This document shows positions 1 to 64,000 of a stretch of DNA of 64,000 nt, in pieces. The position numbers were made by a program, and so were the translations under genes. The notes beneath the pieces were generated by a model. The model was not told the origin of the DNA and ran no database searches. It worked only from the letters and a program-made list of their open reading frames with translations. Every line of letters starts with the position of its first letter. Within the stretch, counting starts at the first letter, position 1. The DNA is from Myroides phaeus (GTDB lineage Bacteria > Bacteroidota > Bacteroidia > Flavobacteriales > Flavobacteriaceae): positions 1 to 64,000 of the forward strand of contig NZ_FNDQ01000010.1 of assembly GCF_900099675.1 (NCBI RefSeq), given 5' to 3'.

Positions 1-53
1 AAAGTATAATCTCGTTGACTACGCTTTTCCCTTGTGTTTTCTGTCTCTTTCAT
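1..53 (-). CDS. IS3-type transposase OrfA, N-terminal fragment
   Basis: Seventeen codons are visible from ATG at 53 to the window edge, encoding MKETENTREKRSQRDYT. The KRxQRDY pattern resembles the start of IS3-group OrfA proteins common in Bacteroidetes, where a helix-turn-helix domain follows. The frame stays open to the edge of the window. The identification depends on the short peptide and on the terminal-repeat-like sequence just upstream, so it is moderate. Sequence left of base 1 would settle it. Confidence 0.5.
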   Translation of the reverse strand, partial: MKETENTREKRSQRDYT

Positions 54-94
54 AAATAAGTCTATTTTGTGTAAACCTATTTTAGGACGGGACA
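1..94 (-). mobile_element. End of an IS3-family-like insertion sequence (rest lies left of the window)
   Basis: Read on the minus strand, the element appears to begin at 94 with TGTCCCGTCCTAAAATAGG, a TG-starting, IS3-like terminal repeat. An open frame then starts at 53 and runs off the window. The sequence on the other side of the junction is the coding region of a surface protein, which is cut in mid-domain. The family call rests on the end sequence and the first residues of the ORF. The other end and the target duplication lie outside the window. Confidence 0.55.
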
Positions 95-1419
95 CCATCA
101 TAAAAAAAGTCTTTGTTTCTAAAAACAATAGGCGGAAGCTTAGCTTTTTTGATTGTTAAATTAGAAGCTTCATAGTTTATAGAATTGTTAATTGCTGCAT
201 ATCCAGGTCCAGATGCATGCATTCCAACTGAATATTCACCTACTTCACTTTGTGAGTTTTTTATAAAATCTACTTGGACAGTCTCTGGTAAGTTATCAAT
301 CAGTGGAAGAGAGTATGGTGTACTTTTTTTAGTTATACTATCAAATTTATATTCAAAGGTTTCATTAGGAAATGTGATTTCTGGAAGTTTTATTGATTCT
401 ATTTTTAAAGTAGTTTCCTTTATATCTATAATTTCTTCTTTGTATTTAATTATAGCTAATGGATTAATACTTCCTGGATATTGAAGTTCATTATTGATAT
501 ATTCTACAGTAACATCTTTAGGTAATTCTCCTGTAATTTCTATTTTTTTTATAGGCTGTGGATCATTAGGTACAAAAATAAATTCTTGTGCTTTAAATTC
601 TAACTTACTTGTATCAGGAGTAGTTGGAATAGTAGAAGTAGGTTTACCTGTGATTTGTAAAGTTCTTTCTACTATAGTTGATATATAATTCCTACCTCCA
701 TATAAATAAGCTTTGACTTTATAAGTACCAACTTCGGTATGCGCGTTATTAATTTGAAAAATTTGAATTTCAGAGGGTAAAGTGCTTTTTAGTTCAAGTT
801 TTTTTACTGTACCGTCATAGGGAGTTTGTAATGAATTAAAAATTATTTTTTGGCGATCAATAGGAATTTTTAGAATTTCTAAATAATTAGAAAATACTGT
901 TGATTTATAATTTTTATTAAACATAAAAGCGTGTACGAAGTACACACCAACATTAGTATGTTTTTCGTTGAAATAGACTATCTCAGTATTTGGAGGAATG
1001 GGGCCCATCACTTCAAGAAATATTTCTTTGCCTGTATAAGCAATACGTGGCTTTCTTAGTCGAACTTGATGATCATAAGTCTTTTTCTTAATTACTTGCG
1101 TTAGTAATTGTACATCTATAATTTTATTTTTGTAATATATAGTGACTGTAATATCATAAGTTCCAGCTTCTACATTGCTATTAGGGCTATATGAAAGTGT
1201 AACACCATTTGGAACATCATAAGCACTAATTATTTTAGGTCTTCCATTGTAAGTTGTTGATAGGTTGAGATATTTGATGTTTGAAATGTTAATTTTGTGA
1301 GGAGAAGTAATAGAGTCATTGTTTAGTATTGACGCTGTATTTTCAATAGCAAAACATTTAAAGCTTGATAATAAAATAAGTATTACAAAAAAGTAATAAT
1401 GTAAATAAGACTTAGGCAT
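82..1419 (-). pseudogene. Secreted MBG-like repeat protein, 3' end lost to IS insertion
   Basis: This reads as a secreted or surface protein. Starting at the second Met (1419) gives a good signal peptide, MPKSYLHYYFFVILILLSSF, ending near CFA. A start at 1449 would add ten residues before it. The body is made of roughly 75-residue repeats of the form Y-D/N-G-x-x-K, then LP, then an EVGTYxVxA strand and NYxS, as in MBG-type Ig-like domains of Bacteroidetes adhesins. A new repeat has just begun (FFYDG) when the frame enters the IS end at about 94 and stops at 82, so the original protein was longer. No catalytic motif is visible. Function is unknown; a cell-surface or gliding-related role is inference. 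Confidence 0.6.
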
Positions 1420-1616
1420 AGTAAATAGAATTAATTCAACATTTTTCAACTCAAATTCTTTAAAATGAGAATAGTGTGAATTTAGTTTTATTAACTAATT
1501 CTATTTCTAATTTCAGTGTTACCAAAATATTATAGTTTACATAGAAAAATCTACTTATAGTTTGATTTTGCACTTATTCTTACGCTTAATATTTGAAATT
1601 TATAGAATAGTAGAAA

Positions 1617-1653
1617 ATAAAAAAGCGAGTACAATACTTGTACTCGCTTTTTC
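1617..1653 (-). terminator. Intrinsic terminator
   Basis: A 13-bp stem (AAAGCGAGTACA with its complement) around a short loop is flanked by A and T tracts on both sides. It lies just downstream of the minus-strand gene that ends at 1671 and could work in both directions. Confidence 0.75.
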
Positions 1654-1670
1654 TTATTGTTTAGTATTTA

Positions 1671-2174
1671 TTACATCTTCTTTTTTATATCGTTATTTGA
1701 AGATCTTTTTGTAGCTTCATTTGCTAATTTCAACGCAGCTTCATTAGTTGTAATTTCACTTGCATTTTTAGACCATTTGGTAACATCTTCTCTGATGTCC
1801 ATATAATAGTCGTATAGCATTCTTGTTAAGCTAATTTCAACACGTTGGCCTATAAATTTATTCAATGTAAAGTAGCCATATTTTTTTCCATCTTTTTTAA
1901 TGATTGGCGGTTTCTCAGCATGAGGATTCCAAGGGGATAAATTACTTGTATTATCACCATAAATGCCATATTTATTCCAAATAGATTTTTTGTTGTACAA
2001 ATTGCCATACGCCCCCATATTATTCCATATAGATTTAGCGTCTTTTGCATCACAATTTAAGCAACCAAGATATTCTTCTTTATCGTCGTTAGTATATATT
2101 TCAAGCTTTTGAGCATAACTATAACTACCTACAAATAATGTAAAAAATAGAATGTGGATAAAATAGTTTTTCAT
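1671..2174 (-). CDS. Secreted protein with CLNC and SIWN/YG repeat motif
   Basis: This is a 167-residue protein with an N-terminal signal peptide (KNYFIHILFFTLFVGSYSYA, cleaved before QKLE). I chose the Met at 2174 because it places the Lys directly before the hydrophobic core; a start at 2183 adds three residues. The mature part opens with YLGCLNC, then repeats of S-I/P-W-N-x-x-G-x-YG, then SPWNP and a GKKYGYFTLN segment. I know this arrangement from small secreted proteins of several bacteria but can assign no activity. The two close cysteines could bind a metal or form a disulfide. The C-terminal part is charged and helical. It is followed by its own terminator. Confidence 0.7.
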   Translation of the reverse strand: MKNYFIHILFFTLFVGSYSYAQKLEIYTNDDKEEYLGCLNCDAKDAKSIWNNMGAYGNLYNKKSIWNKYGIYGDNTSNLSPWNPHAEKPPIIKKDGKKYGYFTLNKFIGQRVEISLTRMLYDYYMDIREDVTKWSKNASEITTNEAALKLANEATKRSSNNDIKKKM

Positions 2175-2270
2175 AAGGGACATGTGTTATTTATATAGAG
2201 CACAAAGTACAAATTTTTTCATTTCAAACGCAATATGTTGAGAAAAATATATAAAAACACAGATGAAGAC

Positions 2271-2303
2271 AAAAAAAGTCGCAATAAATTATTGCGACTT
2301 TAT
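2271..2303 (-). terminator. Intrinsic terminator of the universal stress protein gene
   Basis: The stem AGTCGCAAT/ATTGCGACT has a five-base loop. A run of seven A on the plus strand supplies the U tract for the minus-strand transcript. Confidence 0.75.
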
Positions 2304-2323
2304 TGTTAATGTATGTTAAAGTT

Positions 2324-3157
2324 TTATTCTTCGTGAAAAGCTAATACAGGCACGTAGTTATGGTAACTTAATTTCTTAGTCATACTGCTTGTAAATAATT
2401 TTTCAAAGAAGCTTCTGTTTCTTTTTACAGATACTAATAAGTCGATATTTTCAGTATCTAAGAATTCGAATACTGATTTTTCAACATCATTACTATCTAC
2501 GATGTAAAACTTAATATTTTCATCTTTATAGTTAGCTTTCCAGCTTTCGATAATACTTGCTTCAACTCTGTCTTTAGCCGTAGCTACGTGAACACATTTG
2601 ACAGTAGCATCAAAACCTTTAGCTATTTTTAATATTTTTTCAAGTGTTACTTTATCTTGAGCTGTAAATAATGTAGTGAATGCAATAGAGTCAATTCCGT
2701 CAAAAATAGCATCGTGAGGAATACTCAAAACAGGCACATCTAATGTACTAATAGCATTAGCCGTATTAGAACCTAATAATTTTTTGTCCAATCCAGAGTT
2801 ACCATTGGTTCCCATAACTACAAGATCAATATCTTCTTCTTTTACACGTTTTTTCAAAATAGTGTTTAAGAAACCTTCTTCTAAAATAAAGTGCATTGGA
2901 ACGTGGTCAAGGTTGTGTTTTTTAGCAATATCTCTAATTTGAGGCACTTGATCTTTAAAGTTTTCAAAGTTACTCAATTCGATTGTTTTATATACATCCT
3001 GAACCATAACTGGATTAGCAGTAGCAGAAATTACAGGCATTTCATAAGCGTGAAGAACAAAAAGAGTTGCCTTTTGATTTTCAGCCATTCTCAATGCATA
3101 AATTAACGCGTTGTTTGCTGTTTCAGAGAAGTCCGTTGGAAATAATATTTTTTTCAT
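2324..3157 (-). CDS. Universal stress protein, two Usp domains in tandem
   Basis: This 277-residue protein carries two UspA folds. The first (about 1-150) starts KKILFPTDFSETANNAL and contains the ATP-binding signature GTNGNSGLDKKLLGSNT, that is G-x2-G-x9-G-S. The second (about 155-277) has the right order of strands (IAFTTLF, VKCVHVA, IDLLVSVKR) but lacks the glycine signature, so probably only the first domain binds nucleotide. Tandem Usp proteins of this size are common in Bacteroidetes and are induced by starvation or oxygen stress; the exact role here is inference. On the minus strand the sequence TACCTTTA lies shortly upstream of the start and matches the -7 consensus at seven of eight positions. 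Confidence 0.9.
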   Translation of the reverse strand: MKKILFPTDFSETANNALIYALRMAENQKATLFVLHAYEMPVISATANPVMVQDVYKTIELSNFENFKDQVPQIRDIAKKHNLDHVPMHFILEEGFLNTILKKRVKEEDIDLVVMGTNGNSGLDKKLLGSNTANAISTLDVPVLSIPHDAIFDGIDSIAFTTLFTAQDKVTLEKILKIAKGFDATVKCVHVATAKDRVEASIIESWKANYKDENIKFYIVDSNDVEKSVFEFLDTENIDLLVSVKRNRSFFEKLFTSSMTKKLSYHNYVPVLAFHEE

Positions 3158-3396
3158 AGTACGTGATTGTTATGTTTTGTATAAAGGTAAGAATAAACTT
3201 TATTTTATGATAGTATTTTTTGTTTAAAAACTCGTAATTGGATTAATATTTCAATAACAGGCGGAGTTTTACGTCATAAATATAGTGATCTATACTCGAT
3301 ACAATATTGATAGCAAATCTAATAATAATAGGTGTTTTGGTTAAAAAAAATTGTTTTGATTAAAAAATTATGTATTTTTGGTTGAAAAATAATAAA

Positions 3397-4119
3397 ATGA
3401 AGGATTGTTTGTTTATACTGTTAACTTTTTTAAGTTTTAATTTTAATTATTCTCAAACAGGTATAGGTGTTTTGTTGCCAGAAGCATCATTAGATGTAGA
3501 AGGGAATGTTAAGTTTCGTTCAATTCCTAAAATAAATATTGAAGAAGAAAAGTTTTATAATAAGCAGCTTTTAATAAATGATAAAGGAGATGTAGGTTAT
3601 TATCAAATAAATAAAAGTTCTGATTCTTATAATTTTAGAGAAACTAATTCTGTTATTATGACTAGATATATTGAGTCAAAAATAGAAACTGTTACTAATC
3701 TTGATTTAAATTTAAAAAAAGATATTAATATATATCCCAATCAAGAAACGTTAATGATAATTGATTATAATATTCCAATAATTAAAATTACTCCTGGATT
3801 AATATATTATTCAGGAATTAAATTAGTAAAACGTGAAAATAACATAGAAGAAGAATTAATAGACGGGTCTAGGAAATTTACTTATTCCGAAAAATACTCT
3901 AGTGAAGCAGCAGCAGGACAGCCTGTTACAGGGAGATCTATACTTGTAATTCAAAATAAAACTAATCAAATTAAAACAATAACAATAGAAGCTCTTGGAT
4001 ATATTGAATTAAATAAAGGAAATTCTATTATTCGTTTTGGAATGTATAGTAATAATAACTCTAATTATAATTGGGGAAGAGGTAATATGATTATTCAAGT
4101 TTTTGATAAAAACATATAA
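3397..4119 (+). CDS. Secreted protein with GIG...LDVEGNV tail-like N-terminus
   Basis: The Met at 3397 gives a 240-residue protein with a signal peptide (KDCLFILLTFLSFNFNYS, cleaved near SQTGIG). A start at 3370 would add nine residues ahead of it. The mature N-terminus TGIG-x3-P-EASLDVEGNVKFR matches the motif that opens many Bacteroidetes surface and fibre-like proteins (GIGT-x-NP-x-A-x-LDVxGxV). The rest is rich in Asn, Ile and Lys and predicted to be beta-structured, with no catalytic motif I recognise. The gene stands alone, is very AT-rich, and is followed by about 1.1 kb without an intact gene. It is an exported protein of unknown function. Confidence 0.6.
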   Translation: MKDCLFILLTFLSFNFNYSQTGIGVLLPEASLDVEGNVKFRSIPKINIEEEKFYNKQLLINDKGDVGYYQINKSSDSYNFRETNSVIMTRYIESKIETVTNLDLNLKKDINIYPNQETLMIIDYNIPIIKITPGLIYYSGIKLVKRENNIEEELIDGSRKFTYSEKYSSEAAAGQPVTGRSILVIQNKTNQIKTITIEALGYIELNKGNSIIRFGMYSNNNSNYNWGRGNMIIQVFDKNI

Positions 4120-4230
4120 AGAATAAATTAGTTACACTTAGAATAAACTCTTTTGAGAGAGAAGTTTAAAAACAATAAAAGTTATACTAAAATAAAAAGA
4201 ATTAGAGCGAAGTATAAGTGTTAATTCCTT

Positions 4231-4645
4231 TTATAGCATCCATTCTTCAAAATCATTTTTATTAGTATAGAAATTGCTATTCGTTTTTTTATTTAAAACT
4301 CTATCAATTTTAGCTCCTGTTCTGTGGTCATATTCTCAAAAAAAAGCCTTTTTTAATCATTATCATAATAGGTTATACTAAAGTCATTTTTTATCTTTCA
4401 TTTGCGTCAAATTCTTCTATTTGGTTTATTACATTCATTTTGAATTAAGTCTTATAAATTGGTCTTCATCTACTTCTATCTGCCTAATGAATAGGGTGTA
4501 TTCTAATACTTCGCTACTATTAGGGTCGTAAACTTGAAATATAGCTTTTTTATACTTGTTTTACAGCTCAATTAAAAAAAGAATTTTATTTATTTAATTG
4601 AAATTCAGTTAAGTCTGTTTTATTTATTTGTTTCTTTTCCTTCAT
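4231..4645 (-). pseudogene. Decayed coding sequence with several frameshifts
   Basis: Consecutive minus-strand pieces in different frames read like one protein of about 130 residues. They are MKEKKQINKTDLTEFQLNK from 4645, then KAIFQVYDPNSSEVLEYTLF and QIEVDEDQFIRLNSK (ending 4435), then MNVINQIEEFDANER (4438-4391), then KNDFSITYYDND (ending 4353), then EYDHRTGAKIDRVLNKKTNS continuing to FEEWML and a stop at 4231. The breaks lie at or near A/T homopolymers. I do not recognise the family. The patchwork of well-formed peptides without an intact frame indicates a pseudogene rather than chance. Confidence 0.55.
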
Positions 4646-5185
4646 AAGTTAGTTTATTACAATTAATAAATAGGTGAAATACTTTATTCCTTATAACATC
4701 AAATTGCTAAAAATATTGGTTTAGTGATTAACGCATTACCCAAAATGTTGACATTTAAAAACTTTAGTTTTGATTTAAGGTCTATTGATTATTAAGTACT
4801 TAATCCTAAGTATTTATAATGCTCGAATACAATGCAAAAGGATACACAATATGCTTGCGAATATATCTATGGTTTTATAATAAATTAAGAGGTGTCAAAT
4901 ACTAAATTAAATGAACTGTTATTGTGATTATTCGCAGAATAAGAATAGTTTAATTTATTGATAATAAGTGTACTAATGCTGTTTTGGATATTAAAGGAAA
5001 GCTGACGTTTTTTTGCAGTATAGCCGTGTTTTTATTAAGAAAAGGGTGTAAATACTGAGGTATTAAGTATAGACATTCAGTGATAAATAGTGCATAAAAA
5101 TGGAGAGATAAAGCAAGAAAACGTCGAAATACAAACTTTTCGGTCTAAGTCAAAGCCGAATAATTCCATTTGGATGAATAAATAT
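4646..5185. other. Gene-free AT-rich stretch before mnmE
   Basis: I found no supported ORF, RNA or strong hairpin here. It may be eroded accessory DNA continuous with the adjacent pseudogene. Confidence 0.4.
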
Positions 5186-5193
5186 TATCTTTG
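5186..5193 (+). promoter_or_regulatory. -7 promoter element before mnmE
   Basis: TATCTTTG matches the Bacteroidetes TAnnTTTG element and lies 20 bp before the mnmE start codon. No convincing -33 box at the usual distance was found. Confidence 0.45.
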
Positions 5194-5213
5194 CGCTATA
5201 ATTTCGAATATAT

Positions 5214-6605
5214 ATGATATTACAAGATACGATTGTTGCTTTAGCAACGCCTTCAGGAGCTGGTGCAATCGCCATTATACGTGTATCGGGAAAAGACGCT
5301 ATTACCTTGGTAAACGGCATTTTTCGCTCGATTAAAAATAAAGACTTGACCACACAAAAAACGCATACCCTTCACTTAGGACATATAGTGGATGGTGATC
5401 GTGTATTGGATCAAGTGTTGGTTTCGTTGTTTAAGGGACCAAACTCTTATACGGGTGAAAACACGGTTGAAATCTCTTGTCACGGTTCAACGTTCATTCA
5501 ACAGCAGATCATTCAACTGTGTTTGCGAAAAGGTGCTAAAATGGCACAAGCAGGAGAGTTTACTATGCGTGCTTTCTTAAACGGAAAGTTAGACTTATCA
5601 CAAGCAGAAGCTGTAGCAGATTTGATCGCATCAGACAACGAAGCAAGTCACCAAATCGCTATGCAACAAATGCGTGGTGGTTTTTCAAGTGAAATCGCCT
5701 TGTTGAGAGAGCAGTTGTTAAACTTCGCTTCGTTGATTGAGTTAGAACTTGACTTTTCAGAGGAAGATGTGGAGTTTGCAGATCGTACGCAGTTTAAGGA
5801 ATTGATAAACCGTATTGAGTTTGTATTGAAACGCTTGATTGATTCATTTGCTGTGGGGAACGTTATTAAAAACGGTATTCCAGTAGCAATTGTAGGGGAG
5901 CCAAACGTAGGTAAATCAACGTTGTTAAACGCTTTGTTAAACGAAGAACGCGCTATTGTTTCAGACATTGCTGGAACTACACGTGATACAATTGAAGACG
6001 AATTAGTGATAGACGGAATAGGTTTCCGTTTTATTGATACAGCGGGAATCCGTGAAACGAAAGACGTTGTAGAGAGCATCGGAATTCAAAAGACATTTGA
6101 GAAGATAGAAGCTGCTCAGGTAGTGATTTATTTGATTGATGGAGCTAAGCTGAATACAGAGTCGTTAGACAGTATTAAAGTGGAATTAGAGAAGTTGAAA
6201 AACAAGTACCCTCTAAAACCGTTGTTAGTTGTGTGTAATAAGAAAGACTTATTGACAGACGAACAAATTGGGCTTTACAATGAGAATATTGAGAATTTGA
6301 TGTTGATGTCAGCTAAGGCAAATGAAGGAGTAGAGGAGTTGAAGCAAGCACTTTTAGGGTTTGTGAATACAGGTGCATTGCGCAATAATGAAACGATTGT
6401 TACCAATACGCGCCACTACGATTCATTGCTTAAAGCATTGGAAGAAATCGAGAAAGTGAAATGGGGATTACAAACGAATTTATCTGCTGACTTAATGGCA
6501 ATAGATATTCGCCAAGCCCTTTATTTCTTTGGAGAGATTACAGGACAAGTAACTAACGATGAACTACTTGGGAACATCTTTGCGAATTTTTGTATCGGTA
6601 AATAA
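5214..6605 (+). CDS. mnmE: tRNA uridine-5-carboxymethylaminomethyl modification GTPase MnmE
   Basis: With MnmG, MnmE modifies the wobble uridine of certain tRNAs using a tetrahydrofolate one-carbon unit. The 463-residue length is normal. The N-terminal folate-binding domain starts DTIVALATPSGAGAIAIIRV and includes the conserved GEFTMRAFLNGKLDLSQAEA. The embedded G domain shows GEPNVGKST (about 228), TTRDTIED, DTAGIRET (about 275) and NKKD (about 343). The helical C-terminus ends in the invariant CIGK. The start at 5214 aligns with the family N-terminus. The gene is monocistronic with its own promoter element and terminator. The last 18 coding bases resemble the site used by SGI1-type islands in other bacteria, but no second copy was found in this window. 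Confidence 0.97.
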   Translation: MILQDTIVALATPSGAGAIAIIRVSGKDAITLVNGIFRSIKNKDLTTQKTHTLHLGHIVDGDRVLDQVLVSLFKGPNSYTGENTVEISCHGSTFIQQQIIQLCLRKGAKMAQAGEFTMRAFLNGKLDLSQAEAVADLIASDNEASHQIAMQQMRGGFSSEIALLREQLLNFASLIELELDFSEEDVEFADRTQFKELINRIEFVLKRLIDSFAVGNVIKNGIPVAIVGEPNVGKSTLLNALLNEERAIVSDIAGTTRDTIEDELVIDGIGFRFIDTAGIRETKDVVESIGIQKTFEKIEAAQVVIYLIDGAKLNTESLDSIKVELEKLKNKYPLKPLLVVCNKKDLLTDEQIGLYNENIENLMLMSAKANEGVEELKQALLGFVNTGALRNNETIVTNTRHYDSLLKALEEIEKVKWGLQTNLSADLMAIDIRQALYFFGEITGQVTNDELLGNIFANFCIGK

Positions 6606-6626
6606 AGCACTAAAAAACAAAATACC

Positions 6627-6661
6627 AAAGCGTTGTAATCCAAACTACAACGCTTTTTTTG
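6627..6661 (+). terminator. mnmE terminator
   Basis: The stem AAAGCGTTGTA/TACAACGCTTT has an eight-base loop and is followed by a T run. A similar copy, about 80% identical with its flanks, lies at 7634-7670. Confidence 0.85.
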
Positions 6662-6949
6662 TATAATGTCATGAAAGTGTGCTATACAATACTTACAGTT
6701 AAAACTTAATAGATTACACCCTATAGGGTATAGTTTAGGGCGTATGTAGAGATATTATACCCGATAAGGGTATTTTTCGATATCTAAATCTACAATCTAA
6801 ATTGGTGAGCCATATTTTATAAATAGAGTTTTCAAAATAATGAAATACTGACTTTACAGTACAAGATAATTACAAGAACATTTTAAACTATTTTGAAATA
6901 GAATTGTATTACTTTTACAAACGAAATATATACCTTTTAAATAAAAAAA
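6662..6949. other. Intergenic region with two short palindromes
   Basis: ACCCTATAGGGT (about 6717-6728) is a perfect palindrome. ATACCCGATAAGGGTAT with a following T run (about 6757-6778) could form a weak terminator. No gene was seen. Confidence 0.35.
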
Positions 6950-7444
6950 ATGAGATCTGAAATTTGTTCTTGTCAAGGCTTAAATAGTAATTGTAAAAAA
7001 TGTTTTGGAAGTGGATTTGTTTCTACCGAAACTATAACTAAGTCTGCGGACTACAAAAAAGGAAATAAACAACAATTGAAATCGTTGGTACCTAAAAATT
7101 TAGATCTATTATCAAAAAATGAAGTAGAGGCAATTGCAGTTAAAATCATTGGAGGTTTAGACCAAAAATCAAAAAAACAAATGCAAATTTTAAATTCAAT
7201 TCCTTTTAATACCACAACTTTTAGAAGAGATTTTGGTGATAAATTCGAATTACTTAGTTCCTTAGAAGTTGAAAAACAACATTTAAGAAATGAACTTTTA
7301 ATTATTGATCAAGAAATTATTCTGAAAAACTACAAAAGTAATTTCAAGTTTAAGCATTTTTTATCTGATAAGGATCTCGACGTTACATCAAATCGTCAGC
7401 TAAAAGAATTAATTCGTGCTTATAAAAAATTGAAAAATATCTAA
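6950..7444 (+). CDS. Hypothetical protein with DnaJ-like zinc-finger N-terminus
   Basis: This 164-residue cytoplasmic protein begins MRSEICSCQGLNSNCKKCFG and continues SGF. The C-x-C-x-G and C-x2-C-x-G-x-G spacing resembles a single zinc-binding knuckle of the DnaJ cysteine-rich type. The rest is lysine-rich and helical, with probable coiled coil around 100-150 (LEVEKQHLRNELLIIDQEI), and has no other motif I recognise. The gene stands alone and is AT-rich. It sits between two similar terminators (6627-6661 and 7634-7670), which suggests it arrived as an insertion downstream of mnmE. Function unknown; binding of nucleic acid or protein through the zinc site is possible. Confidence 0.6.
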   Translation: MRSEICSCQGLNSNCKKCFGSGFVSTETITKSADYKKGNKQQLKSLVPKNLDLLSKNEVEAIAVKIIGGLDQKSKKQMQILNSIPFNTTTFRRDFGDKFELLSSLEVEKQHLRNELLIIDQEIILKNYKSNFKFKHFLSDKDLDVTSNRQLKELIRAYKKLKNI

Positions 7445-7633
7445 AGTAATCGAGTATAGAAAGATCGTTAGATAATTTTAATCACACGTTTTAAAAAGTT
7501 ATCGCGGCAATAGTATAGTTTAGAATATTAGTTTTTTTGTATAATTATACTTTTGTAATAGTAATTGTTTTTGATAAAAACGTTTAAGTACCACGACAAT
7601 GTTGCTTATATAAAATACTAAAAATAAAAATAC

Positions 7634-7670
7634 CCAAAGCGTTGTAGTACATACTATAACGCTTTTTTTA
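7634..7670 (+). terminator. Terminator resembling the mnmE terminator
   Basis: The imperfect stem AAAGCGTTGTAGTA/TACTATAACGCTTT is followed by T7. The stem and 5' flank closely resemble 6615-6661, so this looks like a duplicated copy. Confidence 0.7.
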
Positions 7671-7733
7671 TACACTAATGCGCCCCTCTCCATTTTCAAT
7701 GCTCACAAGCCTTACAATGGTTTTGATTACACC

Positions 7734-7829
7734 ATGTTCCACATATCTCCCACACAAGTCCCACATTTACTCGAAAATAGGGGGGTATTTCCGAAGGAGT
7801 GTAGAACCAATGTGGTACCAGTCTCGAAT
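7734..7829. repeat. Dispersed imperfect palindrome, copy A
   Basis: The sequence starts ATGTTCCACATATCTCCCAC, and CCACAT (7739-7744) can pair with ATGTGG (7810-7815) to close a long hairpin. An inner stem involves GAAAATA and TATTTCC. It aligns over most of its length with 40741-40843, sharing the CCACACAAGT core and the CCGAAGG segment. No coding frame is conserved between the copies. Confidence 0.6.
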
Positions 7830-8447
7830 CAGTTGTAAACAAGACTAAGCACAGAGCAGTCTTTTTTATCAATCATCATCATTTCTTTCAACTTTTGGCT
7901 TCCACAAATAAGAGAGAAGTACTTTCATATAATCAGCAGATTTAACCAGCGTATCTTTCATAATCAGCAAGTATTTATTGTTTAAGTCGGAATTAGATAT
8001 TCCCAATGTTAGTTTTAGTTTATAAGGCAAAATTAGACATCCCTACAAGACAGTAATTCCAAAGCGGTAATTTTGACATCATTTGCTATCATTTGCTATC
8101 ATATGCTATCAAATGCACTATAAACTCTGTCCCACTTTTTTCTCATATCGCTGCTATCCCTTATAAACACTGAGGTTGAAAGGGTTTTGTATAACATTTA
8201 GTCGCAAATAGGCCGTAAATAAGTCGTAATTGCCTCACCTAAAGGCCTTTTTCGCGAACTAAATACGACTTATTTACGACTCAATTACGAGTTAATGTCG
8301 TTTAAAACTATAGGAAGTACTGTAAATACAGAGGATGATCTATAATAATCTTGTGCAGAAGCACCTTTGTTAGGTTTTCAGTTCACTCCAATAACTGTAT
8401 GAGTAGAGGAAGTATTTTATGACATTAAATAACCTCTTCTAAAGCAC
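7830..8447. repeat. Gene-free region with tandem and inverted repeats
   Basis: A 10-mer ATTTGCTATC occurs three and a half times in tandem at 8081-8116 (third copy ATATGCTATC). At 8213-8227 CGTAAATAAGTCGTA is repeated in inverted orientation (TACGACTTATTTACG, about 8264-8278), with about 36 bases between containing AAAGGCCTTT. The two arms could form a stable cruciform or RNA hairpin. No gene was found. Confidence 0.5.
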
Positions 8448-9578
8448 TTAATACACTTTATCTAACTCGAACATCTCTTTCATTTGTTTGTCTTTTAAAA
8501 ACGCTGGTAGTACCTTAAATGCAGTATTACGTGCGGCAACTAACACTGGATTGCTAAGTTGGGCTATTTGCCCCAATTGCCAACTGTTGCGTACAATACT
8601 ATGTGCTTTTTTACGGCGGATAACTGGAAACTTTTGAAGGGCTTCATCTAAAGTGAATTGTTCTAACAATCGACTAAAAACGTACACATCTTCAATAGCC
8701 TGACAAGCACCTTGCCCTAAGTTAGGGGTTGTAGCGTGTGCGGCATCGCCAATTAAACAGACCTTGTCTTTATACCATTGTTGCATTAATTGTAAGTCGT
8801 ATATCTTGTCGATATGTAGTTCAGAAGGGGGTGTTTGCGTAATCATCTGTGCTACCAGAGGTGCGCAATCGGCTAAGTGATCTTTTAATTCGGGTTGCTT
8901 TATGTATTTATCTTCATCTACTAAAAAGTACCAATACACCTGTTTACTGTCCAATTTTACAAAGCCAAAGCGCTTGCCTTTTCCCCAACCTTCAAGGGCA
9001 ACGTGGTTATGCGTAGGAGGTAGGTCAAAATCGAGAACCCCACGCCAGCATACTTGTTTAGCATCGCGCAAGGGATGATCTCCAAAAACGAACTGCCTGA
9101 CCTGTGAGCGTATACCGTCTGCTCCAATCACATATTCGTGAGTTGCCTTGCTGTTGTCTGTAAACGTCAGTTCATACAGTCCGTCAGCTCGCTTTTCAAT
9201 GTTTTGTATGCGCTTGCCAAGTACCACGTTCTCTCTATCAATTGCGTTGAGCAATACTTGGTGTAATTCACTTCGATGTATGGCAATATTTGCCAGTTTA
9301 TACTGCTGTTCATAAGGCGTTAAATCGGTACTATTTAATAAATTCAACTTAAAATCAGTGAGCTTCACTGTGGAAATACGTACACCTCTTTCGTTCAATT
9401 GATCAGCTACCCCAAGATAACGGTATACCTGCATAGCGTTGTTGGCAATGGCAATTCCCGCACCAACAGGTTTGATTTCTTTGGTGGCTTCGTAAATGAC
9501 AAAGGGAATATTGGCTCTTTTTAGCGCAATAGCCATTGTTAATCCTGCAATTCCTGCTCCTATGATAGCTACTTTCAT
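8448..9578 (-). CDS. FAD-dependent aromatic-ring-type monooxygenase
   Basis: This 376-residue class A flavoprotein monooxygenase is related to salicylate hydroxylases, UbiH and TetX-like enzymes. The N-terminal Rossmann motif is KVAIIGAGIAGLTMAIALKR (GxGxxG at 7-12) with the acidic residue in IYEA ending the second strand. The middle motif is GADGIRSQVR (the DG motif that contacts both NADPH and FAD). The third is CLIGDAAHATTPNLGQGACQ (about 280), which binds the flavin ribityl chain. It should hydroxylate or degrade a small organic substrate with NAD(P)H and O2; the substrate cannot be read from sequence. The gene is isolated. Some homologues inactivate tetracycline or rifampicin, but nothing here supports that specifically. 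Confidence 0.85.
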   Translation of the reverse strand: MKVAIIGAGIAGLTMAIALKRANIPFVIYEATKEIKPVGAGIAIANNAMQVYRYLGVADQLNERGVRISTVKLTDFKLNLLNSTDLTPYEQQYKLANIAIHRSELHQVLLNAIDRENVVLGKRIQNIEKRADGLYELTFTDNSKATHEYVIGADGIRSQVRQFVFGDHPLRDAKQVCWRGVLDFDLPPTHNHVALEGWGKGKRFGFVKLDSKQVYWYFLVDEDKYIKQPELKDHLADCAPLVAQMITQTPPSELHIDKIYDLQLMQQWYKDKVCLIGDAAHATTPNLGQGACQAIEDVYVFSRLLEQFTLDEALQKFPVIRRKKAHSIVRNSWQLGQIAQLSNPVLVAARNTAFKVLPAFLKDKQMKEMFELDKVY

Positions 9579-10268
9579 CTTGATTTGTTGAGGTTATTAA
9601 AGAGGTGAGTGTTTTACAATACAAAACGATAGCAGTAAAACTAACGCAATTATTGGCAGTAGTCAAATTGTTTGTGCTAATTGATTCTTAACAACTTTGA
9701 GGAGGCTTTCCTGTATATGCTACTTTGTTTAGTGGAATATTAAAATTCAACAAGTGTTAAGTGTATTAGCCTATGCCTTTCTTATTCAATTGAACAAAGT
9801 GATAAAATAGCCTGTGTACTCAGCTTATGCAAGTATTACACAGATGATTTGGTGAAAAAAGGATTAACAAGTGGGACTATATTTTCATGTTATTTTAGAC
9901 GGAGGAAACAATTAGGTGGCATTTTGTCAATTGTAAAGGCTATTACATTAGAAGAAATGTAAGGAGATTATTTAAAAAGTAAAAAAGGGAGCCAATAGCT
10001 CCCTTTTCTTGTTTATTATGAATAATTAGTGCTTTTATAGTAATTGTGATGACCCTAATAGCTAAGATATTTGTACTACGCAACATAGAAAATAAGTGTT
10101 TTCAACATAAGTGCAACCGTCGTTAATAGTAATTAAACTACTGACAACCAGATATTGTAACATTTAAAAGCTTCATTGGTTTTACAAATGAGTTTAGTAC
10201 ATCCAAGAGATCATATACATATTACGCTATTGCTATCCATAGCAAATACCTAAAATAGGAATGTAGGG
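9579..10268. other. Intergenic region with a possible gene remnant
   Basis: An open plus-strand frame of 72 codons without an ATG start covers 9744-9959. It reads DKIACVLSLCKYYTDDLVKK, continues LTSGTIFSCYFRRRKQLGG, and ends LEEM at the stop 9960-9962. It is followed by a hairpin at 9981-10008. It could be the tail of a lost gene or chance. The remainder holds nothing I can support. Confidence 0.3.
9981..10008 (+). terminator. Intrinsic terminator without an assigned gene
   Basis: The stem AAGGGAGC/GCTCCCTT with loop CAATA is followed by TTTTC. It sits right after the open frame ending at 9962. Confidence 0.6.
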
Positions 10269-10835
10269 TTATACAACTTCAAAAGTTCCAAAACTTCTAT
10301 AACCAATCTTTCGATTATAAAAAACCTTTGTGTTGTTCTTTACAAATGGTTCAACCTCAGAAGGGTTAGGGTGTGTTTTTCCATTCAATGTCATATATAC
10401 AAACACCTGATTAGGCTTTAAATCAGCTAATTGCTGAGGTGTAATTACTGTTATATTTGTATCTGACATAAATGTTTGCTCTCTAATATGGTCAAACGTT
10501 ATAAGCTCCATTTCCTGCAATAAAGGGTGTTTTTTTAGGAACTCCATTGCTGGATATAAGGTGCTTTTGTAAAAATAACCTACTTGAGATGGTCCTTGAA
10601 TATTCTTTTCAAAAATAGTCTTGTCGTGGATAACAAGCTGTCCATCTGTTTTAAAGATAGGGGCAGCATCAGGAGTACTCTCGTGGTTTGTAATGATACA
10701 AGAGTAGTCAAGTTCCCGTCTTTTAAATTCGGCGAGTAGTTCAAGATCAGTAAATACCGAAGAATGTTTAATGTTGATAAATAGGTTGTCTGGTAAATGA
10801 GACCACTCTGTCTCTGCGAAATGATAATTGCTCAT
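10269..10835 (-). CDS. Hypothetical protein, 188 aa
   Basis: This is a soluble protein of mixed alpha/beta composition with no signal peptide, membrane segment or repeat. It is rich in Phe, Tyr, Asn and charged residues. Segments such as ELLAEFKRRELDYSCIITNH and ITPQQLADLKPNQVFVYMTL look like ordered cytoplasmic domains, but I do not recognise a family. The gene is monocistronic, and no partner gene lies within 400 bp on the same strand. Codon use resembles neighbouring genes, so it is probably a real gene of unknown function. Confidence 0.55.
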   Translation of the reverse strand: MSNYHFAETEWSHLPDNLFINIKHSSVFTDLELLAEFKRRELDYSCIITNHESTPDAAPIFKTDGQLVIHDKTIFEKNIQGPSQVGYFYKSTLYPAMEFLKKHPLLQEMELITFDHIREQTFMSDTNITVITPQQLADLKPNQVFVYMTLNGKTHPNPSEVEPFVKNNTKVFYNRKIGYRSFGTFEVV

Positions 10836-10892
10836 AATACAATATTTTATGTTATTAAATAAACTATTGTACTTCGATAAAAATAGAGGAAA

Positions 10893-11045
10893 ATGTGTAC
10901 GTTAATTTTGGACAGTCATCCCGTATTATTTGACCACCGTGGAGACTACTCTCGGTTGGTATCACTTAATGTGATTCGAAATACAGGACAAATGTATAAT
11001 CAAAACCAATTGAAAGCAAATGTTTTGTGGGATATTTTTTATTGA
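10893..11045 (+). CDS. Possible small protein, 50 aa
   Basis: ATG at 10893 opens 50 codons starting MCTLILDSHPVLFDHRGDYS and ending VLWDIFY. AGAGGA lies four bases before the start, a spacing that would suit ribosome binding although such sites are uncommon here. The peptide has a balanced composition and no low complexity. It is divergent from the gene at 10835 and unlike anything I know. It could also be the 5' remnant of a larger gene. Confidence 0.28.
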   Translation: MCTLILDSHPVLFDHRGDYSRLVSLNVIRNTGQMYNQNQLKANVLWDIFY

Positions 11046-11092
11046 AGGTAAATATGAGTATTAAAAAGCAATCGGTAAGTAAGGAGAAAGTA

Positions 11093-11124
11093 TAAAAAAA
11101 ATCCTCGTCGGGGTGGCGAGGATT
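11093..11124 (-). terminator. Terminator of the CBS-domain gene
   Basis: The stem ATCCTCG/CGAGGAT is preceded on the plus strand by a run of A, which gives the U tract for the minus-strand transcript. Confidence 0.7.
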
Positions 11125-11166
11125 TCTATTAATGAATCGGTATATTAATAAAGGGGATTATTAATC

Positions 11167-11583
11167 TTAGTATTGTGCGATCAGATAGTTAATCAAATCA
11201 GTAGTAGTTACAATTCCCTCTAATTTATTGTCTTTTCCTACGATAGGAAGTGAGTGGAAGTGTTGCTTAGCAAATAACTCAGCTACTTCTTTAATATTTG
11301 TATCATCGCTTACAACGATTGGATTTTTAGTCATGATATCTTCTAATTTGTAAGCATCATAAATAGCATTTAATGCATCTTTATCCATATCGGTATGGCT
11401 ATATCCTATTTTCAAAATATCTTTGCTACTAATAATACCAACGATTTTTTCACCTTCTACAACAGGAATGTGTCTAATGTTGTAATCTGCGAATAATTGG
11501 TTCACTTCGCTTAGTTTTTTCGTTGTAGGAACAGCGATTAAAACTTTAGCCATAATTTGAGAAATTGGAACTCTTTGTTTCAT
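11167..11583 (-). CDS. Two-CBS-domain protein
   Basis: This 138-residue protein consists of two CBS motifs and nothing else. The first (about 6-62) contains NIRHIPVVEGEKIVGIISSK and D. The second (about 82-138) contains FHSLPIVGKDNKLEGIVTTT and D. The pattern xHxPVV...G-IV/I-GI(I/V)(S/T)xxD is the usual adenosine-nucleotide-binding Bateman signature. Such stand-alone modules bind AMP, ATP or similar ligands and regulate partners in trans; the partner is not evident from the neighbours. The gene is monocistronic with its own terminator. Confidence 0.88.
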   Translation of the reverse strand: MKQRVPISQIMAKVLIAVPTTKKLSEVNQLFADYNIRHIPVVEGEKIVGIISSKDILKIGYSHTDMDKDALNAIYDAYKLEDIMTKNPIVVSDDTNIKEVAELFAKQHFHSLPIVGKDNKLEGIVTTTDLINYLIAQY

Positions 11584-11748
11584 AGTGTTTATTATTGGTT
11601 ATTATGTTTTTGTATTACAAAGTTGCACGTATTATATCGTTGAAAACATGATAAATAACATCTTTTTTTAAAAAAGATTATTGTAATTTACATTTTTAAA
11701 AAATTCAATAGTAAAACTGAGTCTTGTAATTTGTTATCGTTAAATTGA

Positions 11749-11778
11749 AAAGCATTTCGTTGTAGAAATGCTTTTTTT
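11749..11778 (+). terminator. Orphan intrinsic terminator
   Basis: The stem AAAGCATTTC/GAAATGCTTT has a six-base loop and is followed by a T run on the plus strand. No plus-strand gene precedes it, so it may end an unannotated small transcript from the 11600-11780 gap. Confidence 0.55.
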
Positions 11779-11917
11779 TATAGTGTTAATTATCACTATT
11801 CTGTATTGTTTTTTCTTACAATAAGTGATATGTCTATGCGTTGTTTGTATAAATGTACAATTACCAAGATTGTTTATGTACATTTCCTATTTCTCTAATA
11901 TATTTAAAAAAGTTTGT

Positions 11918-13126
11918 ATGAATAAATTGAAGATATGGGTGTGTGGTATATTCCTTAGCGGACTTTCATTAACTATGCACGCGCAGAATATTAATAAACT
12001 AATTAACAAGACGACTATTGATCAAAAGGACTTTAAAATAACCTTTCCAATTGAAGTAAATGGGGCTTCGATATTTGTAAAGCCTACTATAAAAGGAAAG
12101 GAATATAAAATGTTGTTTGACACTGGAGCAGTCACCACTATTTCTTCTGAGATGAAAGAGAGTTTACGTCTTAAATCAATAAAAGAAAGTAAGGTGTACG
12201 ATATAGACGATAAGAGTAATAAGATGATGTATGTCAAAATAGACACACTTTCTTTAGAAGGGATCAATTTTTATAATGTAGCAGCAATAGATATGGATCA
12301 TAAAGCTGTAGTTGCGTTTAAGTGCAAGGGGTTTGATGGTATTTTAGGTGCTAATGTTTTGAGAAAAGTAGTTTGGCAAATAGATATGAAAGCAAAGACA
12401 ATTACGTTTTCAAATGCACTTAATTCTTTAAAAATCTCCCCTAATATTCCACAAATTAAGCTATATATAGGTGTTGGTGGTGTGCCGAGTATCACAACGT
12501 ATATCGGGAAAGAGAAAGTATATAATACAGTCTTAGATTACGGATTTGATGGTGGGATAAGTATGAATAGTAGTTTGTTTATTAAATTACTCAAGAATAA
12601 AAAGGATGTGAAATATATTGAAGGAATAGGTAGTACTTTAACTGGTCTATATGGAGATGTAATTGTTCCAAGATACTACACTGCTGTGATAGATGATTTA
12701 AAAATAGGAGATGTCATAGTGCCAAAAGATTACGTTTTCTTCAATACTAATTACTCAAGAAGTATAGGTGCTTCTTTTTTGAGAAACTATAAGGTAACGT
12801 TAAGCTGGAAAGAAAAGACGATGTGGCTTGAACCACACGAGAGAGTAAATAAGGAAGTTTATAAAGGTTTTGGATATCGCTATGCTTTAAGAGGAAATAA
12901 TGTCTATATCAACTCTATTTATAAGAATAGTGAAGCTGCAAAGAAAGGATTACAGCTTGGAGATCAAATCGTAGCGATAAATGGGGTTAGTTATACTGAT
13001 TTAAACAGTGAAGAACAGTGTAAAGTTTTATATTCAGAAAGAGGATTTACGCAAGATATTACAATTAAAAGAGGGGAGGTTATTATAAATAAAAAACTTG
13101 AAATGAGAGAGATGCTAACTTTGTGA
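11918..13126 (+). CDS. Secreted retropepsin-like aspartyl protease with C-terminal PDZ domain
   Basis: I chose the Met at 11918 because it begins a clear signal peptide (NKLKIWVCGIFLSGLSLTMHA, cleaved before QN); a start at 11825 would add 31 residues. The 402-residue protein has a first protease lobe with the catalytic triad motif in LFDTGAVTTIS and a flap-like GFDGILGANVL. A second lobe has LDYGFDGGIS in the equivalent position, so D-Y-G replaces D-T/S-G, followed by GASFLRNYKVTLSW. A PDZ domain (about 310-395) includes AKKGLQLGDQIVAINGVSY. Such exported enzymes are frequent in Bacteroidetes and probably act on periplasmic peptides or proteins. Substrate unknown. Confidence 0.8.
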   Translation: MNKLKIWVCGIFLSGLSLTMHAQNINKLINKTTIDQKDFKITFPIEVNGASIFVKPTIKGKEYKMLFDTGAVTTISSEMKESLRLKSIKESKVYDIDDKSNKMMYVKIDTLSLEGINFYNVAAIDMDHKAVVAFKCKGFDGILGANVLRKVVWQIDMKAKTITFSNALNSLKISPNIPQIKLYIGVGGVPSITTYIGKEKVYNTVLDYGFDGGISMNSSLFIKLLKNKKDVKYIEGIGSTLTGLYGDVIVPRYYTAVIDDLKIGDVIVPKDYVFFNTNYSRSIGASFLRNYKVTLSWKEKTMWLEPHERVNKEVYKGFGYRYALRGNNVYINSIYKNSEAAKKGLQLGDQIVAINGVSYTDLNSEEQCKVLYSERGFTQDITIKRGEVIINKKLEMREMLTL

Positions 13127-13415
13127 TAAAGGTTGAGTTATCGTTTTTAATAGAAAAAGTATTGTAAATTGCTTTTATAAGAGGAATACAATTTGTATAA
13201 ATGACCGTATTATATTTACTTAAAATTGCTTGTATCCTTTGTGAAATATGAAAAAAATGTCCTATCTTAGAGTATGAAATTTACTTCATTTTTAGTAAAA
13301 AATAGAAAATAAAAAAATAATATAAACATTTATAACAAACTGTCGAAAAAAGTGTAATAATACGAATTATTTTTACTTTTTTAGGTGGGGATACAAAACA
13401 AGTTTGAGATAAAAT

Positions 13416-13829
13416 ATGAAACAAATTATTAAAAACATCTACAAAAATTTACTTACTTATTACTACTATAATAAATATGAAAATAATTTAGAAAAGTCAA
13501 GAGATAAAGCATTCGAATTAACGCGTATTATCTGTTTTTCTGCAGTGACTATTCCAATTTGTTTGTTATTAGTTTTAGGTTATGATAGTTATCATACGTA
13601 TATCTTGAATAAAGGAATAATGTTTAAATTATTTCAGTATAGTTTGGGAGTATTATTGTTTTTTTTAGCCACTTTGTTTTTTCGAAAGAAAATGGAGGTT
13701 GATTTTGATAGCATAACAGTAGGAGGGTGTGATGAATCTAAATCAGTATTTAAGTGTTTGACTTTTGGAGGAATGGGATTTATTGCGTTAAATATCACTC
13801 TTGTTTTTGTTGTGCAATACTTATTATAA
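13416..13829 (+). CDS. Small inner-membrane protein, three predicted membrane segments
   Basis: This 137-residue protein has a basic cytoplasmic N-terminus (about 1-40, with several Tyr and Asn). Hydrophobic segments lie near 44-62 (FSAVTIPICLLLVLGY), 80-97 (SLGVLLFFLATLFF) and 117-137 (GFIALNITLVFVVQYLL). Between the second and third is a charged loop with FRKKMEVDFD and a Cys pair six residues apart (GGCDESKSVFKCL). No family is recognised. It stands alone. The composition fits a real membrane protein. Confidence 0.5.
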   Translation: MKQIIKNIYKNLLTYYYYNKYENNLEKSRDKAFELTRIICFSAVTIPICLLLVLGYDSYHTYILNKGIMFKLFQYSLGVLLFFLATLFFRKKMEVDFDSITVGGCDESKSVFKCLTFGGMGFIALNITLVFVVQYLL

Positions 13830-14117
13830 GATAGTATATAATCTGAACTAATTTTTAAATAAATTATCTAATTAGTATAATCTTCTTCAGAAGTAATCTG
13901 ACCTTGATTTAAACTATATTTATCTATTTTAAGTGAAACATTTACTTTGTAAGAAGAAAAAAAATAAAAGATATTAAATAAAGTTGCTAAAGAGGAGTCT
14001 AAATAGTATTGTTTGATGTATTTTTGGATTGTAATTTGTTGATTTTCATTATTTTGATTATTTTTTAAAAAACCTAAAAAAAAGTCTAAAAAAAATATTT
14101 TGATATTAAAAAAGTTA

Positions 14118-14125
14118 TATATTTG
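14118..14125 (+). promoter_or_regulatory. -7 promoter element of the acidic lipoprotein gene
   Basis: TATATTTG fits TAnnTTTG and is followed by GCCCC and then 32 bp to the start codon. The leader is short and AT-rich. Confidence 0.55.
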
Positions 14126-14161
14126 CCCCGAATTAATAATCAACTTTTATAGTTTAGTAAA

Positions 14162-14386
14162 ATGAAAAAAATCGTATTAAGTATTGCTTTAGTAGCAATG
14201 ATGGGAGTATCTTTCGTATCTTGTAAAGAAACTGCAAAAGAACCAGCTCAAGAAGAAGTAACTACAGAAACTGTTGCAGAAGAAGCTCCAGTAACTGAAG
14301 AAGTTGCTACAGAAGAAGTAACTGAAGAAGTTGCTACTGAAGAAGCTCCAGCTACAGAAGAAGTAAAAGCAGAAGAAGTTAAGTAA
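14162..14386 (+). CDS. Small acidic lipoprotein with Glu-Val-Ala-Thr repeats
   Basis: This 74-residue lipoprotein has the signal sequence KKIVLSIALVAMMGVSFVSC, with the lipidated Cys at 21. After KETAKEP the mature protein is almost entirely Glu, Val, Ala, Thr and Pro, in near repeats of EEVATEEVTEEVATEEAP. It has no folded domain. Comparable small acidic lipoproteins are abundant in Flavobacteria; their role is unclear, and an envelope spacer or ion-binding role is only a guess. A good -7 element upstream and a terminator directly after the gene suggest a strongly expressed single-gene unit. Confidence 0.75.
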   Translation: MKKIVLSIALVAMMGVSFVSCKETAKEPAQEEVTTETVAEEAPVTEEVATEEVTEEVATEEAPATEEVKAEEVK

Positions 14387-14408
14387 TTAACGCTCTGTTA
14401 TATAAAAT

Positions 14409-14437
14409 AGACCTCGTTTTTTAAAACGGGGTTTTTT
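14409..14437 (+). terminator. Terminator of the acidic lipoprotein gene
   Basis: The stem CCTCGTTTT/AAAACGGGG (with G-U pairs) is followed by T7. Confidence 0.75.
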
Positions 14438-14929
14438 TATGTCTTGTTGTAATCGTGAGTAGAAACGTAAAGTCACGAGTAAGTAATTGAATACTTACAA
14501 GTATCCCTTAAAACTTCCTATACGTAAGTAAAGCTTAGTCATTCCTGATATTCTTTATACTTCAAACGTGAAAAACAAAGCGCGTCAGATCTTTGTGTAT
14601 TTGTTTTTATTAATCTTATAGCTATTTATCTGTAACTCCTCCAGTTTTAGAATAGTTTAATTCGTTTATTTTACCACTTTTTTCATATAAATAAAAGAAA
14701 ATATTATGCTTATATAGCGTGTAATACGCCAAATACGTACTCTATAAAACTCCTATGAAATAGAAAAAGTACGTTTCACGTTATAAATAGTATTGATACT
14801 AATGAAATGTAATAAATCTTTTTTTTGCTTTTAGTTACATTATAGGATGAAATAACATTTTTGCCTAATAGAAATGGTTGTTTCGCCCAATATTCTTTTT
14901 ATAATGAATGTTGTTGTTTTAAATTTAAT
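14438..14929. other. Gene-free region upstream of the WYL cluster
   Basis: No ORF or RNA could be supported. It is AT-rich with short direct repeats. Confidence 0.4.
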
Positions 14930-14950
14930 ACGTCATCATTTGGCTGAGTG
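14930..14950 (+). promoter_or_regulatory. Repeated 21-bp motif, copy 1, before the WYL gene
   Basis: ACGTCAT, two bases, then TTTGGCTGAGTG, ending 30 bp before the WYL start codon. The same 21 bp with two mismatches lies at 15878-15898, at the 3' end of the WYL gene and before the next gene. This copy is bounded by GTCA and TGAC, a short inverted pair. It could be an operator of the WYL protein or a shared promoter element. Confidence 0.55.
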
Positions 14951-14980
14951 ACTGGTTAAGTTTGGCAGAAAATATTAGAT

Positions 14981-15886
14981 ATGGCAAAAGGAGAATATAC
15001 AAAACGACAAATACTTATTGTAGAGTTGTTGAGAAAAAAGGGGTGTACATTAAAAGAGATTCAGGAGTACTTAATTAAAGAAAGTGCCTTTTCTGATAAG
15101 AATTTAGAAATAAGTTCACGTACTTTTCAACGTGATGTACAGGATATTTTATCGCTTATGGGAATAGAAATAATATATGATAGAAAGGAGAAAGTGTATA
15201 AAATCAGTGAGGAACATAAAGAGGAGTACATTGAACGTGTAATAGAATCATACGACATAATAACAGCTTTAAAAGTAAGTGAAACTCTGGGTGAACATAT
15301 TTATTTTGAAAAGCGAAAGACAAGAGGAACCGAACATTTTAGCGGTATACTATATGCTATTCAAGATAAGTTAGTTGTTACTTTTACTTTAGAAAGTTAT
15401 TGGCAAGATCCCACAGAACGAAGATGTGTTCCTAAAGCAATTAAAGAGTCGCAAAATCGCTATTATATGATAGCGTATGATCTGGATAAGAAGGAATTAC
15501 GCAATTACGGATTAGACAGAATCAGCAATGTAGTTGTTACAACTCAGACAGCAGTAAGTCCTGTGATTAATCTAAAAAAACATTATGAAAATGCCTTTGG
15601 TATTGAATGTTATGATGCCCCTCAAAAAGTAGTATTAGAAATAGATCAGAGTCAACGCAAGTATGTTGAGTCTTTGCCCTTTCATCATTCACAGAAAATT
15701 ACCTCTACAAGTGATTACACATTTACGGTTGAATTATTTGTACATCCAACAACTGACTTTGTTATGGAAATAATGAGGCATGGCAGTAATATTGAAATTA
15801 TTTCACCTCCTGTTTTAAGAGATTGGGTAATAGATACTATTAAAGAAATGTGCGAATTGTATGGATTGTCTTCAACTACGTCATAG
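14981..15886 (+). CDS. WYL-domain transcriptional regulator
   Basis: This is a 301-residue regulator. The N-terminal 75 residues form a winged helix (KRQILIVELLRKKGCTLKEI, then SSRTFQRDVQDILSLMGIEI). The WYL domain spans about 125-215 and includes YAIQDKLVVTF, RRCVPKAIKESQNRYYMIAY and LRNYGLDRIS; this copy lacks the literal W-Y-L triad but has the R-Y-Y-M-I-A-Y strand. A WCX-like extension (about 225-301) ends in LRDWVIDTIKEM. WYL proteins sense ligands, often nucleic acids or nucleotides, and commonly control phage-defence and DNA-damage genes. It is the first gene of a five-gene plus-strand cluster. Its stop codon lies inside the second copy of the 21-bp motif. Confidence 0.85.
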   Translation: MAKGEYTKRQILIVELLRKKGCTLKEIQEYLIKESAFSDKNLEISSRTFQRDVQDILSLMGIEIIYDRKEKVYKISEEHKEEYIERVIESYDIITALKVSETLGEHIYFEKRKTRGTEHFSGILYAIQDKLVVTFTLESYWQDPTERRCVPKAIKESQNRYYMIAYDLDKKELRNYGLDRISNVVVTTQTAVSPVINLKKHYENAFGIECYDAPQKVVLEIDQSQRKYVESLPFHHSQKITSTSDYTFTVELFVHPTTDFVMEIMRHGSNIEIISPPVLRDWVIDTIKEMCELYGLSSTTS

Positions 15887-15898
15887 TTTGGCTGAGTG
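15878..15898 (+). promoter_or_regulatory. Repeated 21-bp motif, copy 2
   Basis: ACGTCATAGTTTGGCTGAGT plus G matches 14930-14950 at 19 of 21 positions. It overlaps the stop codon of the WYL gene and ends 38 bp before the start of the 73-aa gene, so an internal, WYL-responsive promoter is plausible. Confidence 0.55.
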
Positions 15899-15936
15899 TC
15901 AGGGTATTTTTGTCTTATCAATTAAAAGCAACACCA

Positions 15937-16158
15937 ATGTCAAAAGTATTTAAAGTAACTCCTAAGCGAGTAAAGAGAACAAATGGAACTCTATTAACGC
16001 CAGAAATGTCAGTTGTAGTTACAACTGTTCAGCACACTTCTTCTCCATTTTATAATGGAGCAAAAGAATTGCAACAAGCCTATGTACGTTTATATGATTT
16101 TGATTATAAACAAGCTTATTGTACAATGGCGGATTTTGATGTAGAAAAATTAGATTAA
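15937..16158 (+). CDS. Small conserved-looking protein, 73 aa
   Basis: I start this gene at 15937 (MSKVFKVTPKRVKRTNGTLL) rather than 15850, because the longer frame overlaps the WYL gene and its extra residues look unrelated. The protein is a compact, basic-then-acidic module: a beta-rich first half (EMSVVVTTVQHTSSPF) and a second half with ELQQAYVRLYDFDYKQAYCT and an acidic end. It resembles small Bacteroidetes proteins of a DUF6140-like type, from memory and unverified. It lies 22 bp before the glycosylase-like gene and follows a copy of the 21-bp motif. It could be an accessory or adaptor protein; function unknown. Confidence 0.6.
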   Translation: MSKVFKVTPKRVKRTNGTLLTPEMSVVVTTVQHTSSPFYNGAKELQQAYVRLYDFDYKQAYCTMADFDVEKLD

Positions 16159-16180
16159 CGAGTTATAAAATAAAAACAAA

Positions 16181-16777
16181 ATGGCAAAATTAGTTTTCAA
16201 ACCTTGGATAGGTAAACACTATATTAAAGGCATTAATGGAAAACGTGTCTTAGTATTAGGAGAAAGTCACTATTGTGATGATCCAAAAGATGCAGTGCTT
16301 ACTATGACGTCAGATATTATTACAGATCTGTTTGATGATGATAGTGAACATGAACCATATAAAAATACGTATACAAAATTTGAAAGGGCTTTGAAAGGAA
16401 GAGTTGTTCCTTTTGAAGAAAAACAAGAGTTGTGGAATTCAGTGGCATTTTATAATTATGTACAACATCCGATAGATGAAGCACGTAAAGCACCAACAGC
16501 AGAGGAGTTTAGAACTTCAGAGCTTTTATTCTTTGAAACATTAGAAGAGCTACAACCGGACTGCACTATTGTATGGGGCAAAAGGTTGTACGGACAATTA
16601 CCAAACACTGGTGAGCAACAAGCAGATGTTGTTTTGGACAATGGGGATAAAATTGAAACGTGGGGATACAAACTTTCAAATGGGAAAGTAGTTAAGTTAT
16701 TACCAATTTATCATCCTTCAGCTGCATTTGAATGGACTTATTGGCATCAGGCTATAGATAAGTTGATTAAAGAATAA
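16181..16777 (+). CDS. Uracil-DNA-glycosylase-superfamily-like protein
   Basis: This is a 198-residue soluble protein. Features suggesting the UDG fold are the early strand and loop KRVLVLGESHYCDD (about 23-36), WNSVAFYNYVQ (about 85), a strand ending in CTIVWGKRLYGQL (about 130), and a late YHPSAAFEW (about 175) like the HPS substrate loop of UDG families. The usual catalytic Asp or Glu of canonical UDGs is not obvious; the E-S-H after LG may occupy that region. It may excise or only bind modified bases. The gene is in a tight run with the WYL regulator and the large helical protein, which suggests a role in nucleic-acid sensing or damage. The fold assignment is moderate and the activity is inference. 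Confidence 0.5.
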   Translation: MAKLVFKPWIGKHYIKGINGKRVLVLGESHYCDDPKDAVLTMTSDIITDLFDDDSEHEPYKNTYTKFERALKGRVVPFEEKQELWNSVAFYNYVQHPIDEARKAPTAEEFRTSELLFFETLEELQPDCTIVWGKRLYGQLPNTGEQQADVVLDNGDKIETWGYKLSNGKVVKLLPIYHPSAAFEWTYWHQAIDKLIKE

Positions 16778-16863
16778 TTGAAATGTATACTGTATCATTT
16801 TAAATAGAAATAAGCCTTATAAGTCCTATTTTTTACTTAAAAACATATTAAACCACCTTACTA

Positions 16864-19032
16864 ATGAAAAATAATCAGATTTACGATAAAATATACGAAA
16901 TAGCGAAGAGCTTAAGTAGCAAATCAACAACATTTACGCGTTCTGACCTATCTTATGAATTGAAGAGTTTAGGCGTTAAGAATGATTCTTTTGATGTAAA
17001 CACCTTAGTGTGGGATACTTATTTACACTTTAACAAAGATATTCGTGTTAAGAAGGCCTTTGTCAATAATGAACAAAATAATACAATTATTGATGAACAT
17101 GAGTTATATATCCAATTACAAGAGGGTGATTCGCAAGCGGTTTTTGCAGTAATGCAAGATAGTATAGACAATATTCAACGCAGTGTTTACTTGTTAGAAC
17201 AACAATTCGGAGTTGATATTAATGCTTTTGTAGCAGAAAAGGGTACTGCAATGATAGCGAGGATTGTAGGTACAAGTGGAACAATGAAAGTTCAACAAGA
17301 AGCCTCTGCATTGTTTAACAATTACAACATAATGATTAACAATTATGAAGAATCTAAAGACTCAATAATTGAATTAATAGAAGACTTTTTAGTTCTGAGA
17401 GAAAATGTCTTGGCTATTTATCGCGAGTATTCACAAGCATTAATAGATGTATTTGGTGACTCAATTAAGTTGATTGCTCCAGAGTTGTTTGACTTTAATC
17501 ACATTAAGTGGTTAGATACAAAAGGAATGCTTGAATCGGTTTCTTTAGAATATGATAAACTAGCTACTTCATGTGGGGTTTTAGTAGGAGAAATAGGGGA
17601 AGGGTTTAAAAAATCATTAAACACAGCTGCCAAGTATTCAAAAGTTAGTAAAAATGGAAAAGTAGCTTTAGGATTAGCCGTAGTTGGTATGCTTACACAT
17701 TATGTTGAAGCAGAGCAGAAAACAACAATGATGAAACAAGAATTGTTGAAATTAAAGGGCAAAATTAAAGAAGATGTTACAACTGTAAAAGCTGATATGG
17801 GCCGCTTAATGGAAATTTATAAGACTTTAAATGAGTTGTATATTCCTAAAGCACAAGTTTTTTATGGTTCAAGTAGAGAAGTGTTATCTCAAGAGTTAAA
17901 AGGTTTGATTACATCTATCTATAATACAGCAGAGTTACAAGCTTTAAAAGCTGAACGTGATCAAGTTTTAAAAGAGTATAACTTGTTAGGTAATAGGATA
18001 TTAGATGAAAATAGAAGTATCGAATATTACAAGTCTAATATTCAGGAGTTAAAACAGCTTTTAGAAGATGGAAAAGATGAGTATGAGATGGTACTTCAAG
18101 TAAAGCCTCAAAAGCCAATGATGCTTGTAAATGCTTTGTCATTTGGAGCTAAAAATAAGACATATAACAGAGAATTGTACGATTGGAGTATAAAAGGAGC
18201 GCCTGTAGTAAGTGCTTATGAAGAAGCTAAGGTTAGTTTAAAATTGGATATGGAGGAGTTGTCTGGGCAACAAGAAAATTTTAAACTAGATACAGCGAAT
18301 TATAATCAATTGAAAGGTAAGTTAGATCGTGTAAATCGAGTAATTGCGGATAAACTGGAAGTATCAGATGATGTAAAAATAGGAGTAGGAAGTCAGCTAG
18401 GACCTTACATTAGTTTATTGCGAATTGCCAAAGACATTGTTAATAGTAAATTAGATCAGAGATTGGTAAATACGATTAGTATTAACAAGCATGAGGAAGT
18501 AAAGTTGCCTGCTGAGATAGAACAAAATGTAAATAATTTTATTCAGGGAATGCGTCAAAACTTAGTTGTCAATGATTTTGTCTCAAAAGAAGTTACAGAA
18601 GAGTTTTTTGATGCTACGTTTATGAAAGAGGAAGACCAGAAAAAAATAGATAAAGAAAAACTCGATGAAAATTCTGTGTATGGAGCACAAGATTTAAAGC
18701 TAATGATTAATTCTCAAAATAAAGCTGTACAAGCAGGTATAGGGTATTTTGAAAGTTGGTTGCAATTACAGAATGAAGTAAAGTTGTCTGTTGAAGCAAG
18801 TAGATATTATGATCAACAAATGGAGCAAATGGAAGAGGAATTTAGAAAAAATATAGCTTCAATTGACAATAAAGCAGAGCTATTACGTGCGATTATATCG
18901 AGAATAAATAAAGCAGGAAGTCCTGAAACACTAAAAGAAGGAATGTTGATGTTAGCTGAAATTAGTGGCGATAAGTTGAGCAAAAATGATGTAATTCAAT
19001 TATTAAAAGGAGATAAAATTATAAAGATTTAA
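16864..19032 (+). CDS. Large helical coiled-coil protein, 722 aa, possibly membrane-acting
   Basis: This is a long, almost fully helical protein. Residues 1-60 look like a small globular head with Ser/Thr-rich and aromatic segments. Long amphipathic helices follow (about 75-200). Near 265-282 a hydrophobic stretch, KVALGLAVVGMLTHYV, is followed by charged coiled coil (about 285-500), with a glycine/serine break (about 410-430, ALSFGAKNKTYN). The C-terminal third is again coiled coil (EQMEEEFRKNIASIDNKAEL). There is no ATPase or GTPase motif. Helical bundles with one central hydrophobic hairpin occur in alpha-pore-forming toxins, but the hydrophobic segment is short, so that reading is speculative. 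The next gene starts one base after its stop, which indicates tight coupling. Confidence 0.6.
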   Translation: MKNNQIYDKIYEIAKSLSSKSTTFTRSDLSYELKSLGVKNDSFDVNTLVWDTYLHFNKDIRVKKAFVNNEQNNTIIDEHELYIQLQEGDSQAVFAVMQDSIDNIQRSVYLLEQQFGVDINAFVAEKGTAMIARIVGTSGTMKVQQEASALFNNYNIMINNYEESKDSIIELIEDFLVLRENVLAIYREYSQALIDVFGDSIKLIAPELFDFNHIKWLDTKGMLESVSLEYDKLATSCGVLVGEIGEGFKKSLNTAAKYSKVSKNGKVALGLAVVGMLTHYVEAEQKTTMMKQELLKLKGKIKEDVTTVKADMGRLMEIYKTLNELYIPKAQVFYGSSREVLSQELKGLITSIYNTAELQALKAERDQVLKEYNLLGNRILDENRSIEYYKSNIQELKQLLEDGKDEYEMVLQVKPQKPMMLVNALSFGAKNKTYNRELYDWSIKGAPVVSAYEEAKVSLKLDMEELSGQQENFKLDTANYNQLKGKLDRVNRVIADKLEVSDDVKIGVGSQLGPYISLLRIAKDIVNSKLDQRLVNTISINKHEEVKLPAEIEQNVNNFIQGMRQNLVVNDFVSKEVTEEFFDATFMKEEDQKKIDKEKLDENSVYGAQDLKLMINSQNKAVQAGIGYFESWLQLQNEVKLSVEASRYYDQQMEQMEEEFRKNIASIDNKAELLRAIISRINKAGSPETLKEGMLMLAEISGDKLSKNDVIQLLKGDKIIKI

Positions 19033-19033
19033 G

Positions 19034-19609
19034 ATGCAAAGTAGTAGAAGAGTTCAAGCACAAGAGTCGTTGGGAATTGCTAATGTGCAACAAGTTAGAA
19101 AGGATCAGACGGCAATAGAACAGGAAATCAAGAGGAAGGAAGCTAAGATTAATAAAAAGATAGCGATTGAACAATCTCAATCTTATAGACAGTTGAAAAG
19201 AATAGCAACTATAATGGATAAGTATTTTTTAGATCCGTTATTAGGTTTTATTCCAGGGATAGGAGATATAGCAACTCCAATTATATCGGCACCTTTTGTT
19301 TATGTAAGTTTATTTAAAGTAAAATCTATATCTCTTACATTGGCTGTTATTTATAATTCGTTAAGAGATATGCTTTTAGGGATGATACCATTCTTTATAG
19401 GCGATCTTATTGATGTATTCCATAGATGCCATTTGCAGAATTTAAGATTAATTGTTGGCTTTGTAGAAGATGATAAAGAAATTATTAAAGAAGTAAATCA
19501 AAAGGCAATTAAAAGTGCTATAGGTATTGTCATTTTGATTGGATTAATTTATTTAATGTTTAAAATGGTAGCTTCTATTGTAAGCTGGATTGGAGGATTA
19601 TTTGGATAA
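19034..19609 (+). CDS. DUF4112-like membrane protein
   Basis: This 191-residue protein has a polar, helical N-terminus (1-60, with KRKEAKINKKIAIEQSQSYR) followed by a DUF4112-type core. That core is MDKYFLDPLLGFIPGIGDIA, an APFVYVSLFKVKSI helix, and LRDMLLGMIPFFIGDLIDVF, then HRCHLQNLRLI. This duplicated P-G/F-IGD pattern defines DUF4112. A final membrane segment (about 162-187, AIGIVILIGLIYLMFKMVASI) is extra compared with the minimal family. It starts one base after the 722-aa gene, so the two products probably work together at the membrane. The biochemical function of DUF4112 is not known to me. Confidence 0.8.
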   Translation: MQSSRRVQAQESLGIANVQQVRKDQTAIEQEIKRKEAKINKKIAIEQSQSYRQLKRIATIMDKYFLDPLLGFIPGIGDIATPIISAPFVYVSLFKVKSISLTLAVIYNSLRDMLLGMIPFFIGDLIDVFHRCHLQNLRLIVGFVEDDKEIIKEVNQKAIKSAIGIVILIGLIYLMFKMVASIVSWIGGLFG

Positions 19610-19828
19610 TAATGAAAAGTTTAGATATTTATTTTTTTGGTATTTTATGAGCTTATTAAAGTGGAATTCTATTTTGTGCTTATCCCTTATAAATAAAAGG
19701 CTTGAGTGTTTTTTTTGCATAAAAAAGTAGCCTATAAAATATGCTTGCTTTGATGCAGAAAAAGTAATAATTATTGTATTAATTTTATTTTTATACAAAA
19801 ATAGTGTAGGTATTGTGAATTTAATTTA

Positions 19829-19836
19829 TACATTTG
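19829..19836 (+). promoter_or_regulatory. ilv operon -7 promoter element
   Basis: TACATTTG, an exact TAnnTTTG, lies 22 bp before the first leader peptide start. I see no second such element before leader 2, leader 3 or ilvE, so this seems to be the only promoter feeding all three attenuators. Confidence 0.65.
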
Positions 19837-19858
19837 TCTCACACAAGAAAACAAGAAA

Positions 19859-19921
19859 ATGAAAAATACAGTTATTATCCCAGTTATTATTATTGCAGTT
19901 GTGATTATCACAAGTGTTTAG
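19859..19921 (+). CDS. ilv leader peptide 1
   Basis: The 20-residue peptide MKNTVIIPVIIIAVVIITSV has seven Ile and five Val and no Leu. Like classical attenuator peptides, it would stall ribosomes when charged tRNA-Ile or tRNA-Val is short. The start lies about 16 nt after the expected transcription start. The last base of its stop codon begins the antiterminator strand GGGATGCT (19921-19928), which can pair with AGCCTCCC in the 5' arm of the following terminator. Confidence 0.85.
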   Translation: MKNTVIIPVIIIAVVIITSV

Positions 19922-19951
19922 GGATGCTATAACTTTATTTTAAAATAATAT

Positions 19952-19984
19952 AAAGCCTCCCGAGTTATCAGGAGGCTTTTTTTA
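19952..19984 (+). terminator. ilv attenuator terminator 1
   Basis: The stem AAAGCCTCC (19952-19960)/GGAGGCTTT (19971-19979) is followed by Ts. The competing helix GGGATGCT (19921-19928) with AGCCTCCC (19954-19961) has seven of eight pairs and would disrupt it. Confidence 0.9.
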
Positions 19985-20023
19985 TTTCAACTATTTTCTA
20001 TCAAAAACATAAAATAACAAATC

Positions 20024-20077
20024 ATGAACACATATATCAACTCTATTATTGTCATTATTATTGTGAACTCGTATTGA
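20024..20077 (+). CDS. ilv leader peptide 2
   Basis: The 17-residue peptide MNTYINSIIVIIIVNSY has six Ile and two Val. It is nearly identical to leader 3 and unlike leader 1 outside the Ile/Val bias. The stop codon TGA lies inside ATTGATGAGGTAGGTT (20073-20088), the proposed antiterminator strand. A ribosome that finishes the peptide would therefore cover that strand and permit termination. Confidence 0.85.
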   Translation: MNTYINSIIVIIIVNSY

Positions 20078-20104
20078 TGAGGTAGGTTGCTATTGTATAA
20101 ACAG

Positions 20105-20138
20105 AAAGCCCTTCTCATTAATTGTGAAGGGCTTTTTT
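20105..20138 (+). terminator. ilv attenuator terminator 2
   Basis: The stem AAAGCCCTTC (20105-20114)/GAAGGGCTTT (20126-20135) is followed by a T run. The 5' arm and loop (20107-20122) can instead pair with 20073-20088 in a helix of at least nine consecutive pairs, including one G-U. Confidence 0.9.
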
Positions 20139-20279
20139 ATTCTATATTTTCCGCTTCTAAGATAGATATAGAATATCAGACGATAGAGGTGTCTTGTAGT
20201 AAAAACCTCAATTTTAATGATTAAAAATATAAGAAGATTTAAAAATAAAACACAAATTAAGAACTATAAAACACAAATT

Positions 20280-20333
20280 ATGAACACATTTATCAACTCT
20301 ATTATTGTCATTATTATCGTGAACTCGCATTGA
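20280..20333 (+). CDS. ilv leader peptide 3
   Basis: The 17-residue peptide MNTFINSIIVIIIVNSH differs from leader 2 at two residues. With its flanks it forms a roughly 130-bp imperfect direct repeat of unit 2, offset by 256 bp. The stop codon sits inside the antiterminator strand 20329-20344. This is the last leader before ilvE, whose start follows 95 bp later. Confidence 0.85.
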   Translation: MNTFINSIIVIIIVNSH

Positions 20334-20360
20334 TGAGGTAGGTTGTTATTGTCTAAACTG

Positions 20361-20396
20361 AAAGCCCTTCTCATCAATTGCGAAGGGCTTTTTTTA
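20361..20396 (+). terminator. ilv attenuator terminator 3
   Basis: The stem AAAGCCCTTC/GAAGGGCTTT is followed by T7. Bases 20363-20378 pair alternatively with 20329-20344, starting with ATTGATGAG to CTCATCAAT, nine perfect pairs. Position 20375 is C here and U in unit 2, so a G-C pair is replaced by a G-U pair and the helix is kept. Confidence 0.9.
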
Positions 20397-20427
20397 TTCA
20401 TTGAATTAGTATTAAAAAAAATAAATT

Positions 20428-21312
20428 ATGTATTACAATCAAGAAACAGTAGTATTTGTAGACGGGAAATTCGTCAAAGCAACAGAATCAACAACAGATT
20501 TATATGGACAAACTCTTCACTATGGCTATGGAGTTTTTGAGGGAATTCGATCTTATAAAACAGATAAAGGGACACGTGTTTTCAAAGCAAAAGAGCACTA
20601 TGATCGCCTGCGAAAATCGTGTGAGTTAGTTAATATTCCGTTTAATTATACCACAGAGGAATTAGAGGAATTGACTTATGAATTGTTAGAAAAAAATAAT
20701 CTAACAGATGCGTATATCCGTCCTTTAGTGTACTGTGATCCTAATATGAGCTTGACTAAGCCTAACAATGTGTCTTTGATGATCTGTGCTTGGGAATGGG
20801 GTGCTTATTTAGGTGATCAGCAGTTGAGATTACACCTTTCTTCTTATTGTCGCCCTCATCCACGTTCAATTAAGATTGAAGCAAAAGTTTGTGGTCATTA
20901 CGTGAATTCGGTGTTGGCAACAAGTGAAGCAAAAGAGAAAGGATATGATGAGGCCTTATTATTAGATAGTGATGGATATTTGGCAGAAGGACCAGGAGCC
21001 AATTTATTCTTTGAAAAAGACGGTGTATTATTTACCCCACAAACAGGTAATATTTTGCCTGGTATCACACGAGAAACAGTGTTGGAATTAGCTAAGGAAC
21101 TTGGTGTTGAAGTAAAAGTTGGCTTATTCACTTTAGAAGATTTATTGCAAGCAGACAAAGCTTTTTACTGTGGTACAGCTGCTGAAGTTATTCCAATTGA
21201 GTCGCTTGATGAACACGTATTTCCTTTGAAATGGAATGATTCATTAGGTAAGAAACTACAAGAAAGATATGGACAGTTAGTTCGAGAACAAAAACTACAA
21301 AAAGCAGCTTAA
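20428..21312 (+). CDS. ilvE: Branched-chain amino acid aminotransferase IlvE
   Basis: This 294-residue class IV PLP transaminase performs the last step of isoleucine, valine and leucine synthesis (2-oxo acid plus glutamate). It shows the family N-terminus ([20 protein letters not shown]), the PLP lysine in [20 protein letters not shown], the phosphate-binding [11 protein letters not shown] (about 190), and the late [12 protein letters not shown]. It is the first structural gene of the operon, placed after three attenuators. ilvD starts one base after its stop codon. Confidence 0.95.
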
Positions 21313-21313
21313 G

Positions 21314-22999
21314 ATGTTGGAATTAAATAAATACAGTAAGACTGTTACCCAAGATAGCACGCAACCAGCAGCACAGGCAATGTTACACGGAATTGGGTTA
21401 ACAACAGAAGATTTGGCTAAAGCCCAAGTAGGAATTGTTAGTATGGGGTACGAGGGTAACACTTGTAATATGCATTTAAATGGATTAGCAAAAGAAGTGA
21501 AAACAGGTGTACAACAGGTTGATATGGTAGGTTTGATATTCAATACTATAGGAGTGAGTGATGGAATATCAAATGGAACAGAAGGAATGAAGTACTCCTT
21601 AGTATCCCGTGATATCATTGCAGATTCTATTGAAACTGTTGTCTGTGCACAATGGTATGATGGAGTAATTGCATTACCTGGTTGCGATAAAAATATGCCT
21701 GGTTCTATCATTGCAATGGGGAGGTTAAACCGTCCGTCTCTTATGGTTTATGGCGGAACAATTCACTCTGGAAAGTACAAAGGAGAATCGCTAAACATTG
21801 TTTCTGCATTTGAGGCATTAGGTAAAAAGTTTAGCAATGAAATATCAGACGAGGATTTCAAGGGGGTTATTAAACACGCTTGTCCAGGAGCAGGTGCTTG
21901 TGGAGGAATGTACACTGCAAATACTATGGCATCAGCCATTGAAGCATTAGGGATGAGTTTGCCGTATAGTTCTTCTAATCCAGCTTTGAGTAGAGAAAAG
22001 CAATTAGAATGTTTAGAAGCAGGCAAGGCAGTAAGAAAGTTGTTGGAGTTAGATATAAAACCTCGTGATATTATGACTTTTAAAGCATTTGAGAATGCAA
22101 TGACGATGGTCAGTGTATTAGGAGGGTCAACGAATGCTATTCTACATTTAATTGCAATGGCTTATTCTGTTGATATAACTCTAACACTTGCCGATTTTCA
22201 GCGTATTAGCGATTGCGTTCCTGTGTTAGCAGATTTAAAACCAAGTGGTAAGTATCTGATGGAGGATTTACATAAAGCAGGAGGAGTGCCAGCTGTGATG
22301 AAGTATTTGTTAGACTGCGGTTTATTACATGGCGATTGTTTAACTGTTACAGGAAAAACAGTGGCCGAAAATCTGCATAATTTACCTGGATTAGCAGAAG
22401 GGCAACAAGTGATTAAAACATTAGCGGAACCAGTAAAAGCAAATGGACATCTACAAGTACTTTATGGCAATTTGGCAGAGAAGGGGAGTGTAGCTAAGAT
22501 TAGTGGAAAAGAAGGTAGTTATTTCAAAGGAACAGCAAGAGTATTTGACGATGAGTATGCCGTTATGACGAGTGTCCGTCAAGGAGAAGTAAAAGAAGGA
22601 GAAGTAATTGTTATTCGCTATTGTGGACCAAAAGGAGGACCAGGAATGCCTGAAATGTTAAAACCCACATCAGCCATTATGGGAGCTGGTTTAGGAAAGA
22701 GTGTGGCCTTGATTACAGACGGTCGCTTTTCAGGAGGAACACATGGTTTTGTAGTAGGACATATTACTCCGGAGGCTTATGAAGGAGGGGCAATAGCTTT
22801 AGTTGAAAATGGAGATGTTATTACGATTGATGCAGAGAACAATACACTGACATTAGGTGTAAGTGAAGAAGTGTTAGCAAAGCGAAAAGCAAAGTGGGCT
22901 AAGCCTAAATTAAAACATACAAAAGGTGTACTATTTAAGTATGCACAACAAGTGTCAAATGCCTCCAGAGGTTGCGTAACTGATGCTATAAACGAATAA
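21314..22999 (+). CDS. ilvD: Dihydroxy-acid dehydratase IlvD
   Basis: This enzyme converts dihydroxyvalerate and dihydroxy-methylvalerate to the 2-oxo acids with an Fe-S cluster. At 561 residues it has the usual length. Cluster ligands are expected in [10 protein letters not shown] (about 50), [12 protein letters not shown] (about 120) and [17 protein letters not shown] (about 192). [10 protein letters not shown] and the C-terminal [20 protein letters not shown] are the other signatures. It is second in the operon, with one base separating it from ilvE and a three-base gap before ilvB. Confidence 0.97.
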
Positions 23000-23002
23000 G
23001 AA

Positions 23003-24697
23003 ATGGAACAAACAAAACTAACAGGAGCACAGGCGGTAATACAATCGCTTTTACAGGAAGAGGTAGATACCATTTTCGGTTATCCCGGGGGAGCTATTAT
23101 GCCTATTTACGATGCATTGTATGATTTTACAGAAAGCTTAAAACATATATTGGTTAGGCACGAACAAGGGGCAATTCACGCAGCACAAGGATATGCGCGT
23201 ACATCAGGTAAGACAGGAGTCGTTTTTGCTACTTCAGGACCAGGAGCGACTAATTTAATTACAGGATTGGCAGATGCGCATATTGACTCAACTCCTTTAG
23301 TCTGCATTACAGGGCAAGTTGCCTCTCCTTTATTAGGAACAGACGCATTTCAGGAAACAGATATTATTGGTATTTCATTGCCAGTTACAAAGTGGAATTA
23401 CCAAATAACTAAAGCAGAGGAAATAACTAAGGTATTAGCTAAAGCATTTTACATTGCTCAAAGTGGTAGACCAGGTCCAGTGTTGATTGATATTACTAAA
23501 GATGCACAGTTTAGTTTAGTTGATTTCATATATGAAAAGTGTACTTCTGTCAGAAGTTATACTCCTTGTCCTAAAGTAGATGAGACAACGGTTAATGAAG
23601 CGGCTAAGTTGATTAACCAAGCACGAAAGCCTTTGTTGCTTGTAGGGCAAGGGGTGATATTATCGGAAGCAGAAGAAGCTTTATTAAGTTTTGTAGAGAA
23701 AACAGGAATACCAGTTGCCTGTACTTTACTTGGCTTAGGAGCTCTACCTACTACACATTCTAATTACGTGGGGTTGTTAGGAATGCATGGAGATTATGCT
23801 CCTAATATTAAGACAAATGAATGTGATGTGTTAATTGCGGTAGGGATGCGTTTTGACGATAGAGTAACAGGAGATGTAAGTCGATATGCTAAACAAGCAA
23901 AGGTAGTACACGTGGATATTGACGCAGCTGAACTTAATAAGATTATTAAAGCAGATGTTGGTGTTCATGGGGATGCTAAAGAAGTGTTAGGGCAGCTATT
24001 GCCATTGGTTGATAAAAATAAGCATACAAACTGGTTATCTGAATTTGCGCAAGCAAAGAAAGTAGAAGTAGCAGGGTTAGCAAAGCATGTAAAGGCAACC
24101 GAAACAAGAGAAGTGAAGATGGAAGAGGTGGTTAAACTCTTGTCAGAAATGACTGATGGAAAAGCGATTGTGGTAACTGATGTAGGTCAGCACCAAATGA
24201 TAGCTGCTCGTCACTATCAATTTGCAAATACCCGAAGCAACGTAACTTCAGGTGGATTAGGAACAATGGGATTTGCACTACCAGCGGCTATTGGAGCAAA
24301 GTTAGGAGAACAGTCAAAAACAGTAATTGCAGTAATTGGCGATGGTGGTTTTCAAATGACGTTACAAGAGTTAGGTACTATTATGCAAAGCGAGGTTGAT
24401 GTTAAGATAGTTATTCTAAATAATCATTATTTAGGTATGGTACGTCAATGGCAACAGTTATTTTTTGAAAAGCGCTATTCTTTTACTGAAATGGTAAGTC
24501 CTGATTTTGTTGCCTTAGCTAAAGCTTACCATATTGAAGGGGAAAGTGTGGCTACAAGAGAAGCTATTAAAGAAGCCTTGTCTAAAATGTTATCTCATCA
24601 AGGTTCTTATTTGTTAGAAATAGTAGTAGAGAAAGAAGATAATGTATTTCCAATGATTCCAACAGGAGCATCTGTGTCAGAAGTAAGATTGAGTTAA
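23003..24697 (+). CDS. ilvB: Acetolactate synthase, catalytic subunit IlvB
   Basis: The catalytic subunit of acetohydroxyacid synthase condenses pyruvate with pyruvate or 2-oxobutyrate using thiamine diphosphate, FAD and Mg. At 564 residues it has the normal size. The TPP-activating Glu is in LVRHEQGAIHAAQGYARTSG, the FAD domain in the middle contains MHGDYAPNIKTNECDVLIAV, and the TPP/Mg motif is GDGGFQMTLQELGTI followed by NNHYLGMVRQWQ. It lies between ilvD and ilvN, its regulatory subunit. Confidence 0.97.
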   Translation: MEQTKLTGAQAVIQSLLQEEVDTIFGYPGGAIMPIYDALYDFTESLKHILVRHEQGAIHAAQGYARTSGKTGVVFATSGPGATNLITGLADAHIDSTPLVCITGQVASPLLGTDAFQETDIIGISLPVTKWNYQITKAEEITKVLAKAFYIAQSGRPGPVLIDITKDAQFSLVDFIYEKCTSVRSYTPCPKVDETTVNEAAKLINQARKPLLLVGQGVILSEAEEALLSFVEKTGIPVACTLLGLGALPTTHSNYVGLLGMHGDYAPNIKTNECDVLIAVGMRFDDRVTGDVSRYAKQAKVVHVDIDAAELNKIIKADVGVHGDAKEVLGQLLPLVDKNKHTNWLSEFAQAKKVEVAGLAKHVKATETREVKMEEVVKLLSEMTDGKAIVVTDVGQHQMIAARHYQFANTRSNVTSGGLGTMGFALPAAIGAKLGEQSKTVIAVIGDGGFQMTLQELGTIMQSEVDVKIVILNNHYLGMVRQWQQLFFEKRYSFTEMVSPDFVALAKAYHIEGESVATREAIKEALSKMLSHQGSYLLEIVVEKEDNVFPMIPTGASVSEVRLS

Positions 24698-24711
24698 CAA
24701 AAAGAGAAAAT

Positions 24712-25227
24712 ATGAAACAGGAATTTACCATGTCGATTTTTACTGAAAATAGTGTAGGTATGCTGAGTAGAATTACAAATATATTCACTCGTAGACATTT
24801 GAATATCAATAGCATTACTGCTTCAGAATCAGAAGTGAAAAATGTGTTTAGATATACCATAGTACTAAAAACTACTCGTGAACAGATTGATAAAGTAGTA
24901 GGGCAAGTAGAGAAACTAATTGACGTACTAAAAGCCTTTGTTTATGAAAACAAAGACATCGTGCATCAAGAGTTGGCACTTTATAAAATCAAGACTGATC
25001 AATTAACGCATAGTTTAGTAGAACAAGTCATCCGTGAAAATCACGCAAGAATACTGTCCGTAGATAAGGAGTTTATGGTTATCGAAAAAACAGGATATGT
25101 TGAAGAAACACAAGCTTTATTTGAGCGATTATCTCCTTTTGGTCTTTTAGAATTTACAAGATCTGGGAGGGTAGCAGTTACCAAACCGATGTGTGCAATT
25201 AGCACATTTTTAAAAGAATTAAATTAA
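24712..25227 (+). CDS. ilvN: Acetolactate synthase, regulatory subunit IlvN/IlvH
   Basis: This 171-residue small subunit activates IlvB and gives feedback inhibition by valine-type amino acids. The ACT domain is at the N-terminus (FTMSIFTENSVGMLSRITNI, then INSITASESE), followed by the C-terminal regulatory domain (HARILSVDKEFMVIEKTGYV). The spacing to ilvB is 14 bp. Its length matches long-form IlvN/IlvH proteins. Confidence 0.93.
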   Translation: MKQEFTMSIFTENSVGMLSRITNIFTRRHLNINSITASESEVKNVFRYTIVLKTTREQIDKVVGQVEKLIDVLKAFVYENKDIVHQELALYKIKTDQLTHSLVEQVIRENHARILSVDKEFMVIEKTGYVEETQALFERLSPFGLLEFTRSGRVAVTKPMCAISTFLKELN

Positions 25228-25241
25228 AAAATATAGAAAGC

Positions 25242-26288
25242 ATGGCACAAATTAATTTTGGAGGAGTAGTAGAAAATGTGGTAATGCGTGAAGAGTTTAC
25301 GCTTACGCGAGCAAAAGAGGTTTTAAAAAACGAAAAGATTGCTGTAATCGGTTACGGAGTACAAGGACCTGGACAAGCGTTAAACTTGAGAGACAATGGG
25401 TTTGATGTAATTGTAGGACAACGCAAAGGAACCCCTACTTGGGATAAAGCACTGTCTGATGGATGGAAAGAAGGAGAGAGTTTATTTGACTTAGAAACAG
25501 CCTGTGAAAAAGGTACTGTACTGATGAATTTATTATCTGATGCAGGTCAAATTCACACTTGGGAGATGGTGAAAAAACACTTAACACCAGGAAAAGCATT
25601 GTATTTTTCTCATGGTTTTGGAATTGCTTTTAGTGATAAAACAGGAATTGTTCCTCCTACTGATGTAGATGTGTTTTTAGTAGCACCAAAAGGATCTGGA
25701 ACATCACTGAGAAGTTTGTTTTTAGAGGGATGTGGACTTAATTCAAGTTTTGCCGTAGAACAAGATGCAACGGGCAATGCCAGAGAAAGAGCCTTAGCTA
25801 TTGGTATTGCTATTGGTTCAGGTTATTTATTTGAGACTACTTTTCAAAAAGAGGCTTATAGCGATTTAACAGGTGAGAGAGGTGTATTAATGGGAGCTAT
25901 TGCGGGTATTTTTGAAGCTCAATATAATGTATTAAGACAACGAGGGCATTCGCCAAGTGAGGCATTTAACGAAACAGTAGAAGAGTTAACACAAAGCTTA
26001 ATGCCGTTAATAGCAGATAAAGGTATGGACTGGATGTATGCTAATTGTTCAACTACAGCACAACGTGGAGCTTTAGATTGGAAAGATAAATTCAGAGATG
26101 CTACTACTCCTGTATTAAATGATTTATATGATAGTGTAGCATCAGGTAAGGAAGCAGAGATTGTTATTGAAGCAAATAGTAAACCAGATTACAGAGTAAA
26201 ATTAGAAGTAGAATTAGAAACTTTACGTCAAAGTGAGTTATGGCAAACAGGCGTAGAAGTTCGAAAATTAAGACCATCAAAAGCATGA
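25242..26288 (+). CDS. ilvC: Ketol-acid reductoisomerase IlvC
   Basis: IlvC isomerises and reduces acetolactate or acetohydroxybutyrate with NADPH and Mg. The 348-residue length suits the short class with a few extra terminal residues. The nucleotide motif is IAVIGYGVQGPGQALNLRDN (about 32-51). The catalytic C-terminal part has YSDLTGERGVLMGAIAGIFE (metal-binding Asp and Glu) and FNETVEELTQ. The stop codon overlaps the start of ilvA by four bases (ATGA), so translation is probably coupled. Confidence 0.94.
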   Translation: MAQINFGGVVENVVMREEFTLTRAKEVLKNEKIAVIGYGVQGPGQALNLRDNGFDVIVGQRKGTPTWDKALSDGWKEGESLFDLETACEKGTVLMNLLSDAGQIHTWEMVKKHLTPGKALYFSHGFGIAFSDKTGIVPPTDVDVFLVAPKGSGTSLRSLFLEGCGLNSSFAVEQDATGNARERALAIGIAIGSGYLFETTFQKEAYSDLTGERGVLMGAIAGIFEAQYNVLRQRGHSPSEAFNETVEELTQSLMPLIADKGMDWMYANCSTTAQRGALDWKDKFRDATTPVLNDLYDSVASGKEAEIVIEANSKPDYRVKLEVELETLRQSELWQTGVEVRKLRPSKA

Positions 26289-27529
26289 GTTTATTAACTA
26301 AAGTTTATCAAGCCCAAAAAAATATATTAGGCGTAGCGGTACATACACCTCTTGTCAAGAATGAAAATCTAAGTGTTGCCTTTGAAGCTAATGTTTATTT
26401 AAAAAGAGAAGATTTACAACCCGTTCGTTCTTATAAGTTAAGAGGAGCATTTAATAAAATAGTATCCTTGTCTGCCGCAGAGCAGGCAAGGGGGGTAGTC
26501 TGTGCCAGTGCTGGAAACCACGCGCAAGGTGTAGCTTATGCTTGTCATCAGTTGAATATTCAAGCAACAATCTATATGCCAGTAACGACACCACAGCAAA
26601 AAGTAAAACAAGTCAAATTATTTGGTAAAGATAAAGTTGAGGTGATTTTAAGTGGAGATACATTTGACGACGCTTTTTATCAAGCAAGTGAGCATTGTAC
26701 GGCCAATCAAGCTGTGTTTATTCATCCCTTTGACGATGAATATGTAATAGCAGGACAAGGTACAGTCGGCTTAGAAATGTTACAAGATACAACTCTACCG
26801 ATAGACTATGTGTTTGTACCTATTGGAGGAGGAGGCTTAGCATCAGGTATTTGTACCGTATTTGAAGAGTTAAGTCCTACTACAAAAATTATAGGTGTAG
26901 AGCCAATGGGCGCAACATCAATGAAAACTTCTATTGAGAATAAGGAAAATACAACATTGCTATCAATAGATAAATTTGTAGATGGGGCAGCAGTTAAACG
27001 CGTGGGGGATTTACCTTTTGAAATCTGTAGCAACAAATTGTCTGATGTACTTGCCATTCCAGAAGGAAAAGTGTGTACTGAAATATTGCGATTATATAAT
27101 GAAGATGCTCTTGTAGTAGAGCCTGCAGGTGCGTTGTCTATTGCAGCTTTGGAACAATATAAAGAAGTGATTAAAGGTAAAAATGTAGTCTGTGTAGTAA
27201 GCGGAAGTAATAACGACATCACCCGTACAGAAGAAATTAAAGAAAGATCCTTATTGTATGAGGGATTAAAACATTATTTCATCATAAATTTCCCACAACG
27301 TCCAGGGGCTTTAAAGAAATTTGTAAACTGTGTTTTAGGAGAAAACGACGATATTACTTATTTTCAATTTACGAAGAAAAATAGCAGAGAAAGTGGTCCT
27401 GCTGTGGTTGGCGTAGAGCTTAAAAATTCGGAAGATTTTTTAATGTTAGAACAGCAATTAAAAACCCATAATTTTAGCTACAGATATCTGAATGGCAATG
27501 AAGATTTGTTTACACAGTTAATAGGGTAG
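26285..27529 (+). CDS. ilvA: Biosynthetic threonine dehydratase IlvA
   Basis: IlvA deaminates threonine to 2-oxobutyrate, the entry to isoleucine. I use the Met at 26285 overlapping the ilvC stop; a longer frame from 26240 would lie inside ilvC. The 414-residue protein has the PLP lysine in RSYKLRGAFNKI, SAGNHAQGVAYA, the glycine loop PIGGGGLASGICTVFEE, and SGSNNDITR. The C-terminal ACT-like regulatory domain (about 335-414: FIINFPQRPGALKKFVNCVL) allows feedback by isoleucine. This is a one-ACT form, shorter than E. coli IlvA. Its place in the ilv operon links it to the thr operon 32 kb away. Confidence 0.95.
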   Translation: MSLLTKVYQAQKNILGVAVHTPLVKNENLSVAFEANVYLKREDLQPVRSYKLRGAFNKIVSLSAAEQARGVVCASAGNHAQGVAYACHQLNIQATIYMPVTTPQQKVKQVKLFGKDKVEVILSGDTFDDAFYQASEHCTANQAVFIHPFDDEYVIAGQGTVGLEMLQDTTLPIDYVFVPIGGGGLASGICTVFEELSPTTKIIGVEPMGATSMKTSIENKENTTLLSIDKFVDGAAVKRVGDLPFEICSNKLSDVLAIPEGKVCTEILRLYNEDALVVEPAGALSIAALEQYKEVIKGKNVVCVVSGSNNDITRTEEIKERSLLYEGLKHYFIINFPQRPGALKKFVNCVLGENDDITYFQFTKKNSRESGPAVVGVELKNSEDFLMLEQQLKTHNFSYRYLNGNEDLFTQLIG

Positions 27530-27863
27530 AAGAGTTACGTTGCTCTAAGCTTTAACTTGTTGTTAGTTAGAAAAAATAGTATGATTACTGATTAGTATTA
27601 TAGAAGTTAAGAATGAATTACGGGGAGGTAGATTAATTAGAAGAGGAAATTTTTTTTATAAATAGGTTGAAATAAAAGAGTATATATTGAGGTTTTAATT
27701 ACTTAAAGTGTACTATGCTATAAAATGGATGAGAATATGAAAGAATAGCATTAAAAAAGTGTAGTCTATAGAAAGTGTATTGATAAAACAAAGAAGTTTG
27801 AATGTGGAACAAAATCAAATAGGTTTTTTCTATAAAAACACTCTTCCTTCCGTTTGTATTAAT
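27530..27863. other. Gene-free AT-rich spacer
   Basis: I see no clear terminator after ilvA and no ORF. Purine-rich and low in structure. Confidence 0.4.
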
Positions 27864-27871
27864 TATGTTTG
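27864..27871 (+). promoter_or_regulatory. -7 promoter element overlapping an upstream ATG
   Basis: TATGTTTG matches TAnnTTTG. It contains the ATG at 27865, so transcription should start after that codon. This favours the later start at 27895. Confidence 0.4.
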
Positions 27872-27894
27872 TGTTTGAAAATCAACAAAGAATT

Positions 27895-28434
27895 ATGGTA
27901 TCAGATAGGTTAACTTCTAAAACAAAAGAGTACTTAAGTAAAAACTTTACAAGTGATTTTATAAAAGCATCACTCCAAACAGCATATGATATTTTAAAAC
28001 AATATTATAAAGTATTCTCGATTGAAGAAGTAGGTGAAGAGCAAAGTAAACCAACATCGGAATTTGTTCAAGTTAATAATGAACAAGGAAATCTAACTCC
28101 TCAAGTTAGAACATTGATTATATCTTATTTAAGTACGTTTAAGTTTACTGAAAATGATATACTGTCTTTAACGATTGCCTATGTGAATTCGATGAGCTAT
28201 GATAAAGCAGCAGTCTGTTTAATTGACAATAATGATGAGGGGAACATACAAGAGTTATATGAAGTGCTAATTGAAAAGCGTGTAAGTGCAGAGTTGCCTA
28301 CTTATTTGAAAGTGGTATTGGTTGAATCAATGGCGATGTTCTGTGCAGAGTTTGATATTTCAAGGGGGCTATTAGATAATGAATATTTTATAGACTTATT
28401 GCCTGTGTATTGTACATTTAATAACTGTAATTAG
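27895..28434 (+). CDS. Hypothetical helical protein, 179 aa
   Basis: I start at 27895 (MVSDRLTSKTKEYLSKNFTS) because the ATG at 27865 lies inside a likely promoter box. The protein is soluble and mostly helical, without signal peptide or membrane span. The second half carries hydrophobic helices (LTIAYVNSMSYDKAAVCLID and LKVVLVESMAMFCAEFDISR) and ends in a Cys- and Asn-rich tail (VYCTFNNCN). I do not recognise a family. An AraC regulator follows 41 bp downstream on the same strand, then the HOCl-resistance-type gene rclC. A link to stress response is possible but unproven. Confidence 0.5.
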   Translation: MVSDRLTSKTKEYLSKNFTSDFIKASLQTAYDILKQYYKVFSIEEVGEEQSKPTSEFVQVNNEQGNLTPQVRTLIISYLSTFKFTENDILSLTIAYVNSMSYDKAAVCLIDNNDEGNIQELYEVLIEKRVSAELPTYLKVVLVESMAMFCAEFDISRGLLDNEYFIDLLPVYCTFNNCN

Positions 28435-28475
28435 TGTTCATATAGAGAATACATTTGTTTTAAAAAACAAACTAT

Positions 28476-29297
28476 ATGCAAGAAGCTGGCATTGAGGTAA
28501 TAAAAGAATTTAAGAAAGGCGATTTTAGGATAGAGAATTCGCCGTTATATACTTTATTGTTTCTTAAAGGAGATATTTGTTTTAGCATTGATGGAATACC
28601 TTATACTTCAAATTATTATACGATTATTTTTTTAACGCCTTTTCAGGTTTTTGAAATTGTCAAGGGACATCTACATCAACTGATTTTATTTCATGGAGAT
28701 TTTTATTGTATAGAATACCATAAAAAAGAAGTTGCGTGTAATGGTTTGTTGTTTAATAATATTTATTTAACGCCTTTTATAAGAGTAGATGTTAGTTTAT
28801 TTGAAGAATTAGAAATGATTAGCGAGAAGATGCAAAAATTATTAGTTAAGCCTTCAAATTATGACGAACCTATTTTAAAAAGTTATCTTCAATTGGTATT
28901 AGCATTATGTAGTAAGGAAAAACTAAATGAAATTGCGTTAATTGAAAATAATGAGCTTCTTTTGTTAGAAGACCTTACATTTCAGAATGAGTTAGAACAG
29001 TTTTTTATTGAACAACGCGAAGTTTCTTTTTATGCAGAAAGATTGGGTATATCTGTTAATTCACTTAGTAAGAAAGTGAAGAAACAATATGGAAAGAGTC
29101 CATCTTCTATGATTCGAGAACGTGTTATACTAGAAGCAAAAAAACTATTACATTTGACAACTAAGCCAATTAAAGAAATTGCGTCAATTCTCAATTTTGA
29201 AGATGAGTATTATTTTAGTCGCTACTTTAAAAAAGCTGTAGGCTCATCGCCTAAGAACTATCGGGAGAGTGTAGGAATTTCAAGAGTAGCACAATAG
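28476..29297 (+). CDS. AraC-family transcriptional regulator
   Basis: This is a 273-residue regulator. The N-terminal half (1-150) looks like a cupin-type sensor with several cysteines (GDICFSIDG, FYCIEYHKKEVACNG). The C-terminal 100 residues form two helix-turn-helix units: FYAERLGISVNSLSKKVKKQ, then IKEIASILNFEDEYYFSRYF ending in KKAVGSSPKNYR. It sits directly before an RclC homologue in the same direction. In E. coli the HOCl-sensing AraC regulator RclR is encoded next to rclABC. The cysteines would fit a redox sensor, but homology to RclR itself cannot be judged here. Confidence 0.88.
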   Translation: MQEAGIEVIKEFKKGDFRIENSPLYTLLFLKGDICFSIDGIPYTSNYYTIIFLTPFQVFEIVKGHLHQLILFHGDFYCIEYHKKEVACNGLLFNNIYLTPFIRVDVSLFEELEMISEKMQKLLVKPSNYDEPILKSYLQLVLALCSKEKLNEIALIENNELLLLEDLTFQNELEQFFIEQREVSFYAERLGISVNSLSKKVKKQYGKSPSSMIRERVILEAKKLLHLTTKPIKEIASILNFEDEYYFSRYFKKAVGSSPKNYRESVGISRVAQ

Positions 29298-29345
29298 TCC
29301 ATTTTTATTCCCTTTTCATCCATTTTATGACAATACATCATACTA

Positions 29346-29353
29346 TATTTTTG
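29346..29353 (+). promoter_or_regulatory. -7 promoter element of rclC
   Basis: TATTTTTG matches TAnnTTTG and ends 16 bp before the rclC start codon. rclC therefore probably has its own promoter, controlled by the upstream AraC gene. Confidence 0.5.
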
Positions 29354-29369
29354 CTTAAAAATAAGAAAT

Positions 29370-29969
29370 ATGAAAAATATAGTAGATCAACTTGTTAAAC
29401 TGCAAGGTCAGTTTTTTAATGTTATGCGTATTGCAATTTTTGTTGTAATGGCTTGGATTGGTGGATTAAAAGCTTTTCAATATGAGGCAGATGGTATTGT
29501 TCCGTTTGTCACAAACAGTCCTTTTATGAGTTTTTTTTATCACAATAGCAATAAGGTTGAACAAGACCACTATGGAAAAGAAGTTGCTTCTTACACCTTG
29601 CATAAAAATCCAGAAGGTAAGACTGTACAAGCTAATATAGAATGGCATAAAGAAAATGGAACTTATGTGTTTTCTTATGTATTGGGAGTTGTAATAGTTA
29701 GTATTGGTACTCTTGTTTTACTAGGTATTTGGTTTCCAAAAATAGGATTGTTAGGAGGTTTTTTGACAGTAGGAATGTCTTTTGTGACATTATCTTTTTT
29801 AATAACTACTCCAGAAGTCTATGTTCCAAATTTAGGAGGAGATTTTCCAACGCCTCAATATGGGTTTCCATATTTATCAGGAGCAGGGCGATTAGTTTTA
29901 AAAGATATTATTATGCTAGCTGGTGGTTTGTTGCTTATGGGAGAAAGTGCCAGACAAATTAAACAATAA
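29370..29969 (+). CDS. rclC: RclC/YkgB-family inner-membrane protein (DUF417)
   Basis: This 199-residue membrane protein is very like E. coli RclC, part of the reactive-chlorine resistance system. Shared landmarks are the first membrane helix (MRIAIFVVMAWIGGLKAFQY), EADGIVPFVTNSPFMSFFYH, TLSFLITTPEVYVPNLGG, and near the end YGFPYLSGAGRLVLKDIIML. Four hydrophobic segments are visible (about 17-35, 90-112, 118-140, 170-190), with a polar loop after the first. The molecular role of RclC is not clear in the literature I know. There is no rclA or rclB in this window. The adjacent AraC gene suggests stress-induced expression. Confidence 0.9.
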   Translation: MKNIVDQLVKLQGQFFNVMRIAIFVVMAWIGGLKAFQYEADGIVPFVTNSPFMSFFYHNSNKVEQDHYGKEVASYTLHKNPEGKTVQANIEWHKENGTYVFSYVLGVVIVSIGTLVLLGIWFPKIGLLGGFLTVGMSFVTLSFLITTPEVYVPNLGGDFPTPQYGFPYLSGAGRLVLKDIIMLAGGLLLMGESARQIKQ

Positions 29970-30017
29970 TATATAATAAGGTATTCAAGTATAAATTAAA
30001 TTACTTTTAAGCATAAC

Positions 30018-30057
30018 AAAAAAGTCGGTTAAATTATCTATTTAACCGACTTTTTTT
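30018..30057. terminator. Bidirectional intrinsic terminator
   Basis: The stem AAAGTCGGTTAAA and its complement has A and T tracts at both ends. It separates the convergent rclC and nitroreductase genes. Confidence 0.85.
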
Positions 30058-30071
30058 GTTTTTTCGTTATA

Positions 30072-30704
30072 CTATAAACGAGTAATTAATTCTTCTTGAG
30101 GAATACGTGATTTTTTTAGAGAAACATTCCAATCGTTTGCTTCATCTCTATATCCAATATACATCATCAACGTACTTTTTAGTCCTTTTTCTCTTAGTTC
30201 TAGAACTTCATCAATCATTTTATTATTAAACCCTTCAGCAGGCGTACTATCAATTTTAAGTTCAGCTGCTTGTGCTAAGGCAATTCCTAATGCAATATAA
30301 GTTTGTTTTGCTGTATGATTAAAATTAGCTTCTTCAGAGATGTCTTTGAAAGATTGTTTTAGTTGATCTGTATAACTGTTGAAACGACCTCTAGGTAGTC
30401 CTTTCACATCAGTCATTAAGTTGTACACATTATCAATTTTCTCATCGGAGTATTTGTCCCAAGCTGCAAATACAATAATATGAGAGCAATCGCGTACACA
30501 TTCAGGATTTAATGCATAAGGTACTAACTTATCTTTAATATCTTGATTTTCTATTACAAATATTCTAAATGGTTGTAAACCAGAAGAAGAAGGAGCCAAT
30601 GTAATTGCTTCTAATATCTTTTGTAAATCTTCTTCTGATACTTTTTTTGTAGGGTCGTATGCTTTAGTTGCATATCTCCATTTTAAATTATCTATCAATG
30701 TCAT
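30072..30704 (-). CDS. Nitroreductase-family NAD(P)H oxidoreductase
   Basis: This 210-residue FMN-dependent enzyme is of the NfsB/dihydropteridine-reductase type. Its signatures are LKWRYATKAYDPTKKVSEED (FMN contact at the R-x-A-T-K start), LAPSSSGLQPFRIFVIEN (flavin and substrate loop), ALGIALAQAAELKIDSTPAE and GF (dimer and FMN region), and GYRDEANDW near the end. These enzymes reduce nitroaromatics, quinones or similar electron acceptors; the natural substrate is not predictable. It faces rclC across a shared terminator. Confidence 0.9.
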   Translation of the reverse strand: MTLIDNLKWRYATKAYDPTKKVSEEDLQKILEAITLAPSSSGLQPFRIFVIENQDIKDKLVPYALNPECVRDCSHIIVFAAWDKYSDEKIDNVYNLMTDVKGLPRGRFNSYTDQLKQSFKDISEEANFNHTAKQTYIALGIALAQAAELKIDSTPAEGFNNKMIDEVLELREKGLKSTLMMYIGYRDEANDWNVSLKKSRIPQEELITRL

Positions 30705-31108
30705 TATAATAAAGTTTGATTACTCAAAATGAGTGATTTTTATTTGTTAGCAATTTACAAAATATGTAAGTAATGAGACTAATAATTTAGTTTACTTTAA
30801 GATTAGAACTCTGATTTATAAATAATCTATTATTGATTAAATTTTAAAAGAGGCTTTTTATCTAAAAAAAATGAAATGTCATTGTTTTGAATGATAAGTG
30901 ATATTAATATTTTTGGTTTAAATAAAATATTATGTATTATGATTTGTTTTTTTAGATTTTTTATTGTTTATAATTATATTTTAAGTTAATTTGTGCTATA
31001 TAATAACTATTGCTTTAGAGATGACAATATTACGAGACAGAAAATAGTATTTATAGTTTGATGTAGTAAAGTTTGTCTTTATGGATTTACTTAATATTTA
31101 TAATAGGA
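30705..31108. other. AT-rich intergenic region between divergent genes
   Basis: This probably holds the promoters of the nitroreductase gene (leftward) and the MORN-like gene (rightward). No ORF or RNA is supported. Confidence 0.4.
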
Positions 31109-31948
31109 ATGAAAAAGTTAGATGTAATATGTAATAACCGAATTGTTCTAAATGGAATGTATTTTTTTAGAACAGATGCAATTACAAGTGGACAACCTGT
31201 ACAGATAAATAGAGTGAAAGATTTTGTGCAGTATAATGTTTTATGTGAAAAAGGAGTAGATAATTTATCTACTGAAGAAAGACATCTGTTAAGACAAGTG
31301 CTTTCAGATAATGAAGAAGTTTTTTTAAAGGAAGGTAGTTATCTCGTAGATACGCTTACAAACTATTGGGAGTTTAATGTAGATAGCAAGAATAGAATAG
31401 TAGGTAACTCATATTTTAATGATATTGTTGATGATATGAAGTATTGGTTGATTTTTGAAGAGGGGATTGCTGTTAAGGGAAAATTAACGATTAAGAATGT
31501 AGTTGTATCAACATTTCATTATAATAATGAAATATTGTGTCTTCGTTATTTTGGTGAAAATGATTTATTACTTTCCCAAACAGAGATATTTGTGAATTTA
31601 TTGAATCAAGACAATATTACATGCACATCTTATTATAAAAATGGTGAAGTTATGCGCATTGAGAACAGTATTGATCAAAGTATTATTACCTATTATGAAA
31701 CTGGAAATTTAGAAAGTGAGCAAAATCTGAGTGAACAATGGTCGAAATTTTATAATGAAAATGGATTGATTTGCAGTGAGATGTATTATTTAGAGGAAGT
31801 TAAAACTATAATAACTTATTCAAAAGGTATAATAACAAAAAAAATAGAAGTTTCAGAAGAAGAAAATAAGAATTATTACTTTAAAAATGGAGTGTTAAGT
31901 TCGTTTGAAGTCTGTAATAATGCAACAAATGAAGTAACTATTTATTGA
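31109..31948 (+). CDS. Hypothetical protein with MORN/YwqK-like C-terminal repeats
   Basis: I use the ATG at 31109 (MKKLDVICNNRIVLNGMYFF), since the longer frame needs a TTG start at 31073. The 279-residue cytoplasmic protein has an N-terminal beta-rich part and, from about 185, repeats of the form Y-x-NG-x-x-x-x-E: YYKNGEVMRIE, YYETGNLESEQN, FYNENGLICSEMYY, YYFKNGVLSSFE. Such toxin-antitoxin-YwqK-like MORN variants are common in Bacteroidetes and usually mediate protein or membrane contacts. No signal peptide is seen. Function unknown. Confidence 0.6.
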   Translation: MKKLDVICNNRIVLNGMYFFRTDAITSGQPVQINRVKDFVQYNVLCEKGVDNLSTEERHLLRQVLSDNEEVFLKEGSYLVDTLTNYWEFNVDSKNRIVGNSYFNDIVDDMKYWLIFEEGIAVKGKLTIKNVVVSTFHYNNEILCLRYFGENDLLLSQTEIFVNLLNQDNITCTSYYKNGEVMRIENSIDQSIITYYETGNLESEQNLSEQWSKFYNENGLICSEMYYLEEVKTIITYSKGIITKKIEVSEEENKNYYFKNGVLSSFEVCNNATNEVTIY

Positions 31949-32421
31949 GCTGAAGGTATTTTAGTAAGAAATAATTTGGTAAAAAAAGAATTCGTTTAAT
32001 TTTTTAAAATAATTTTATTAGTACTTTAAAAGTATTTGGTTTTAAACCATTGGTTTGTAGGTTATTAAATGATATAGCTGTAAGTTTATAAAAAAACACA
32101 CAAAATAGTGTGGAATAATAAAATTATTCTGTAATATTGCACTGTTAACAAAATCTGTTATTTGTTAACCTACTCCCTCTGCAGGCTTCCAATTCTGCTT
32201 AGGGAGATTTTTTTTATACCATTTTTTAAAAAAGCTCTTGTTGTTTATCTCTTTTACTTTCAAAGTGTTTTTGTCTTAAAAAGATACTGTCATATTCATT
32301 TTTTTATATAGTATTATAGTTATATACAATTAGAGAAGATATAATACGATTATATTAAATTATGAATTTAAATAAATTTCTAAATACGAATTTATTAAGG
32401 GTAAATTATTAGTTTTGTTAA
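31949..32421. other. Intergenic region with several hairpins; possible small RNA
   Basis: From about 32090 the sequence shows CACACAAAATAGTGTG, then GTTAACAAAATCTGTTATTT before another GTTAAC, then a terminator at 32173-32215. The series of hairpins without an ORF could be a small RNA ending at the terminator. I could not match it to a known RNA family. Confidence 0.3.
32173..32215 (+). terminator. Orphan terminator-like hairpin
   Basis: CTCCCT (32173-32178) pairs with AGGGAG (32201-32206), and an inner GCAG pairs with CTGC. A run of eight or more T follows. The nearest upstream gene ends 220 bp earlier. Confidence 0.6.
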
Positions 32422-34476
32422 ATGACTTACCCTGTTTTTAGAATTAGCAAACTTTTTATATACTTAAGTCTTTTAAGTGTAATATTTTTATTGGTAAATT
32501 GTTCAAATCCAAAAATCAAGACAGAAACTGATTTAGAACAATTATATGCGTATAAATATAGTAATCATCATAGAGATAGTTTAGCAGCGGTAATACAACC
32601 AGATTTTAAACGTGTTATGAATCTTTCAAATACGGAGAGTAATCGTATGGCTATGGATACTGTTTTAATGAAGTTGCGATGGACACGAGATTCGGTGTCT
32701 TTTAGAGCACTTGCCACTCGATCTAAAAAGTATGCACTTGCGCGTAGAGATGATTATGCTTTAGCTAAGGTTTATAATAATATTGGTATGTATTATCATA
32801 ATATGGAAATGTTGGATAGTACATTTTATTATTATTTATTAGCAGAAAACATATACAAAAACTTAAATGATAGCGTGCGTATTGGTGAAAATCAATTTTA
32901 TCAAGCAAGATTATTATTTGAAATGGGCTTGTATTTGGAAAGCGAAGTTAAAGTTTCCAATTCGTTATCACTATTAAGAAATTCTATAAATAACCCGGTT
33001 CCTTTCGAAGCAAATCAGTTAATGGCATTGTGTCTTATGGAACATAATGACTATAAAGAAGGAGAACGCTATTTTCTTCAGGCCTTAGATTTGATGGAGA
33101 AAGATTACAAGAAAAAGCAAGTACTTGATGAAGGTAATTTAAAAGTAGCTTTAGCAGCTGTTTACGGAAATTTAGCAGCTGTTTATTTAAAACAAGAAAA
33201 GTTTCAAAATTCATATGAATATGCGGAGAAAGGATTGAGCTATTTATCAGTAAATGATTATCCAATTTTAATATCTTTTCTTGAAACAACAAAGGCGATT
33301 GCATCATTTGAACTTACAGGAGATAAGAATAATTTTAAAATTATTGAAAATAACTTTAAAATAGATTCAACATTAGGACATATTCATAGAATGTTTATAA
33401 CAGGTAATGATCTTGCTCACTTATATCTTGAATCAGGGGATCGTGAACGTGCGCTTGTGTGGGGAAGAAAAATATATAATTTAGTAAAAGAACAGGATTT
33501 GAAAGTGTTAGAGCGTCAAGCTCTTGAGTTCATTCTTCTTAATGAGGATCATAAGTTTAAAAATGAAGTGGATCACTTGATACACTTAAATAGAGAAATT
33601 CAAGAGCAAGATAATAATACACGTAACAGATTTGCTCGTATAGCTTATGAAACAGAGTTGATAATAGCTGAAAATGATCATTTAAAAGGTGTTATTTACC
33701 TAATAACTATTACAGGGATATCTGTAGTGATTGTGTTAATTCTATTTTTTTATGTTGCACGTTTAAGAAGTAAAAACAGGGCATTAAAGTTAATTGAAGG
33801 ACAAAAGAAAGCTAATGAGAGTATTTATCAATTGATTATTGATAAAAATAATATAGCTACTGAAGTGAAAAGAGCAGAAAGAAATCGTATAGCTAAAGAT
33901 CTACATGATGGTATTGTCAATGGAATTTTTACAATACGGTTTAATTTACAACAGATAGAATGTAATAATGAAGATTTAAAAAATGTATTAGTTGAAGAGT
34001 TGAAAAAGCTGGAAATTGGTACACGTGATTTATCACATTCTTTGCGAAATGTTGATTTGTTTAAAGACAATAAATTTATAGAGATAATAAAGGAGTTAGT
34101 AAACTTGCAGAAGAATGAATGGAATACATGTTTTTGTGTGTATGAAAAAAATGATGTTGATTTAGAAGTTTTCTCTTCTTCTCAAAAGGTAAATATTTAT
34201 TATATTATAAAAGAAGCACTTCAAAATGTTAATAAACATTCACAGGCATCAAAATGTATTGTGAACTTTGTTAATATTGATGATGGTGTATTGTGTAGTA
34301 TTAGTGATAATGGCGTCGGATTCTTAATAGGGAATAGTAATGGTATTGGGTTGAATAATATGAAAGAAAGGGCTTCTTTCTTAAAAACAAATTTAAAGGT
34401 AGAGTCTTTTGAAGGTAAAGGAACTACGATAAGCTTTTTAATAAAGACTACTGAAGAATTTAAAAAGGATATATAA
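32422..34476 (+). CDS. TPR-containing sensor histidine kinase (HisKA_3 type)
   Basis: This is a 684-residue NarX/DegS-class kinase. The N-terminus (YLSLLSVIFLLVNC) looks like a lipoprotein signal with Cys 27, followed by an extracytoplasmic or periplasmic TPR region (about 60-400: YNNIGMYYHNMEMLDSTFYY, YGNLAAVYLKQEKFQNSYEY). A membrane helix is near 428-448 (LITITGISVVIVLILFFYVA). The HisKA_3 dimerisation helix contains the phospho-acceptor His in AERNRIAKDLHDGIVNGIFT (about 494). The ATPase domain has an N box in YIIKEALQNVNKHS, then SDNGVGF and GIGLNNMKERA. No response regulator is adjacent, so its partner (normally a NarL-type protein) is encoded elsewhere. The following gene starts 16 bp downstream. 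Confidence 0.88.
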   Translation: MTYPVFRISKLFIYLSLLSVIFLLVNCSNPKIKTETDLEQLYAYKYSNHHRDSLAAVIQPDFKRVMNLSNTESNRMAMDTVLMKLRWTRDSVSFRALATRSKKYALARRDDYALAKVYNNIGMYYHNMEMLDSTFYYYLLAENIYKNLNDSVRIGENQFYQARLLFEMGLYLESEVKVSNSLSLLRNSINNPVPFEANQLMALCLMEHNDYKEGERYFLQALDLMEKDYKKKQVLDEGNLKVALAAVYGNLAAVYLKQEKFQNSYEYAEKGLSYLSVNDYPILISFLETTKAIASFELTGDKNNFKIIENNFKIDSTLGHIHRMFITGNDLAHLYLESGDRERALVWGRKIYNLVKEQDLKVLERQALEFILLNEDHKFKNEVDHLIHLNREIQEQDNNTRNRFARIAYETELIIAENDHLKGVIYLITITGISVVIVLILFFYVARLRSKNRALKLIEGQKKANESIYQLIIDKNNIATEVKRAERNRIAKDLHDGIVNGIFTIRFNLQQIECNNEDLKNVLVEELKKLEIGTRDLSHSLRNVDLFKDNKFIEIIKELVNLQKNEWNTCFCVYEKNDVDLEVFSSSQKVNIYYIIKEALQNVNKHSQASKCIVNFVNIDDGVLCSISDNGVGFLIGNSNGIGLNNMKERASFLKTNLKVESFEGKGTTISFLIKTTEEFKKDI

Positions 34477-34492
34477 GCAATTAAATTAATTA

Positions 34493-35473
34493 ATGAATTT
34501 AAAACAAGAGTATATTAGATATTTTCCTGCTTATGAGGATGTATTTGCAAGTGATATTGAAAAATGTAGAATGCATTTTTTACCGATTTGTTCAATAAAT
34601 TTAAAGTGTGTTGATCCTGATAATGATCAGTGGTTACATTTTGTCTCAGCGAAAGAAATTTACGATGGATGTGTTGGTCAAGAAACGGAACATTGGCATA
34701 CTGCGTATTGTAAAATGGATATGTTAGGCTTTGATGTGGTGGATAATAAATATGTGTTTGAAGCAGATTGGAATTATTTTGCAATTGAAAAAACAAAGCA
34801 GAGTGAGGTATCCAACTTAGAGGTAGTACAGGTATATCGAAATAAACGTAAGGATTTTCAAAACATTGAAGAATTAAAAGAATGGTTGTCTTTTTATAAA
34901 GAGATTATTAGAGATAGTGTATCGTCAACTATTTTACAAAAACATCTATTCTATACTAATACTTCATCAGATCAAGGGTTAGTAGAAAGTTTGTTAGACA
35001 GATTAGAGAAGCAAGCAATTGAAGCAGATCAAGATTGTTTAATGGGAGCGTATCAAATAAATGAAGATACATATCAATTGGCAAAGAGCTTTTATAAAAA
35101 GCATAAACATATTTACCCAAGTACGATTGGGAATTATAGTTCTAAAATATATACGTTAGAACAATTGGAAAACAATTATACTAAGGATAGAGAGTATATG
35201 GAAAATCCTGAAATAGGAGGTATTTTAGATGATATACAATTCTTAAGTAAAAGTGAGCAAGATTACCTAATGAAGTATAATGTTAGTTTAAAAGAGGCAA
35301 AAAAATTTGAAGGAACAAATCTGATTGAGAAACCATTTGATAAAGATGGTAATATATTTGATTATATAGGTCGTCTTACGGGATATTTATTTCAAGGTTA
35401 TGGAGCGGATTGTGTTTACTTGTTTTATGATAAAGAGCTTAAGAAAGCAGTTATTTGTTTTGAATATACATAA
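34493..35473 (+). CDS. Hypothetical protein, 326 aa
   Basis: This soluble protein has no signal peptide or membrane span. It is rich in Tyr, Glu, Asp and Lys. The first third contains DNDQWLHFVSAKEIYDGCVG and a His-containing HWHTAYC. The middle is helical (ESLLDRLEKQAIEADQDCLM). The end is beta-rich (GADCVYLFYDKELKKAVICF). I recognise no family. It lies 16 bp after the kinase gene and before a terminator at about 35541-35573, so the two may be co-transcribed. Whether it works in signalling is unknown. Confidence 0.55.
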   Translation: MNLKQEYIRYFPAYEDVFASDIEKCRMHFLPICSINLKCVDPDNDQWLHFVSAKEIYDGCVGQETEHWHTAYCKMDMLGFDVVDNKYVFEADWNYFAIEKTKQSEVSNLEVVQVYRNKRKDFQNIEELKEWLSFYKEIIRDSVSSTILQKHLFYTNTSSDQGLVESLLDRLEKQAIEADQDCLMGAYQINEDTYQLAKSFYKKHKHIYPSTIGNYSSKIYTLEQLENNYTKDREYMENPEIGGILDDIQFLSKSEQDYLMKYNVSLKEAKKFEGTNLIEKPFDKDGNIFDYIGRLTGYLFQGYGADCVYLFYDKELKKAVICFEYT

Positions 35474-35540
35474 AAAAAGGATATAGTGTAAAAGAAGAAA
35501 ATTTGTGTATTCTATTTGTTTAGAATATGAGTAAAAAATA

Positions 35541-35575
35541 AAAGAGGATGATCTTTTGGAACACCCTCTTTTTAA
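35541..35575. terminator. Terminator between convergent genes
   Basis: AAAGAGG pairs with CCTCTTT, with an 18-base interval and T/A tracts on the outer sides. It can serve the plus-strand hypothetical and the minus-strand cold-shock cluster. Confidence 0.55.
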
Positions 35576-35625
35576 GATTTTCAATAAGTCAGATTTTTTC
35601 AAATCGTCTATTACTGGAATGGAAA

Positions 35626-35817
35626 TTACGCTTTTCTTACGTTAACTGCGTTTAATCCTTTTTTACCTTTTTCAACTTCGAAAACAACTTCGTCATTCTC
35701 ACGGATGTTGTCGTATAAACCTGTAGTATGTACGAAAATGTCTTGTCCTCCGTCTTTTGGTGTAATAAATCCGAAACCTTTAGTTTCATTGAAGAATTTT
35801 ACTGTTCCTTCTTGCAT
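35626..35817 (-). CDS. Cold-shock protein, CspA family
   Basis: This 63-residue single cold-shock domain carries both RNA-binding motifs: GTVKFFNETKGFGFITPKDG (RNP1 KGFGFI) and DIFVH (RNP2). It binds single-stranded RNA or DNA and acts as an RNA chaperone. It is the last gene of a minus-strand cluster with a second CSD protein and a DEAD-box helicase, the same functional set that bacteria use to unwind RNA in the cold. Confidence 0.95.
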   Translation of the reverse strand: MQEGTVKFFNETKGFGFITPKDGGQDIFVHTTGLYDNIRENDEVVFEVEKGKKGLNAVNVRKA

Positions 35818-35840
35818 AATATTAAGTATTTAATTTTGTA

Positions 35841-36272
35841 TTATTTTATTATTTTGGCAACTTCTATAGCTCTAAGACCTTTAGGAGTTCTTTCTTTTTT
35901 AAAGGTAACGCGGTCACCTTGGTTTATTGGTTCTGTTAATTGACTGCTGTGTACAAAAATGTTCTCCTTAGTTTCGTCTTCTGTTATAAAACCGAATCCT
36001 TTACTACTGAAATAAGTAACTTGTCCAACACACTCATCATTTGGTCCTGTTGCAGACATTCTTAATTCGTGTTCTCTTAATGCAGCTTCAACATCTTGCT
36101 CTTCTGGTGGAACTTCAGTTAAATTACCATTAATATCAACATAGACAAGCATATCTTCAAGATCCTTTCCTTTGTTATTGTTGGTTTTTCTATCTTCTCT
36201 TCTCAGTGCTTTTTCTTGTTTTTTCTGTGCTTTCTTTTTGTTTTTTTCTTTTTTTGAAAAAGAATCAGCCAT
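35841..36272 (-). CDS. Cold-shock-domain protein with basic N-terminal extension
   Basis: This is a 143-residue protein. Residues 1-35 are nearly all Lys, Arg, Glu and Gln (KKEKNKKKAQKKQEKALRRE), a disordered RNA-binding tail. The middle 40-75 is acidic (NGNLTEVPPEEQDVEAALRE). The C-terminal CSD (about 80-143) has GQVTYFSSKGFGFITEDETK and ENIFVHSSQL. It lies between the helicase (31 bp away) and cspA (23 bp away), most likely in one operon. The extension distinguishes it from ordinary Csp proteins and may help it bind the helicase or ribosomes. Confidence 0.85.
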   Translation of the reverse strand: MADSFSKKEKNKKKAQKKQEKALRREDRKTNNNKGKDLEDMLVYVDINGNLTEVPPEEQDVEAALREHELRMSATGPNDECVGQVTYFSSKGFGFITEDETKENIFVHSSQLTEPINQGDRVTFKKERTPKGLRAIEVAKIIK

Positions 36273-36303
36273 ATTTACTTTGTTTTTTAGTTTATATAAT
36301 GTT

Positions 36304-37422
36304 TTACTTTGATATCTGCTTTCTTACTTTCATTTTTATTCCAGTAAATCGTTGGATATCATTAAGCTCTTTCTGTTGTTCTGGTGTGCAGATAGATAGA
36401 GCAGTGCCTTTTATTCCAGCTCTACCAGTTCTACCAATACGATGTACGTAGGTTTCGGGTTTATCTGGAATATCATAATTAATGACAAATGGTAATTTGT
36501 CAATATCTATGCCTCTTGCAGCTATATCAGTAGCGATTAAAATCTTAATGCGTTTACTTTTAAAGTCTTCAAGTGCCTTAATTCTTGCGCTTTGAGATTT
36601 ATTACCATGAATAGCCATAGCTTCAAGTCCTCCTTTGTCTAAATGTTTTACAAGTTTATTAGCTTCGTGTTTTGTACGCGTAAATACTAATGTTGGTGCT
36701 TGTTGTTCACTTAAAAGAGATTGTAATAAGCTTCTCTTGTCTTTTTTCTCTATATAATATACTTCTTGCGTAATAGTCTCTGCAGTGATTACTTCTGCTG
36801 CAATTTCTACTTTAACAGGATTTTTCACTATTGTGTTAGCAAACTTAGCAATACTTGCAGGCATTGTAGCAGATAAAAATAGCGATTGTCTTTTAGAAGG
36901 TATGTGTGATAATATCTTTTTTAAATCATGAATGAATCCCATATCAAGCATTTGGTCTGCTTCATCTAATACCAAAACTTGTAATTTTGATAAGTCTACA
37001 TACTTTTGGTTGATTAAATCTAACAATCGACCAGGTGTAGCTACAACAATATCAGCTCTTTGTTTAAGTGCTTTAATTTGTGGCAGTAATGAAACCCCTC
37101 CAAATAATGCGATAGTTTTTAGAGGTAAATGTTTGCTGTAATCTAAAAAGCTTTTCTCAACTTGTAAAGCCAGTTCACGTGTAGGGACTAATACTAATGT
37201 TTTGATTCCTCCTTGTGAATTAGCATTTTGACTAAGTCTTTCTAAGATAGGGATTGCAAAAGCAGCAGTTTTACCTGTTCCAGTTTGTGCAGTTCCGATT
37301 AAATCTCTACCCTGTAGGATTAGTGGAATTGCTTTCTGCTGAATTTCCGTCGCTTCAGAATATCCAATCTCGTTTAACGCTTGCTTGATTTGTGGTATTA
37401 AAGGTAATTCTTTAAAATTCAT
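36304..37422 (-). CDS. rhlE: DEAD-box RNA helicase, RhlE type
   Basis: This is a 372-residue ATP-dependent RNA helicase with all motifs: Q motif (IPQIKQALNEIGYSEATEIQ), AQTGTGKTAAFAIPIL (I), PTRELALQV (Ia), VLDEADQMLDMGF (II), SAT (III), LVFTRTK (IV), IATDIAARGIDI (V) and HRIGRTGRAG (VI). It lacks a long C-terminal extension, unlike CsdA/DeaD, so RhlE is the best name. It is the first gene of the cold-shock cluster. A -7-like TACATTTG on the minus strand about 425 bp upstream could give a long 5' leader, as in other cold-induced mRNAs. Confidence 0.93.
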   Translation of the reverse strand: MNFKELPLIPQIKQALNEIGYSEATEIQQKAIPLILQGRDLIGTAQTGTGKTAAFAIPILERLSQNANSQGGIKTLVLVPTRELALQVEKSFLDYSKHLPLKTIALFGGVSLLPQIKALKQRADIVVATPGRLLDLINQKYVDLSKLQVLVLDEADQMLDMGFIHDLKKILSHIPSKRQSLFLSATMPASIAKFANTIVKNPVKVEIAAEVITAETITQEVYYIEKKDKRSLLQSLLSEQQAPTLVFTRTKHEANKLVKHLDKGGLEAMAIHGNKSQSARIKALEDFKSKRIKILIATDIAARGIDIDKLPFVINYDIPDKPETYVHRIGRTGRAGIKGTALSICTPEQQKELNDIQRFTGIKMKVRKQISK

Positions 37423-38230
37423 CTTTTCTTTAAAAACTATTTAAAGATATAAAATATCTTTAGAATAGTTTGTTTAATTGTTTAATAACTATTTGTATTA
37501 GTGATCTCTTCGTATTTATTCTTTTACAAAAGATTGTTTTGACTACGGGATAGTTCAATACTCAGAGTATAGGTAAATCACATAGGTTATTAATATTAAA
37601 CTTAAAGACAGGTAGATTACATCATTTCTCTTGGAAAGAAACTTAGTAATCACTTTGTTTGATGTTGTAATGATTAACTAAAAACTTCTGCTTTGTTGTT
37701 ACAATGTAATGACAAGACAGTTTACTAAATATAAGAATCAAGAGCTAATTTGAATGTGATTATTGTTACATTCTTTCTTTTAAGAATGACCCCTACACTG
37801 GTTAGAGCATCAAACGAAAAGAAACTTATTAACTATTAATACGTTGCAAATGTATGATTATAAATTGAGATAAATAGTATATATTTTTTATTTTTTCTAA
37901 AAGCAATGTATTTTTTTTAATCTAAAGCTTTTTTGGACTAATATTTTTTAGTGTTTTTAAAGATATATCTAAATATTTTAAATTGGGATACTTGCGAATT
38001 TTTGACTTTTATATCTTATTTTCTAATTAGAATTACGTATTTAGTTTATGTATTTGATACATATAGCATCTTTTTGTGATGGATGTTAATCTACCGTTTT
38101 CATATGATAACTATTTTTTTAGTAAATTATCGTTCGTAAGTCTCTTTTTTCGTATATCAATAGAAAGGTTTACTTTTGAATATTGTTGCAAATTAAATTG
38201 TTTATACATTTTTGATTAACCCTTTCTTAT
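37423..38230. other. Long intergenic region between divergent genes
   Basis: No ORF is supported. On the minus strand a -7-type box (reading TACATTTG) lies at 37847-37854. If used, it gives the rhlE transcript a 5' untranslated region of about 420 nt. The right half (37860-38220) is extremely AT-rich and should contain the promoter of the gene at 38231. Confidence 0.4.
37847..37854 (-). promoter_or_regulatory. Possible -7 promoter element for the cold-shock operon
   Basis: CAAATGTA on the plus strand is TACATTTG on the minus strand, an exact TAnnTTTG and identical to the ilv and thr elements. No -33 box was found at the expected distance. Confidence 0.35.
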
Positions 38231-39262
38231 ATGCTTGATTCTTTAAAAAAACGCGTAAATCAGTTTATAATTAAATTTCCTATTTTTATTATACTATTTA
38301 CTTTGATATGTTCTACTTCTGGTTTTGCTCAAGAGAAGGAAGGGGAGGATGAAACTGATACAGCAAGTATTATTAAGTTGTGGTTAGATGACAATGGAGA
38401 TAATAAGTTGTATATAAATGTTGGTGCAACGTGTAATAATTATGATAGTAAAGGATTGTTTCCTAAGCGTGGATATCCTTCTGTAATATCTGTAGAGTTA
38501 GAGAATGATGAGCACCATATTTTTGCAGAATTTGCCGATAGACATTACGACAGGGAAATGTTGATGTTTTATGATGAGGCAATTTGGTTTTCGGAGTTAA
38601 ACGAAAAGCAAGCTGTGTTTATTCCTGTTTTCTATTGTACTGTTTTTCACGGTAATACAATGCCTTTGACTTATGTTGTTTTATATGATGGAAAACGATA
38701 TTTATATCATTTTGACTATCAATGTGAACCTTCTGTTTTGGGGAAATGTAAGTTGCCTTATACGAACAAAGAATTAAGCAAGCGATTGAGTAATTTACCT
38801 AAAGCATTAGAAAGCAGGTTTACAGATTATCTACGTAAAGTTTACACTACTCGTGAAGACTTATTTCCAAATCACATAACCTTTGATTTAGAAAAGTATC
38901 ATCACACGAAGAAACCTTTTGACTTGGCAACTGCTTATAATTCAAGCTATCCTTATGTGTTATTAGATAAGGTAAATACTTATTTAGCCGGCCGACGTTA
39001 TTCTTTGGCTTTAACGTATTTAGAGGAGTTTGAATACTTATATGTTCGCGACCCAAATATTGTTGATGTTGCTGGGTTTTATGTGCAAGACAGAAAAATT
39101 AGCGGTAAGGCCGAAGAATACAAGCCTTTGGTCTTAGATAATCCTCAAGAGTTATTGGATAAAGCAAAGGTTTTTACGGAGTATAGTTTATACCAAGAAG
39201 CTTATTTGATTTATAAAACTTTCATTGAAGAAATTGTTATGTTGATGGCAGAAGAGGCATAG
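38231..39262 (+). CDS. Secreted hypothetical protein, 343 aa
   Basis: The N-terminus has a basic region followed by IIKFPIFIILFTLICSTSGF and AQE, a long but acceptable signal peptide cleaved near residue 34. The mature protein is beta-rich in its first 150 residues (DDNGDNKLYINVGATCNNYD, EHHIFAEFADRHYD) with a Cys pair near 141-147 (QCEPSVLGKC). The last 90 residues look helical and TPR-like (SLALTYLEEFEYLY, SLYQEAYLIYKTFIEEI). I recognise no family. It may be a periplasmic or surface protein. The gene stands alone. Confidence 0.55.
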   Translation: MLDSLKKRVNQFIIKFPIFIILFTLICSTSGFAQEKEGEDETDTASIIKLWLDDNGDNKLYINVGATCNNYDSKGLFPKRGYPSVISVELENDEHHIFAEFADRHYDREMLMFYDEAIWFSELNEKQAVFIPVFYCTVFHGNTMPLTYVVLYDGKRYLYHFDYQCEPSVLGKCKLPYTNKELSKRLSNLPKALESRFTDYLRKVYTTREDLFPNHITFDLEKYHHTKKPFDLATAYNSSYPYVLLDKVNTYLAGRRYSLALTYLEEFEYLYVRDPNIVDVAGFYVQDRKISGKAEEYKPLVLDNPQELLDKAKVFTEYSLYQEAYLIYKTFIEEIVMLMAEEA

Positions 39263-39402
39263 TAACTAAGTGATATTTTAAAAATAACGTATAAAAAGCT
39301 TATTTGTGCTATTCTTTTTATAGTTGTATCTTGATAACAAATTGTTAAACAGTGTTTTAATTGGCATTAAGTGTCATTTTGAACAGTATAAAATTAAATA
39401 GT

Positions 39403-39846
39403 ATGAAAAAGGTAGTTGCTTTATTAAGTTTAGCACTATTAACATTAGGAGCTTGTTCTTCTGATGACAATAAGGGAAATGATAAGGTTTCGATTGAAGT
39501 AGGGGAAAGTCATTCTACAGATATTAAAACACCAGTATGGTTACAGGGTACTTGGGCGCCAGAGAATGATTCAGAAGTAGAATTTGATGTCGTTAAATTT
39601 AGAATTACTAAAGATGATGTATGTATGCTTACTGGAATTACACAATGTTTTAAAGGTATTGTAAAAGAGTTACTTCGTGTTTCTAAGGACAATGTAAATG
39701 TTTATCAAAAATATGAAGAAGACTATTATCAGTTAGATATTGATTTTCCTGCAGGTACAGTTGTAGAAATGGAATTTTATCGTTTAGATGATAATCGAAT
39801 GAGACTTGTTCAAAGTGGTGCTTCAGCTGTTTTTGTAAGAAAATAG
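39403..39846 (+). CDS. Small lipoprotein, 147 aa
   Basis: I start at 39403, where MKKVVALLSLALLTLGACSS gives a textbook lipoprotein signal (lipidated Cys at 18); a start at 39361 would add 14 residues. The Ser-Asp-Asp after the Cys fits surface export in Bacteroidetes. The mature domain contains TPVWLQGTWAPENDSEVEFD and a C-terminal beta region (YRLDDNRMRLVQSGASAVFV), like the small lipocalin-type lipoproteins of this phylum. Function is unknown. It is followed by its own terminator. Confidence 0.7.
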   Translation: MKKVVALLSLALLTLGACSSDDNKGNDKVSIEVGESHSTDIKTPVWLQGTWAPENDSEVEFDVVKFRITKDDVCMLTGITQCFKGIVKELLRVSKDNVNVYQKYEEDYYQLDIDFPAGTVVEMEFYRLDDNRMRLVQSGASAVFVRK

Positions 39847-39864
39847 TTTAAAGGTATTATATAG

Positions 39865-39906
39865 AAAAAACCTCAACTAAATAGTTTGTTTAGTTGAGGT
39901 TTTTTT
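39865..39906 (+). terminator. Intrinsic terminator after the 147-aa lipoprotein gene
   Basis: The stem AACCTCAACTAAA and its complement around a short loop is followed by T7. Confidence 0.85.
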
Positions 39907-40012
39907 ATGCCATATTTGATAGCTTTTTCTATAGTTAAATATTAAATTTTTATACCTCATAAGTGCTATATCAATTTTTTTGCTATTTTTAGTTCTCTTA
40001 AATTCAAATGTT

Positions 40013-40618
40013 ATGATACGTTCTATTGAGAAGATGTACTATCCTTTAGCGATTTTTATGATTTTAGTTGTATTGATTGCGGTGATCAATGAGCTAATGT
40101 ATTTGTTGTTATTTATACCCGTATTTGCTTTTTTAGCCTTACTGAAATTGTATATCATTGACCAACGATTGCATTACTATGGTGAGGAAGCATTGGCAAC
40201 TATAGTGAAGTATAAATCATACGTGAATTTTGATGCTAATGTAGCAAGTAGTAGAAGAGGAGATGTGAAAACTGAAGTGGTATTGATGGAATTTACTACG
40301 AAAGAAGGGGAAACTGTGAAAGGACAACCAAAAGAATATGATATCCATACTCCGTCTATTGATGAAAGCCAATTCGGAACGCCATATTTGGATTTACACG
40401 AAGAGCTTAAGAACTTCAATCCGGTTGGACAAAAATATGAGATTATCTATGATCGAGAGCGCCCTGATATTTTCATTTTTAAAGAGTTACTCTTAGATGA
40501 GATTGGAATTAGTGTGAGGTTAATGCAACTATTAGGTTTATTTATTGCGCTGTGTTTTGGCTATATATTTTATACTTATAGCGTCGTTGGTACTGTTATG
40601 TATCTGTTTGGTAAGTAA
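40013..40618 (+). CDS. Membrane protein, DUF3592-like
   Basis: This is 201 residues from the ATG at 40013 (MIRSIEKMYYPLAIFMILVV); a start at 39980 adds 11 residues. Two adjacent hydrophobic segments near the N-terminus (about 9-45) are followed by a soluble beta-rich domain (about 50-160: EEALATIVKYKSYVNFDANV, EVVLMEFTTKEGETVKGQPK, GQKYEIIYDRERPDIFIFKE). A final membrane segment (about 170-195) ends the protein. This order, with VGQKYEIIYD in place of the usual GxxVxVxYxP, resembles DUF3592 proteins. Function unknown. A terminator follows. Confidence 0.6.
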   Translation: MIRSIEKMYYPLAIFMILVVLIAVINELMYLLLFIPVFAFLALLKLYIIDQRLHYYGEEALATIVKYKSYVNFDANVASSRRGDVKTEVVLMEFTTKEGETVKGQPKEYDIHTPSIDESQFGTPYLDLHEELKNFNPVGQKYEIIYDRERPDIFIFKELLLDEIGISVRLMQLLGLFIALCFGYIFYTYSVVGTVMYLFGK

Positions 40619-40633
40619 TTATTTTTAGTATAT

Positions 40634-40660
40634 AAGGGCTTTTAAAGCCCCTTTTTTTTG
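40634..40660 (+). terminator. Terminator after the DUF3592-like gene
   Basis: AGGGCTTT pairs with AAAGCCC(C) with almost no loop, followed by T8. Confidence 0.75.
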
Positions 40661-40740
40661 CTCTTTTTTAAGGTAAAGTGAAGAAGGAGTAAGTGAGTAA
40701 TACTAATAATTACGTAGGATATGCGTGTTTTGTTTAGACT

Positions 40741-40843
40741 ATGTACCACACATCTACCACACAAGTACCAGATTTGCTCGGAAAAAGGCTCTTTTACCGA
40801 AGGTGTGTGGGAGGTGTGTCGAACTAGTGTGGTATAAGATACG
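40741..40843. repeat. Dispersed imperfect palindrome, copy B
   Basis: TACCACAC (40744-40751) pairs with GTGTGGTA (40827-40834). Inside, CACACATCTACCACACA faces TGTGTGGGAGGTGTG, and TCGG faces CCGA around the loop. The element aligns with copy A at 7734-7829 (shared ATGTxCCACAxATCTxCCAC, then CACAAGT, then CCGAAGG). It lies between a terminator and a convergent gene end. Confidence 0.6.
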
Positions 40844-40892
40844 ATTGAGGTTCGCACTAATTTTATAGCAAGGATAACCGATATTGTTATCT

Positions 40893-40924
40893 AAAAAAAG
40901 AGGTGCAATATATTGCACCTCTTT
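40893..40924 (-). terminator. Terminator of the copper locus
   Basis: A perfect 24-bp palindrome AGAGGTGCAATA/TATTGCACCTCT is preceded on the plus strand by seven A, which suits minus-strand transcripts. Confidence 0.8.
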
Positions 40925-41010
40925 CGTATAGAATTTCTATTTTAAATAGTATTACTATCTACTATATAATATTAAATATTTGATAATAAGCTTTATGCTG
41001 TTTAGCTTGC

Positions 41011-41601
41011 TTATGATCCTGGTGTAAGTTTGTTATTTGTAACACCACATTTAAGCATTGCTGCTCCGTAAAGCGGGTTGAATAAATCCTCAGCATCACT
41101 TAACCAAGCACCACCTTCTCCGTTATCGTACATTGGACAGTATTGTTCAAATACAACACGGTCAGATCCTACAATGCTGATTAACTCTACCATATCTTCT
41201 GTAAGGTCTTCAAATGCTTCTCTTTGTGCTTTAATATCACCTTTTTCAATTTTAGCAGCTTCTTCAGTTAATTCTTTCACCAACTCTTTAACGTTAGCGT
41301 CAGTAGAAGCAGTACCTACTTCATTTAAACTTTTTACAAAAGCAAGAGAAGCCGTTGCTGCGTCAGCTTGCTTGTCTTCTTGAAGTGCTTTTTTCATTGA
41401 AAAATACCCGTCTAATGAAGCTTTTAATACATCAGAAGACTTAACTGTTGTTGATTTCTCTACTGTTTCATTTGTTGCATGTCCATGGTCGTGGTTGTGT
41501 TCATGCGTTTCTGTAGTAGGTACAGTCTCATTTGTCTTTTTGTCATTACAAGCTGTAAATGCAATCGCTAATACAGCAATACTTAAGATTACTTTTTTCA
41601 T
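41011..41601 (-). CDS. His-rich lipoprotein with DUF3347 domain
   Basis: This 196-residue lipoprotein has the signal KKVILSIAVLAIAFTAC with Cys 18. A His-rich linker (HEHNHDHGH) follows and could bind Cu or Zn. The DUF3347 domain (about 55-190) begins VLKASLDGYFSMKKALQEDK and carries the typical VFEQYCPMYDNGEGGAWLSD, where Cys, Met and other residues form a likely copper site. DUF3347 domains are regularly found next to or inside CusB-type efflux proteins in Bacteroidetes. Here the gene is downstream of cusB on the same strand, with a 197-bp gap, and is the last gene of the locus. Confidence 0.88.
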   Translation of the reverse strand: MKKVILSIAVLAIAFTACNDKKTNETVPTTETHEHNHDHGHATNETVEKSTTVKSSDVLKASLDGYFSMKKALQEDKQADAATASLAFVKSLNEVGTASTDANVKELVKELTEEAAKIEKGDIKAQREAFEDLTEDMVELISIVGSDRVVFEQYCPMYDNGEGGAWLSDAEDLFNPLYGAAMLKCGVTNNKLTPGS

Positions 41602-41798
41602 ATAATTGTTTGTTATTTATTATTAGTGTACTATTAACGGTTCAATATTGTGGTTGCGAAATGTAATATTTAACTCTGTGTAGGGTAGAATTTTTATTCT
41701 GCCAAACTACATAGGATACTATGTGTATTCATAAAGCTGTTCTTTACATTACGCTTCACATCTCACGCAGCAAACTATAAGCTGTTTACCTCCAAAAC

Positions 41799-43370
41799 CT
41801 ATCTTGTATATTGGCAACAGCTATGTAAACCTACATAGGCGTCGTGGGATGCTTTGTGGATCTCTGTATCGTGTCCAACACCTGCAACGGCTTTACTAAC
41901 TTTCGTTTTATTTGTTTTTGAACTATCAAAAGTCAAATGTAATAATTTTGTGTTTACATCCCACGATGCAATGTGAACTCCTGCTACTGATTTTGCAGCG
42001 GTTTCAATGCGTTCTTGACAAAGTGTACAATTTCCTAAGACTTTAAACATTACTTCTTCACTGTGCTTATTAGTAGTACTATGATCTATGTGACCAGCGG
42101 TTGCATTGCTGTCCTCCTTGTTCATCATGCTTCGTTTTCCCTCTAATTGCGCACTCGCATCAATGGTAAAAACGCCATTGGTTACGATTTCCTCTCCATC
42201 TTGTAAGCCAGACATAACCACGTAGTTTTCACCTAATGATGGTCCAAGCTCTATCTCACGCATCATAAATGCTGGGATAGTTGTATTGGGTTGTTTTACA
42301 TAGATGATCGAACGCTTACCTGTCCATAGTACAGCTGATTTTGGAATTACCATTTCATTGTTGTACGCCTTCATCGGAGCTTTAATACGCGCACTCGCAT
42401 ACATCTCTGGTTTTAGGTTTTGATCGCTATTGTCTGTTTCTACACGCACTTTAGCTGTTCTTGATGTTGCATCAATTATTGGATTGATAAACGCTATTTT
42501 TCCTTTGTAAACCTTGCCAGGGATACTCTGTAAGGTATATTCTAAATCAGCTCCTTCTTTCAAGAAAGGCAAGTCATTTTCATAAGCATCAAATACGGCC
42601 CATATTTTAGATAGATTAGAAATGCTAAATAACACAGTACCTTGATTGATGTAGTCGCCTTGGTTGACATTTTTAGCTACAACAATTCCACTTGTATTAG
42701 CGTGAATGCTCACATAAGGAGAAACATTTCCTGACGTAAGGACTTTGTTGATTTGTCCTTCAGACATTTTCCACAAGCGCAGTTTTTGTTTTGCCGCATC
42801 TACTAATAAGGGTTGGAAGTCTTTCAACTTCTCAGCTTCTAATAATTCTTGTTGCGCTGTCAATAGGTCAGGGGAGTAAATAGTGGCAATCAATTGGCCT
42901 TGTTTTACAGCTTCCCCTGTAAAGTTGATATATAACTTCTCAATACGTCCGTTTACGTGAGAGGTTTGCGATTGTTGTAATCGTTCGTCAACTTGAATTG
43001 TTCCGTATAGTTCAATATCCTTTATAGGGTCTTTTCTACCTACTATGGTGGTTTGAATATTTGCTAATGCCATAGCTTGTTTTGACATTTGTATTGCATT
43101 GTCATCGACTGTTTCATCTCCACTATCACCAGATTTAAGAGGAATTAAATCCATTGCACAAAGAGGACATTTACCGGGTTTGTCCATCTTGATTTGTGGA
43201 TGCATAGAACAGGTCCACAGAGTTGCTTTTTCTTCAGTAGGAGCAGGCTCTCCATTGTGTTCGTGTGTTCCGGAACCGCCAAATATCAACCATCCTAATA
43301 ATAGTCCGATTAGTAAAATAGCACCGTACTTTACAGCGTTATTTTGAAATATGTTTTTCAACTTATCCAT
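41799..43370 (-). CDS. cusB: CusB-like periplasmic adaptor with N-terminal metal-binding motif and C-terminal HMA-like domain
   Basis: This 523-residue RND membrane-fusion protein uses the Met at 43370, whose codon overlaps the stop of cusC (ATGGATAA). A membrane anchor (about 12-34, GAILLIGLLLGWLIFGGSG) is followed by the heavy-metal-binding YHS-like motif WTCSMHPQIKMDKPGKCPLC and AMDLIPL (about 50-78). Then come the hairpin, lipoyl and beta-barrel domains (QTSHVNGRIEKLYINFTGEA, GIVVAKNVNQGDYINQGTVL). A C-terminal HMA-type domain (about 445-515) has GNCTLCQERIETAAKSVAGV, giving a second CxxC. It delivers Cu(I) or Ag(I) to the CusA pump. A Cys-Cys pair near the end (HSCCQ) is unusual. Confidence 0.92.
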   Translation of the reverse strand: MDKLKNIFQNNAVKYGAILLIGLLLGWLIFGGSGTHEHNGEPAPTEEKATLWTCSMHPQIKMDKPGKCPLCAMDLIPLKSGDSGDETVDDNAIQMSKQAMALANIQTTIVGRKDPIKDIELYGTIQVDERLQQSQTSHVNGRIEKLYINFTGEAVKQGQLIATIYSPDLLTAQQELLEAEKLKDFQPLLVDAAKQKLRLWKMSEGQINKVLTSGNVSPYVSIHANTSGIVVAKNVNQGDYINQGTVLFSISNLSKIWAVFDAYENDLPFLKEGADLEYTLQSIPGKVYKGKIAFINPIIDATSRTAKVRVETDNSDQNLKPEMYASARIKAPMKAYNNEMVIPKSAVLWTGKRSIIYVKQPNTTIPAFMMREIELGPSLGENYVVMSGLQDGEEIVTNGVFTIDASAQLEGKRSMMNKEDSNATAGHIDHSTTNKHSEEVMFKVLGNCTLCQERIETAAKSVAGVHIASWDVNTKLLHLTFDSSKTNKTKVSKAVAGVGHDTEIHKASHDAYVGLHSCCQYTR

Positions 43371-44820
43371 TGTTTTCTGTATCTGTAATTGCAATTAATT
43401 TATTGATAGAAGCTACCATCGTATTGTAATTGGCAATAGCCTCTGCTTTTTTCAATTGGTAATCCAATAATTGTCGCTGTACTTGAATTACGTTGGTTAG
43501 GTCATTTTTACCAGCTACAAATTCTTTAACAATCAAGTTAAACGTTGTTTCAGCTAATGTACTTTGCTTGTCATACAGTTTTACGATGCGTTCAGTATCT
43601 TCAAGCTGACTTTTATAATCGTAATAGGCTGCTTTTAGGGTGTTTAGTGTATTGTTGTAATTTTGCTCACTTGACTTCCACCACAGTTTGCTTTCTTCTT
43701 GTTGGGCATTGTATTTTTTTCGAAAAATAGGTAGCGAGACCGTTAGCATAGGCATAACCATATCTTTTCCGTTCATATCTCCCATACCCAACATAGCATC
43801 GTTTGTTTTACCAATAATCATATATTGTAAACCTACGCCAATCATAGGGTAACTCATCTTCTTGTCCATTTCTGCTTTTGCTTGATACGCTAATCCTTGT
43901 TCCGTAAGCATACCTAACATTGGGTTGTTGGTTTCAATCATAGCCATCACATCATCTTCTGTCAGCATAAATGGTGTTTTTTCAATGTGTTTAGCAACGA
44001 CTACCTCAGCAGTTGCTTCTCGATTTAAGAGTACATTAAACTTTGCTTTTTCTACTTTTATTTGAGATTGTAAAGTTTCAATGGTATTTTCAACTTCAAT
44101 AATTTCAAGGCGAATTCGCAATACATCAGACATTCCGGATGCTTGACTACTTCCCATTTCACTCATACCACTGTTTGACGCCATAGTTGAAGTAGAAGAA
44201 GCTGTATTTGATGCTCCCATTCCCATACTACTCATACCATTAGCTGATGAGTTGGTCGTCGTTGGTGCAGGTCTATTGACAACAGGAGTAGGTGCTTTAG
44301 CCGAACTTGTAGGAGAAGAAAACTTCTTTAAAGCCAGTTGTTCTAATTGTTCCAATAACTTTTTATTGTCTTCTGCATTGGCTAATTGCTGTTGTTGCTT
44401 TTGCAATATATACCATTGTGTGTTTACTTGTAAGGCCAGGTTCTCTTTTGCCTCTTTGTATTCTTGGTATTGCATTTGCGCCATGTGGTTCGCCTCGTTA
44501 CGCGCACTTTTACGTGTGCCAAACCAAGGCAGTATCTGCATTACAGTAATATCGCCAATTTGACGACCACCAACTATATCCATTGGTTTGGTATAAAACC
44601 CCATAGACAGTTCAGGGTCGGCAAACGCACCGGCTTGGGGTACCTTTTGTAAGGTAGCCTCATAAGCTAATTGTTGTGATTTCACTAACGGATTGTGTTC
44701 AATAGCCACTTTTATGTAGTGAGCTAAGGAATCCTTAGGTTGTTCTTGTGCTACTATTGGTGCTGTTATAGAAAACATCAATAGGGTAGTTGCTATATAT
44801 AAATAAGATTTACGCTTCAT
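43363..44820 (-). CDS. cusC: CusC-like TolC-family outer-membrane channel with Ser/Gly/Met-rich insert
   Basis: This 485-residue outer-membrane efflux protein has a signal peptide ending at PIVAQ. Both OEP repeats are present (YIKVAIEHNPLVKSQQLAYE; NTQWYILQKQQQQLANAEDN; DLTNVIQVQRQLLDYQLKKA). Between them, at about 168-232, lies a low-complexity Pro/Thr/Ser segment followed by NGMSSMGMGASN and SGMSEMGSSQASGM, which contains about nine Met. Met-rich loops bind Cu(I), so a metal-catching role is plausible, though it is not part of the standard fold. It overlaps cusA by 11 bases and cusB by 8, so translation is probably coupled. Confidence 0.9.
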   Translation of the reverse strand: MKRKSYLYIATTLLMFSITAPIVAQEQPKDSLAHYIKVAIEHNPLVKSQQLAYEATLQKVPQAGAFADPELSMGFYTKPMDIVGGRQIGDITVMQILPWFGTRKSARNEANHMAQMQYQEYKEAKENLALQVNTQWYILQKQQQQLANAEDNKKLLEQLEQLALKKFSSPTSSAKAPTPVVNRPAPTTTNSSANGMSSMGMGASNTASSTSTMASNSGMSEMGSSQASGMSDVLRIRLEIIEVENTIETLQSQIKVEKAKFNVLLNREATAEVVVAKHIEKTPFMLTEDDVMAMIETNNPMLGMLTEQGLAYQAKAEMDKKMSYPMIGVGLQYMIIGKTNDAMLGMGDMNGKDMVMPMLTVSLPIFRKKYNAQQEESKLWWKSSEQNYNNTLNTLKAAYYDYKSQLEDTERIVKLYDKQSTLAETTFNLIVKEFVAGKNDLTNVIQVQRQLLDYQLKKAEAIANYNTMVASINKLIAITDTENNG

Positions 44821-47800
44821 TGTTTACGGTATTTTCAGTTGGTTTCTGTTCTTTTTTAATCGCCCATTCTCTCCACATGCATTGGAATACAGGGACTACA
44901 AACATGGTCATAGATTGAATAAACATTCCCCCGAAAGTTGGAATAGCCATTGGCAACATAATTTCTGCTCCTTTTCCTGTTGAGGTCATCACAGGAAGTA
45001 AGGCAATTAATGCGGTAGCTGTGGTCATTACAGCTGGGCGTACACGTTTTAATCCGGCATATATTACAGCTTCTCTAATCTCTTCTTTCGTTTTCGGGTC
45101 TCTATCCACAAAGGTGTCGTGAATATACGTTCCCATTAACACCCCATCGTTGGTCGCTAAACCGAATAAGGCGATGAACCCTACCCATACGGCAATACTC
45201 AGGTTGATGCTGTGCATTTGAAATAAGTCGCGCATATTCATATCTCCGATGGAGAAGTTCATAAACCAAGGTTGACCATATAACCACAATAAGATAAATC
45301 CACCCGCAAAGGCTACAAACACTCCTGAGAAGTGAATTAACGAAGCAGTGATTGTTCTAAATTGAAAATATAGAATTAATAAAATAGCCAATAAACTAAG
45401 GGGAACAACAATCATTAAGCGTTGTGAGGCACGTTCTTGTTGCTCGTAATTACCTGCAAATTTGTAAGTAACACCTTTCGGCAAGGTTAACTCGCCTGAT
45501 GCTATTTTGTCTTGCAACAGTTTATCTGCCTCACGGACAACATCAACTTCTGCTTTACCAGCTATTTTGTCAAAAATCACGTAGCCTAACAAGAAGGTGT
45601 TTTCACTCTGAATCATTTGAGCACCTTTGGCGTATTCAATGTCTGCAACCTCTTTTAGTGGAATCTGAACGCCAGTTGCAGTTGGAATAATTAGTTTTCC
45701 TAATGCTTCTGGGTTATCTCTCAACTCACGAGGATAGCGCAGTCTAACAGGAAAACGCTCACGACCTTCAACAGTTGTAGTCAAGGTCATTCCACCCACA
45801 GCTGCACCAATTACTTCTTGTAAGTCGGCAACGGTAATTCCGTATCTCGCCATATTGTTTCTATTCAGGTGAATCTCGATGTACGGAGCACCCACTGCAC
45901 GGTCGTAAAATACCGTTGATGGCATAATAGAAGGAATGTCTTTTAAAGCCGTTTCCAATGCTTTACCACCCGTTTCAATAGATTCTAAATCTGGTCCTGA
46001 AATCTTTAGTCCCATTGGAGCACGCATACCTGTTGACAGCATCACTAAACGGGCTTCAATAGGTTGTAATTTTGGAGCAGATGTTAGCCCTGGCAAGTGT
46101 GATACATTCACAATTTCTTGCCAGATATCATCTGCTTTCTTGATATGAGGACGCCATTGACGGAAGTACTTACCACCTTCATCTACAAGTAAACTATCTT
46201 TTGGAATCAACCTAAATCCGTTATCAGGTGTATAAGTGTCGCCATTGATAAGTTCGAACTCTCCTTTTCTATTGACTTTAAAACGTTCTCTATGCCCTTG
46301 TTCATTGAGCATATATTCTGGTCTATAGTTAATTGTATTCTCAAACATCTGAGCAGGAGCTGGGTCAAGGGCAGAGTTTACACGTCCCCATTTACCTACT
46401 GCTATTTCTACTTCAGGAATATTAGTAATACGTTTATCTAATGTTTCGATGAATTGCAAGTTTTGCTCAATTCCCGTGTGAGGCATACTCGTTGGCATAA
46501 GTAAATATGACCCCTCGTTTAAGCTTGGCATAAACTCCTCACCAATACCAGGAAATCGCTCACTTGGTTTTTGCCACATTGCTGTTTGGCGGATACTTTT
46601 CCAACCTATGGCTTCAAAACCGTTAGCAATTACTCCAAACGTCTTGTCAAACCCCAGCCATACTAAAACTCCGAATAGTACAGTGATAATTGGAATACAC
46701 ATAAACTTCCAACGATTGTCTAATGCCCATCTTAAGATGTTTTCATAGTAGATAACTAATAACCACAAAGCCCCTAAAATAAGTCCAATTGCAAAAAATA
46801 CAAAGGCGAAGTTAAGACCAGTGCTTTGTTGTGTACCTAAAGGCAACCATTCCACCGTTAAGTAGTATAGAGCTACGATTAAGGCAATAGCTACATTGGC
46901 GTAATTAGCGATTTGTTCTCCTTTCCACTTCGGAGTAAATAGGTTGTTTAGTCCTACTAAAGACAAGGCAATTGCAGGTAATTCACCTGTGAATATAACT
47001 AAAGTAAGCCCCAATACAACTAAGGCGTAATTGGCATATTTGCGCAGCTTTTTACTGTCTAAACGAATAGAATAGATATAGTATGCAAGGGTAGGTAGTA
47101 CCACAATTCCCAATAAGAAAGCTGAGGTTAAAGCAAAGGTTTTAGTATAGGCCAATGGTTTAAACAGTTTACCTTCTTGTGCCTCCATAGCAAAAACAGG
47201 AAGGAAACTGATGATTGTTGTAAGCATAGCAGTTGATAAAGCTCCTGATACCTCAGACACCGCATTTGTAATCAGGTTTACAAATGCTTGTCCTTTGCTT
47301 TCAATGCCTTGTTTTCGTTCTTCTTCTATATGTCGAATAATACTTTCTACAAAGACGACTCCCACATCAACCATAACTCCAATAGCAATAGCAATACCCG
47401 ATAAGGCAACAATATTTGCATCAATCCCCATATATTTCATAATGATGAAGGTTGCTAATACACCAATAGGAAGAATGCTTGATATAATAATAGAAGCACG
47501 TAGGTTGATAACCAATACAATAACAACAATAATACAGATTAATATTTCGTGTGCTAATGCACTTTCTAACGTACCTATTGTTTCTTTGATTAAGCCAGAA
47601 CGGTCGTAAAAAGGAACAACAGTTACTTTGGATACTGTACCATCAGCTAATGTTTTCTGAGGTAATCCAGCCTCCATCTCTTTGATTTTTGCCTTTACAT
47701 TGGTGATTACCTCCATTGGGTTAGCACCATATCGAGCAACTACAACCCCTCCAACAGCCTCAATACCCTCTTTGTCCAATCCACCACGACGGGTAGCAGG

Positions 47801-48658
47801 ACCAAGGTTTACAAAGGCTACATCTTTAACTTTTACAGGAACGTTATTTCTCACCGTTACTACGGCATTTTCAAGATCGCTTACGTTCTTGATATACCCT
47901 AATCCACGTACAAGATACTCCGCTTTGTTAATCTCAACAGTTTCTGCACCTATGTCTAAGTTGCTTTTTTGAATAGCAGTCATAACATCCATAACAGATA
48001 CGTTATAAGCACGCATTGCATCTGGATTAACTTCAACTTGATATTCTTTGATATACCCTCCAATAGAGGCAACTTCAGACACACCAGATGCCGCTGCTAA
48101 ACTATATTTAGCGTAAAAGTCTTGTACAGTGCGCAACTCATCAGGGTCCCAACCACCCGTAGGTTCACTTGTTTGTGGATTGCGCCCCTCTAATGTGTAC
48201 CAAAATACTTGTCCCAATGCAGTAGCATCAGGTCCTAAGGTAGGAATAACACCTTCAGGTAATGTTCCTGCTGGTAGAGAGTTTAGTTTTTCTAAAATGC
48301 GTGAACGGCTCCAGTAGAATTCAACATCTTCATCAAAAATGATGTAGATAAATGACATTCCAAACATAGAGCTACTGCGCACAGTTTTTACCCCTGGTAT
48401 TCCTAAAAGTGATGTGGTAAGAGGATATGTAATTTGCTCTTGTATATCTTTAGGAGAACGCCCCATCCATTCTGTAGCAACGATCTGTTGGTTTTCACCA
48501 AGGTCAGGAATAGCATCTACGGGTACAGGATTACTTGGCAATATATTTTGATGCCAATTAAAGGGTGCGGTTACTAATCCCCAAATAATAACTACACAAA
48601 GGAGTAATAAGGTGATTAATCTATTGTTTACAAAGTACTTAATGATTTTATTAAGCAT
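44810..48658 (-). CDS. cusA: CusA/CzcA-type heavy-metal RND pump
   Basis: This is a 1282-residue proton-driven inner-membrane pump for Cu(I)/Ag(I) or related ions. The N-terminus is typical (IIKYFVNNRLITLLLLCVVI, then PVDAIPDLGENQQIV). The proton relay is in DANIVALSGIAIAIGVMVDV plus GVVFVESIIRH, and the Met-containing LLMPTSMPHTG lies in the porter domain. The C-terminal half has GLATNDGVLMGTYIHDTF and RPAVMTTATALIALLPVMTS. It is about 230 residues longer than E. coli CusA: extra hydrophobic segments lie between about 530 and 690 (LVVLGLTLVIFTGELPAIAL; VAIALIVALYYLTVEWLPLG; FVFFAIGLILGALWLLVIYY), and an extra loop near 780-860. It is the first gene of the cusACB run. Confidence 0.94.
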   Translation of the reverse strand: MLNKIIKYFVNNRLITLLLLCVVIIWGLVTAPFNWHQNILPSNPVPVDAIPDLGENQQIVATEWMGRSPKDIQEQITYPLTTSLLGIPGVKTVRSSSMFGMSFIYIIFDEDVEFYWSRSRILEKLNSLPAGTLPEGVIPTLGPDATALGQVFWYTLEGRNPQTSEPTGGWDPDELRTVQDFYAKYSLAAASGVSEVASIGGYIKEYQVEVNPDAMRAYNVSVMDVMTAIQKSNLDIGAETVEINKAEYLVRGLGYIKNVSDLENAVVTVRNNVPVKVKDVAFVNLGPATRRGGLDKEGIEAVGGVVVARYGANPMEVITNVKAKIKEMEAGLPQKTLADGTVSKVTVVPFYDRSGLIKETIGTLESALAHEILICIIVVIVLVINLRASIIISSILPIGVLATFIIMKYMGIDANIVALSGIAIAIGVMVDVGVVFVESIIRHIEEERKQGIESKGQAFVNLITNAVSEVSGALSTAMLTTIISFLPVFAMEAQEGKLFKPLAYTKTFALTSAFLLGIVVLPTLAYYIYSIRLDSKKLRKYANYALVVLGLTLVIFTGELPAIALSLVGLNNLFTPKWKGEQIANYANVAIALIVALYYLTVEWLPLGTQQSTGLNFAFVFFAIGLILGALWLLVIYYENILRWALDNRWKFMCIPIITVLFGVLVWLGFDKTFGVIANGFEAIGWKSIRQTAMWQKPSERFPGIGEEFMPSLNEGSYLLMPTSMPHTGIEQNLQFIETLDKRITNIPEVEIAVGKWGRVNSALDPAPAQMFENTINYRPEYMLNEQGHRERFKVNRKGEFELINGDTYTPDNGFRLIPKDSLLVDEGGKYFRQWRPHIKKADDIWQEIVNVSHLPGLTSAPKLQPIEARLVMLSTGMRAPMGLKISGPDLESIETGGKALETALKDIPSIMPSTVFYDRAVGAPYIEIHLNRNNMARYGITVADLQEVIGAAVGGMTLTTTVEGRERFPVRLRYPRELRDNPEALGKLIIPTATGVQIPLKEVADIEYAKGAQMIQSENTFLLGYVIFDKIAGKAEVDVVREADKLLQDKIASGELTLPKGVTYKFAGNYEQQERASQRLMIVVPLSLLAILLILYFQFRTITASLIHFSGVFVAFAGGFILLWLYGQPWFMNFSIGDMNMRDLFQMHSINLSIAVWVGFIALFGLATNDGVLMGTYIHDTFVDRDPKTKEEIREAVIYAGLKRVRPAVMTTATALIALLPVMTSTGKGAEIMLPMAIPTFGGMFIQSMTMFVVPVFQCMWREWAIKKEQKPTENTVNNEA

Positions 48659-48971
48659 AGTATTTGATTTTTTATAAAAAGACGATTGTTTTTTTAGTGA
48701 ACAGTTAGTACGTAATCGAAATACGTCGTTAACGGTTGTCGGGTAACAGTTTACAGCTCGTAATACACCACTGTGGGTATACTATACAATGTAGATTACC
48801 CTTGTCGTTCATTGATTGTGAAAGACATTAATATTGGCGCAAAACGAAATACGTTGTTGTGGATAGACTGTGTAAATGAATAGTAATTCGCCTCTAAATC
48901 AAGTAGAATGCGCTATTCAGTAACCACAATAAGTGTAGTGGTAAACGGTTATTTGTTTACTGTAAACTAAA
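48659..48971. other. Gene-free gap in the copper locus
   Basis: CGAAATACGTxGTT occurs twice (48717-48730 and 48848-48861) about 130 bp apart. This may be a regulator site for cusA or chance. No ORF was found. Confidence 0.3.
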
Positions 48972-49397
48972 TCAAATACGATAGGTACAGATGTAATCGA
49001 GGCGATTGTCATCTTTAAATTTGAAGCCATCAGAGGCTATAGAGGTAGGAGTAACAGAAGTAAGGTCAACAGTTCTCCAATCTGACAAGTAGTTTGAGTT
49101 AAACCACTTAGCTTTGATATTTGCCTTTTTCTCTTTCGCAATATCAACAGTTTGTGTTACTTCAATAGTAAGGTCAATGGTTGGTGAAACAACGCGCATT
49201 GGAGCGGGACAACACATCATGTTTGTCATGTCGTTGCTTGCTTTTTCCATATCCATAGCACAGCAAGACATATCGCTATCTCCACTCATATCCATTCCAC
49301 AAGTCATCACCTTCTCAGTACAGCTCCAGTCAATAACCGGATTAGCCATAACAAGTACGGATAGGAATAAGAATAATATGGAAGCGTATTTCTTCAT
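48972..49397 (-). CDS. Cys/Met-rich exported protein, probably metal-binding
   Basis: This is 141 residues from the Met at 49397 (MKKYASILFLFLSVLVMANP, a good signal peptide); the frame from 49460 is longer but its first 21 residues do not look like a leader. The mature protein is dense in Cys and Met: VIDWSCTEKVMTCGMDMSGD, then MSCCAMDMEKASNDM and MMCCPAPM within about 50 residues. The C-terminal part is beta-like (DWRTVDLTSVTPTSIASDGF). It is upstream of cusA on the same strand, separated by a 313-bp gap, and shares the Met-rich theme of the locus. A periplasmic copper-binding or sensing role is likely but inferred. Confidence 0.65.
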   Translation of the reverse strand: MKKYASILFLFLSVLVMANPVIDWSCTEKVMTCGMDMSGDSDMSCCAMDMEKASNDMTNMMCCPAPMRVVSPTIDLTIEVTQTVDIAKEKKANIKAKWFNSNYLSDWRTVDLTSVTPTSIASDGFKFKDDNRLDYICTYRI

Positions 49398-49434
49398 TGA
49401 ACTTAATAGACTGATAAATAAAACGTCAGTGTTG

Positions 49435-49442
49435 CAAATGTA
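49435..49442 (-). promoter_or_regulatory. -7 promoter element of the Cys/Met-rich protein gene
   Basis: CAAATGTA on the plus strand reads TACATTTG on the minus strand, 37 bp upstream of the start codon at 49397. Confidence 0.5.
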
Positions 49443-50213
49443 CATTGTTTTGAATTGCAATGAAATATTTTTTTGAAAATATTAGGGATTAACATAAGGA
49501 GAGTACAGTTGAAAGACGGATAAGTAGCTTTACTAAACTTTTGGTTAAGCAAGGGAAATTAAGTTGAGGTTTTTGCTCTAAAATAAGTAGTGTAGTTGAT
49601 TTGGGAAAGTAAAATAAAGTGTACTTGAGTGTTATTAATTACTTGTTCGTTTTGCGATGTTTTTATTACCTTAAGTTAAGGCAAAAAGACGGAGGAAAGC
49701 TAAGTTGTTGATTGATAGAAAGTCAGTGTTTATAAAGGGTTTTGTTATGATAAAGCATTAAATTTTTTTAGAAAACTTTATGCTTTATGTTCCTTTTCTT
49801 TTGTGACAGAACATGATTTTTTTCGGTAACTTATTTTATAAATTTGCATACTTTATTTGCAAATCTGATTGGTTTCCCCAAGTGATCAATCATTTACTAC
49901 AAGTGCAGTATCCGTTTTATGTAGTCAAAGAGCAACGTCTTTATCACTATTATAGTTAGGTTTTACTTTTTTGCCTTTATAGCAATAGTAAAAGGTAGTT
50001 TTCCGCCCCCAGGAATACGGTCTTTTGTTTTTGTTAGGCGAAGTGGGTCCTATATTTGAATAGTAAGGTGGTAAATAAAAGCTACTCCCCAGTAGTATCT
50101 CTTGTGTAGTACTATGTCTAATAGGTCTGTATGCGTGTTTTGTATTTAAAGTAAAACTCCTTTAGTTGAGAAACAGCTAATAGGATGTGAAACATAGGAA
50201 ACATAAACTAACA
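49443..50213. other. Intergenic region with two plus-strand -7 elements before the porin gene
   Basis: TAAATTTG lies at 49839-49846 and TATATTTG at 50051-50058, both exact TAnnTTTG. The second would give the porin gene a leader of about 150 nt; the first would give about 360 nt. The stretch between holds several G/C-containing short hairpins but no ORF I can support. Confidence 0.4.
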
Positions 50214-51362
50214 ATGAAGAAAAAGTACTTATTAGGTGCAATGTTAATTAGCACTATGATGCTGCATGCACAAGAAACTCCTAAAAGTGGAGAAGCGCAA
50301 AAAAGCGTTGAAACATTAAAAGTGGAAGAAGCTCCAAAAGCAGATGCAACACTTTTTGATGTGATTTTACCAACTCAAAAGGTAGAAAAAGAAGAGAAAC
50401 CAAACGATATCAATGTATTTTTGGACTCTAAATTTGAAAACAAAACAATTATCAACAGTAAAGAACCGAATGAGAGTGGTTTCCAAATTGCTCAAGCAAG
50501 GGTTTACTTAGAAGGTAATTACAAAAACAAACTAAGATATTATTTGCGTTATAGATTAAACGAATCTGTAGCTAAGAATGCGTTGGAATTGGCGTATTTT
50601 GATTATGATATCAATGACAAATGGACAGTTACTGTAGGTAAGCAATTCACAGCATGGGGGTCTTGGGATTTGTTATACAATGCGTCTGAATATTATATGT
50701 TTAGTAATGAGTTTAGCTCTTTAGAGTTATTTAGCTTAGGGGCAGCAGCAACATATAAAACAGCAGGACAAGCATTCAAATTACAAGTTATTTCTCAAGG
50801 GGAGCAGTTTACTGCTGAGAACTATAGAAACAAAGCTTATGCAGGACTATTCTTATGGGAAGGTGCTTTGTTTAATGACCACTTCAAAACGAGATATGGT
50901 TATGAGATTTTTCAACACGATTCTAAAAGATACTACAGCTGGGTAACTTTAGGTAACCAAGTTAATTTTGACAAAGTTGTTTTAGAATTAGACTGGATGT
51001 ACGGTTTCCATAATTTAGCTGATAAGGAATTAACACCGTTTAGTGCTGATACAAAGGTTGCTTACGTAAAAGACAATGCAACTGTATTCTCTGCTAAATA
51101 TCACTTCAAAAAGTTTACTCCTTATGTGAAAGCAATGTATAACTACCGCGAGGACTTAGATAACAATGTAGCTTACTCTTTAACGGGTATTTCTACTGCT
51201 TTGGAATACTACCCATTTGAGAAAGCTCCGTTTAAAACAATCCGTTTATACGCGGCTTATAACTACTTAAACTACAATTACCAAAAACACGAAGTTCGTC
51301 CATCTGACAAACATGAACACCAAATTGCAGTTGGTATGCGTTGGAATGTTCCGTTCTTTTAG
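50214..51362 (+). CDS. Outer-membrane porin-like beta-barrel (porin O/P type)
   Basis: I start at 50214 (MKKKYLLGAMLISTMMLHAQ, signal peptide); a GTG start at 50187 would add nine residues. The 382-residue protein has a short Glu/Lys-rich linker (about 22-65, GEAQKSVETLKVEEAPKADA), then a barrel of alternating strands. These include FQIAQARVYLEGNYKNKLRY, WTVTVGKQFTAWGSWDLLYN and FTPYVKAMYNYRE. It ends AVGMRWNVPFF with a C-terminal Phe, typical of outer-membrane barrels. The pattern resembles phosphate-selective porin O/P and related Bacteroidetes porins. The substrate is not known. Confidence 0.8.
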   Translation: MKKKYLLGAMLISTMMLHAQETPKSGEAQKSVETLKVEEAPKADATLFDVILPTQKVEKEEKPNDINVFLDSKFENKTIINSKEPNESGFQIAQARVYLEGNYKNKLRYYLRYRLNESVAKNALELAYFDYDINDKWTVTVGKQFTAWGSWDLLYNASEYYMFSNEFSSLELFSLGAAATYKTAGQAFKLQVISQGEQFTAENYRNKAYAGLFLWEGALFNDHFKTRYGYEIFQHDSKRYYSWVTLGNQVNFDKVVLELDWMYGFHNLADKELTPFSADTKVAYVKDNATVFSAKYHFKKFTPYVKAMYNYREDLDNNVAYSLTGISTALEYYPFEKAPFKTIRLYAAYNYLNYNYQKHEVRPSDKHEHQIAVGMRWNVPFF

Positions 51363-51466
51363 ATCATAACTCGCAGTAATACTAAATGTTATATAAATGC
51401 TAAATATCAATCACCTCGTTTTTTTAATGTGTACTTTAGATGTATTAAATTTTAAACATAGATGAT

Positions 51467-51733
51467 ATGGCAACGTTTAGTGAATTAGTTTTTGATGAAA
51501 AACTAAAAACGATGGAATTGCTTACTGATTTATCCAAAGAAGCAGATCAAGTGTTGACAGCCAACATCGGTAAAATGATTGAGGCAGGCATGGATGTTCG
51601 ATGCCAAGTAATGGCTCCAACAACTACTGCAGAGGATTTGTACGTAGAAGGGTACAAAAAACAAGCTGGAGTGTATAAAGGATTATTGCAATCTTACACT
51701 GAGCTAACAGCTACTCAATCTAATCACAATTAG
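51467..51733 (+). CDS. Small hypothetical protein, 88 aa
   Basis: This is a soluble, mainly helical protein of 88 residues, MATFSELVFDEKLKTMELLT continuing to LLQSYTELTATQSNHN, with no signal peptide. The composition is balanced and codon use is similar to the porin gene. It lies 104 bp after the porin gene and directly before a strong terminator, so it may be transcribed with it. No family was recognised. Interaction with the porin is unlikely because it lacks an export signal. Confidence 0.55.
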   Translation: MATFSELVFDEKLKTMELLTDLSKEADQVLTANIGKMIEAGMDVRCQVMAPTTTAEDLYVEGYKKQAGVYKGLLQSYTELTATQSNHN

Positions 51734-51766
51734 GTAAATAATTATTATCGTAATTCTATAATTCTT

Positions 51767-51800
51767 TAGGAGATGACTCGTTTGAGCATCTCCTTTTTTT
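51767..51800 (+). terminator. Intrinsic terminator after the 88-aa gene
   Basis: AGGAGATG and CATCTCCT pair with inner CTC/GAG pairs and are followed by T7. Confidence 0.85.
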
Positions 51801-52105
51801 GTATACTTTTCTGAATCTTTTAATCTAAAAATAATAAATAGAAAGAGAAGTCATATGCTCTTTTTTTGTTTATTGTATGGGCATTTTATGCTGAACTCGA
51901 CGTTTTTTATTTTTTTCTGCTTGTTTTTCTTTGAATTTACGAGCTGAAAACAGCGTTTTTTGGTGTGTTTTTGATTGTTTTTGTTTTCTTTTTTATCATT
52001 TTTGACTTCTTGTGTTCTATGACTGTAAATATGAGTATTTACAAGTGTTAGCAGTGATTTTAGTAGAGTAATTTTTTGTTTTTTTAGTGTCTGTTTTTAA
52101 GTCGT
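51801..52105. other. T-rich gene-free stretch before the TonB receptor gene
   Basis: It contains repeated TTTTTTGTTT-type tracts and no ORF. Regulatory sites may begin at its right end. Confidence 0.35.
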
Positions 52106-52160
52106 TATTTAGAAAAGGTTTAAATAATGTTTGGAATAGTTCTAAATAGATTTAAATTTG
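52106..52160 (+). promoter_or_regulatory. Promoter region of the TonB receptor gene with an inverted repeat
   Basis: TATTTAGAA (52106-52114) and TTCTAAATA (52140-52148) form a perfect 9-bp inverted pair with a 25-bp spacer. They end just before a -7 element TAAATTTG (52153-52160). The pair could be a repressor site, for example for iron control, but no consensus was tested. Confidence 0.45.
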
Positions 52161-52179
52161 AAGAAATAAAAATAATGTA

Positions 52180-54603
52180 ATGACACTTAGAAAAACGTTT
52201 TTAATCTGTTTTATTTTTTCCTTTTTAACATCAATGGCACAGAATGGTAAGGTTAGGGGATTTATAATTGGAGAAAGTGGTAATAAAGTTAATGGTGTTA
52301 ATCTATCTTTAATTAGTCTTAACAATCAATTAGAAGATAGAGCTGTCTCTAAAGAAAATGGAAGCTTTAGTTTTGGAGAAGTACCTTATGGTTTTTATAC
52401 TTTACTTTTTGGTAATGGAGATATTGAAGATTTTATGACGATTGAAGTCAATAAAGCAAGTGTAGACTTAAATGTTTATTTAAAAGAACATAAAGTAGTG
52501 CTTGATAATATAGAGATTTTCTCTCAAAGTAAAAAAGAACAGATAGAGACGAGTGGTTTCGCAGTTAGTGTTGTGAATCTTGATAAAATGGCTGTACAGT
52601 CTATTCAAACAAATGATTTATTAGATAGAACAGCAGGTGTTAAAATTAGGCAGGATGGAGGTCTGGGGTCTCGTATTAACTATAATATTAATGGACTTTC
52701 AGGGCGTTCTATTAAGATATTTATAGATGGTATTCCTGCCAATAACTTTGGAGGTTCTTTTTCTTTAAATAGTATACCTCCTTCATCTATAGAACGTATT
52801 GAGGTGTATAAGGGTGTCGTTCCTGCTGGTTTATCTCAAGATGCTTTAGGGGGTGCAATTAATATAATCTTAAAACAAAAGAGAACTAACACATTAAATG
52901 TTTCTGGTTCTTATGGATCTTTTAATACTTCACAATTTAATACTAACGGAAGTTATCGAGCGGACAATGGTTTTACAGTGAATGGTACTGCTTTTTATAA
53001 CAATAGTGATAATAATTACCGCGTTTATGGTCCTCATATCAAGTTTAAAGATAAGGATGGAAAGATTTCTTATCCAGAGAATGGAGCAAAGCGTTTTCAC
53101 GATGGTTACTGGTCTTATGGAGCAAAGGTTGATGTAGGCTTTACAGATGTGAAGTGGGCTGATAAATTCTTTATTGGAGGAATTCTTTCTAAGAATGAAA
53201 AAGAGATTCAACATGGTAGTACTATGGAGAATGTGTATGGTGATCGTTTTACAAAACAGAAATCTAATGTTTTGACTATGAACTATGCTAAGAAAGATTT
53301 GTTAATTGAGGGATTAGAGTTTAAACTGGACCTTAGTTATAGTGATTTAAGTAGACAAGTGATCGATACTGTTGGAAATCAATATGATTGGAGTGGTAAA
53401 CCTATTCGCGATGCTAAAGGTAATATCATAAAATATACTAAAGGTGCTGAGGTTGCAAGTCAAAAGACTTTGGAAATTAATGAAGACCAAACTTATGGTG
53501 TACGTGCTAATATTGCTTATGAGTTTATAGATAATAACACTTTCATAATGAATTATTTCTATAATAAGTTCGTTCGTGATGTTAGTGATGAATTACAACC
53601 TAAAGGGATAGAGTTGTTAAGGAATAATAGAGATTTAGAGAAGAATATTTTAGCTCTTGCGTATGAAAACCTTTCGTTTGATGGTCGCTTGCGAACTAAT
53701 GTGTTTTTTAAGAGATATGATCAAAAGGCAGTTTCAAGAGAACCTTATCGCGATCAAAACCTTCCATTACAGGGCAGTTTATATAAAGAGCGAAAGTTTA
53801 CACAGAATATAAATCACAATGGATATGGTATGGCTCTTTCATATAGAGTAGTTCCTAAGGTATTTGTCTTAGCTTCTGGAGAAAAGGCAATCAGAATGCC
53901 TTCAGAGTATGAACTATTTGGTAATAATTCTGAAAATCTACAAGCTGCTTTTTCTCTTGAGCCAGAAAAGAGCACCAATTTTAACATTGGTTTTAATGTT
54001 GGTCCTTATGTGTTTAATGACCATTCTATAAGTTTGAATGCTACTTTCTTTTATAGAGATACAAAAGGAATGATTAGAGAATCAATTGATTCAAGAGGTA
54101 TTTATACTCAATATGAGAACTTAGATGATGTATTAAGTAAAGGAGTTGATGCTGAATTGACTTATAGTTTTAGAAATAAACTAATGTTTAATTTTTCAGT
54201 TTCAAAGTTTGATGTGTTGTTTAATACAAAGTATGATAAGAAGGGTGCACCATACTTATACTATAAAATGCAAATCAGAAATGAACCTTCATTTAAGTTC
54301 AATGCTAATTTGAGTTATGCTTTTACCGATTTATTTGTAAAAGGGTCTTCTCTTAATGTGTATTATAATATTTATTACGTGAAAAAGTTTTTGCGCAATT
54401 GGTCTAATATAGGCGGAACGAATTTAGATGAAATACCAACACAATATCCTAATGATCTTGGTTTTGCTTATCAACTACCTAATAAAAAGACAACAATTAG
54501 TTTTGATGCAAAGAATATTTTTAATCAACGACTTTATGACAATTTTGGTTTACAAAAACCAGGTAAAGCGTTCTATGCTAAAGTAACACATTCATTTTTT
54601 TAA
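52180..54603 (+). CDS. TonB-dependent outer-membrane receptor, XusA-like
   Basis: This is an 807-residue receptor. A signal peptide (KTFLICFIFSFLTSMA) is followed by an N-terminal carboxypeptidase-D-like domain (about 22-100, GKVRGFIIGESGNKVNGVNL). The plug (about 115-230) has DLLDRTAGVKIRQDGGLGSR, NINGLSGRSIKIFIDGIPAN and IERIEVYKGVVPAGLSQDAL. The beta-barrel ends KAFYAKVTHSFF with terminal Phe. No SusD partner follows. The next gene encodes a DUF4374 lipoprotein, the partner found with xenosiderophore receptors (XusA-XusB), so the cargo is more likely an iron siderophore than a glycan. The promoter carries a possible operator. Confidence 0.9.
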   Translation: MTLRKTFLICFIFSFLTSMAQNGKVRGFIIGESGNKVNGVNLSLISLNNQLEDRAVSKENGSFSFGEVPYGFYTLLFGNGDIEDFMTIEVNKASVDLNVYLKEHKVVLDNIEIFSQSKKEQIETSGFAVSVVNLDKMAVQSIQTNDLLDRTAGVKIRQDGGLGSRINYNINGLSGRSIKIFIDGIPANNFGGSFSLNSIPPSSIERIEVYKGVVPAGLSQDALGGAINIILKQKRTNTLNVSGSYGSFNTSQFNTNGSYRADNGFTVNGTAFYNNSDNNYRVYGPHIKFKDKDGKISYPENGAKRFHDGYWSYGAKVDVGFTDVKWADKFFIGGILSKNEKEIQHGSTMENVYGDRFTKQKSNVLTMNYAKKDLLIEGLEFKLDLSYSDLSRQVIDTVGNQYDWSGKPIRDAKGNIIKYTKGAEVASQKTLEINEDQTYGVRANIAYEFIDNNTFIMNYFYNKFVRDVSDELQPKGIELLRNNRDLEKNILALAYENLSFDGRLRTNVFFKRYDQKAVSREPYRDQNLPLQGSLYKERKFTQNINHNGYGMALSYRVVPKVFVLASGEKAIRMPSEYELFGNNSENLQAAFSLEPEKSTNFNIGFNVGPYVFNDHSISLNATFFYRDTKGMIRESIDSRGIYTQYENLDDVLSKGVDAELTYSFRNKLMFNFSVSKFDVLFNTKYDKKGAPYLYYKMQIRNEPSFKFNANLSYAFTDLFVKGSSLNVYYNIYYVKKFLRNWSNIGGTNLDEIPTQYPNDLGFAYQLPNKKTTISFDAKNIFNQRLYDNFGLQKPGKAFYAKVTHSFF

Positions 54604-54617
54604 TATAAACTAATACT

Positions 54618-55943
54618 ATGAAATCTAATTTTTTAAATTTAAAGGGACTGTTTTTAGCAGTATCAGGGGTTTTATTAACAGTAGGTTGTTCGTCTGATGA
54701 TAATTCTACTAAAGTTGATCCAGTTAATCCACCAGTAGAACAAACAAAAGACTATCAATTAGCTTTCGCTAATGGAACGGGATCTCAATCAGGTACTGTT
54801 CTTCAAGGGGTAAAAGGACTTTCTGAAGGAGTAATTTCATTTGATAAATTTGGTTATCAATTGTCTTCTTCACGTACTGCCCGTATTTTTACATCAAGTG
54901 ATGGAAAGTTTATCTATAGCTTGAATTATACTGTAGGAGATATTCAAAAATTGGAATATTTAGGAGGACAATCTTATAAGAAAGTGGGAGAGATAGATAC
55001 TTCTGTTCCTTTAGGAACAAAGTATGTTCGCTTTACAAAAATTGACGATAAGATTGCTTCTGTACACTATATAAATGCGGAAGCAGTGTATGCTGGAAAA
55101 GACAAGACTGATTATCAGGGACATAAAATGGTAGCAAGTATTGGTTTGTTGGATTTAGAAACAATGACGTTTAAACCAGGCTTTAATAATGCAATTGATA
55201 TTAAGTTAGACGCAGAGTTAACTAAAAAAGGGTATTATATCTCTCGCATTGATGCACCAGTTGTATCTAATGGGAAGCTATATTATGGTGCGGCTGTTTC
55301 TATTTTTAATGCAAGTACTGGAAAAGGAACACCAACTGATAAAACATTTACTCTTGTTGTAGATTATAATGACTTAGCTAAAACAGCTGTTATTACTACA
55401 GAGCATGTGATTGGTTCTACAAACGGTTATAGAACACCTACAATCCACAAAAATGAAAAAGGAGAAGTGTTGCAACTAGTTGTTGGAAACGACAAAACAT
55501 ATATTGCTAAAATTGTTAATGGTAAATATGATACGTCATTTAAGTTTGATTTAGGTGAAGCTTTAGGAGGTAAAAAAACATCAAGTAATGGATGGTTTTA
55601 TGCAGGAGACGGAATAGCATATTTTCCTTATGAAAAAAGAGATTTAAATAAGATACAAATTGGAGTAAATCCACAGGGAGAGCCAACTTATTCGGCTGCT
55701 TGGGGAGTTGCAAGAGTTGATTTGAATACTAAAACAGCTGTTGATTTAGAGGTTCCTGAAGGATTATGGTTAACTCAATACCAAACTTCTGTTGTTAGAA
55801 ATGGCGTGTTTTATATTGCGTTGGCACCAGTATCAGGAAAAGGAAATATCTATATGTTTGATGTGAAGTCAACTTCAGCTACAGGTAAAAAAGGTGCTGA
55901 GATTACTTCAGGTGCTGACCAGTACTATATCGGAATTTATTAA
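54618..55943 (+). CDS. DUF4374 surface lipoprotein, XusB-like
   Basis: This 441-residue lipoprotein has the signal LFLAVSGVLLTVGCSSDDNS, with lipidated Cys 24 followed by the acidic surface-export signal. The mature protein has repeated strand-turn-strand units as in a beta-propeller, with DUF4374 features: GTKYVRFTKIDDKIASVHYI, GKLYYGAAVSIFNASTGKGT, GLWLTQYQTSVVRNGVFYIA. DUF4374 lipoproteins next to TonB receptors include XusB, which binds siderophores at the cell surface. It lies 14 bp after the receptor gene and is surely in one operon with it. A XusC-type reductase gene does not follow in this window. Confidence 0.85.
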   Translation: MKSNFLNLKGLFLAVSGVLLTVGCSSDDNSTKVDPVNPPVEQTKDYQLAFANGTGSQSGTVLQGVKGLSEGVISFDKFGYQLSSSRTARIFTSSDGKFIYSLNYTVGDIQKLEYLGGQSYKKVGEIDTSVPLGTKYVRFTKIDDKIASVHYINAEAVYAGKDKTDYQGHKMVASIGLLDLETMTFKPGFNNAIDIKLDAELTKKGYYISRIDAPVVSNGKLYYGAAVSIFNASTGKGTPTDKTFTLVVDYNDLAKTAVITTEHVIGSTNGYRTPTIHKNEKGEVLQLVVGNDKTYIAKIVNGKYDTSFKFDLGEALGGKKTSSNGWFYAGDGIAYFPYEKRDLNKIQIGVNPQGEPTYSAAWGVARVDLNTKTAVDLEVPEGLWLTQYQTSVVRNGVFYIALAPVSGKGNIYMFDVKSTSATGKKGAEITSGADQYYIGIY

Positions 55944-56002
55944 TAATTGTTCACAAGTAAGAAATTAATGTTTCTTAGATATCTTTAATCTGTTTACTTA
56001 TT

Positions 56003-56033
56003 AAAAGTCAGCCTATATTTAGGCTGACTTTTT
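56003..56033 (+). terminator. Terminator of the xusAB-like operon
   Basis: AAAGTCAGCCTA pairs with TAGGCTGACTTT and is followed by Ts. This ends the operon before any third gene. Confidence 0.85.
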
Positions 56034-56189
56034 TATTGATAGTATAAATTGATAATAGCGACATATAAAAGTGTATCTTGCTAAGGAATTAGTTGCGTAT
56101 AAACACTTGAAAAAGTACGCTTTTAGGTAGGTGTCAAAATCAGAAGGTTGAAATAAAATATATTATTAATAATGTGGAGTATAATTAGT

Positions 56190-56630
56190 ATGAGAAATAA
56201 AATTATAGCAGGGGGAATTATGCTTCTATTTACTTCTTGTTTTTTGGATAAAGAATACTGTGAGAAGGTAAATAAGTTTACGGATGAAGATGACTACCAA
56301 ATTATACTAAGTGAGAAACCTTATAATACTTCTACAAATTTGGTGTTTCACTATGTTTTAAAAGGAAAAGAAGTAAGCACACAGAGAGATACAATATTGA
56401 AGTTATACCATTATCGTTGGCATGATTCTTTTGTCTTTTATTGGGATAAAGGCGACTCAATTGTAAAGCGTAAAAATACAAGGGTAACGGAAATACATAA
56501 AAAAGATACGGTGTATTTTATGGAATGGGATTGTGATACACCTTTGATTAATGGAATGACGACAGACCAAGTTTCTCAAACAGGCAATTTTCGGATGCTG
56601 AAAGAAAAGTATTACCAAGAATATAGATAA
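56190..56630 (+). CDS. Small lipoprotein, 146 aa
   Basis: I start at 56190 (MRNKIIAGGIMLLFTSCFLD), where the lipobox ends at Cys 17; a start at 56172 adds six residues. The mature protein is charged and beta-rich (FTDEDDYQIILSEKPYNTST, KLYHYRWHDSFVFYWDKGDS) with Cys near 30 and 118 (EYCEKVN and MEWDCDTPL) that may form a disulfide. I recognise no family. It stands alone between two terminators. Confidence 0.65.
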   Translation: MRNKIIAGGIMLLFTSCFLDKEYCEKVNKFTDEDDYQIILSEKPYNTSTNLVFHYVLKGKEVSTQRDTILKLYHYRWHDSFVFYWDKGDSIVKRKNTRVTEIHKKDTVYFMEWDCDTPLINGMTTDQVSQTGNFRMLKEKYYQEYR

Positions 56631-56661
56631 CAAAAGCCACTCAATCGAGTGGCTTTTGTGC
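56630..56661. terminator. Terminator between convergent genes
   Basis: CAAAAGCCACTC pairs with GAGTGGCTTTTG around a four-base loop. It serves the lipoprotein gene and the minus-strand exporter gene. Confidence 0.8.
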
Positions 56662-56662
56662 T

Positions 56663-57847
56663 TTATGCTTTTACTGGATGTTCCTTTTTTAAGTAACACA
56701 ATAAGTATAAAAGGTGACAACCTAATAAGGCATAACCAGTTAATACCATAATGTCAATTGGAATTAAATTGGTAATTGCTGATATAATAAATGTAAGTAA
56801 TAATTGTAACGAACCTAAAAGAGCAGAGGCAGAACCACTATTCGTAGTGAAAGGTGCTAAAGCTAATTTAGTTGTGGTAGGGAATAACACTCCTAATGTT
56901 AATACAATGAAGAACAATGGAATTAATAACTCTACAATTGGCATTTGCATAATACATAAGACTAAGAATATAGCACTTACTACAATCCCAAAGAAAATAG
57001 TGTATTTCACAATTTGCTCAACAGTCCACCATCTTGCTAATACAGAGTTTGCTAACCACGCACCAGCTACTAAACCAATGGCGTTAAATGCGAAAATTGT
57101 ACTGAACATACTTGATGATAATCCACCGTAATCCATAATAATAGAAGGAGCATTAGCTAAGTAAATCATCAAAATACTGTAAGTTAAACTACCGATTAAT
57201 GTGTATTTAACGAATACGTTATTTTGCATAATCTCTTTAAAGTCAGCCATGATATTTGTAGCTTTTTTTTCTGTTTTAACCATCGTTTCTGGCATAAAGA
57301 AAATAACAGCAAGTAAACATATCATTCCAATGATAAATAAGGTAACAAAAGCTGATTGCCATTCAAAATGACGAATAAGGAAGTTACCAAACACAGGTCC
57401 TATTATAGGTGCAATACCAGCAATAATTGCTAACAATGAGAAGATTTGCATACTTCTATCCGTGTCAAAGTACTCATTAACAACTGCTCTTGCAATGACA
57501 ACACCTGCACATCCAGCGAATGCTTGAAAGAAACGGGCAACAAGGAATTGCTCTATCGTTTGTGAATAAATACAAGCAACTGTGGCAAGGATAAAAATTA
57601 CAAGGGAAATAATAGTCGGCATCTTACGACCATATTTATCAGAGATAATTCCCCAAAATAGCTGTCCAGCAGCAAAACCTCCTAAGAAGGTAGAAATAGA
57701 CATTTGTACTGACTTCATATCAGTCTTAAATGTTTCTGCAATTTTTAGAAAACCAGGCAAGTATAAGTCGATACTGAATGGCTCTAACGCAGAAAGAAGT
57801 GATAGTATAATAACCACCACAAGTTGAGTTCTTGTTAAATTCTTCAT
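56663..57847 (-). CDS. Bcr/CflA-type multidrug exporter (MFS)
   Basis: This is 394 residues from the Met at 57847 (MKNLTRTQLVVVIILSLLSA); a start at 57868 adds seven. It is a 12-helix major-facilitator antiporter of the Bcr/CflA drug-resistance group. Family marks are LSALEPFSIDLYLPGFLKIA in helix 1, QLFWGIISDKYGRKMPTII (the D-x-x-GR loop 2-3), RFFQAFAGCAGVVIARAVVN in helix 4, and IAGIAPIIGPVFGNFLI in helix 5. Exported compounds are unknown. An AraC gene lies 48 bp upstream on the same strand and probably controls it. Confidence 0.9.
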   Translation of the reverse strand: MKNLTRTQLVVVIILSLLSALEPFSIDLYLPGFLKIAETFKTDMKSVQMSISTFLGGFAAGQLFWGIISDKYGRKMPTIISLVIFILATVACIYSQTIEQFLVARFFQAFAGCAGVVIARAVVNEYFDTDRSMQIFSLLAIIAGIAPIIGPVFGNFLIRHFEWQSAFVTLFIIGMICLLAVIFFMPETMVKTEKKATNIMADFKEIMQNNVFVKYTLIGSLTYSILMIYLANAPSIIMDYGGLSSSMFSTIFAFNAIGLVAGAWLANSVLARWWTVEQIVKYTIFFGIVVSAIFLVLCIMQMPIVELLIPLFFIVLTLGVLFPTTTKLALAPFTTNSGSASALLGSLQLLLTFIISAITNLIPIDIMVLTGYALLGCHLLYLLCYLKKEHPVKA

Positions 57848-57895
57848 GTTGATGTTTAAAGTCGGCAAATGTACTCTCTTACATCAACCTACTCC

Positions 57896-58753
57896 TTATG
57901 ATAAATGGAGTTCAACTTGGACTTTTTTCACATTTGTACGAAATTCGATAGGCGTGAAGCCCGTATTTTTTTTGAAAAAACGATTGAAATAATTGACTTC
58001 ACTGAAACCTAAGTCTGCTGAAATTTCGGAGATGTTTAAGTCAGAATACCCTATTAAACGCTTAGCTTCAAGGAGTAAGCGGTATTGTAAGTGCTGACTC
58101 AACGTGGCATTAGTGGTATTTACTAATATCTCATTCATTCGTTTGACAGATAATGCGATTTTTTGCGCATAAAAGTCGTTGCTACGTTCTTTGGTGTAGT
58201 TGTCCTCAATCATTTCAAGCAACTGAAAAACACGTGTATCTTTTGGAGAATATGCATCAGATAGTCGTTCTAAATCCTGAATATGAATAAGTGAAAGCTC
58301 AAGGTACTTTTCTAACACTTCAGTACGCTTTTGTCCGTTCCACTCTAAAGCCACTAAGTTTAAAAGGGATGTAAAAAGGGATACTTTGTCTTCCGAGACG
58401 TGAAAGTGTAACGGAGGAGGGAGCTTGAAAGTGTTTTCTTTAAGTTGATGGTGAATAATGCGATTAAAGTAATCTTTATCAATCGCCAAGTAATACCCCT
58501 TAATCCCAGTTGGATTAAAGAATTGTACTTGTCCAGGGTAGATAATCCATATCTCCTGTGGTTTGATTGGGTACGATTGAAAGTCTATTTGTTGCTGACT
58601 ATTCTCTACTTCAGTAAACCAAAAAATCTGATAAAAGTTGTATTGATAGTGGTAATCAAAGTCAAATAACTCAGTAGCATCCTCAATAGAATAAAGCTCA
58701 ATGGGAATGTTTTTGTCAAACATTTGAACTTTGATAACCTTGTTTTGTGGCAT
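57896..58753 (-). CDS. AraC-family transcriptional regulator
   Basis: This is a 285-residue regulator. The N-terminal cupin-like sensor (about 30-110) includes YQYNFYQIFWFTEVENSQQQ and KPQEIWIIYPGQVQFFNPTG. The C-terminal DNA-binding domain (about 180-280) has FYAQKIALSVKRMNEILVNT and LNISEISADLGFSEVNYFNR followed by FFKKNTGFTPIEFR. It lies upstream of the Bcr/CflA exporter gene in the same direction, 48 bp apart. It likely senses a compound exported by that pump. Confidence 0.92.
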   Translation of the reverse strand: MPQNKVIKVQMFDKNIPIELYSIEDATELFDFDYHYQYNFYQIFWFTEVENSQQQIDFQSYPIKPQEIWIIYPGQVQFFNPTGIKGYYLAIDKDYFNRIIHHQLKENTFKLPPPLHFHVSEDKVSLFTSLLNLVALEWNGQKRTEVLEKYLELSLIHIQDLERLSDAYSPKDTRVFQLLEMIEDNYTKERSNDFYAQKIALSVKRMNEILVNTTNATLSQHLQYRLLLEAKRLIGYSDLNISEISADLGFSEVNYFNRFFKKNTGFTPIEFRTNVKKVQVELHLS

Positions 58754-58987
58754 TATTCTGTGTTTTTAGTGTTGTAAAAATACAAATTTTAAAACTTTTT
58801 TTGCCTTTGAAATTTCCCTTGCTTTTTGGATGTTCTAAAAAACTGCTAACTACTTGTTAAAATAAGGGTTAAGGTGTAGTTCTATACTGTCTTTTTTTAT
58901 TGAATATTTATTGGTTTTTGAAGTGTAATTCGTGCTATTCGTTAAATAAAAGTGAAAAATTATTGGTGTATTGTAAAAAATGTTTTC

Positions 58988-58995
58988 TACATTTG
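58988..58995 (+). promoter_or_regulatory. thr operon -7 promoter element
   Basis: TACATTTG, the same sequence as in the ilv promoter, lies six bases before the leader ATG. The mRNA would start almost at that ATG, so it could be leaderless. Confidence 0.6.
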
Positions 58996-59001
58996 TTTCA
59001 G

Positions 59002-59127
59002 ATGTTAAAGCAAGGCAATACATATAATTCAATTTCTACACCAACAATCTTCGTTGGCGGCATTGCTATTGTATCTACATCATTAACGACATCTACATCG
59101 TCGTCATCGTCAACTTCTACCCCGTAA
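59002..59127 (+). CDS. thr leader peptide, Thr/Ser/Ile-rich
   Basis: This 41-residue peptide begins MLKQGNTYNSISTPTIFVGG and ends with a run of Thr and Ser. It has nine Thr, eleven Ser and four Ile, with Ser and Thr filling nearly all of the last 17 codons. I chose 59002 because the promoter box is just upstream; a frame from 58900 is open but would start before it. The ORF resembles the function, not the sequence, of E. coli thrL: ribosomes should slow when charged tRNA-Thr (and perhaps tRNA-Ser or -Ile) is scarce. Unlike the ilv leaders, no clear intrinsic terminator lies between it and thrA. Confidence 0.75.
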   Translation: MLKQGNTYNSISTPTIFVGGIAIVSTSLTTSTSSSSSTSTP

Positions 59128-59232
59128 AGGGGTATCAATTAACATATCGCCCATTTGGTGGTTGTTTGCATATTTGTAAGCAGCCGGCATATCTTTTATC
59201 CTAATTCAACACAACACAAATTAATATTTATT

Positions 59233-61683
59233 ATGAAAATAGTAAAATTCGGTGGGTCTTCTGTGGCCAATGCCGCCAATATATTGAGATGTATCAACAT
59301 CGTTAAGAATAAAAAATCGCCTGTAATTGTTGTCGTTTCTGCCTTGGGGGGAGTAACGGATTTACTGCAATTAGCTGCTAATCAGGCGTCAAAAAAAGAA
59401 GAGGCTTATCACGAAAACTATGAGGTTATCGCTCATCGTCACTTGGATATTGTCCGTGAGTTGATTCCTGTAAACCAACAAGCGGGTATTTTAAGTAACG
59501 TTTTACGCAAATTAAATGAGCTTGAAACACTGCTACAAGGAGTGTTTTACTTAGGAGAATTATCATTGCAAACGAAGGATGTTATCTTGTCTTTTGGAGA
59601 GCGTTTATCGTCTTTCTTAATCGGAGAAGTGTTAATTGCACAAGGAGAAAATTGTTGTTCTGTCAACTGTCGTGAGTTGATCAAAACTAACAACCGCTTT
59701 GGTAAGGCAGCTGTTAATTTTGATGTAACAAACACAATAATCAGACAGTATTTCGCAAAAAATAATTGTGATTATTACATCGTTCCTGGTTTTGTGGCAG
59801 AGTCAGAAGATAAGTTTATTACAACTTTAGGACGTGGTGGTTCTGACTATACAGCGGCTATTATCGCGGCTGCGTTAGACTTGGAAGAAGTGGAGATTTG
59901 GACGGATGTAAGTGGAATTTACACAGCTAATCCAAAGATGGTGAAGCAGGCGCAAGTAATTGAGAACATCAACTTCCAAGAGGCAATGGAACTTTCTCAT
60001 TTTGGAGCTAAAGTATTGTATCCATCGGCATTAGAACCTATTTTGCCAAAGAATATTACTATGCTAATCAAAAATACTTTTGACCCTGAAGCCAAAGGAA
60101 GTGTAGTAAGCAACAAAGCACACAATGAGGGGTGTAATCCTATTCGCGGAATTAGTAATATTGATAAGATAGCCCTGCTAACATTAGAAGGACTAGGAAT
60201 GGTTGGGGTTGTTGGTATTGCAAGAAGGTTGTTTGAAGTATTATCTCACAATGAAATAAATGTAATCTTTATTACACAAGCCTCGTCAGAACACTCTATT
60301 TGTTTTGCAATTTCGGAGGGAGAAGCAGTAAAGGCAGAACGCTTAATTAATGAGGTGTTTCAGTTTGAAATACAACAAGGAAAAGTTAAGCCAATCGCAG
60401 TAGAGTTTGATTTATCAATTGTTGCTATTGTTGGTGATAAAATAAAAGGTCATCAAGGATTAAGTGGTAAGATGTTAAGTGTATTAGGACGTAATAATGT
60501 CAATATCTGTGCAATTGCACAAGGGGCTTCTGAGCGTAATATTTCAGTTGTTATTTCTCATAAAGATGTGAAGAAAGCCTTGAATACACTACACGAAGCG
60601 TTCTTTGAAGAGGCGGTAGTTCAGTTGAACTTATTCGTAATGGGTGTTGGAAACGTAGGAGGTAAGTTCTTAGAGCAAATTGAACATCAGTACGCATATC
60701 TGAAAAATAACCTGAAGATTAATGTTCGCGTGGTTGGGATGGCAAATTCTAAGAAGATGTTTTTCAATGAAGAGGGAATTGATTTGACAGACTATAAAGA
60801 TGATTTAGCAAGTGGAGTACCTGTAAGCCAAGAGGCATTCTTAGAACAAATCAAAGTGTTGAATATGCGAAATAGTGTTTTTGTTGACAATACAGCAAAT
60901 ACTGAGGTAGCAATGACTTATGCATCTTATTTGAGAAATAGTATTGCAGTGGTTACTTGTAATAAAGTGGCGTGTTCTTCTGACTATGCGTACTACAAAT
61001 TACTGAGAGACTTATCTCGTAAATACAACGCTCCTTTCTTATATGAAACAAACGTTGGTGCGGGATTACCAATTATAGATACACTGAAAAACTTAGTGGC
61101 ATCAGGAGATAGAGTGAAGGAAATTCAAGCTGTACTAAGTGGTAGTTTGAATTTTATCTTTAACAATTTCGATGGGAAGTTGCCTTTTGACCAAATTGTT
61201 CATCAAGCACAAGTGGAAGGATACACTGAGCCTAATCCAAAGATTGATTTAAGTGGAATTGACGTATTGCGCAAGTTGCTTATTTTGATGAGAGAGAGTG
61301 GTTATGTCGTAGAGGAAAAAGACATTGCTGTTGATTCGTTCTTGCCAGAAGCGTGTTTGAAAGCAGAAACAGTAGAGGAGTTTTACCAGTCTATGAAAGA
61401 CAACGCAGCTCACTTTGAGGCATTGTACAACAAGGCACAAGAACAAGAAGCGCGTTTGAAGTTTGTGGCTACGTATAAAGACGGAAGTGCTAAAGTAGGT
61501 CTACAATTTATCGGTAAAGAACACCCTTTCTACAATTTGGAAGGAAAAGACAATATTGTGTTGTTCTTTACAGACCGCTATCAAGAGCAACCACTGTTAA
61601 TCAAAGGTGCCGGAGCAGGAGCAGCAGTTACTGCTTCAGGAATTTTTGCGGATGTAATACGAATTGGAAATAAATTGAATTAG
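59233..61683 (+). CDS. thrA: Bifunctional aspartokinase/homoserine dehydrogenase ThrA
   Basis: This is 816 residues from the Met at 59233, where the kinase motif KIVKFGGSSVANAANILRCI begins; the open frame reaches back to 59155 but the extra residues do not fit. The aspartokinase domain (1-300) shows ILSFGERLSSFLIGEVLIAQ, LGRGGSDYTAAIIAAAL and WTDVSGIYTANPKMV. Two ACT domains follow (about 310-455: LTLEGLGMVGVVGIARRLFE; KMLSVLGRNNVNICAIAQGA). The homoserine dehydrogenase (about 470-816) has VMGVGNVGGKFLEQI (NADP), VTCNKVACSS and the catalytic Lys region EPNPKIDLSGIDVLRKLLIL. It makes homoserine from aspartate together with Asd, which is not in this window. Confidence 0.96.
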   Translation: MKIVKFGGSSVANAANILRCINIVKNKKSPVIVVVSALGGVTDLLQLAANQASKKEEAYHENYEVIAHRHLDIVRELIPVNQQAGILSNVLRKLNELETLLQGVFYLGELSLQTKDVILSFGERLSSFLIGEVLIAQGENCCSVNCRELIKTNNRFGKAAVNFDVTNTIIRQYFAKNNCDYYIVPGFVAESEDKFITTLGRGGSDYTAAIIAAALDLEEVEIWTDVSGIYTANPKMVKQAQVIENINFQEAMELSHFGAKVLYPSALEPILPKNITMLIKNTFDPEAKGSVVSNKAHNEGCNPIRGISNIDKIALLTLEGLGMVGVVGIARRLFEVLSHNEINVIFITQASSEHSICFAISEGEAVKAERLINEVFQFEIQQGKVKPIAVEFDLSIVAIVGDKIKGHQGLSGKMLSVLGRNNVNICAIAQGASERNISVVISHKDVKKALNTLHEAFFEEAVVQLNLFVMGVGNVGGKFLEQIEHQYAYLKNNLKINVRVVGMANSKKMFFNEEGIDLTDYKDDLASGVPVSQEAFLEQIKVLNMRNSVFVDNTANTEVAMTYASYLRNSIAVVTCNKVACSSDYAYYKLLRDLSRKYNAPFLYETNVGAGLPIIDTLKNLVASGDRVKEIQAVLSGSLNFIFNNFDGKLPFDQIVHQAQVEGYTEPNPKIDLSGIDVLRKLLILMRESGYVVEEKDIAVDSFLPEACLKAETVEEFYQSMKDNAAHFEALYNKAQEQEARLKFVATYKDGSAKVGLQFIGKEHPFYNLEGKDNIVLFFTDRYQEQPLLIKGAGAGAAVTASGIFADVIRIGNKLN

Positions 61684-61685
61684 TT

Positions 61686-62609
61686 ATGGAAGTTATAAAA
61701 ATATTTTGTCCAGCTACAATCGCCAACTTATCTTGTGGATTTGATGTGTTAGGAGTATGCTTGGACAGCGTTGGAGATGAAATGATTATTGAAAAACGCG
61801 CAGAAAAAGGAATTAGAATTAAAGAAATAATCGGAGCTGATTTACCCTTGGCGGTTGAGGAAAACGTAGCTGGTGTAGCAGGATTAGCTTTGTTGGAAAA
61901 GTTGCAACCTGACTTTGGTTTTGATATCACAATCTATAAAAATATAAAGGCAGGAAGTGGTATCGGAAGTAGTGCTGCAAGTGCTGCTGGTGCGGTTTAC
62001 GGAATAAACGCTTTGTGTGGTTATCCGTTGACTAATCTTGAATTGATTGAATATGCAATGCAAGGAGAAGCATTGGCAAGTGGTGCCGCACACGCAGATA
62101 ATGTTGCCCCTGCTTTGTTAGGTGGTTTCGCATTCATCCGCAGTTACGAACCATTAGATATCATAGCAATTGAAGCTCCTGAGGAGTTGTATGCTACTGT
62201 GATTCACCCGCAAATTGAGTTAAAGACAAAAGATTCTCGATCTGTGTTAAAGCAAACTGTGCCTTTGAGAAAAGCAGTGGCGCAATGTGGAAACCTTGGG
62301 GGACTTGTCAGTGGGTTGTTTTTAAAGGATTATGAGCTTATTGGTCGTTCTTTACACGATGAGTTTGTAGAACCAATGCGTTCATTGCTTATTCCAAATT
62401 TTGACAAGTTGAAACAAGCAGCTTATGACAATGGTGCTTTAGGAGGTGGTATTTCAGGTGCCGGACCATCAATGTTTGCCTTGTCAAGAGGTAGAGAAGT
62501 TGCAGAGCGAGTGGCAGCGGCGATGAAAGAAGTAGTTGCTAATGCTGATTATGAGAATGAAATACATATTTCGGCTATTAATCCAATGGGCATAAAAGAA
62601 TTGAAATGA
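61686..62609 (+). CDS. thrB: Homoserine kinase ThrB
   Basis: This 307-residue GHMP kinase phosphorylates homoserine. It has the N-terminal strand KIFCPATIANLSCGFDVLGV, the phosphate loop IKAGSGIGSSAASAAGAVYG (P-x3-GLGSSAA-like), and the C-terminal GGGISGAGPSMFALSRG. It lies two bases after thrA and overlaps thrC by four bases (ATGA), a compact thrABC arrangement. Confidence 0.95.
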   Translation: MEVIKIFCPATIANLSCGFDVLGVCLDSVGDEMIIEKRAEKGIRIKEIIGADLPLAVEENVAGVAGLALLEKLQPDFGFDITIYKNIKAGSGIGSSAASAAGAVYGINALCGYPLTNLELIEYAMQGEALASGAAHADNVAPALLGGFAFIRSYEPLDIIAIEAPEELYATVIHPQIELKTKDSRSVLKQTVPLRKAVAQCGNLGGLVSGLFLKDYELIGRSLHDEFVEPMRSLLIPNFDKLKQAAYDNGALGGGISGAGPSMFALSRGREVAERVAAAMKEVVANADYENEIHISAINPMGIKELK

Positions 62610-63895
62610 GATATTACAGCATAACAAATCCAGAATTGCAAGCGTCTTTTAAAGAAGCTGCAATCAGTGGAATAGCTCCTGATAGAGGATTGTATTTTCC
62701 AATGGAAATTCCAAAGTTAGACAAGGAGTTTATCGACAATATAGAAAATTATAGTAATCACGAAATAGCTTACAAAGTTATCAAGCCTTTTGTAGGAGAT
62801 GAGATGAGTGATGAAGTGCTGAAGCAAGTGGTAGCAGAAACGTTGTGTTTCGACTTTCCAATTGTTGAAGTAGAAGAAGATGTTGCAAGTTTGGAGTTAT
62901 ACCACGGTCCAACTTTAGCATTTAAAGATGTTGGAGCACGTTTTATGTCGCGTTGTTTACAAGCCTTTACGAAAGAAGAAAACAAGAATATTACAGTATT
63001 AGTGGCAACTTCTGGTGACACAGGAGGGGCTGTAGCTAATGGTTTTTACGGAGTGAATGGGGTTGAGGTTGTTATCCTTTATCCTTCTGGAAAGGTGAGT
63101 AGTATTCAAGAAAAGCAGTTGACTACATTAGGAGGGAATATCCGCGCTGTGGAGGTTAATGGTAGTTTTGACGATTGTCAGGAGATGGTTAAAACAGCTT
63201 TCTTAGACCAAGAGTTGAAAGATTGTAATTTAACTTCTGCCAATTCGATTAACGTGGCGCGTTGGTTGCCACAGATGTTTTACTATTTCTTTGCTTATAA
63301 AGCATTGAAAGGCAAAGGAAAACCGATAGTGGTTACTGTGCCAAGTGGTAATTTTGGTAATATCTGTGCGGGAATGTTAGCACAGCGAATGGGCTTGCCA
63401 ATAGCACATTTTGTGGCGGCTACAAATAGTAATGATACAGTGCCTCGTTTTATGAAAACGCAGGATTACAAGCCAAATAAAACACAAGAGACAATTTCAA
63501 ATGCAATGGATGTAAGTAATCCGAGCAACTTTATTAGAATATTTGAGATGTTTGAAAGGCAATATGGAAGCTTATCTAACGTTTTCTCTTCATATTCTTT
63601 TGATGATATGCAGACAAAAGCTACGTTGAAAAAGGTATATGAAGAGCGAGAGTACTTATTAGATCCTCACGGAGCTGTAGGGTATTTAGGACTAACACAG
63701 TTTATGGTGCAACACAAAGGATATACAGGGGTGTTTTTAGAAACTGCTCATCCTGTAAAATTCCCTGAAAGCATTGAGCAAACATTGGGTATTGAAATTC
63801 CTGTTCCAGAGGCTCTAAAACCGTTAATGACAAAAGAAAAACAATCAGTTGTCATCAACACATACAATGATTTAAAGCAATACTTGTTAGAGTAG
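62606..63895 (+). CDS. thrC: Threonine synthase ThrC
   Basis: This 429-residue PLP enzyme converts O-phosphohomoserine to threonine. It has the N-terminus YYSITNPELQASFKEAAISG, the PLP lysine in YHGPTLAFKDVGARFMSRCL, VATSGDTGGAVANGFYG, and the glycine loop VPSGNFGNICAGMLAQRMGL. The length is that of the short thrC form in the same group as E. coli ThrC. It overlaps thrB and ends the operon before a strong terminator. Confidence 0.95.
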   Translation: MRYYSITNPELQASFKEAAISGIAPDRGLYFPMEIPKLDKEFIDNIENYSNHEIAYKVIKPFVGDEMSDEVLKQVVAETLCFDFPIVEVEEDVASLELYHGPTLAFKDVGARFMSRCLQAFTKEENKNITVLVATSGDTGGAVANGFYGVNGVEVVILYPSGKVSSIQEKQLTTLGGNIRAVEVNGSFDDCQEMVKTAFLDQELKDCNLTSANSINVARWLPQMFYYFFAYKALKGKGKPIVVTVPSGNFGNICAGMLAQRMGLPIAHFVAATNSNDTVPRFMKTQDYKPNKTQETISNAMDVSNPSNFIRIFEMFERQYGSLSNVFSSYSFDDMQTKATLKKVYEEREYLLDPHGAVGYLGLTQFMVQHKGYTGVFLETAHPVKFPESIEQTLGIEIPVPEALKPLMTKEKQSVVINTYNDLKQYLLE

Positions 63896-63922
63896 ATTTC
63901 AGAATAAACATTTTTTAGCAGT

Positions 63923-63953
63923 AAAAAAGGGCGAAGTAATTCGCCCTTTTTTT
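63923..63953 (+). terminator. thr operon terminator
   Basis: AAAGGGCGAA pairs with TTCGCCCTTT around a four-base loop and is followed by T7. Confidence 0.9.
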
Positions 63954-63966
63954 GTTTTAAGGAATT

Positions 63967-63980
63967 CTACAACGTTGTAG
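63967..63980. repeat. Perfect 14-bp palindrome
   Basis: CTACAACGTTGTAG reads the same on both strands. Similar TACAACG/CGTTGTA arms occur in the mnmE terminator. It may belong to another gene beyond the window. Confidence 0.3.
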
Positions 63981-64000
63981 TGTATCGTATTTCTTATCAA

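What the first reader, a model, noticed from the sequence alone, without database searches (positions are those of the whole stretch)
19829..20400. Three leader-peptide attenuators in series before the ilv operon
One promoter element is followed by three complete units, each an Ile/Val-only leader peptide plus an intrinsic terminator with a T run. They stand in tandem before ilvE. Single attenuators are classical for ilv and thr operons in Proteobacteria, but I know of no case with three in series in Bacteroidetes. In series, the read-through fractions multiply, which should sharpen the response or allow graded sensing of Ile and Val.
Basis: partly seen in the sequence, partly recalled or inferred. 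Interest (0 to 1): 0.85.

Follow-up and report, generated by a model that had tools for sequence, protein, structure and literature searches.

The report
Three-in-series Ile/Val attenuators before ilv
Before its isoleucine/valine biosynthesis genes this Flavobacterium-type bacterium carries three complete 'stop unless isoleucine/valine is scarce' RNA switches one after another, and similar two- or three-switch arrays are found in a number of relatives, which makes it possible to test why a cell would stack like switches.

Summary
Behind one promoter-like box (19829) and before ilvE-ilvD-ilvB-ilvN-ilvC-ilvA stand three units, each a short Ile/Val-rich ORF, an antiterminator and a T-tailed terminator; 0 of 400 shuffles gave even two units. 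The antiterminators are new to the finding: in each unit a strand at the leader stop codon pairs with the 5' arm of the terminator. Across 170 distinct detector units from related loci the best complement to that arm starts within 12 nt of the stop codon in 139, against 42 after shuffling. The triple array is not confined to one genome: after hand curation 16 of 81 ilvE loci (window included) have three units and 10 have two. In six ortholog pairs leaders, antiterminator strands and terminators of all three units are more conserved than the spacers. In the window the third unit looks like a lineage-specific duplicate, or one kept alike by conversion. Single leader-peptide attenuation is known, and has been noted in F. 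psychrophilum; none of the papers listed in ten searches described serial leader-peptide attenuators of one signal. New variant of a known kind. Expression was not tested.

The parts
19829..19836 (+). -7 promoter-like box TACATTTG, 30 nt before the leader-1 start; transcription start inferred a few nt downstream
   Evidence: TAnnTTTG motif; a box lies 25-31 nt before leader 1 in 19 of 23 arrays; the TAnnTTTG consensus of F. psychrophilum was seen in a passage of PMC9723704. The window's TTG partner is 13 nt away, a poor spacing.
19859..19921 (+). leader ORF 1 (type 1), MKNTVIIPVIIIAVVIITSV
   Evidence: type-1 leaders in 22 related loci
19899..19913 (+). hairpin inside leader ORF 1 (UUGUGA UUA UCACAA), possible pause hairpin
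   Evidence: fold; its five inner pairs are 91% kept across 23 type-1 units, with both-side changes at two pairs
19921..19961 (+). antiterminator 1: 19921-19924 and 19926-19928 pair with 19958-19961 and 19954-19956
   Evidence: fold -9.5 kcal/mol, z only -1.2; duplex p 0.005; 92.5% of cells paired in 23 loci
19952..19984 (+). terminator 1 with T tail
   Evidence: -15.4 kcal/mol
20024..20077 (+). leader ORF 2 (type 2), MNTYINSIIVIIIVNSY
20073..20122 (+). antiterminator 2, 5' strand from 20073 over the stop codon, paired with the terminator-2 5' arm and loop up to 20122
   Evidence: fold -14.9 kcal/mol, z -3.4; duplex p 0.01
20105..20138 (+). terminator 2 with T tail
   Evidence: -16.5 kcal/mol
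20280..20333 (+). leader ORF 3 (type 2, copy of 2), MNTFINSIIVIIIVNSH; an in-frame ATG lies upstream at 20217
20329..20378 (+). antiterminator 3: 20329-20338 with 20369-20378, inner helix 20341-20344 with 20363-20366
   Evidence: fold -14.3 kcal/mol, z -3.6; duplex p 0.005
20361..20396 (+). terminator 3 with T tail
   Evidence: -16.4 kcal/mol
20428..21312 (+). ilvE, branched-chain aminotransferase, first gene of the operon
   Evidence: NCBIfam TIGR01122 over its cut-off
21314..27529 (+). rest of the operon: ilvD, ilvB, ilvN, ilvC, ilvA
   Evidence: NCBIfam models ilvD, acolac_lg, acolac_sm, ilvC, THD1, each over its cut-off; order

Best explanation
The ilv leader is a chain of three ribosome-mediated transcription attenuators. 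RNA polymerase must pass all three terminators to reach ilvE. In each unit a ribosome translates a short ORF full of Ile (and Val) codons. If charged tRNA is plentiful the ribosome reaches the stop codon and covers the antiterminator strand that begins there, so the terminator forms. If it stalls on the Ile/Val codons upstream, the strand is free to pair with the 5' arm of the terminator, and polymerase reads through. In the window the strand begins 14 nt (unit 1) and 10 nt (units 2 and 3) after the first base of the last codon of the last Ile/Val run. Anatomy, complementarity and conservation are shown; ribosome stalling, termination and response to Ile/Val are inferred from the classical mechanism. 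Because the units sense the same signal one after another, total read-through should be the product of three read-through fractions, which would give a tighter shut-off and a steeper response than one unit (inference). Unit 1 is a distinct type with a leader hairpin and more Val codons; units 2 and 3 are duplicates.
For: Leader ORF, antiterminator and terminator in all three units. 0 of 400 shuffles with two or more units. Across loci 129 of 172 uncurated units have complementarity at p<=0.05 against their own shuffled segment, 95 at p<=0.01, with arms that differ between families. The best complement starts within 12 nt of the leader stop in 139 of 170 units, against 42 of 170 shuffled. Type-2 antiterminator cells are 93.1% paired, 43-52% when slid; terminator 98.5%. 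Three units in 16 of 81 ilvE loci (curated). Terminators of units 1, 2 and 3 are each 93% identical over six ortholog pairs, spacers 75%. Promoter box before leader 1 in 19 of 23 arrays, inside the array in 3 of 23. The downstream genes make Ile and Val. The same genome has His-, Trp- and Met-rich leaders with terminators before genes found by HisG and chorismate-binding models and before a homocysteine-synthase gene.
Against: No transcript data. The covariation score of the type-2 antiterminator is not clearly above its shuffles (43 of 500 reach it; two pairs with both-side changes against 1.4 expected). Antiterminator 1 of the window is weak by folding (z -1.2). A ribosome stalled on the very last control codon of units 2 and 3 would still cover a few nt of the strand, and the last Val codon of leader 1 abuts the stop codon, so stalling there should not help (sequence). 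The window's TTG element is poorly spaced. By detector 36 of 80 other Flavobacteriaceae ilvD loci show no unit, although the detector is known to miss some. The same complementarity test near the stop fails for the His, Trp and Met leaders.
Confidence: 0.86

Rival explanations
1. Only one or two of the three units still regulate; the rest are relics of duplication that act as constant weak terminators or do nothing.
For: Units 2 and 3 are near copies; unit number changes often on the IlvE tree (at least six changes of the 'three' state forced by well-supported branches); in L016 the third leader has lost its stop codon and its terminator is weaker.
Against: Over six ortholog pairs the elements of all three units are conserved above the spacers, unit 3 no less than units 1 and 2; all three window units keep leader, antiterminator and terminator.
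Confidence: 0.1
2. The three hairpins are ordinary terminators that release short RNAs, and the ORFs are accidental.
For: Similar AAAGCCTC-type terminators occur elsewhere in the genome: four further short DNA hits to the terminator-1 stretch, each at a hairpin with such arms. A leader-like ORF before a hairpin also turned up once elsewhere in the window (7537).
Against: Ile/Val-rich ORFs with stop-codon antiterminators recur in loci with quite different terminator sequences; 0 of 400 shuffles gave two units; leader codons are as conserved as the pairing strands.
Confidence: 0.02
3. Regulation is by another sensor (T-box, riboswitch or protein) and the leaders only couple translation.
For: Weak sub-threshold Rfam matches in the region.
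Against: No Rfam family reaches its gathering score there; the best sub-threshold matches include Phe_leader and Thr_leader, themselves leader-peptide attenuators, and no T-box.
Confidence: 0.02

Closest known systems
Classical leader-peptide attenuators of ilv and thr operons in Proteobacteria (ilvGMEDA, ilvBN, thr; recalled)
   Same: Short ORF rich in codons of the operon's product, antiterminator competing with an intrinsic terminator, before the biosynthetic operon
   Different: Three complete units in series; antiterminator begins at the leader stop codon; no leader hairpin noticed in units 2 and 3; different phylum
Leader-peptide attenuation noted in Flavobacterium psychrophilum (PMC9723704, passages seen)
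   Same: Same family of bacteria; the paper reports strong clues for leader peptide attenuation before amino-acid biosynthesis operons; F. psychrophilum has the triple array (L025)
   Different: The main text has no word beginning with ilv and the passages seen say nothing of series; its supplementary tables could not be read here
Tandem attenuators of Salmonella mgtCBR (PMC3641672, start of abstract and passages)
   Same: Two leader ORFs in one leader control one operon
   Different: Two units that sense different signals (ATP and proline), additive; here three units for the same amino acids, each with its own intrinsic terminator
rimP leader with a second terminator in tandem in several Gammaproteobacteria (PMC2965389, passage)
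   Same: Two attenuator-like terminators in series, the upstream one with a potential antiterminator
   Different: The passage seen names no amino-acid leader peptide there; not an amino-acid operon
Tandem T-boxes of B. subtilis thrZ and the three PyrR attenuators of the pyr operon (recalled, not tested)
   Same: Three same-signal attenuators in series
   Different: tRNA-binding or protein-binding RNA, not ribosome stalling

Membership tests
Ribosome-mediated amino-acid attenuator (leader-peptide type) | Short ORF with a run of codons for the operon's product | tested here: met
   Three Ile/Val-rich ORFs before ilvEDBNCA; translation itself not tested
Ribosome-mediated amino-acid attenuator (leader-peptide type) | Intrinsic terminator between leader and first gene | tested here: met
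   Three hairpins with T tails (the stock scan did not list them on the plus strand); pairing 98.5% kept in 41 type-2 units
Ribosome-mediated amino-acid attenuator (leader-peptide type) | Antiterminator that excludes the terminator and is placed so that a ribosome at the stop codon masks it | tested here: met
   weakest for unit 1
Ribosome-mediated amino-acid attenuator (leader-peptide type) | 1:2 protector or pause hairpin | tested here: inconclusive
   Leader-1 hairpin 19899-19913 is conserved; none noticed in units 2 and 3, not searched for systematically
Ribosome-mediated amino-acid attenuator (leader-peptide type) | Read-through rises when the cognate aminoacyl-tRNA is scarce | not testable with these tools
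   needs expression data
Rfam leader families (Thr_leader RF00506, Phe_leader RF01859 and others) | Score at or above the family's gathering threshold | tested here: not met
   No match in the region at gathering; Thr_leader 31.6, 26.9 and 20 bits, Phe_leader 33.1 bits on the plus strand, each against 55
T-box riboswitch | Rfam T-box match | tested here: not met
   None at gathering nor among the 18 matches up to E 1
Tandem attenuators with distinct signals (mgtCBR type) | Units sense different signals | tested here: not met
   By codon content: all three leaders are Ile/Val-rich; the signals themselves were not measured

The most novel reading that the evidence does not exclude
Serial same-signal leader-peptide attenuation is a standing design in Flavobacteriaceae, not an accident of one locus. 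Arrays of two or three independent units work as a multiplicative gate, their length is tuned by repeated duplication and loss (the third unit arose or was homogenised separately in the window's lineage), and the design extends beyond ilv: the same genome has two Met-rich leader units in series before a homocysteine-synthase gene of methionine synthesis.
Probability: 0.55. Interest if true: 0.78.

Novelty: new variant of a known kind. Interest (0 to 1): 0.66.

Why it matters
Textbook attenuation uses one leader peptide and one terminator (recalled). Arrays of like sensors in series would turn the range of one switch into its square or cube, and so offer a natural test of why cells stack regulators: dynamic range, steepness or noise. 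Related loci with one, two and three units before the same gene give a ready comparative series. The arrays also show candidate leader-peptide attenuators widely in Bacteroidota; a passage of a 2010 survey (PMC2965389) knew of such systems only in Proteobacteria and Actinobacteria besides its own Firmicutes find and the atypical ermC leader.

Tried and rejected
T-box, riboswitch or a known Rfam leader: not supported. A second promoter inside the array: none of the TAnnTTTG type in the window, and the sigma-70 scan is at chance level. A unit tree to date the duplication: poorly resolved (4 of 38 branches well supported), so only the pairing of the window's units 2 and 3 (99/87) was used; gene conversion would look the same. 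Plasmid search with the leader region: no match. The stop-footprint count (118 of 118) is partly built in, because the segment searched began 9 nt before the stop codon; one search repeats the test without that limit. The complementarity test near the stop failed for nine His, Trp and Met leaders (p 0.12-0.99); there the best complement starts 14-29 nt before the stop codon, so these were not counted as support. Unit counts by detector were curated by hand: raw one search gave 17 loci with three, 17 two, 40 one, 7 none. I dropped hits without an Ile/Val run (the first hits of L026, L064, L067, L072, L077, L081, L082, L088 and L089, and the hits of L034 and L041), which leaves 16, 10, 46 and 9; the hit of L086 was kept though doubtful. 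From the type-2 alignment I left out both L035 units and the upstream unit of L036 (41 of 44 used).

Full report
What is there. The window lies in a 2.97-Mb genome of 58 contigs, contig C47. The genomes labelled 'same genus' include contigs of the same length as those of Flavobacterium limnosediminis and Flavobacterium sp. SM15, so the genome is Flavobacterium in that classification. Between a gene that ends at 19609 and ilvE (20428) stand three units. Each is a leader ORF, a post-leader segment and a hairpin with a T tail. The operon behind is ilvE-ilvD-ilvB-ilvN-ilvC-ilvA, each named by an NCBIfam model over its cut-off. Units 2 and 3 are a 139-nt direct repeat, 88% identical. The stock terminator scan lists only the minus-strand reading of terminator 1; the three plus-strand sites come from my folding detector.

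More than chance. The detector (leader with at least 6 of 10 Ile/Val/Leu, stop codon 5-60 nt before a hairpin of -8 kcal/mol or better with a T tail) finds the three units. In 400 dinucleotide shuffles it found none 397 times, one 3 times and never two. In the rest of the window on both strands (about 49 hairpin-plus-tail sites in overlapping chunks) it rang at four other places; one, a TTG-start ORF at 7537, has a VIVIV run, the other three have no such run.

Antiterminators. Folding without the 3' arm of the terminator gives a long hairpin in units 2 and 3 (-14.9 and -14.3 kcal/mol, z -3.4 and -3.6) and a shorter one in unit 1 (-9.5, z -1.2). The 5' strand begins at +2 (unit 1) and -2 (units 2 and 3) nt from the first base of the leader stop codon, and 14 and 10 nt after the first base of the last codon of the last Ile/Val run. 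A ribosome at the stop codon would cover it; one stalled on the Ile codons would leave most of it free. The footprint size used, about 12 nt downstream, agrees with a passage of PMC4833913.

Relatives. The best 80 relatives of IlvE in the species collection were fetched (177 found, 80 kept). With the window they make 81 loci. By detector 17 have three units, 17 two, 40 one and 7 none; after removal by hand of hits without an Ile/Val run, 16 have three (window included), 10 two, 46 one and 9 none. The other 15 three-unit loci are four Flavobacterium (among them F. limnosediminis, F. sasangense and F. psychrophilum), four Aequorivita, two Bizionia, one each of Marixanthomonas, Oceanihabitans, Xanthomarina and Brumimicrobium oceani (another family), and one MAG named only Bacteroidetes. 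One-unit loci include Chitinophaga, most Pedobacter and Cyclobacteriaceae. Among 61 genomes of the genus only 5, own included, have an IlvE this similar (E <= 1e-60), so the cassette is patchy.

A second survey looked upstream of ilvD in the family: 164 of 199 genomes have a match. I took 80 of the 164. The stricter detector found two units in 14, one in 30 and none in 36. It undercounts: G131 has three and was scored two. In 13 of the 14 two-unit loci the downstream terminator carries CCTGTAT or CCTGTGT and the upstream one does not; the exception is G131. So two-unit arrays are not limited to the ilvE type seen in the window.

Tests of mechanism across loci. In 172 units (uncurated, some false) the segment from just before the leader stop to the terminator is complementary to the terminator's 5' arm at p<=0.05 in 129 and p<=0.01 in 95, each against 200 shuffles of its own segment (the printed list was cut, the totals were not). 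The pairing strands differ between families, for example GAGTGAG with CTCATTC, TGATACAG with CTGTATCA and GGAGGATAGGT with GCCTTCCTCC, so complementarity is kept while sequence is not. Searching the whole leader and post-leader, the best complement begins within 12 nt of the stop codon in 139 of 170 distinct units, 42 of 170 after shuffling. On an alignment of 41 type-2 units (of 44 found) the antiterminator is 93.1% paired, 43-52% when slid by 1-3 columns; but its covariation score is reached by 43 of 500 shuffles, and only two pairs change on both sides. Both U-A cells at one of these pairs, and one of three G-C cells at the other, are the window's own units. The terminator is 98.5% paired with no shuffle as high. 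On 23 type-1 units the antiterminator plus a hairpin inside the leader are 92.0% paired; the covariation score is reached by 9 of 500 shuffles.

Are all three kept? In six ortholog pairs the terminators of units 1, 2 and 3 are each 93% identical, the leaders 86-89%, the antiterminator strands 80, 89 and 90%, the loops 82-85% and the spacers 75%. So the third unit is not decaying in general, though in L016 the third leader has lost its stop codon.

Origin. On the IlvE tree the window is sister to a Weeksellaceae bacterium with two units (support 100/95). Its units 2 and 3 are 92% identical to each other and at most 71% to any other unit, and pair on the unit tree (99/87). Either the third unit arose separately in this lineage or gene conversion has kept the two alike; in the other 15 three-unit loci, units 2 and 3 of one genome are 77-97% identical. 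The 'three' state needs at least six changes on well-supported branches.

Promoter. A TAnnTTTG box lies 25-31 nt before leader 1 in 19 of 23 type-1 arrays and inside the array in 3 of 23. This fits one transcript through all units. In the window the TTG partner is at a poor distance.

Same genome, other operons. Leaders with five consecutive His codons and with three consecutive Trp codons stand with a terminator before the genes found by the HisG and chorismate-binding models, one unit each. Before a gene that matches the O-acetylhomoserine sulfhydrylase model over its cut-off there are two Met-rich leaders in series, each with a terminator. Of 30 loci analysed with this gene (45 of 60 genomes had a match), 5 have at least one such unit and 2 have two, own included in both counts. 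For these nine leaders the complement to the terminator arm lies before the stop codon and the near-stop test fails.

What is known. Passages of the F. psychrophilum transcriptome paper (PMC9723704) report clues for leader peptide attenuation before amino-acid operons. Passages of PMC7366714 report leader-like short ORFs in B. thetaiotaomicron 5' UTRs. Passages of PMC3641672 describe tandem attenuators of mgtCBR for two different signals as singular, and a passage of PMC2965389 a tandem terminator before rimP in some Gammaproteobacteria. In ten searches, of which two found no paper, none of the listed titles and abstract starts describes several leader-peptide attenuators of one signal in series. 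The library lacks most subscription journals, and Lopatovskaya et al. 2010 (seen only as a reference) was not read. Triple T-box and PyrR attenuators are recalled as functional analogues.

Judgement. Three working attenuators in series is the best reading (0.86). What series arrangement buys, multiplied read-through, is inference and directly testable.

Noticed in passing
L211:1130-1453 (before a homocysteine-synthase gene, G000 contig C13; also in part in L208): Two Met-rich leader ORFs in series, MNLRLTNMQAMMMMWRNPQGLLFA (L211:1130-1204) and MIFNTNTMMMAMMMMNMMMFTHSYCLKSPS (L211:1303-1395), each followed by a T-tailed terminator: a possible methionine leader-peptide attenuator pair. 5 of 30 related loci, own included, have a Met-rich unit and 2 of 30 have two.
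   Followed up: partly
L209 (his) and L210 (trp): Single leader-peptide units in the same genome: MFTNKLHHHHHLTCTHASR before his and MNTQFLNTNWWWLTQSDKGFSWLCCVFK before trp, each with a terminator.
   Followed up: partly
window 59002-59128: Thr/Ser-rich short ORF (ending SLTTSTSSSSSTSTP) before thrA, without a detected T-tailed terminator after it; possibly another kind of leader control.
   Followed up: no
window 7537-7590: TTG-start short ORF with a VIVIV run, 48 nt before a T-tailed hairpin; chance or another leader.
   Followed up: no
window 10894-10989, minus strand: SAM-I/IV riboswitch above its gathering score.
   Followed up: no
window 20139-20279: Longer spacer between units 2 and 3 than in most relatives, with a 20-nt tandem repeat (20245-20264 and 20266-20285) in which one copy has AAG where the other has the leader-3 ATG; perhaps the scar of a lost copy.
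   Followed up: no
L016 (Flavobacteria bacterium RIFCSPLOWO2 MAG): Third unit with leader stop codon lost and weaker terminator: a unit in decay.
   Followed up: partly
L030, L034, L038: Close ilvE relatives in Brumimicrobium (another family) and in contigs labelled Limnohabitans and Rhizobium MAGs; transfer is possible in the first case, mis-binning likely in the others.
   Followed up: no
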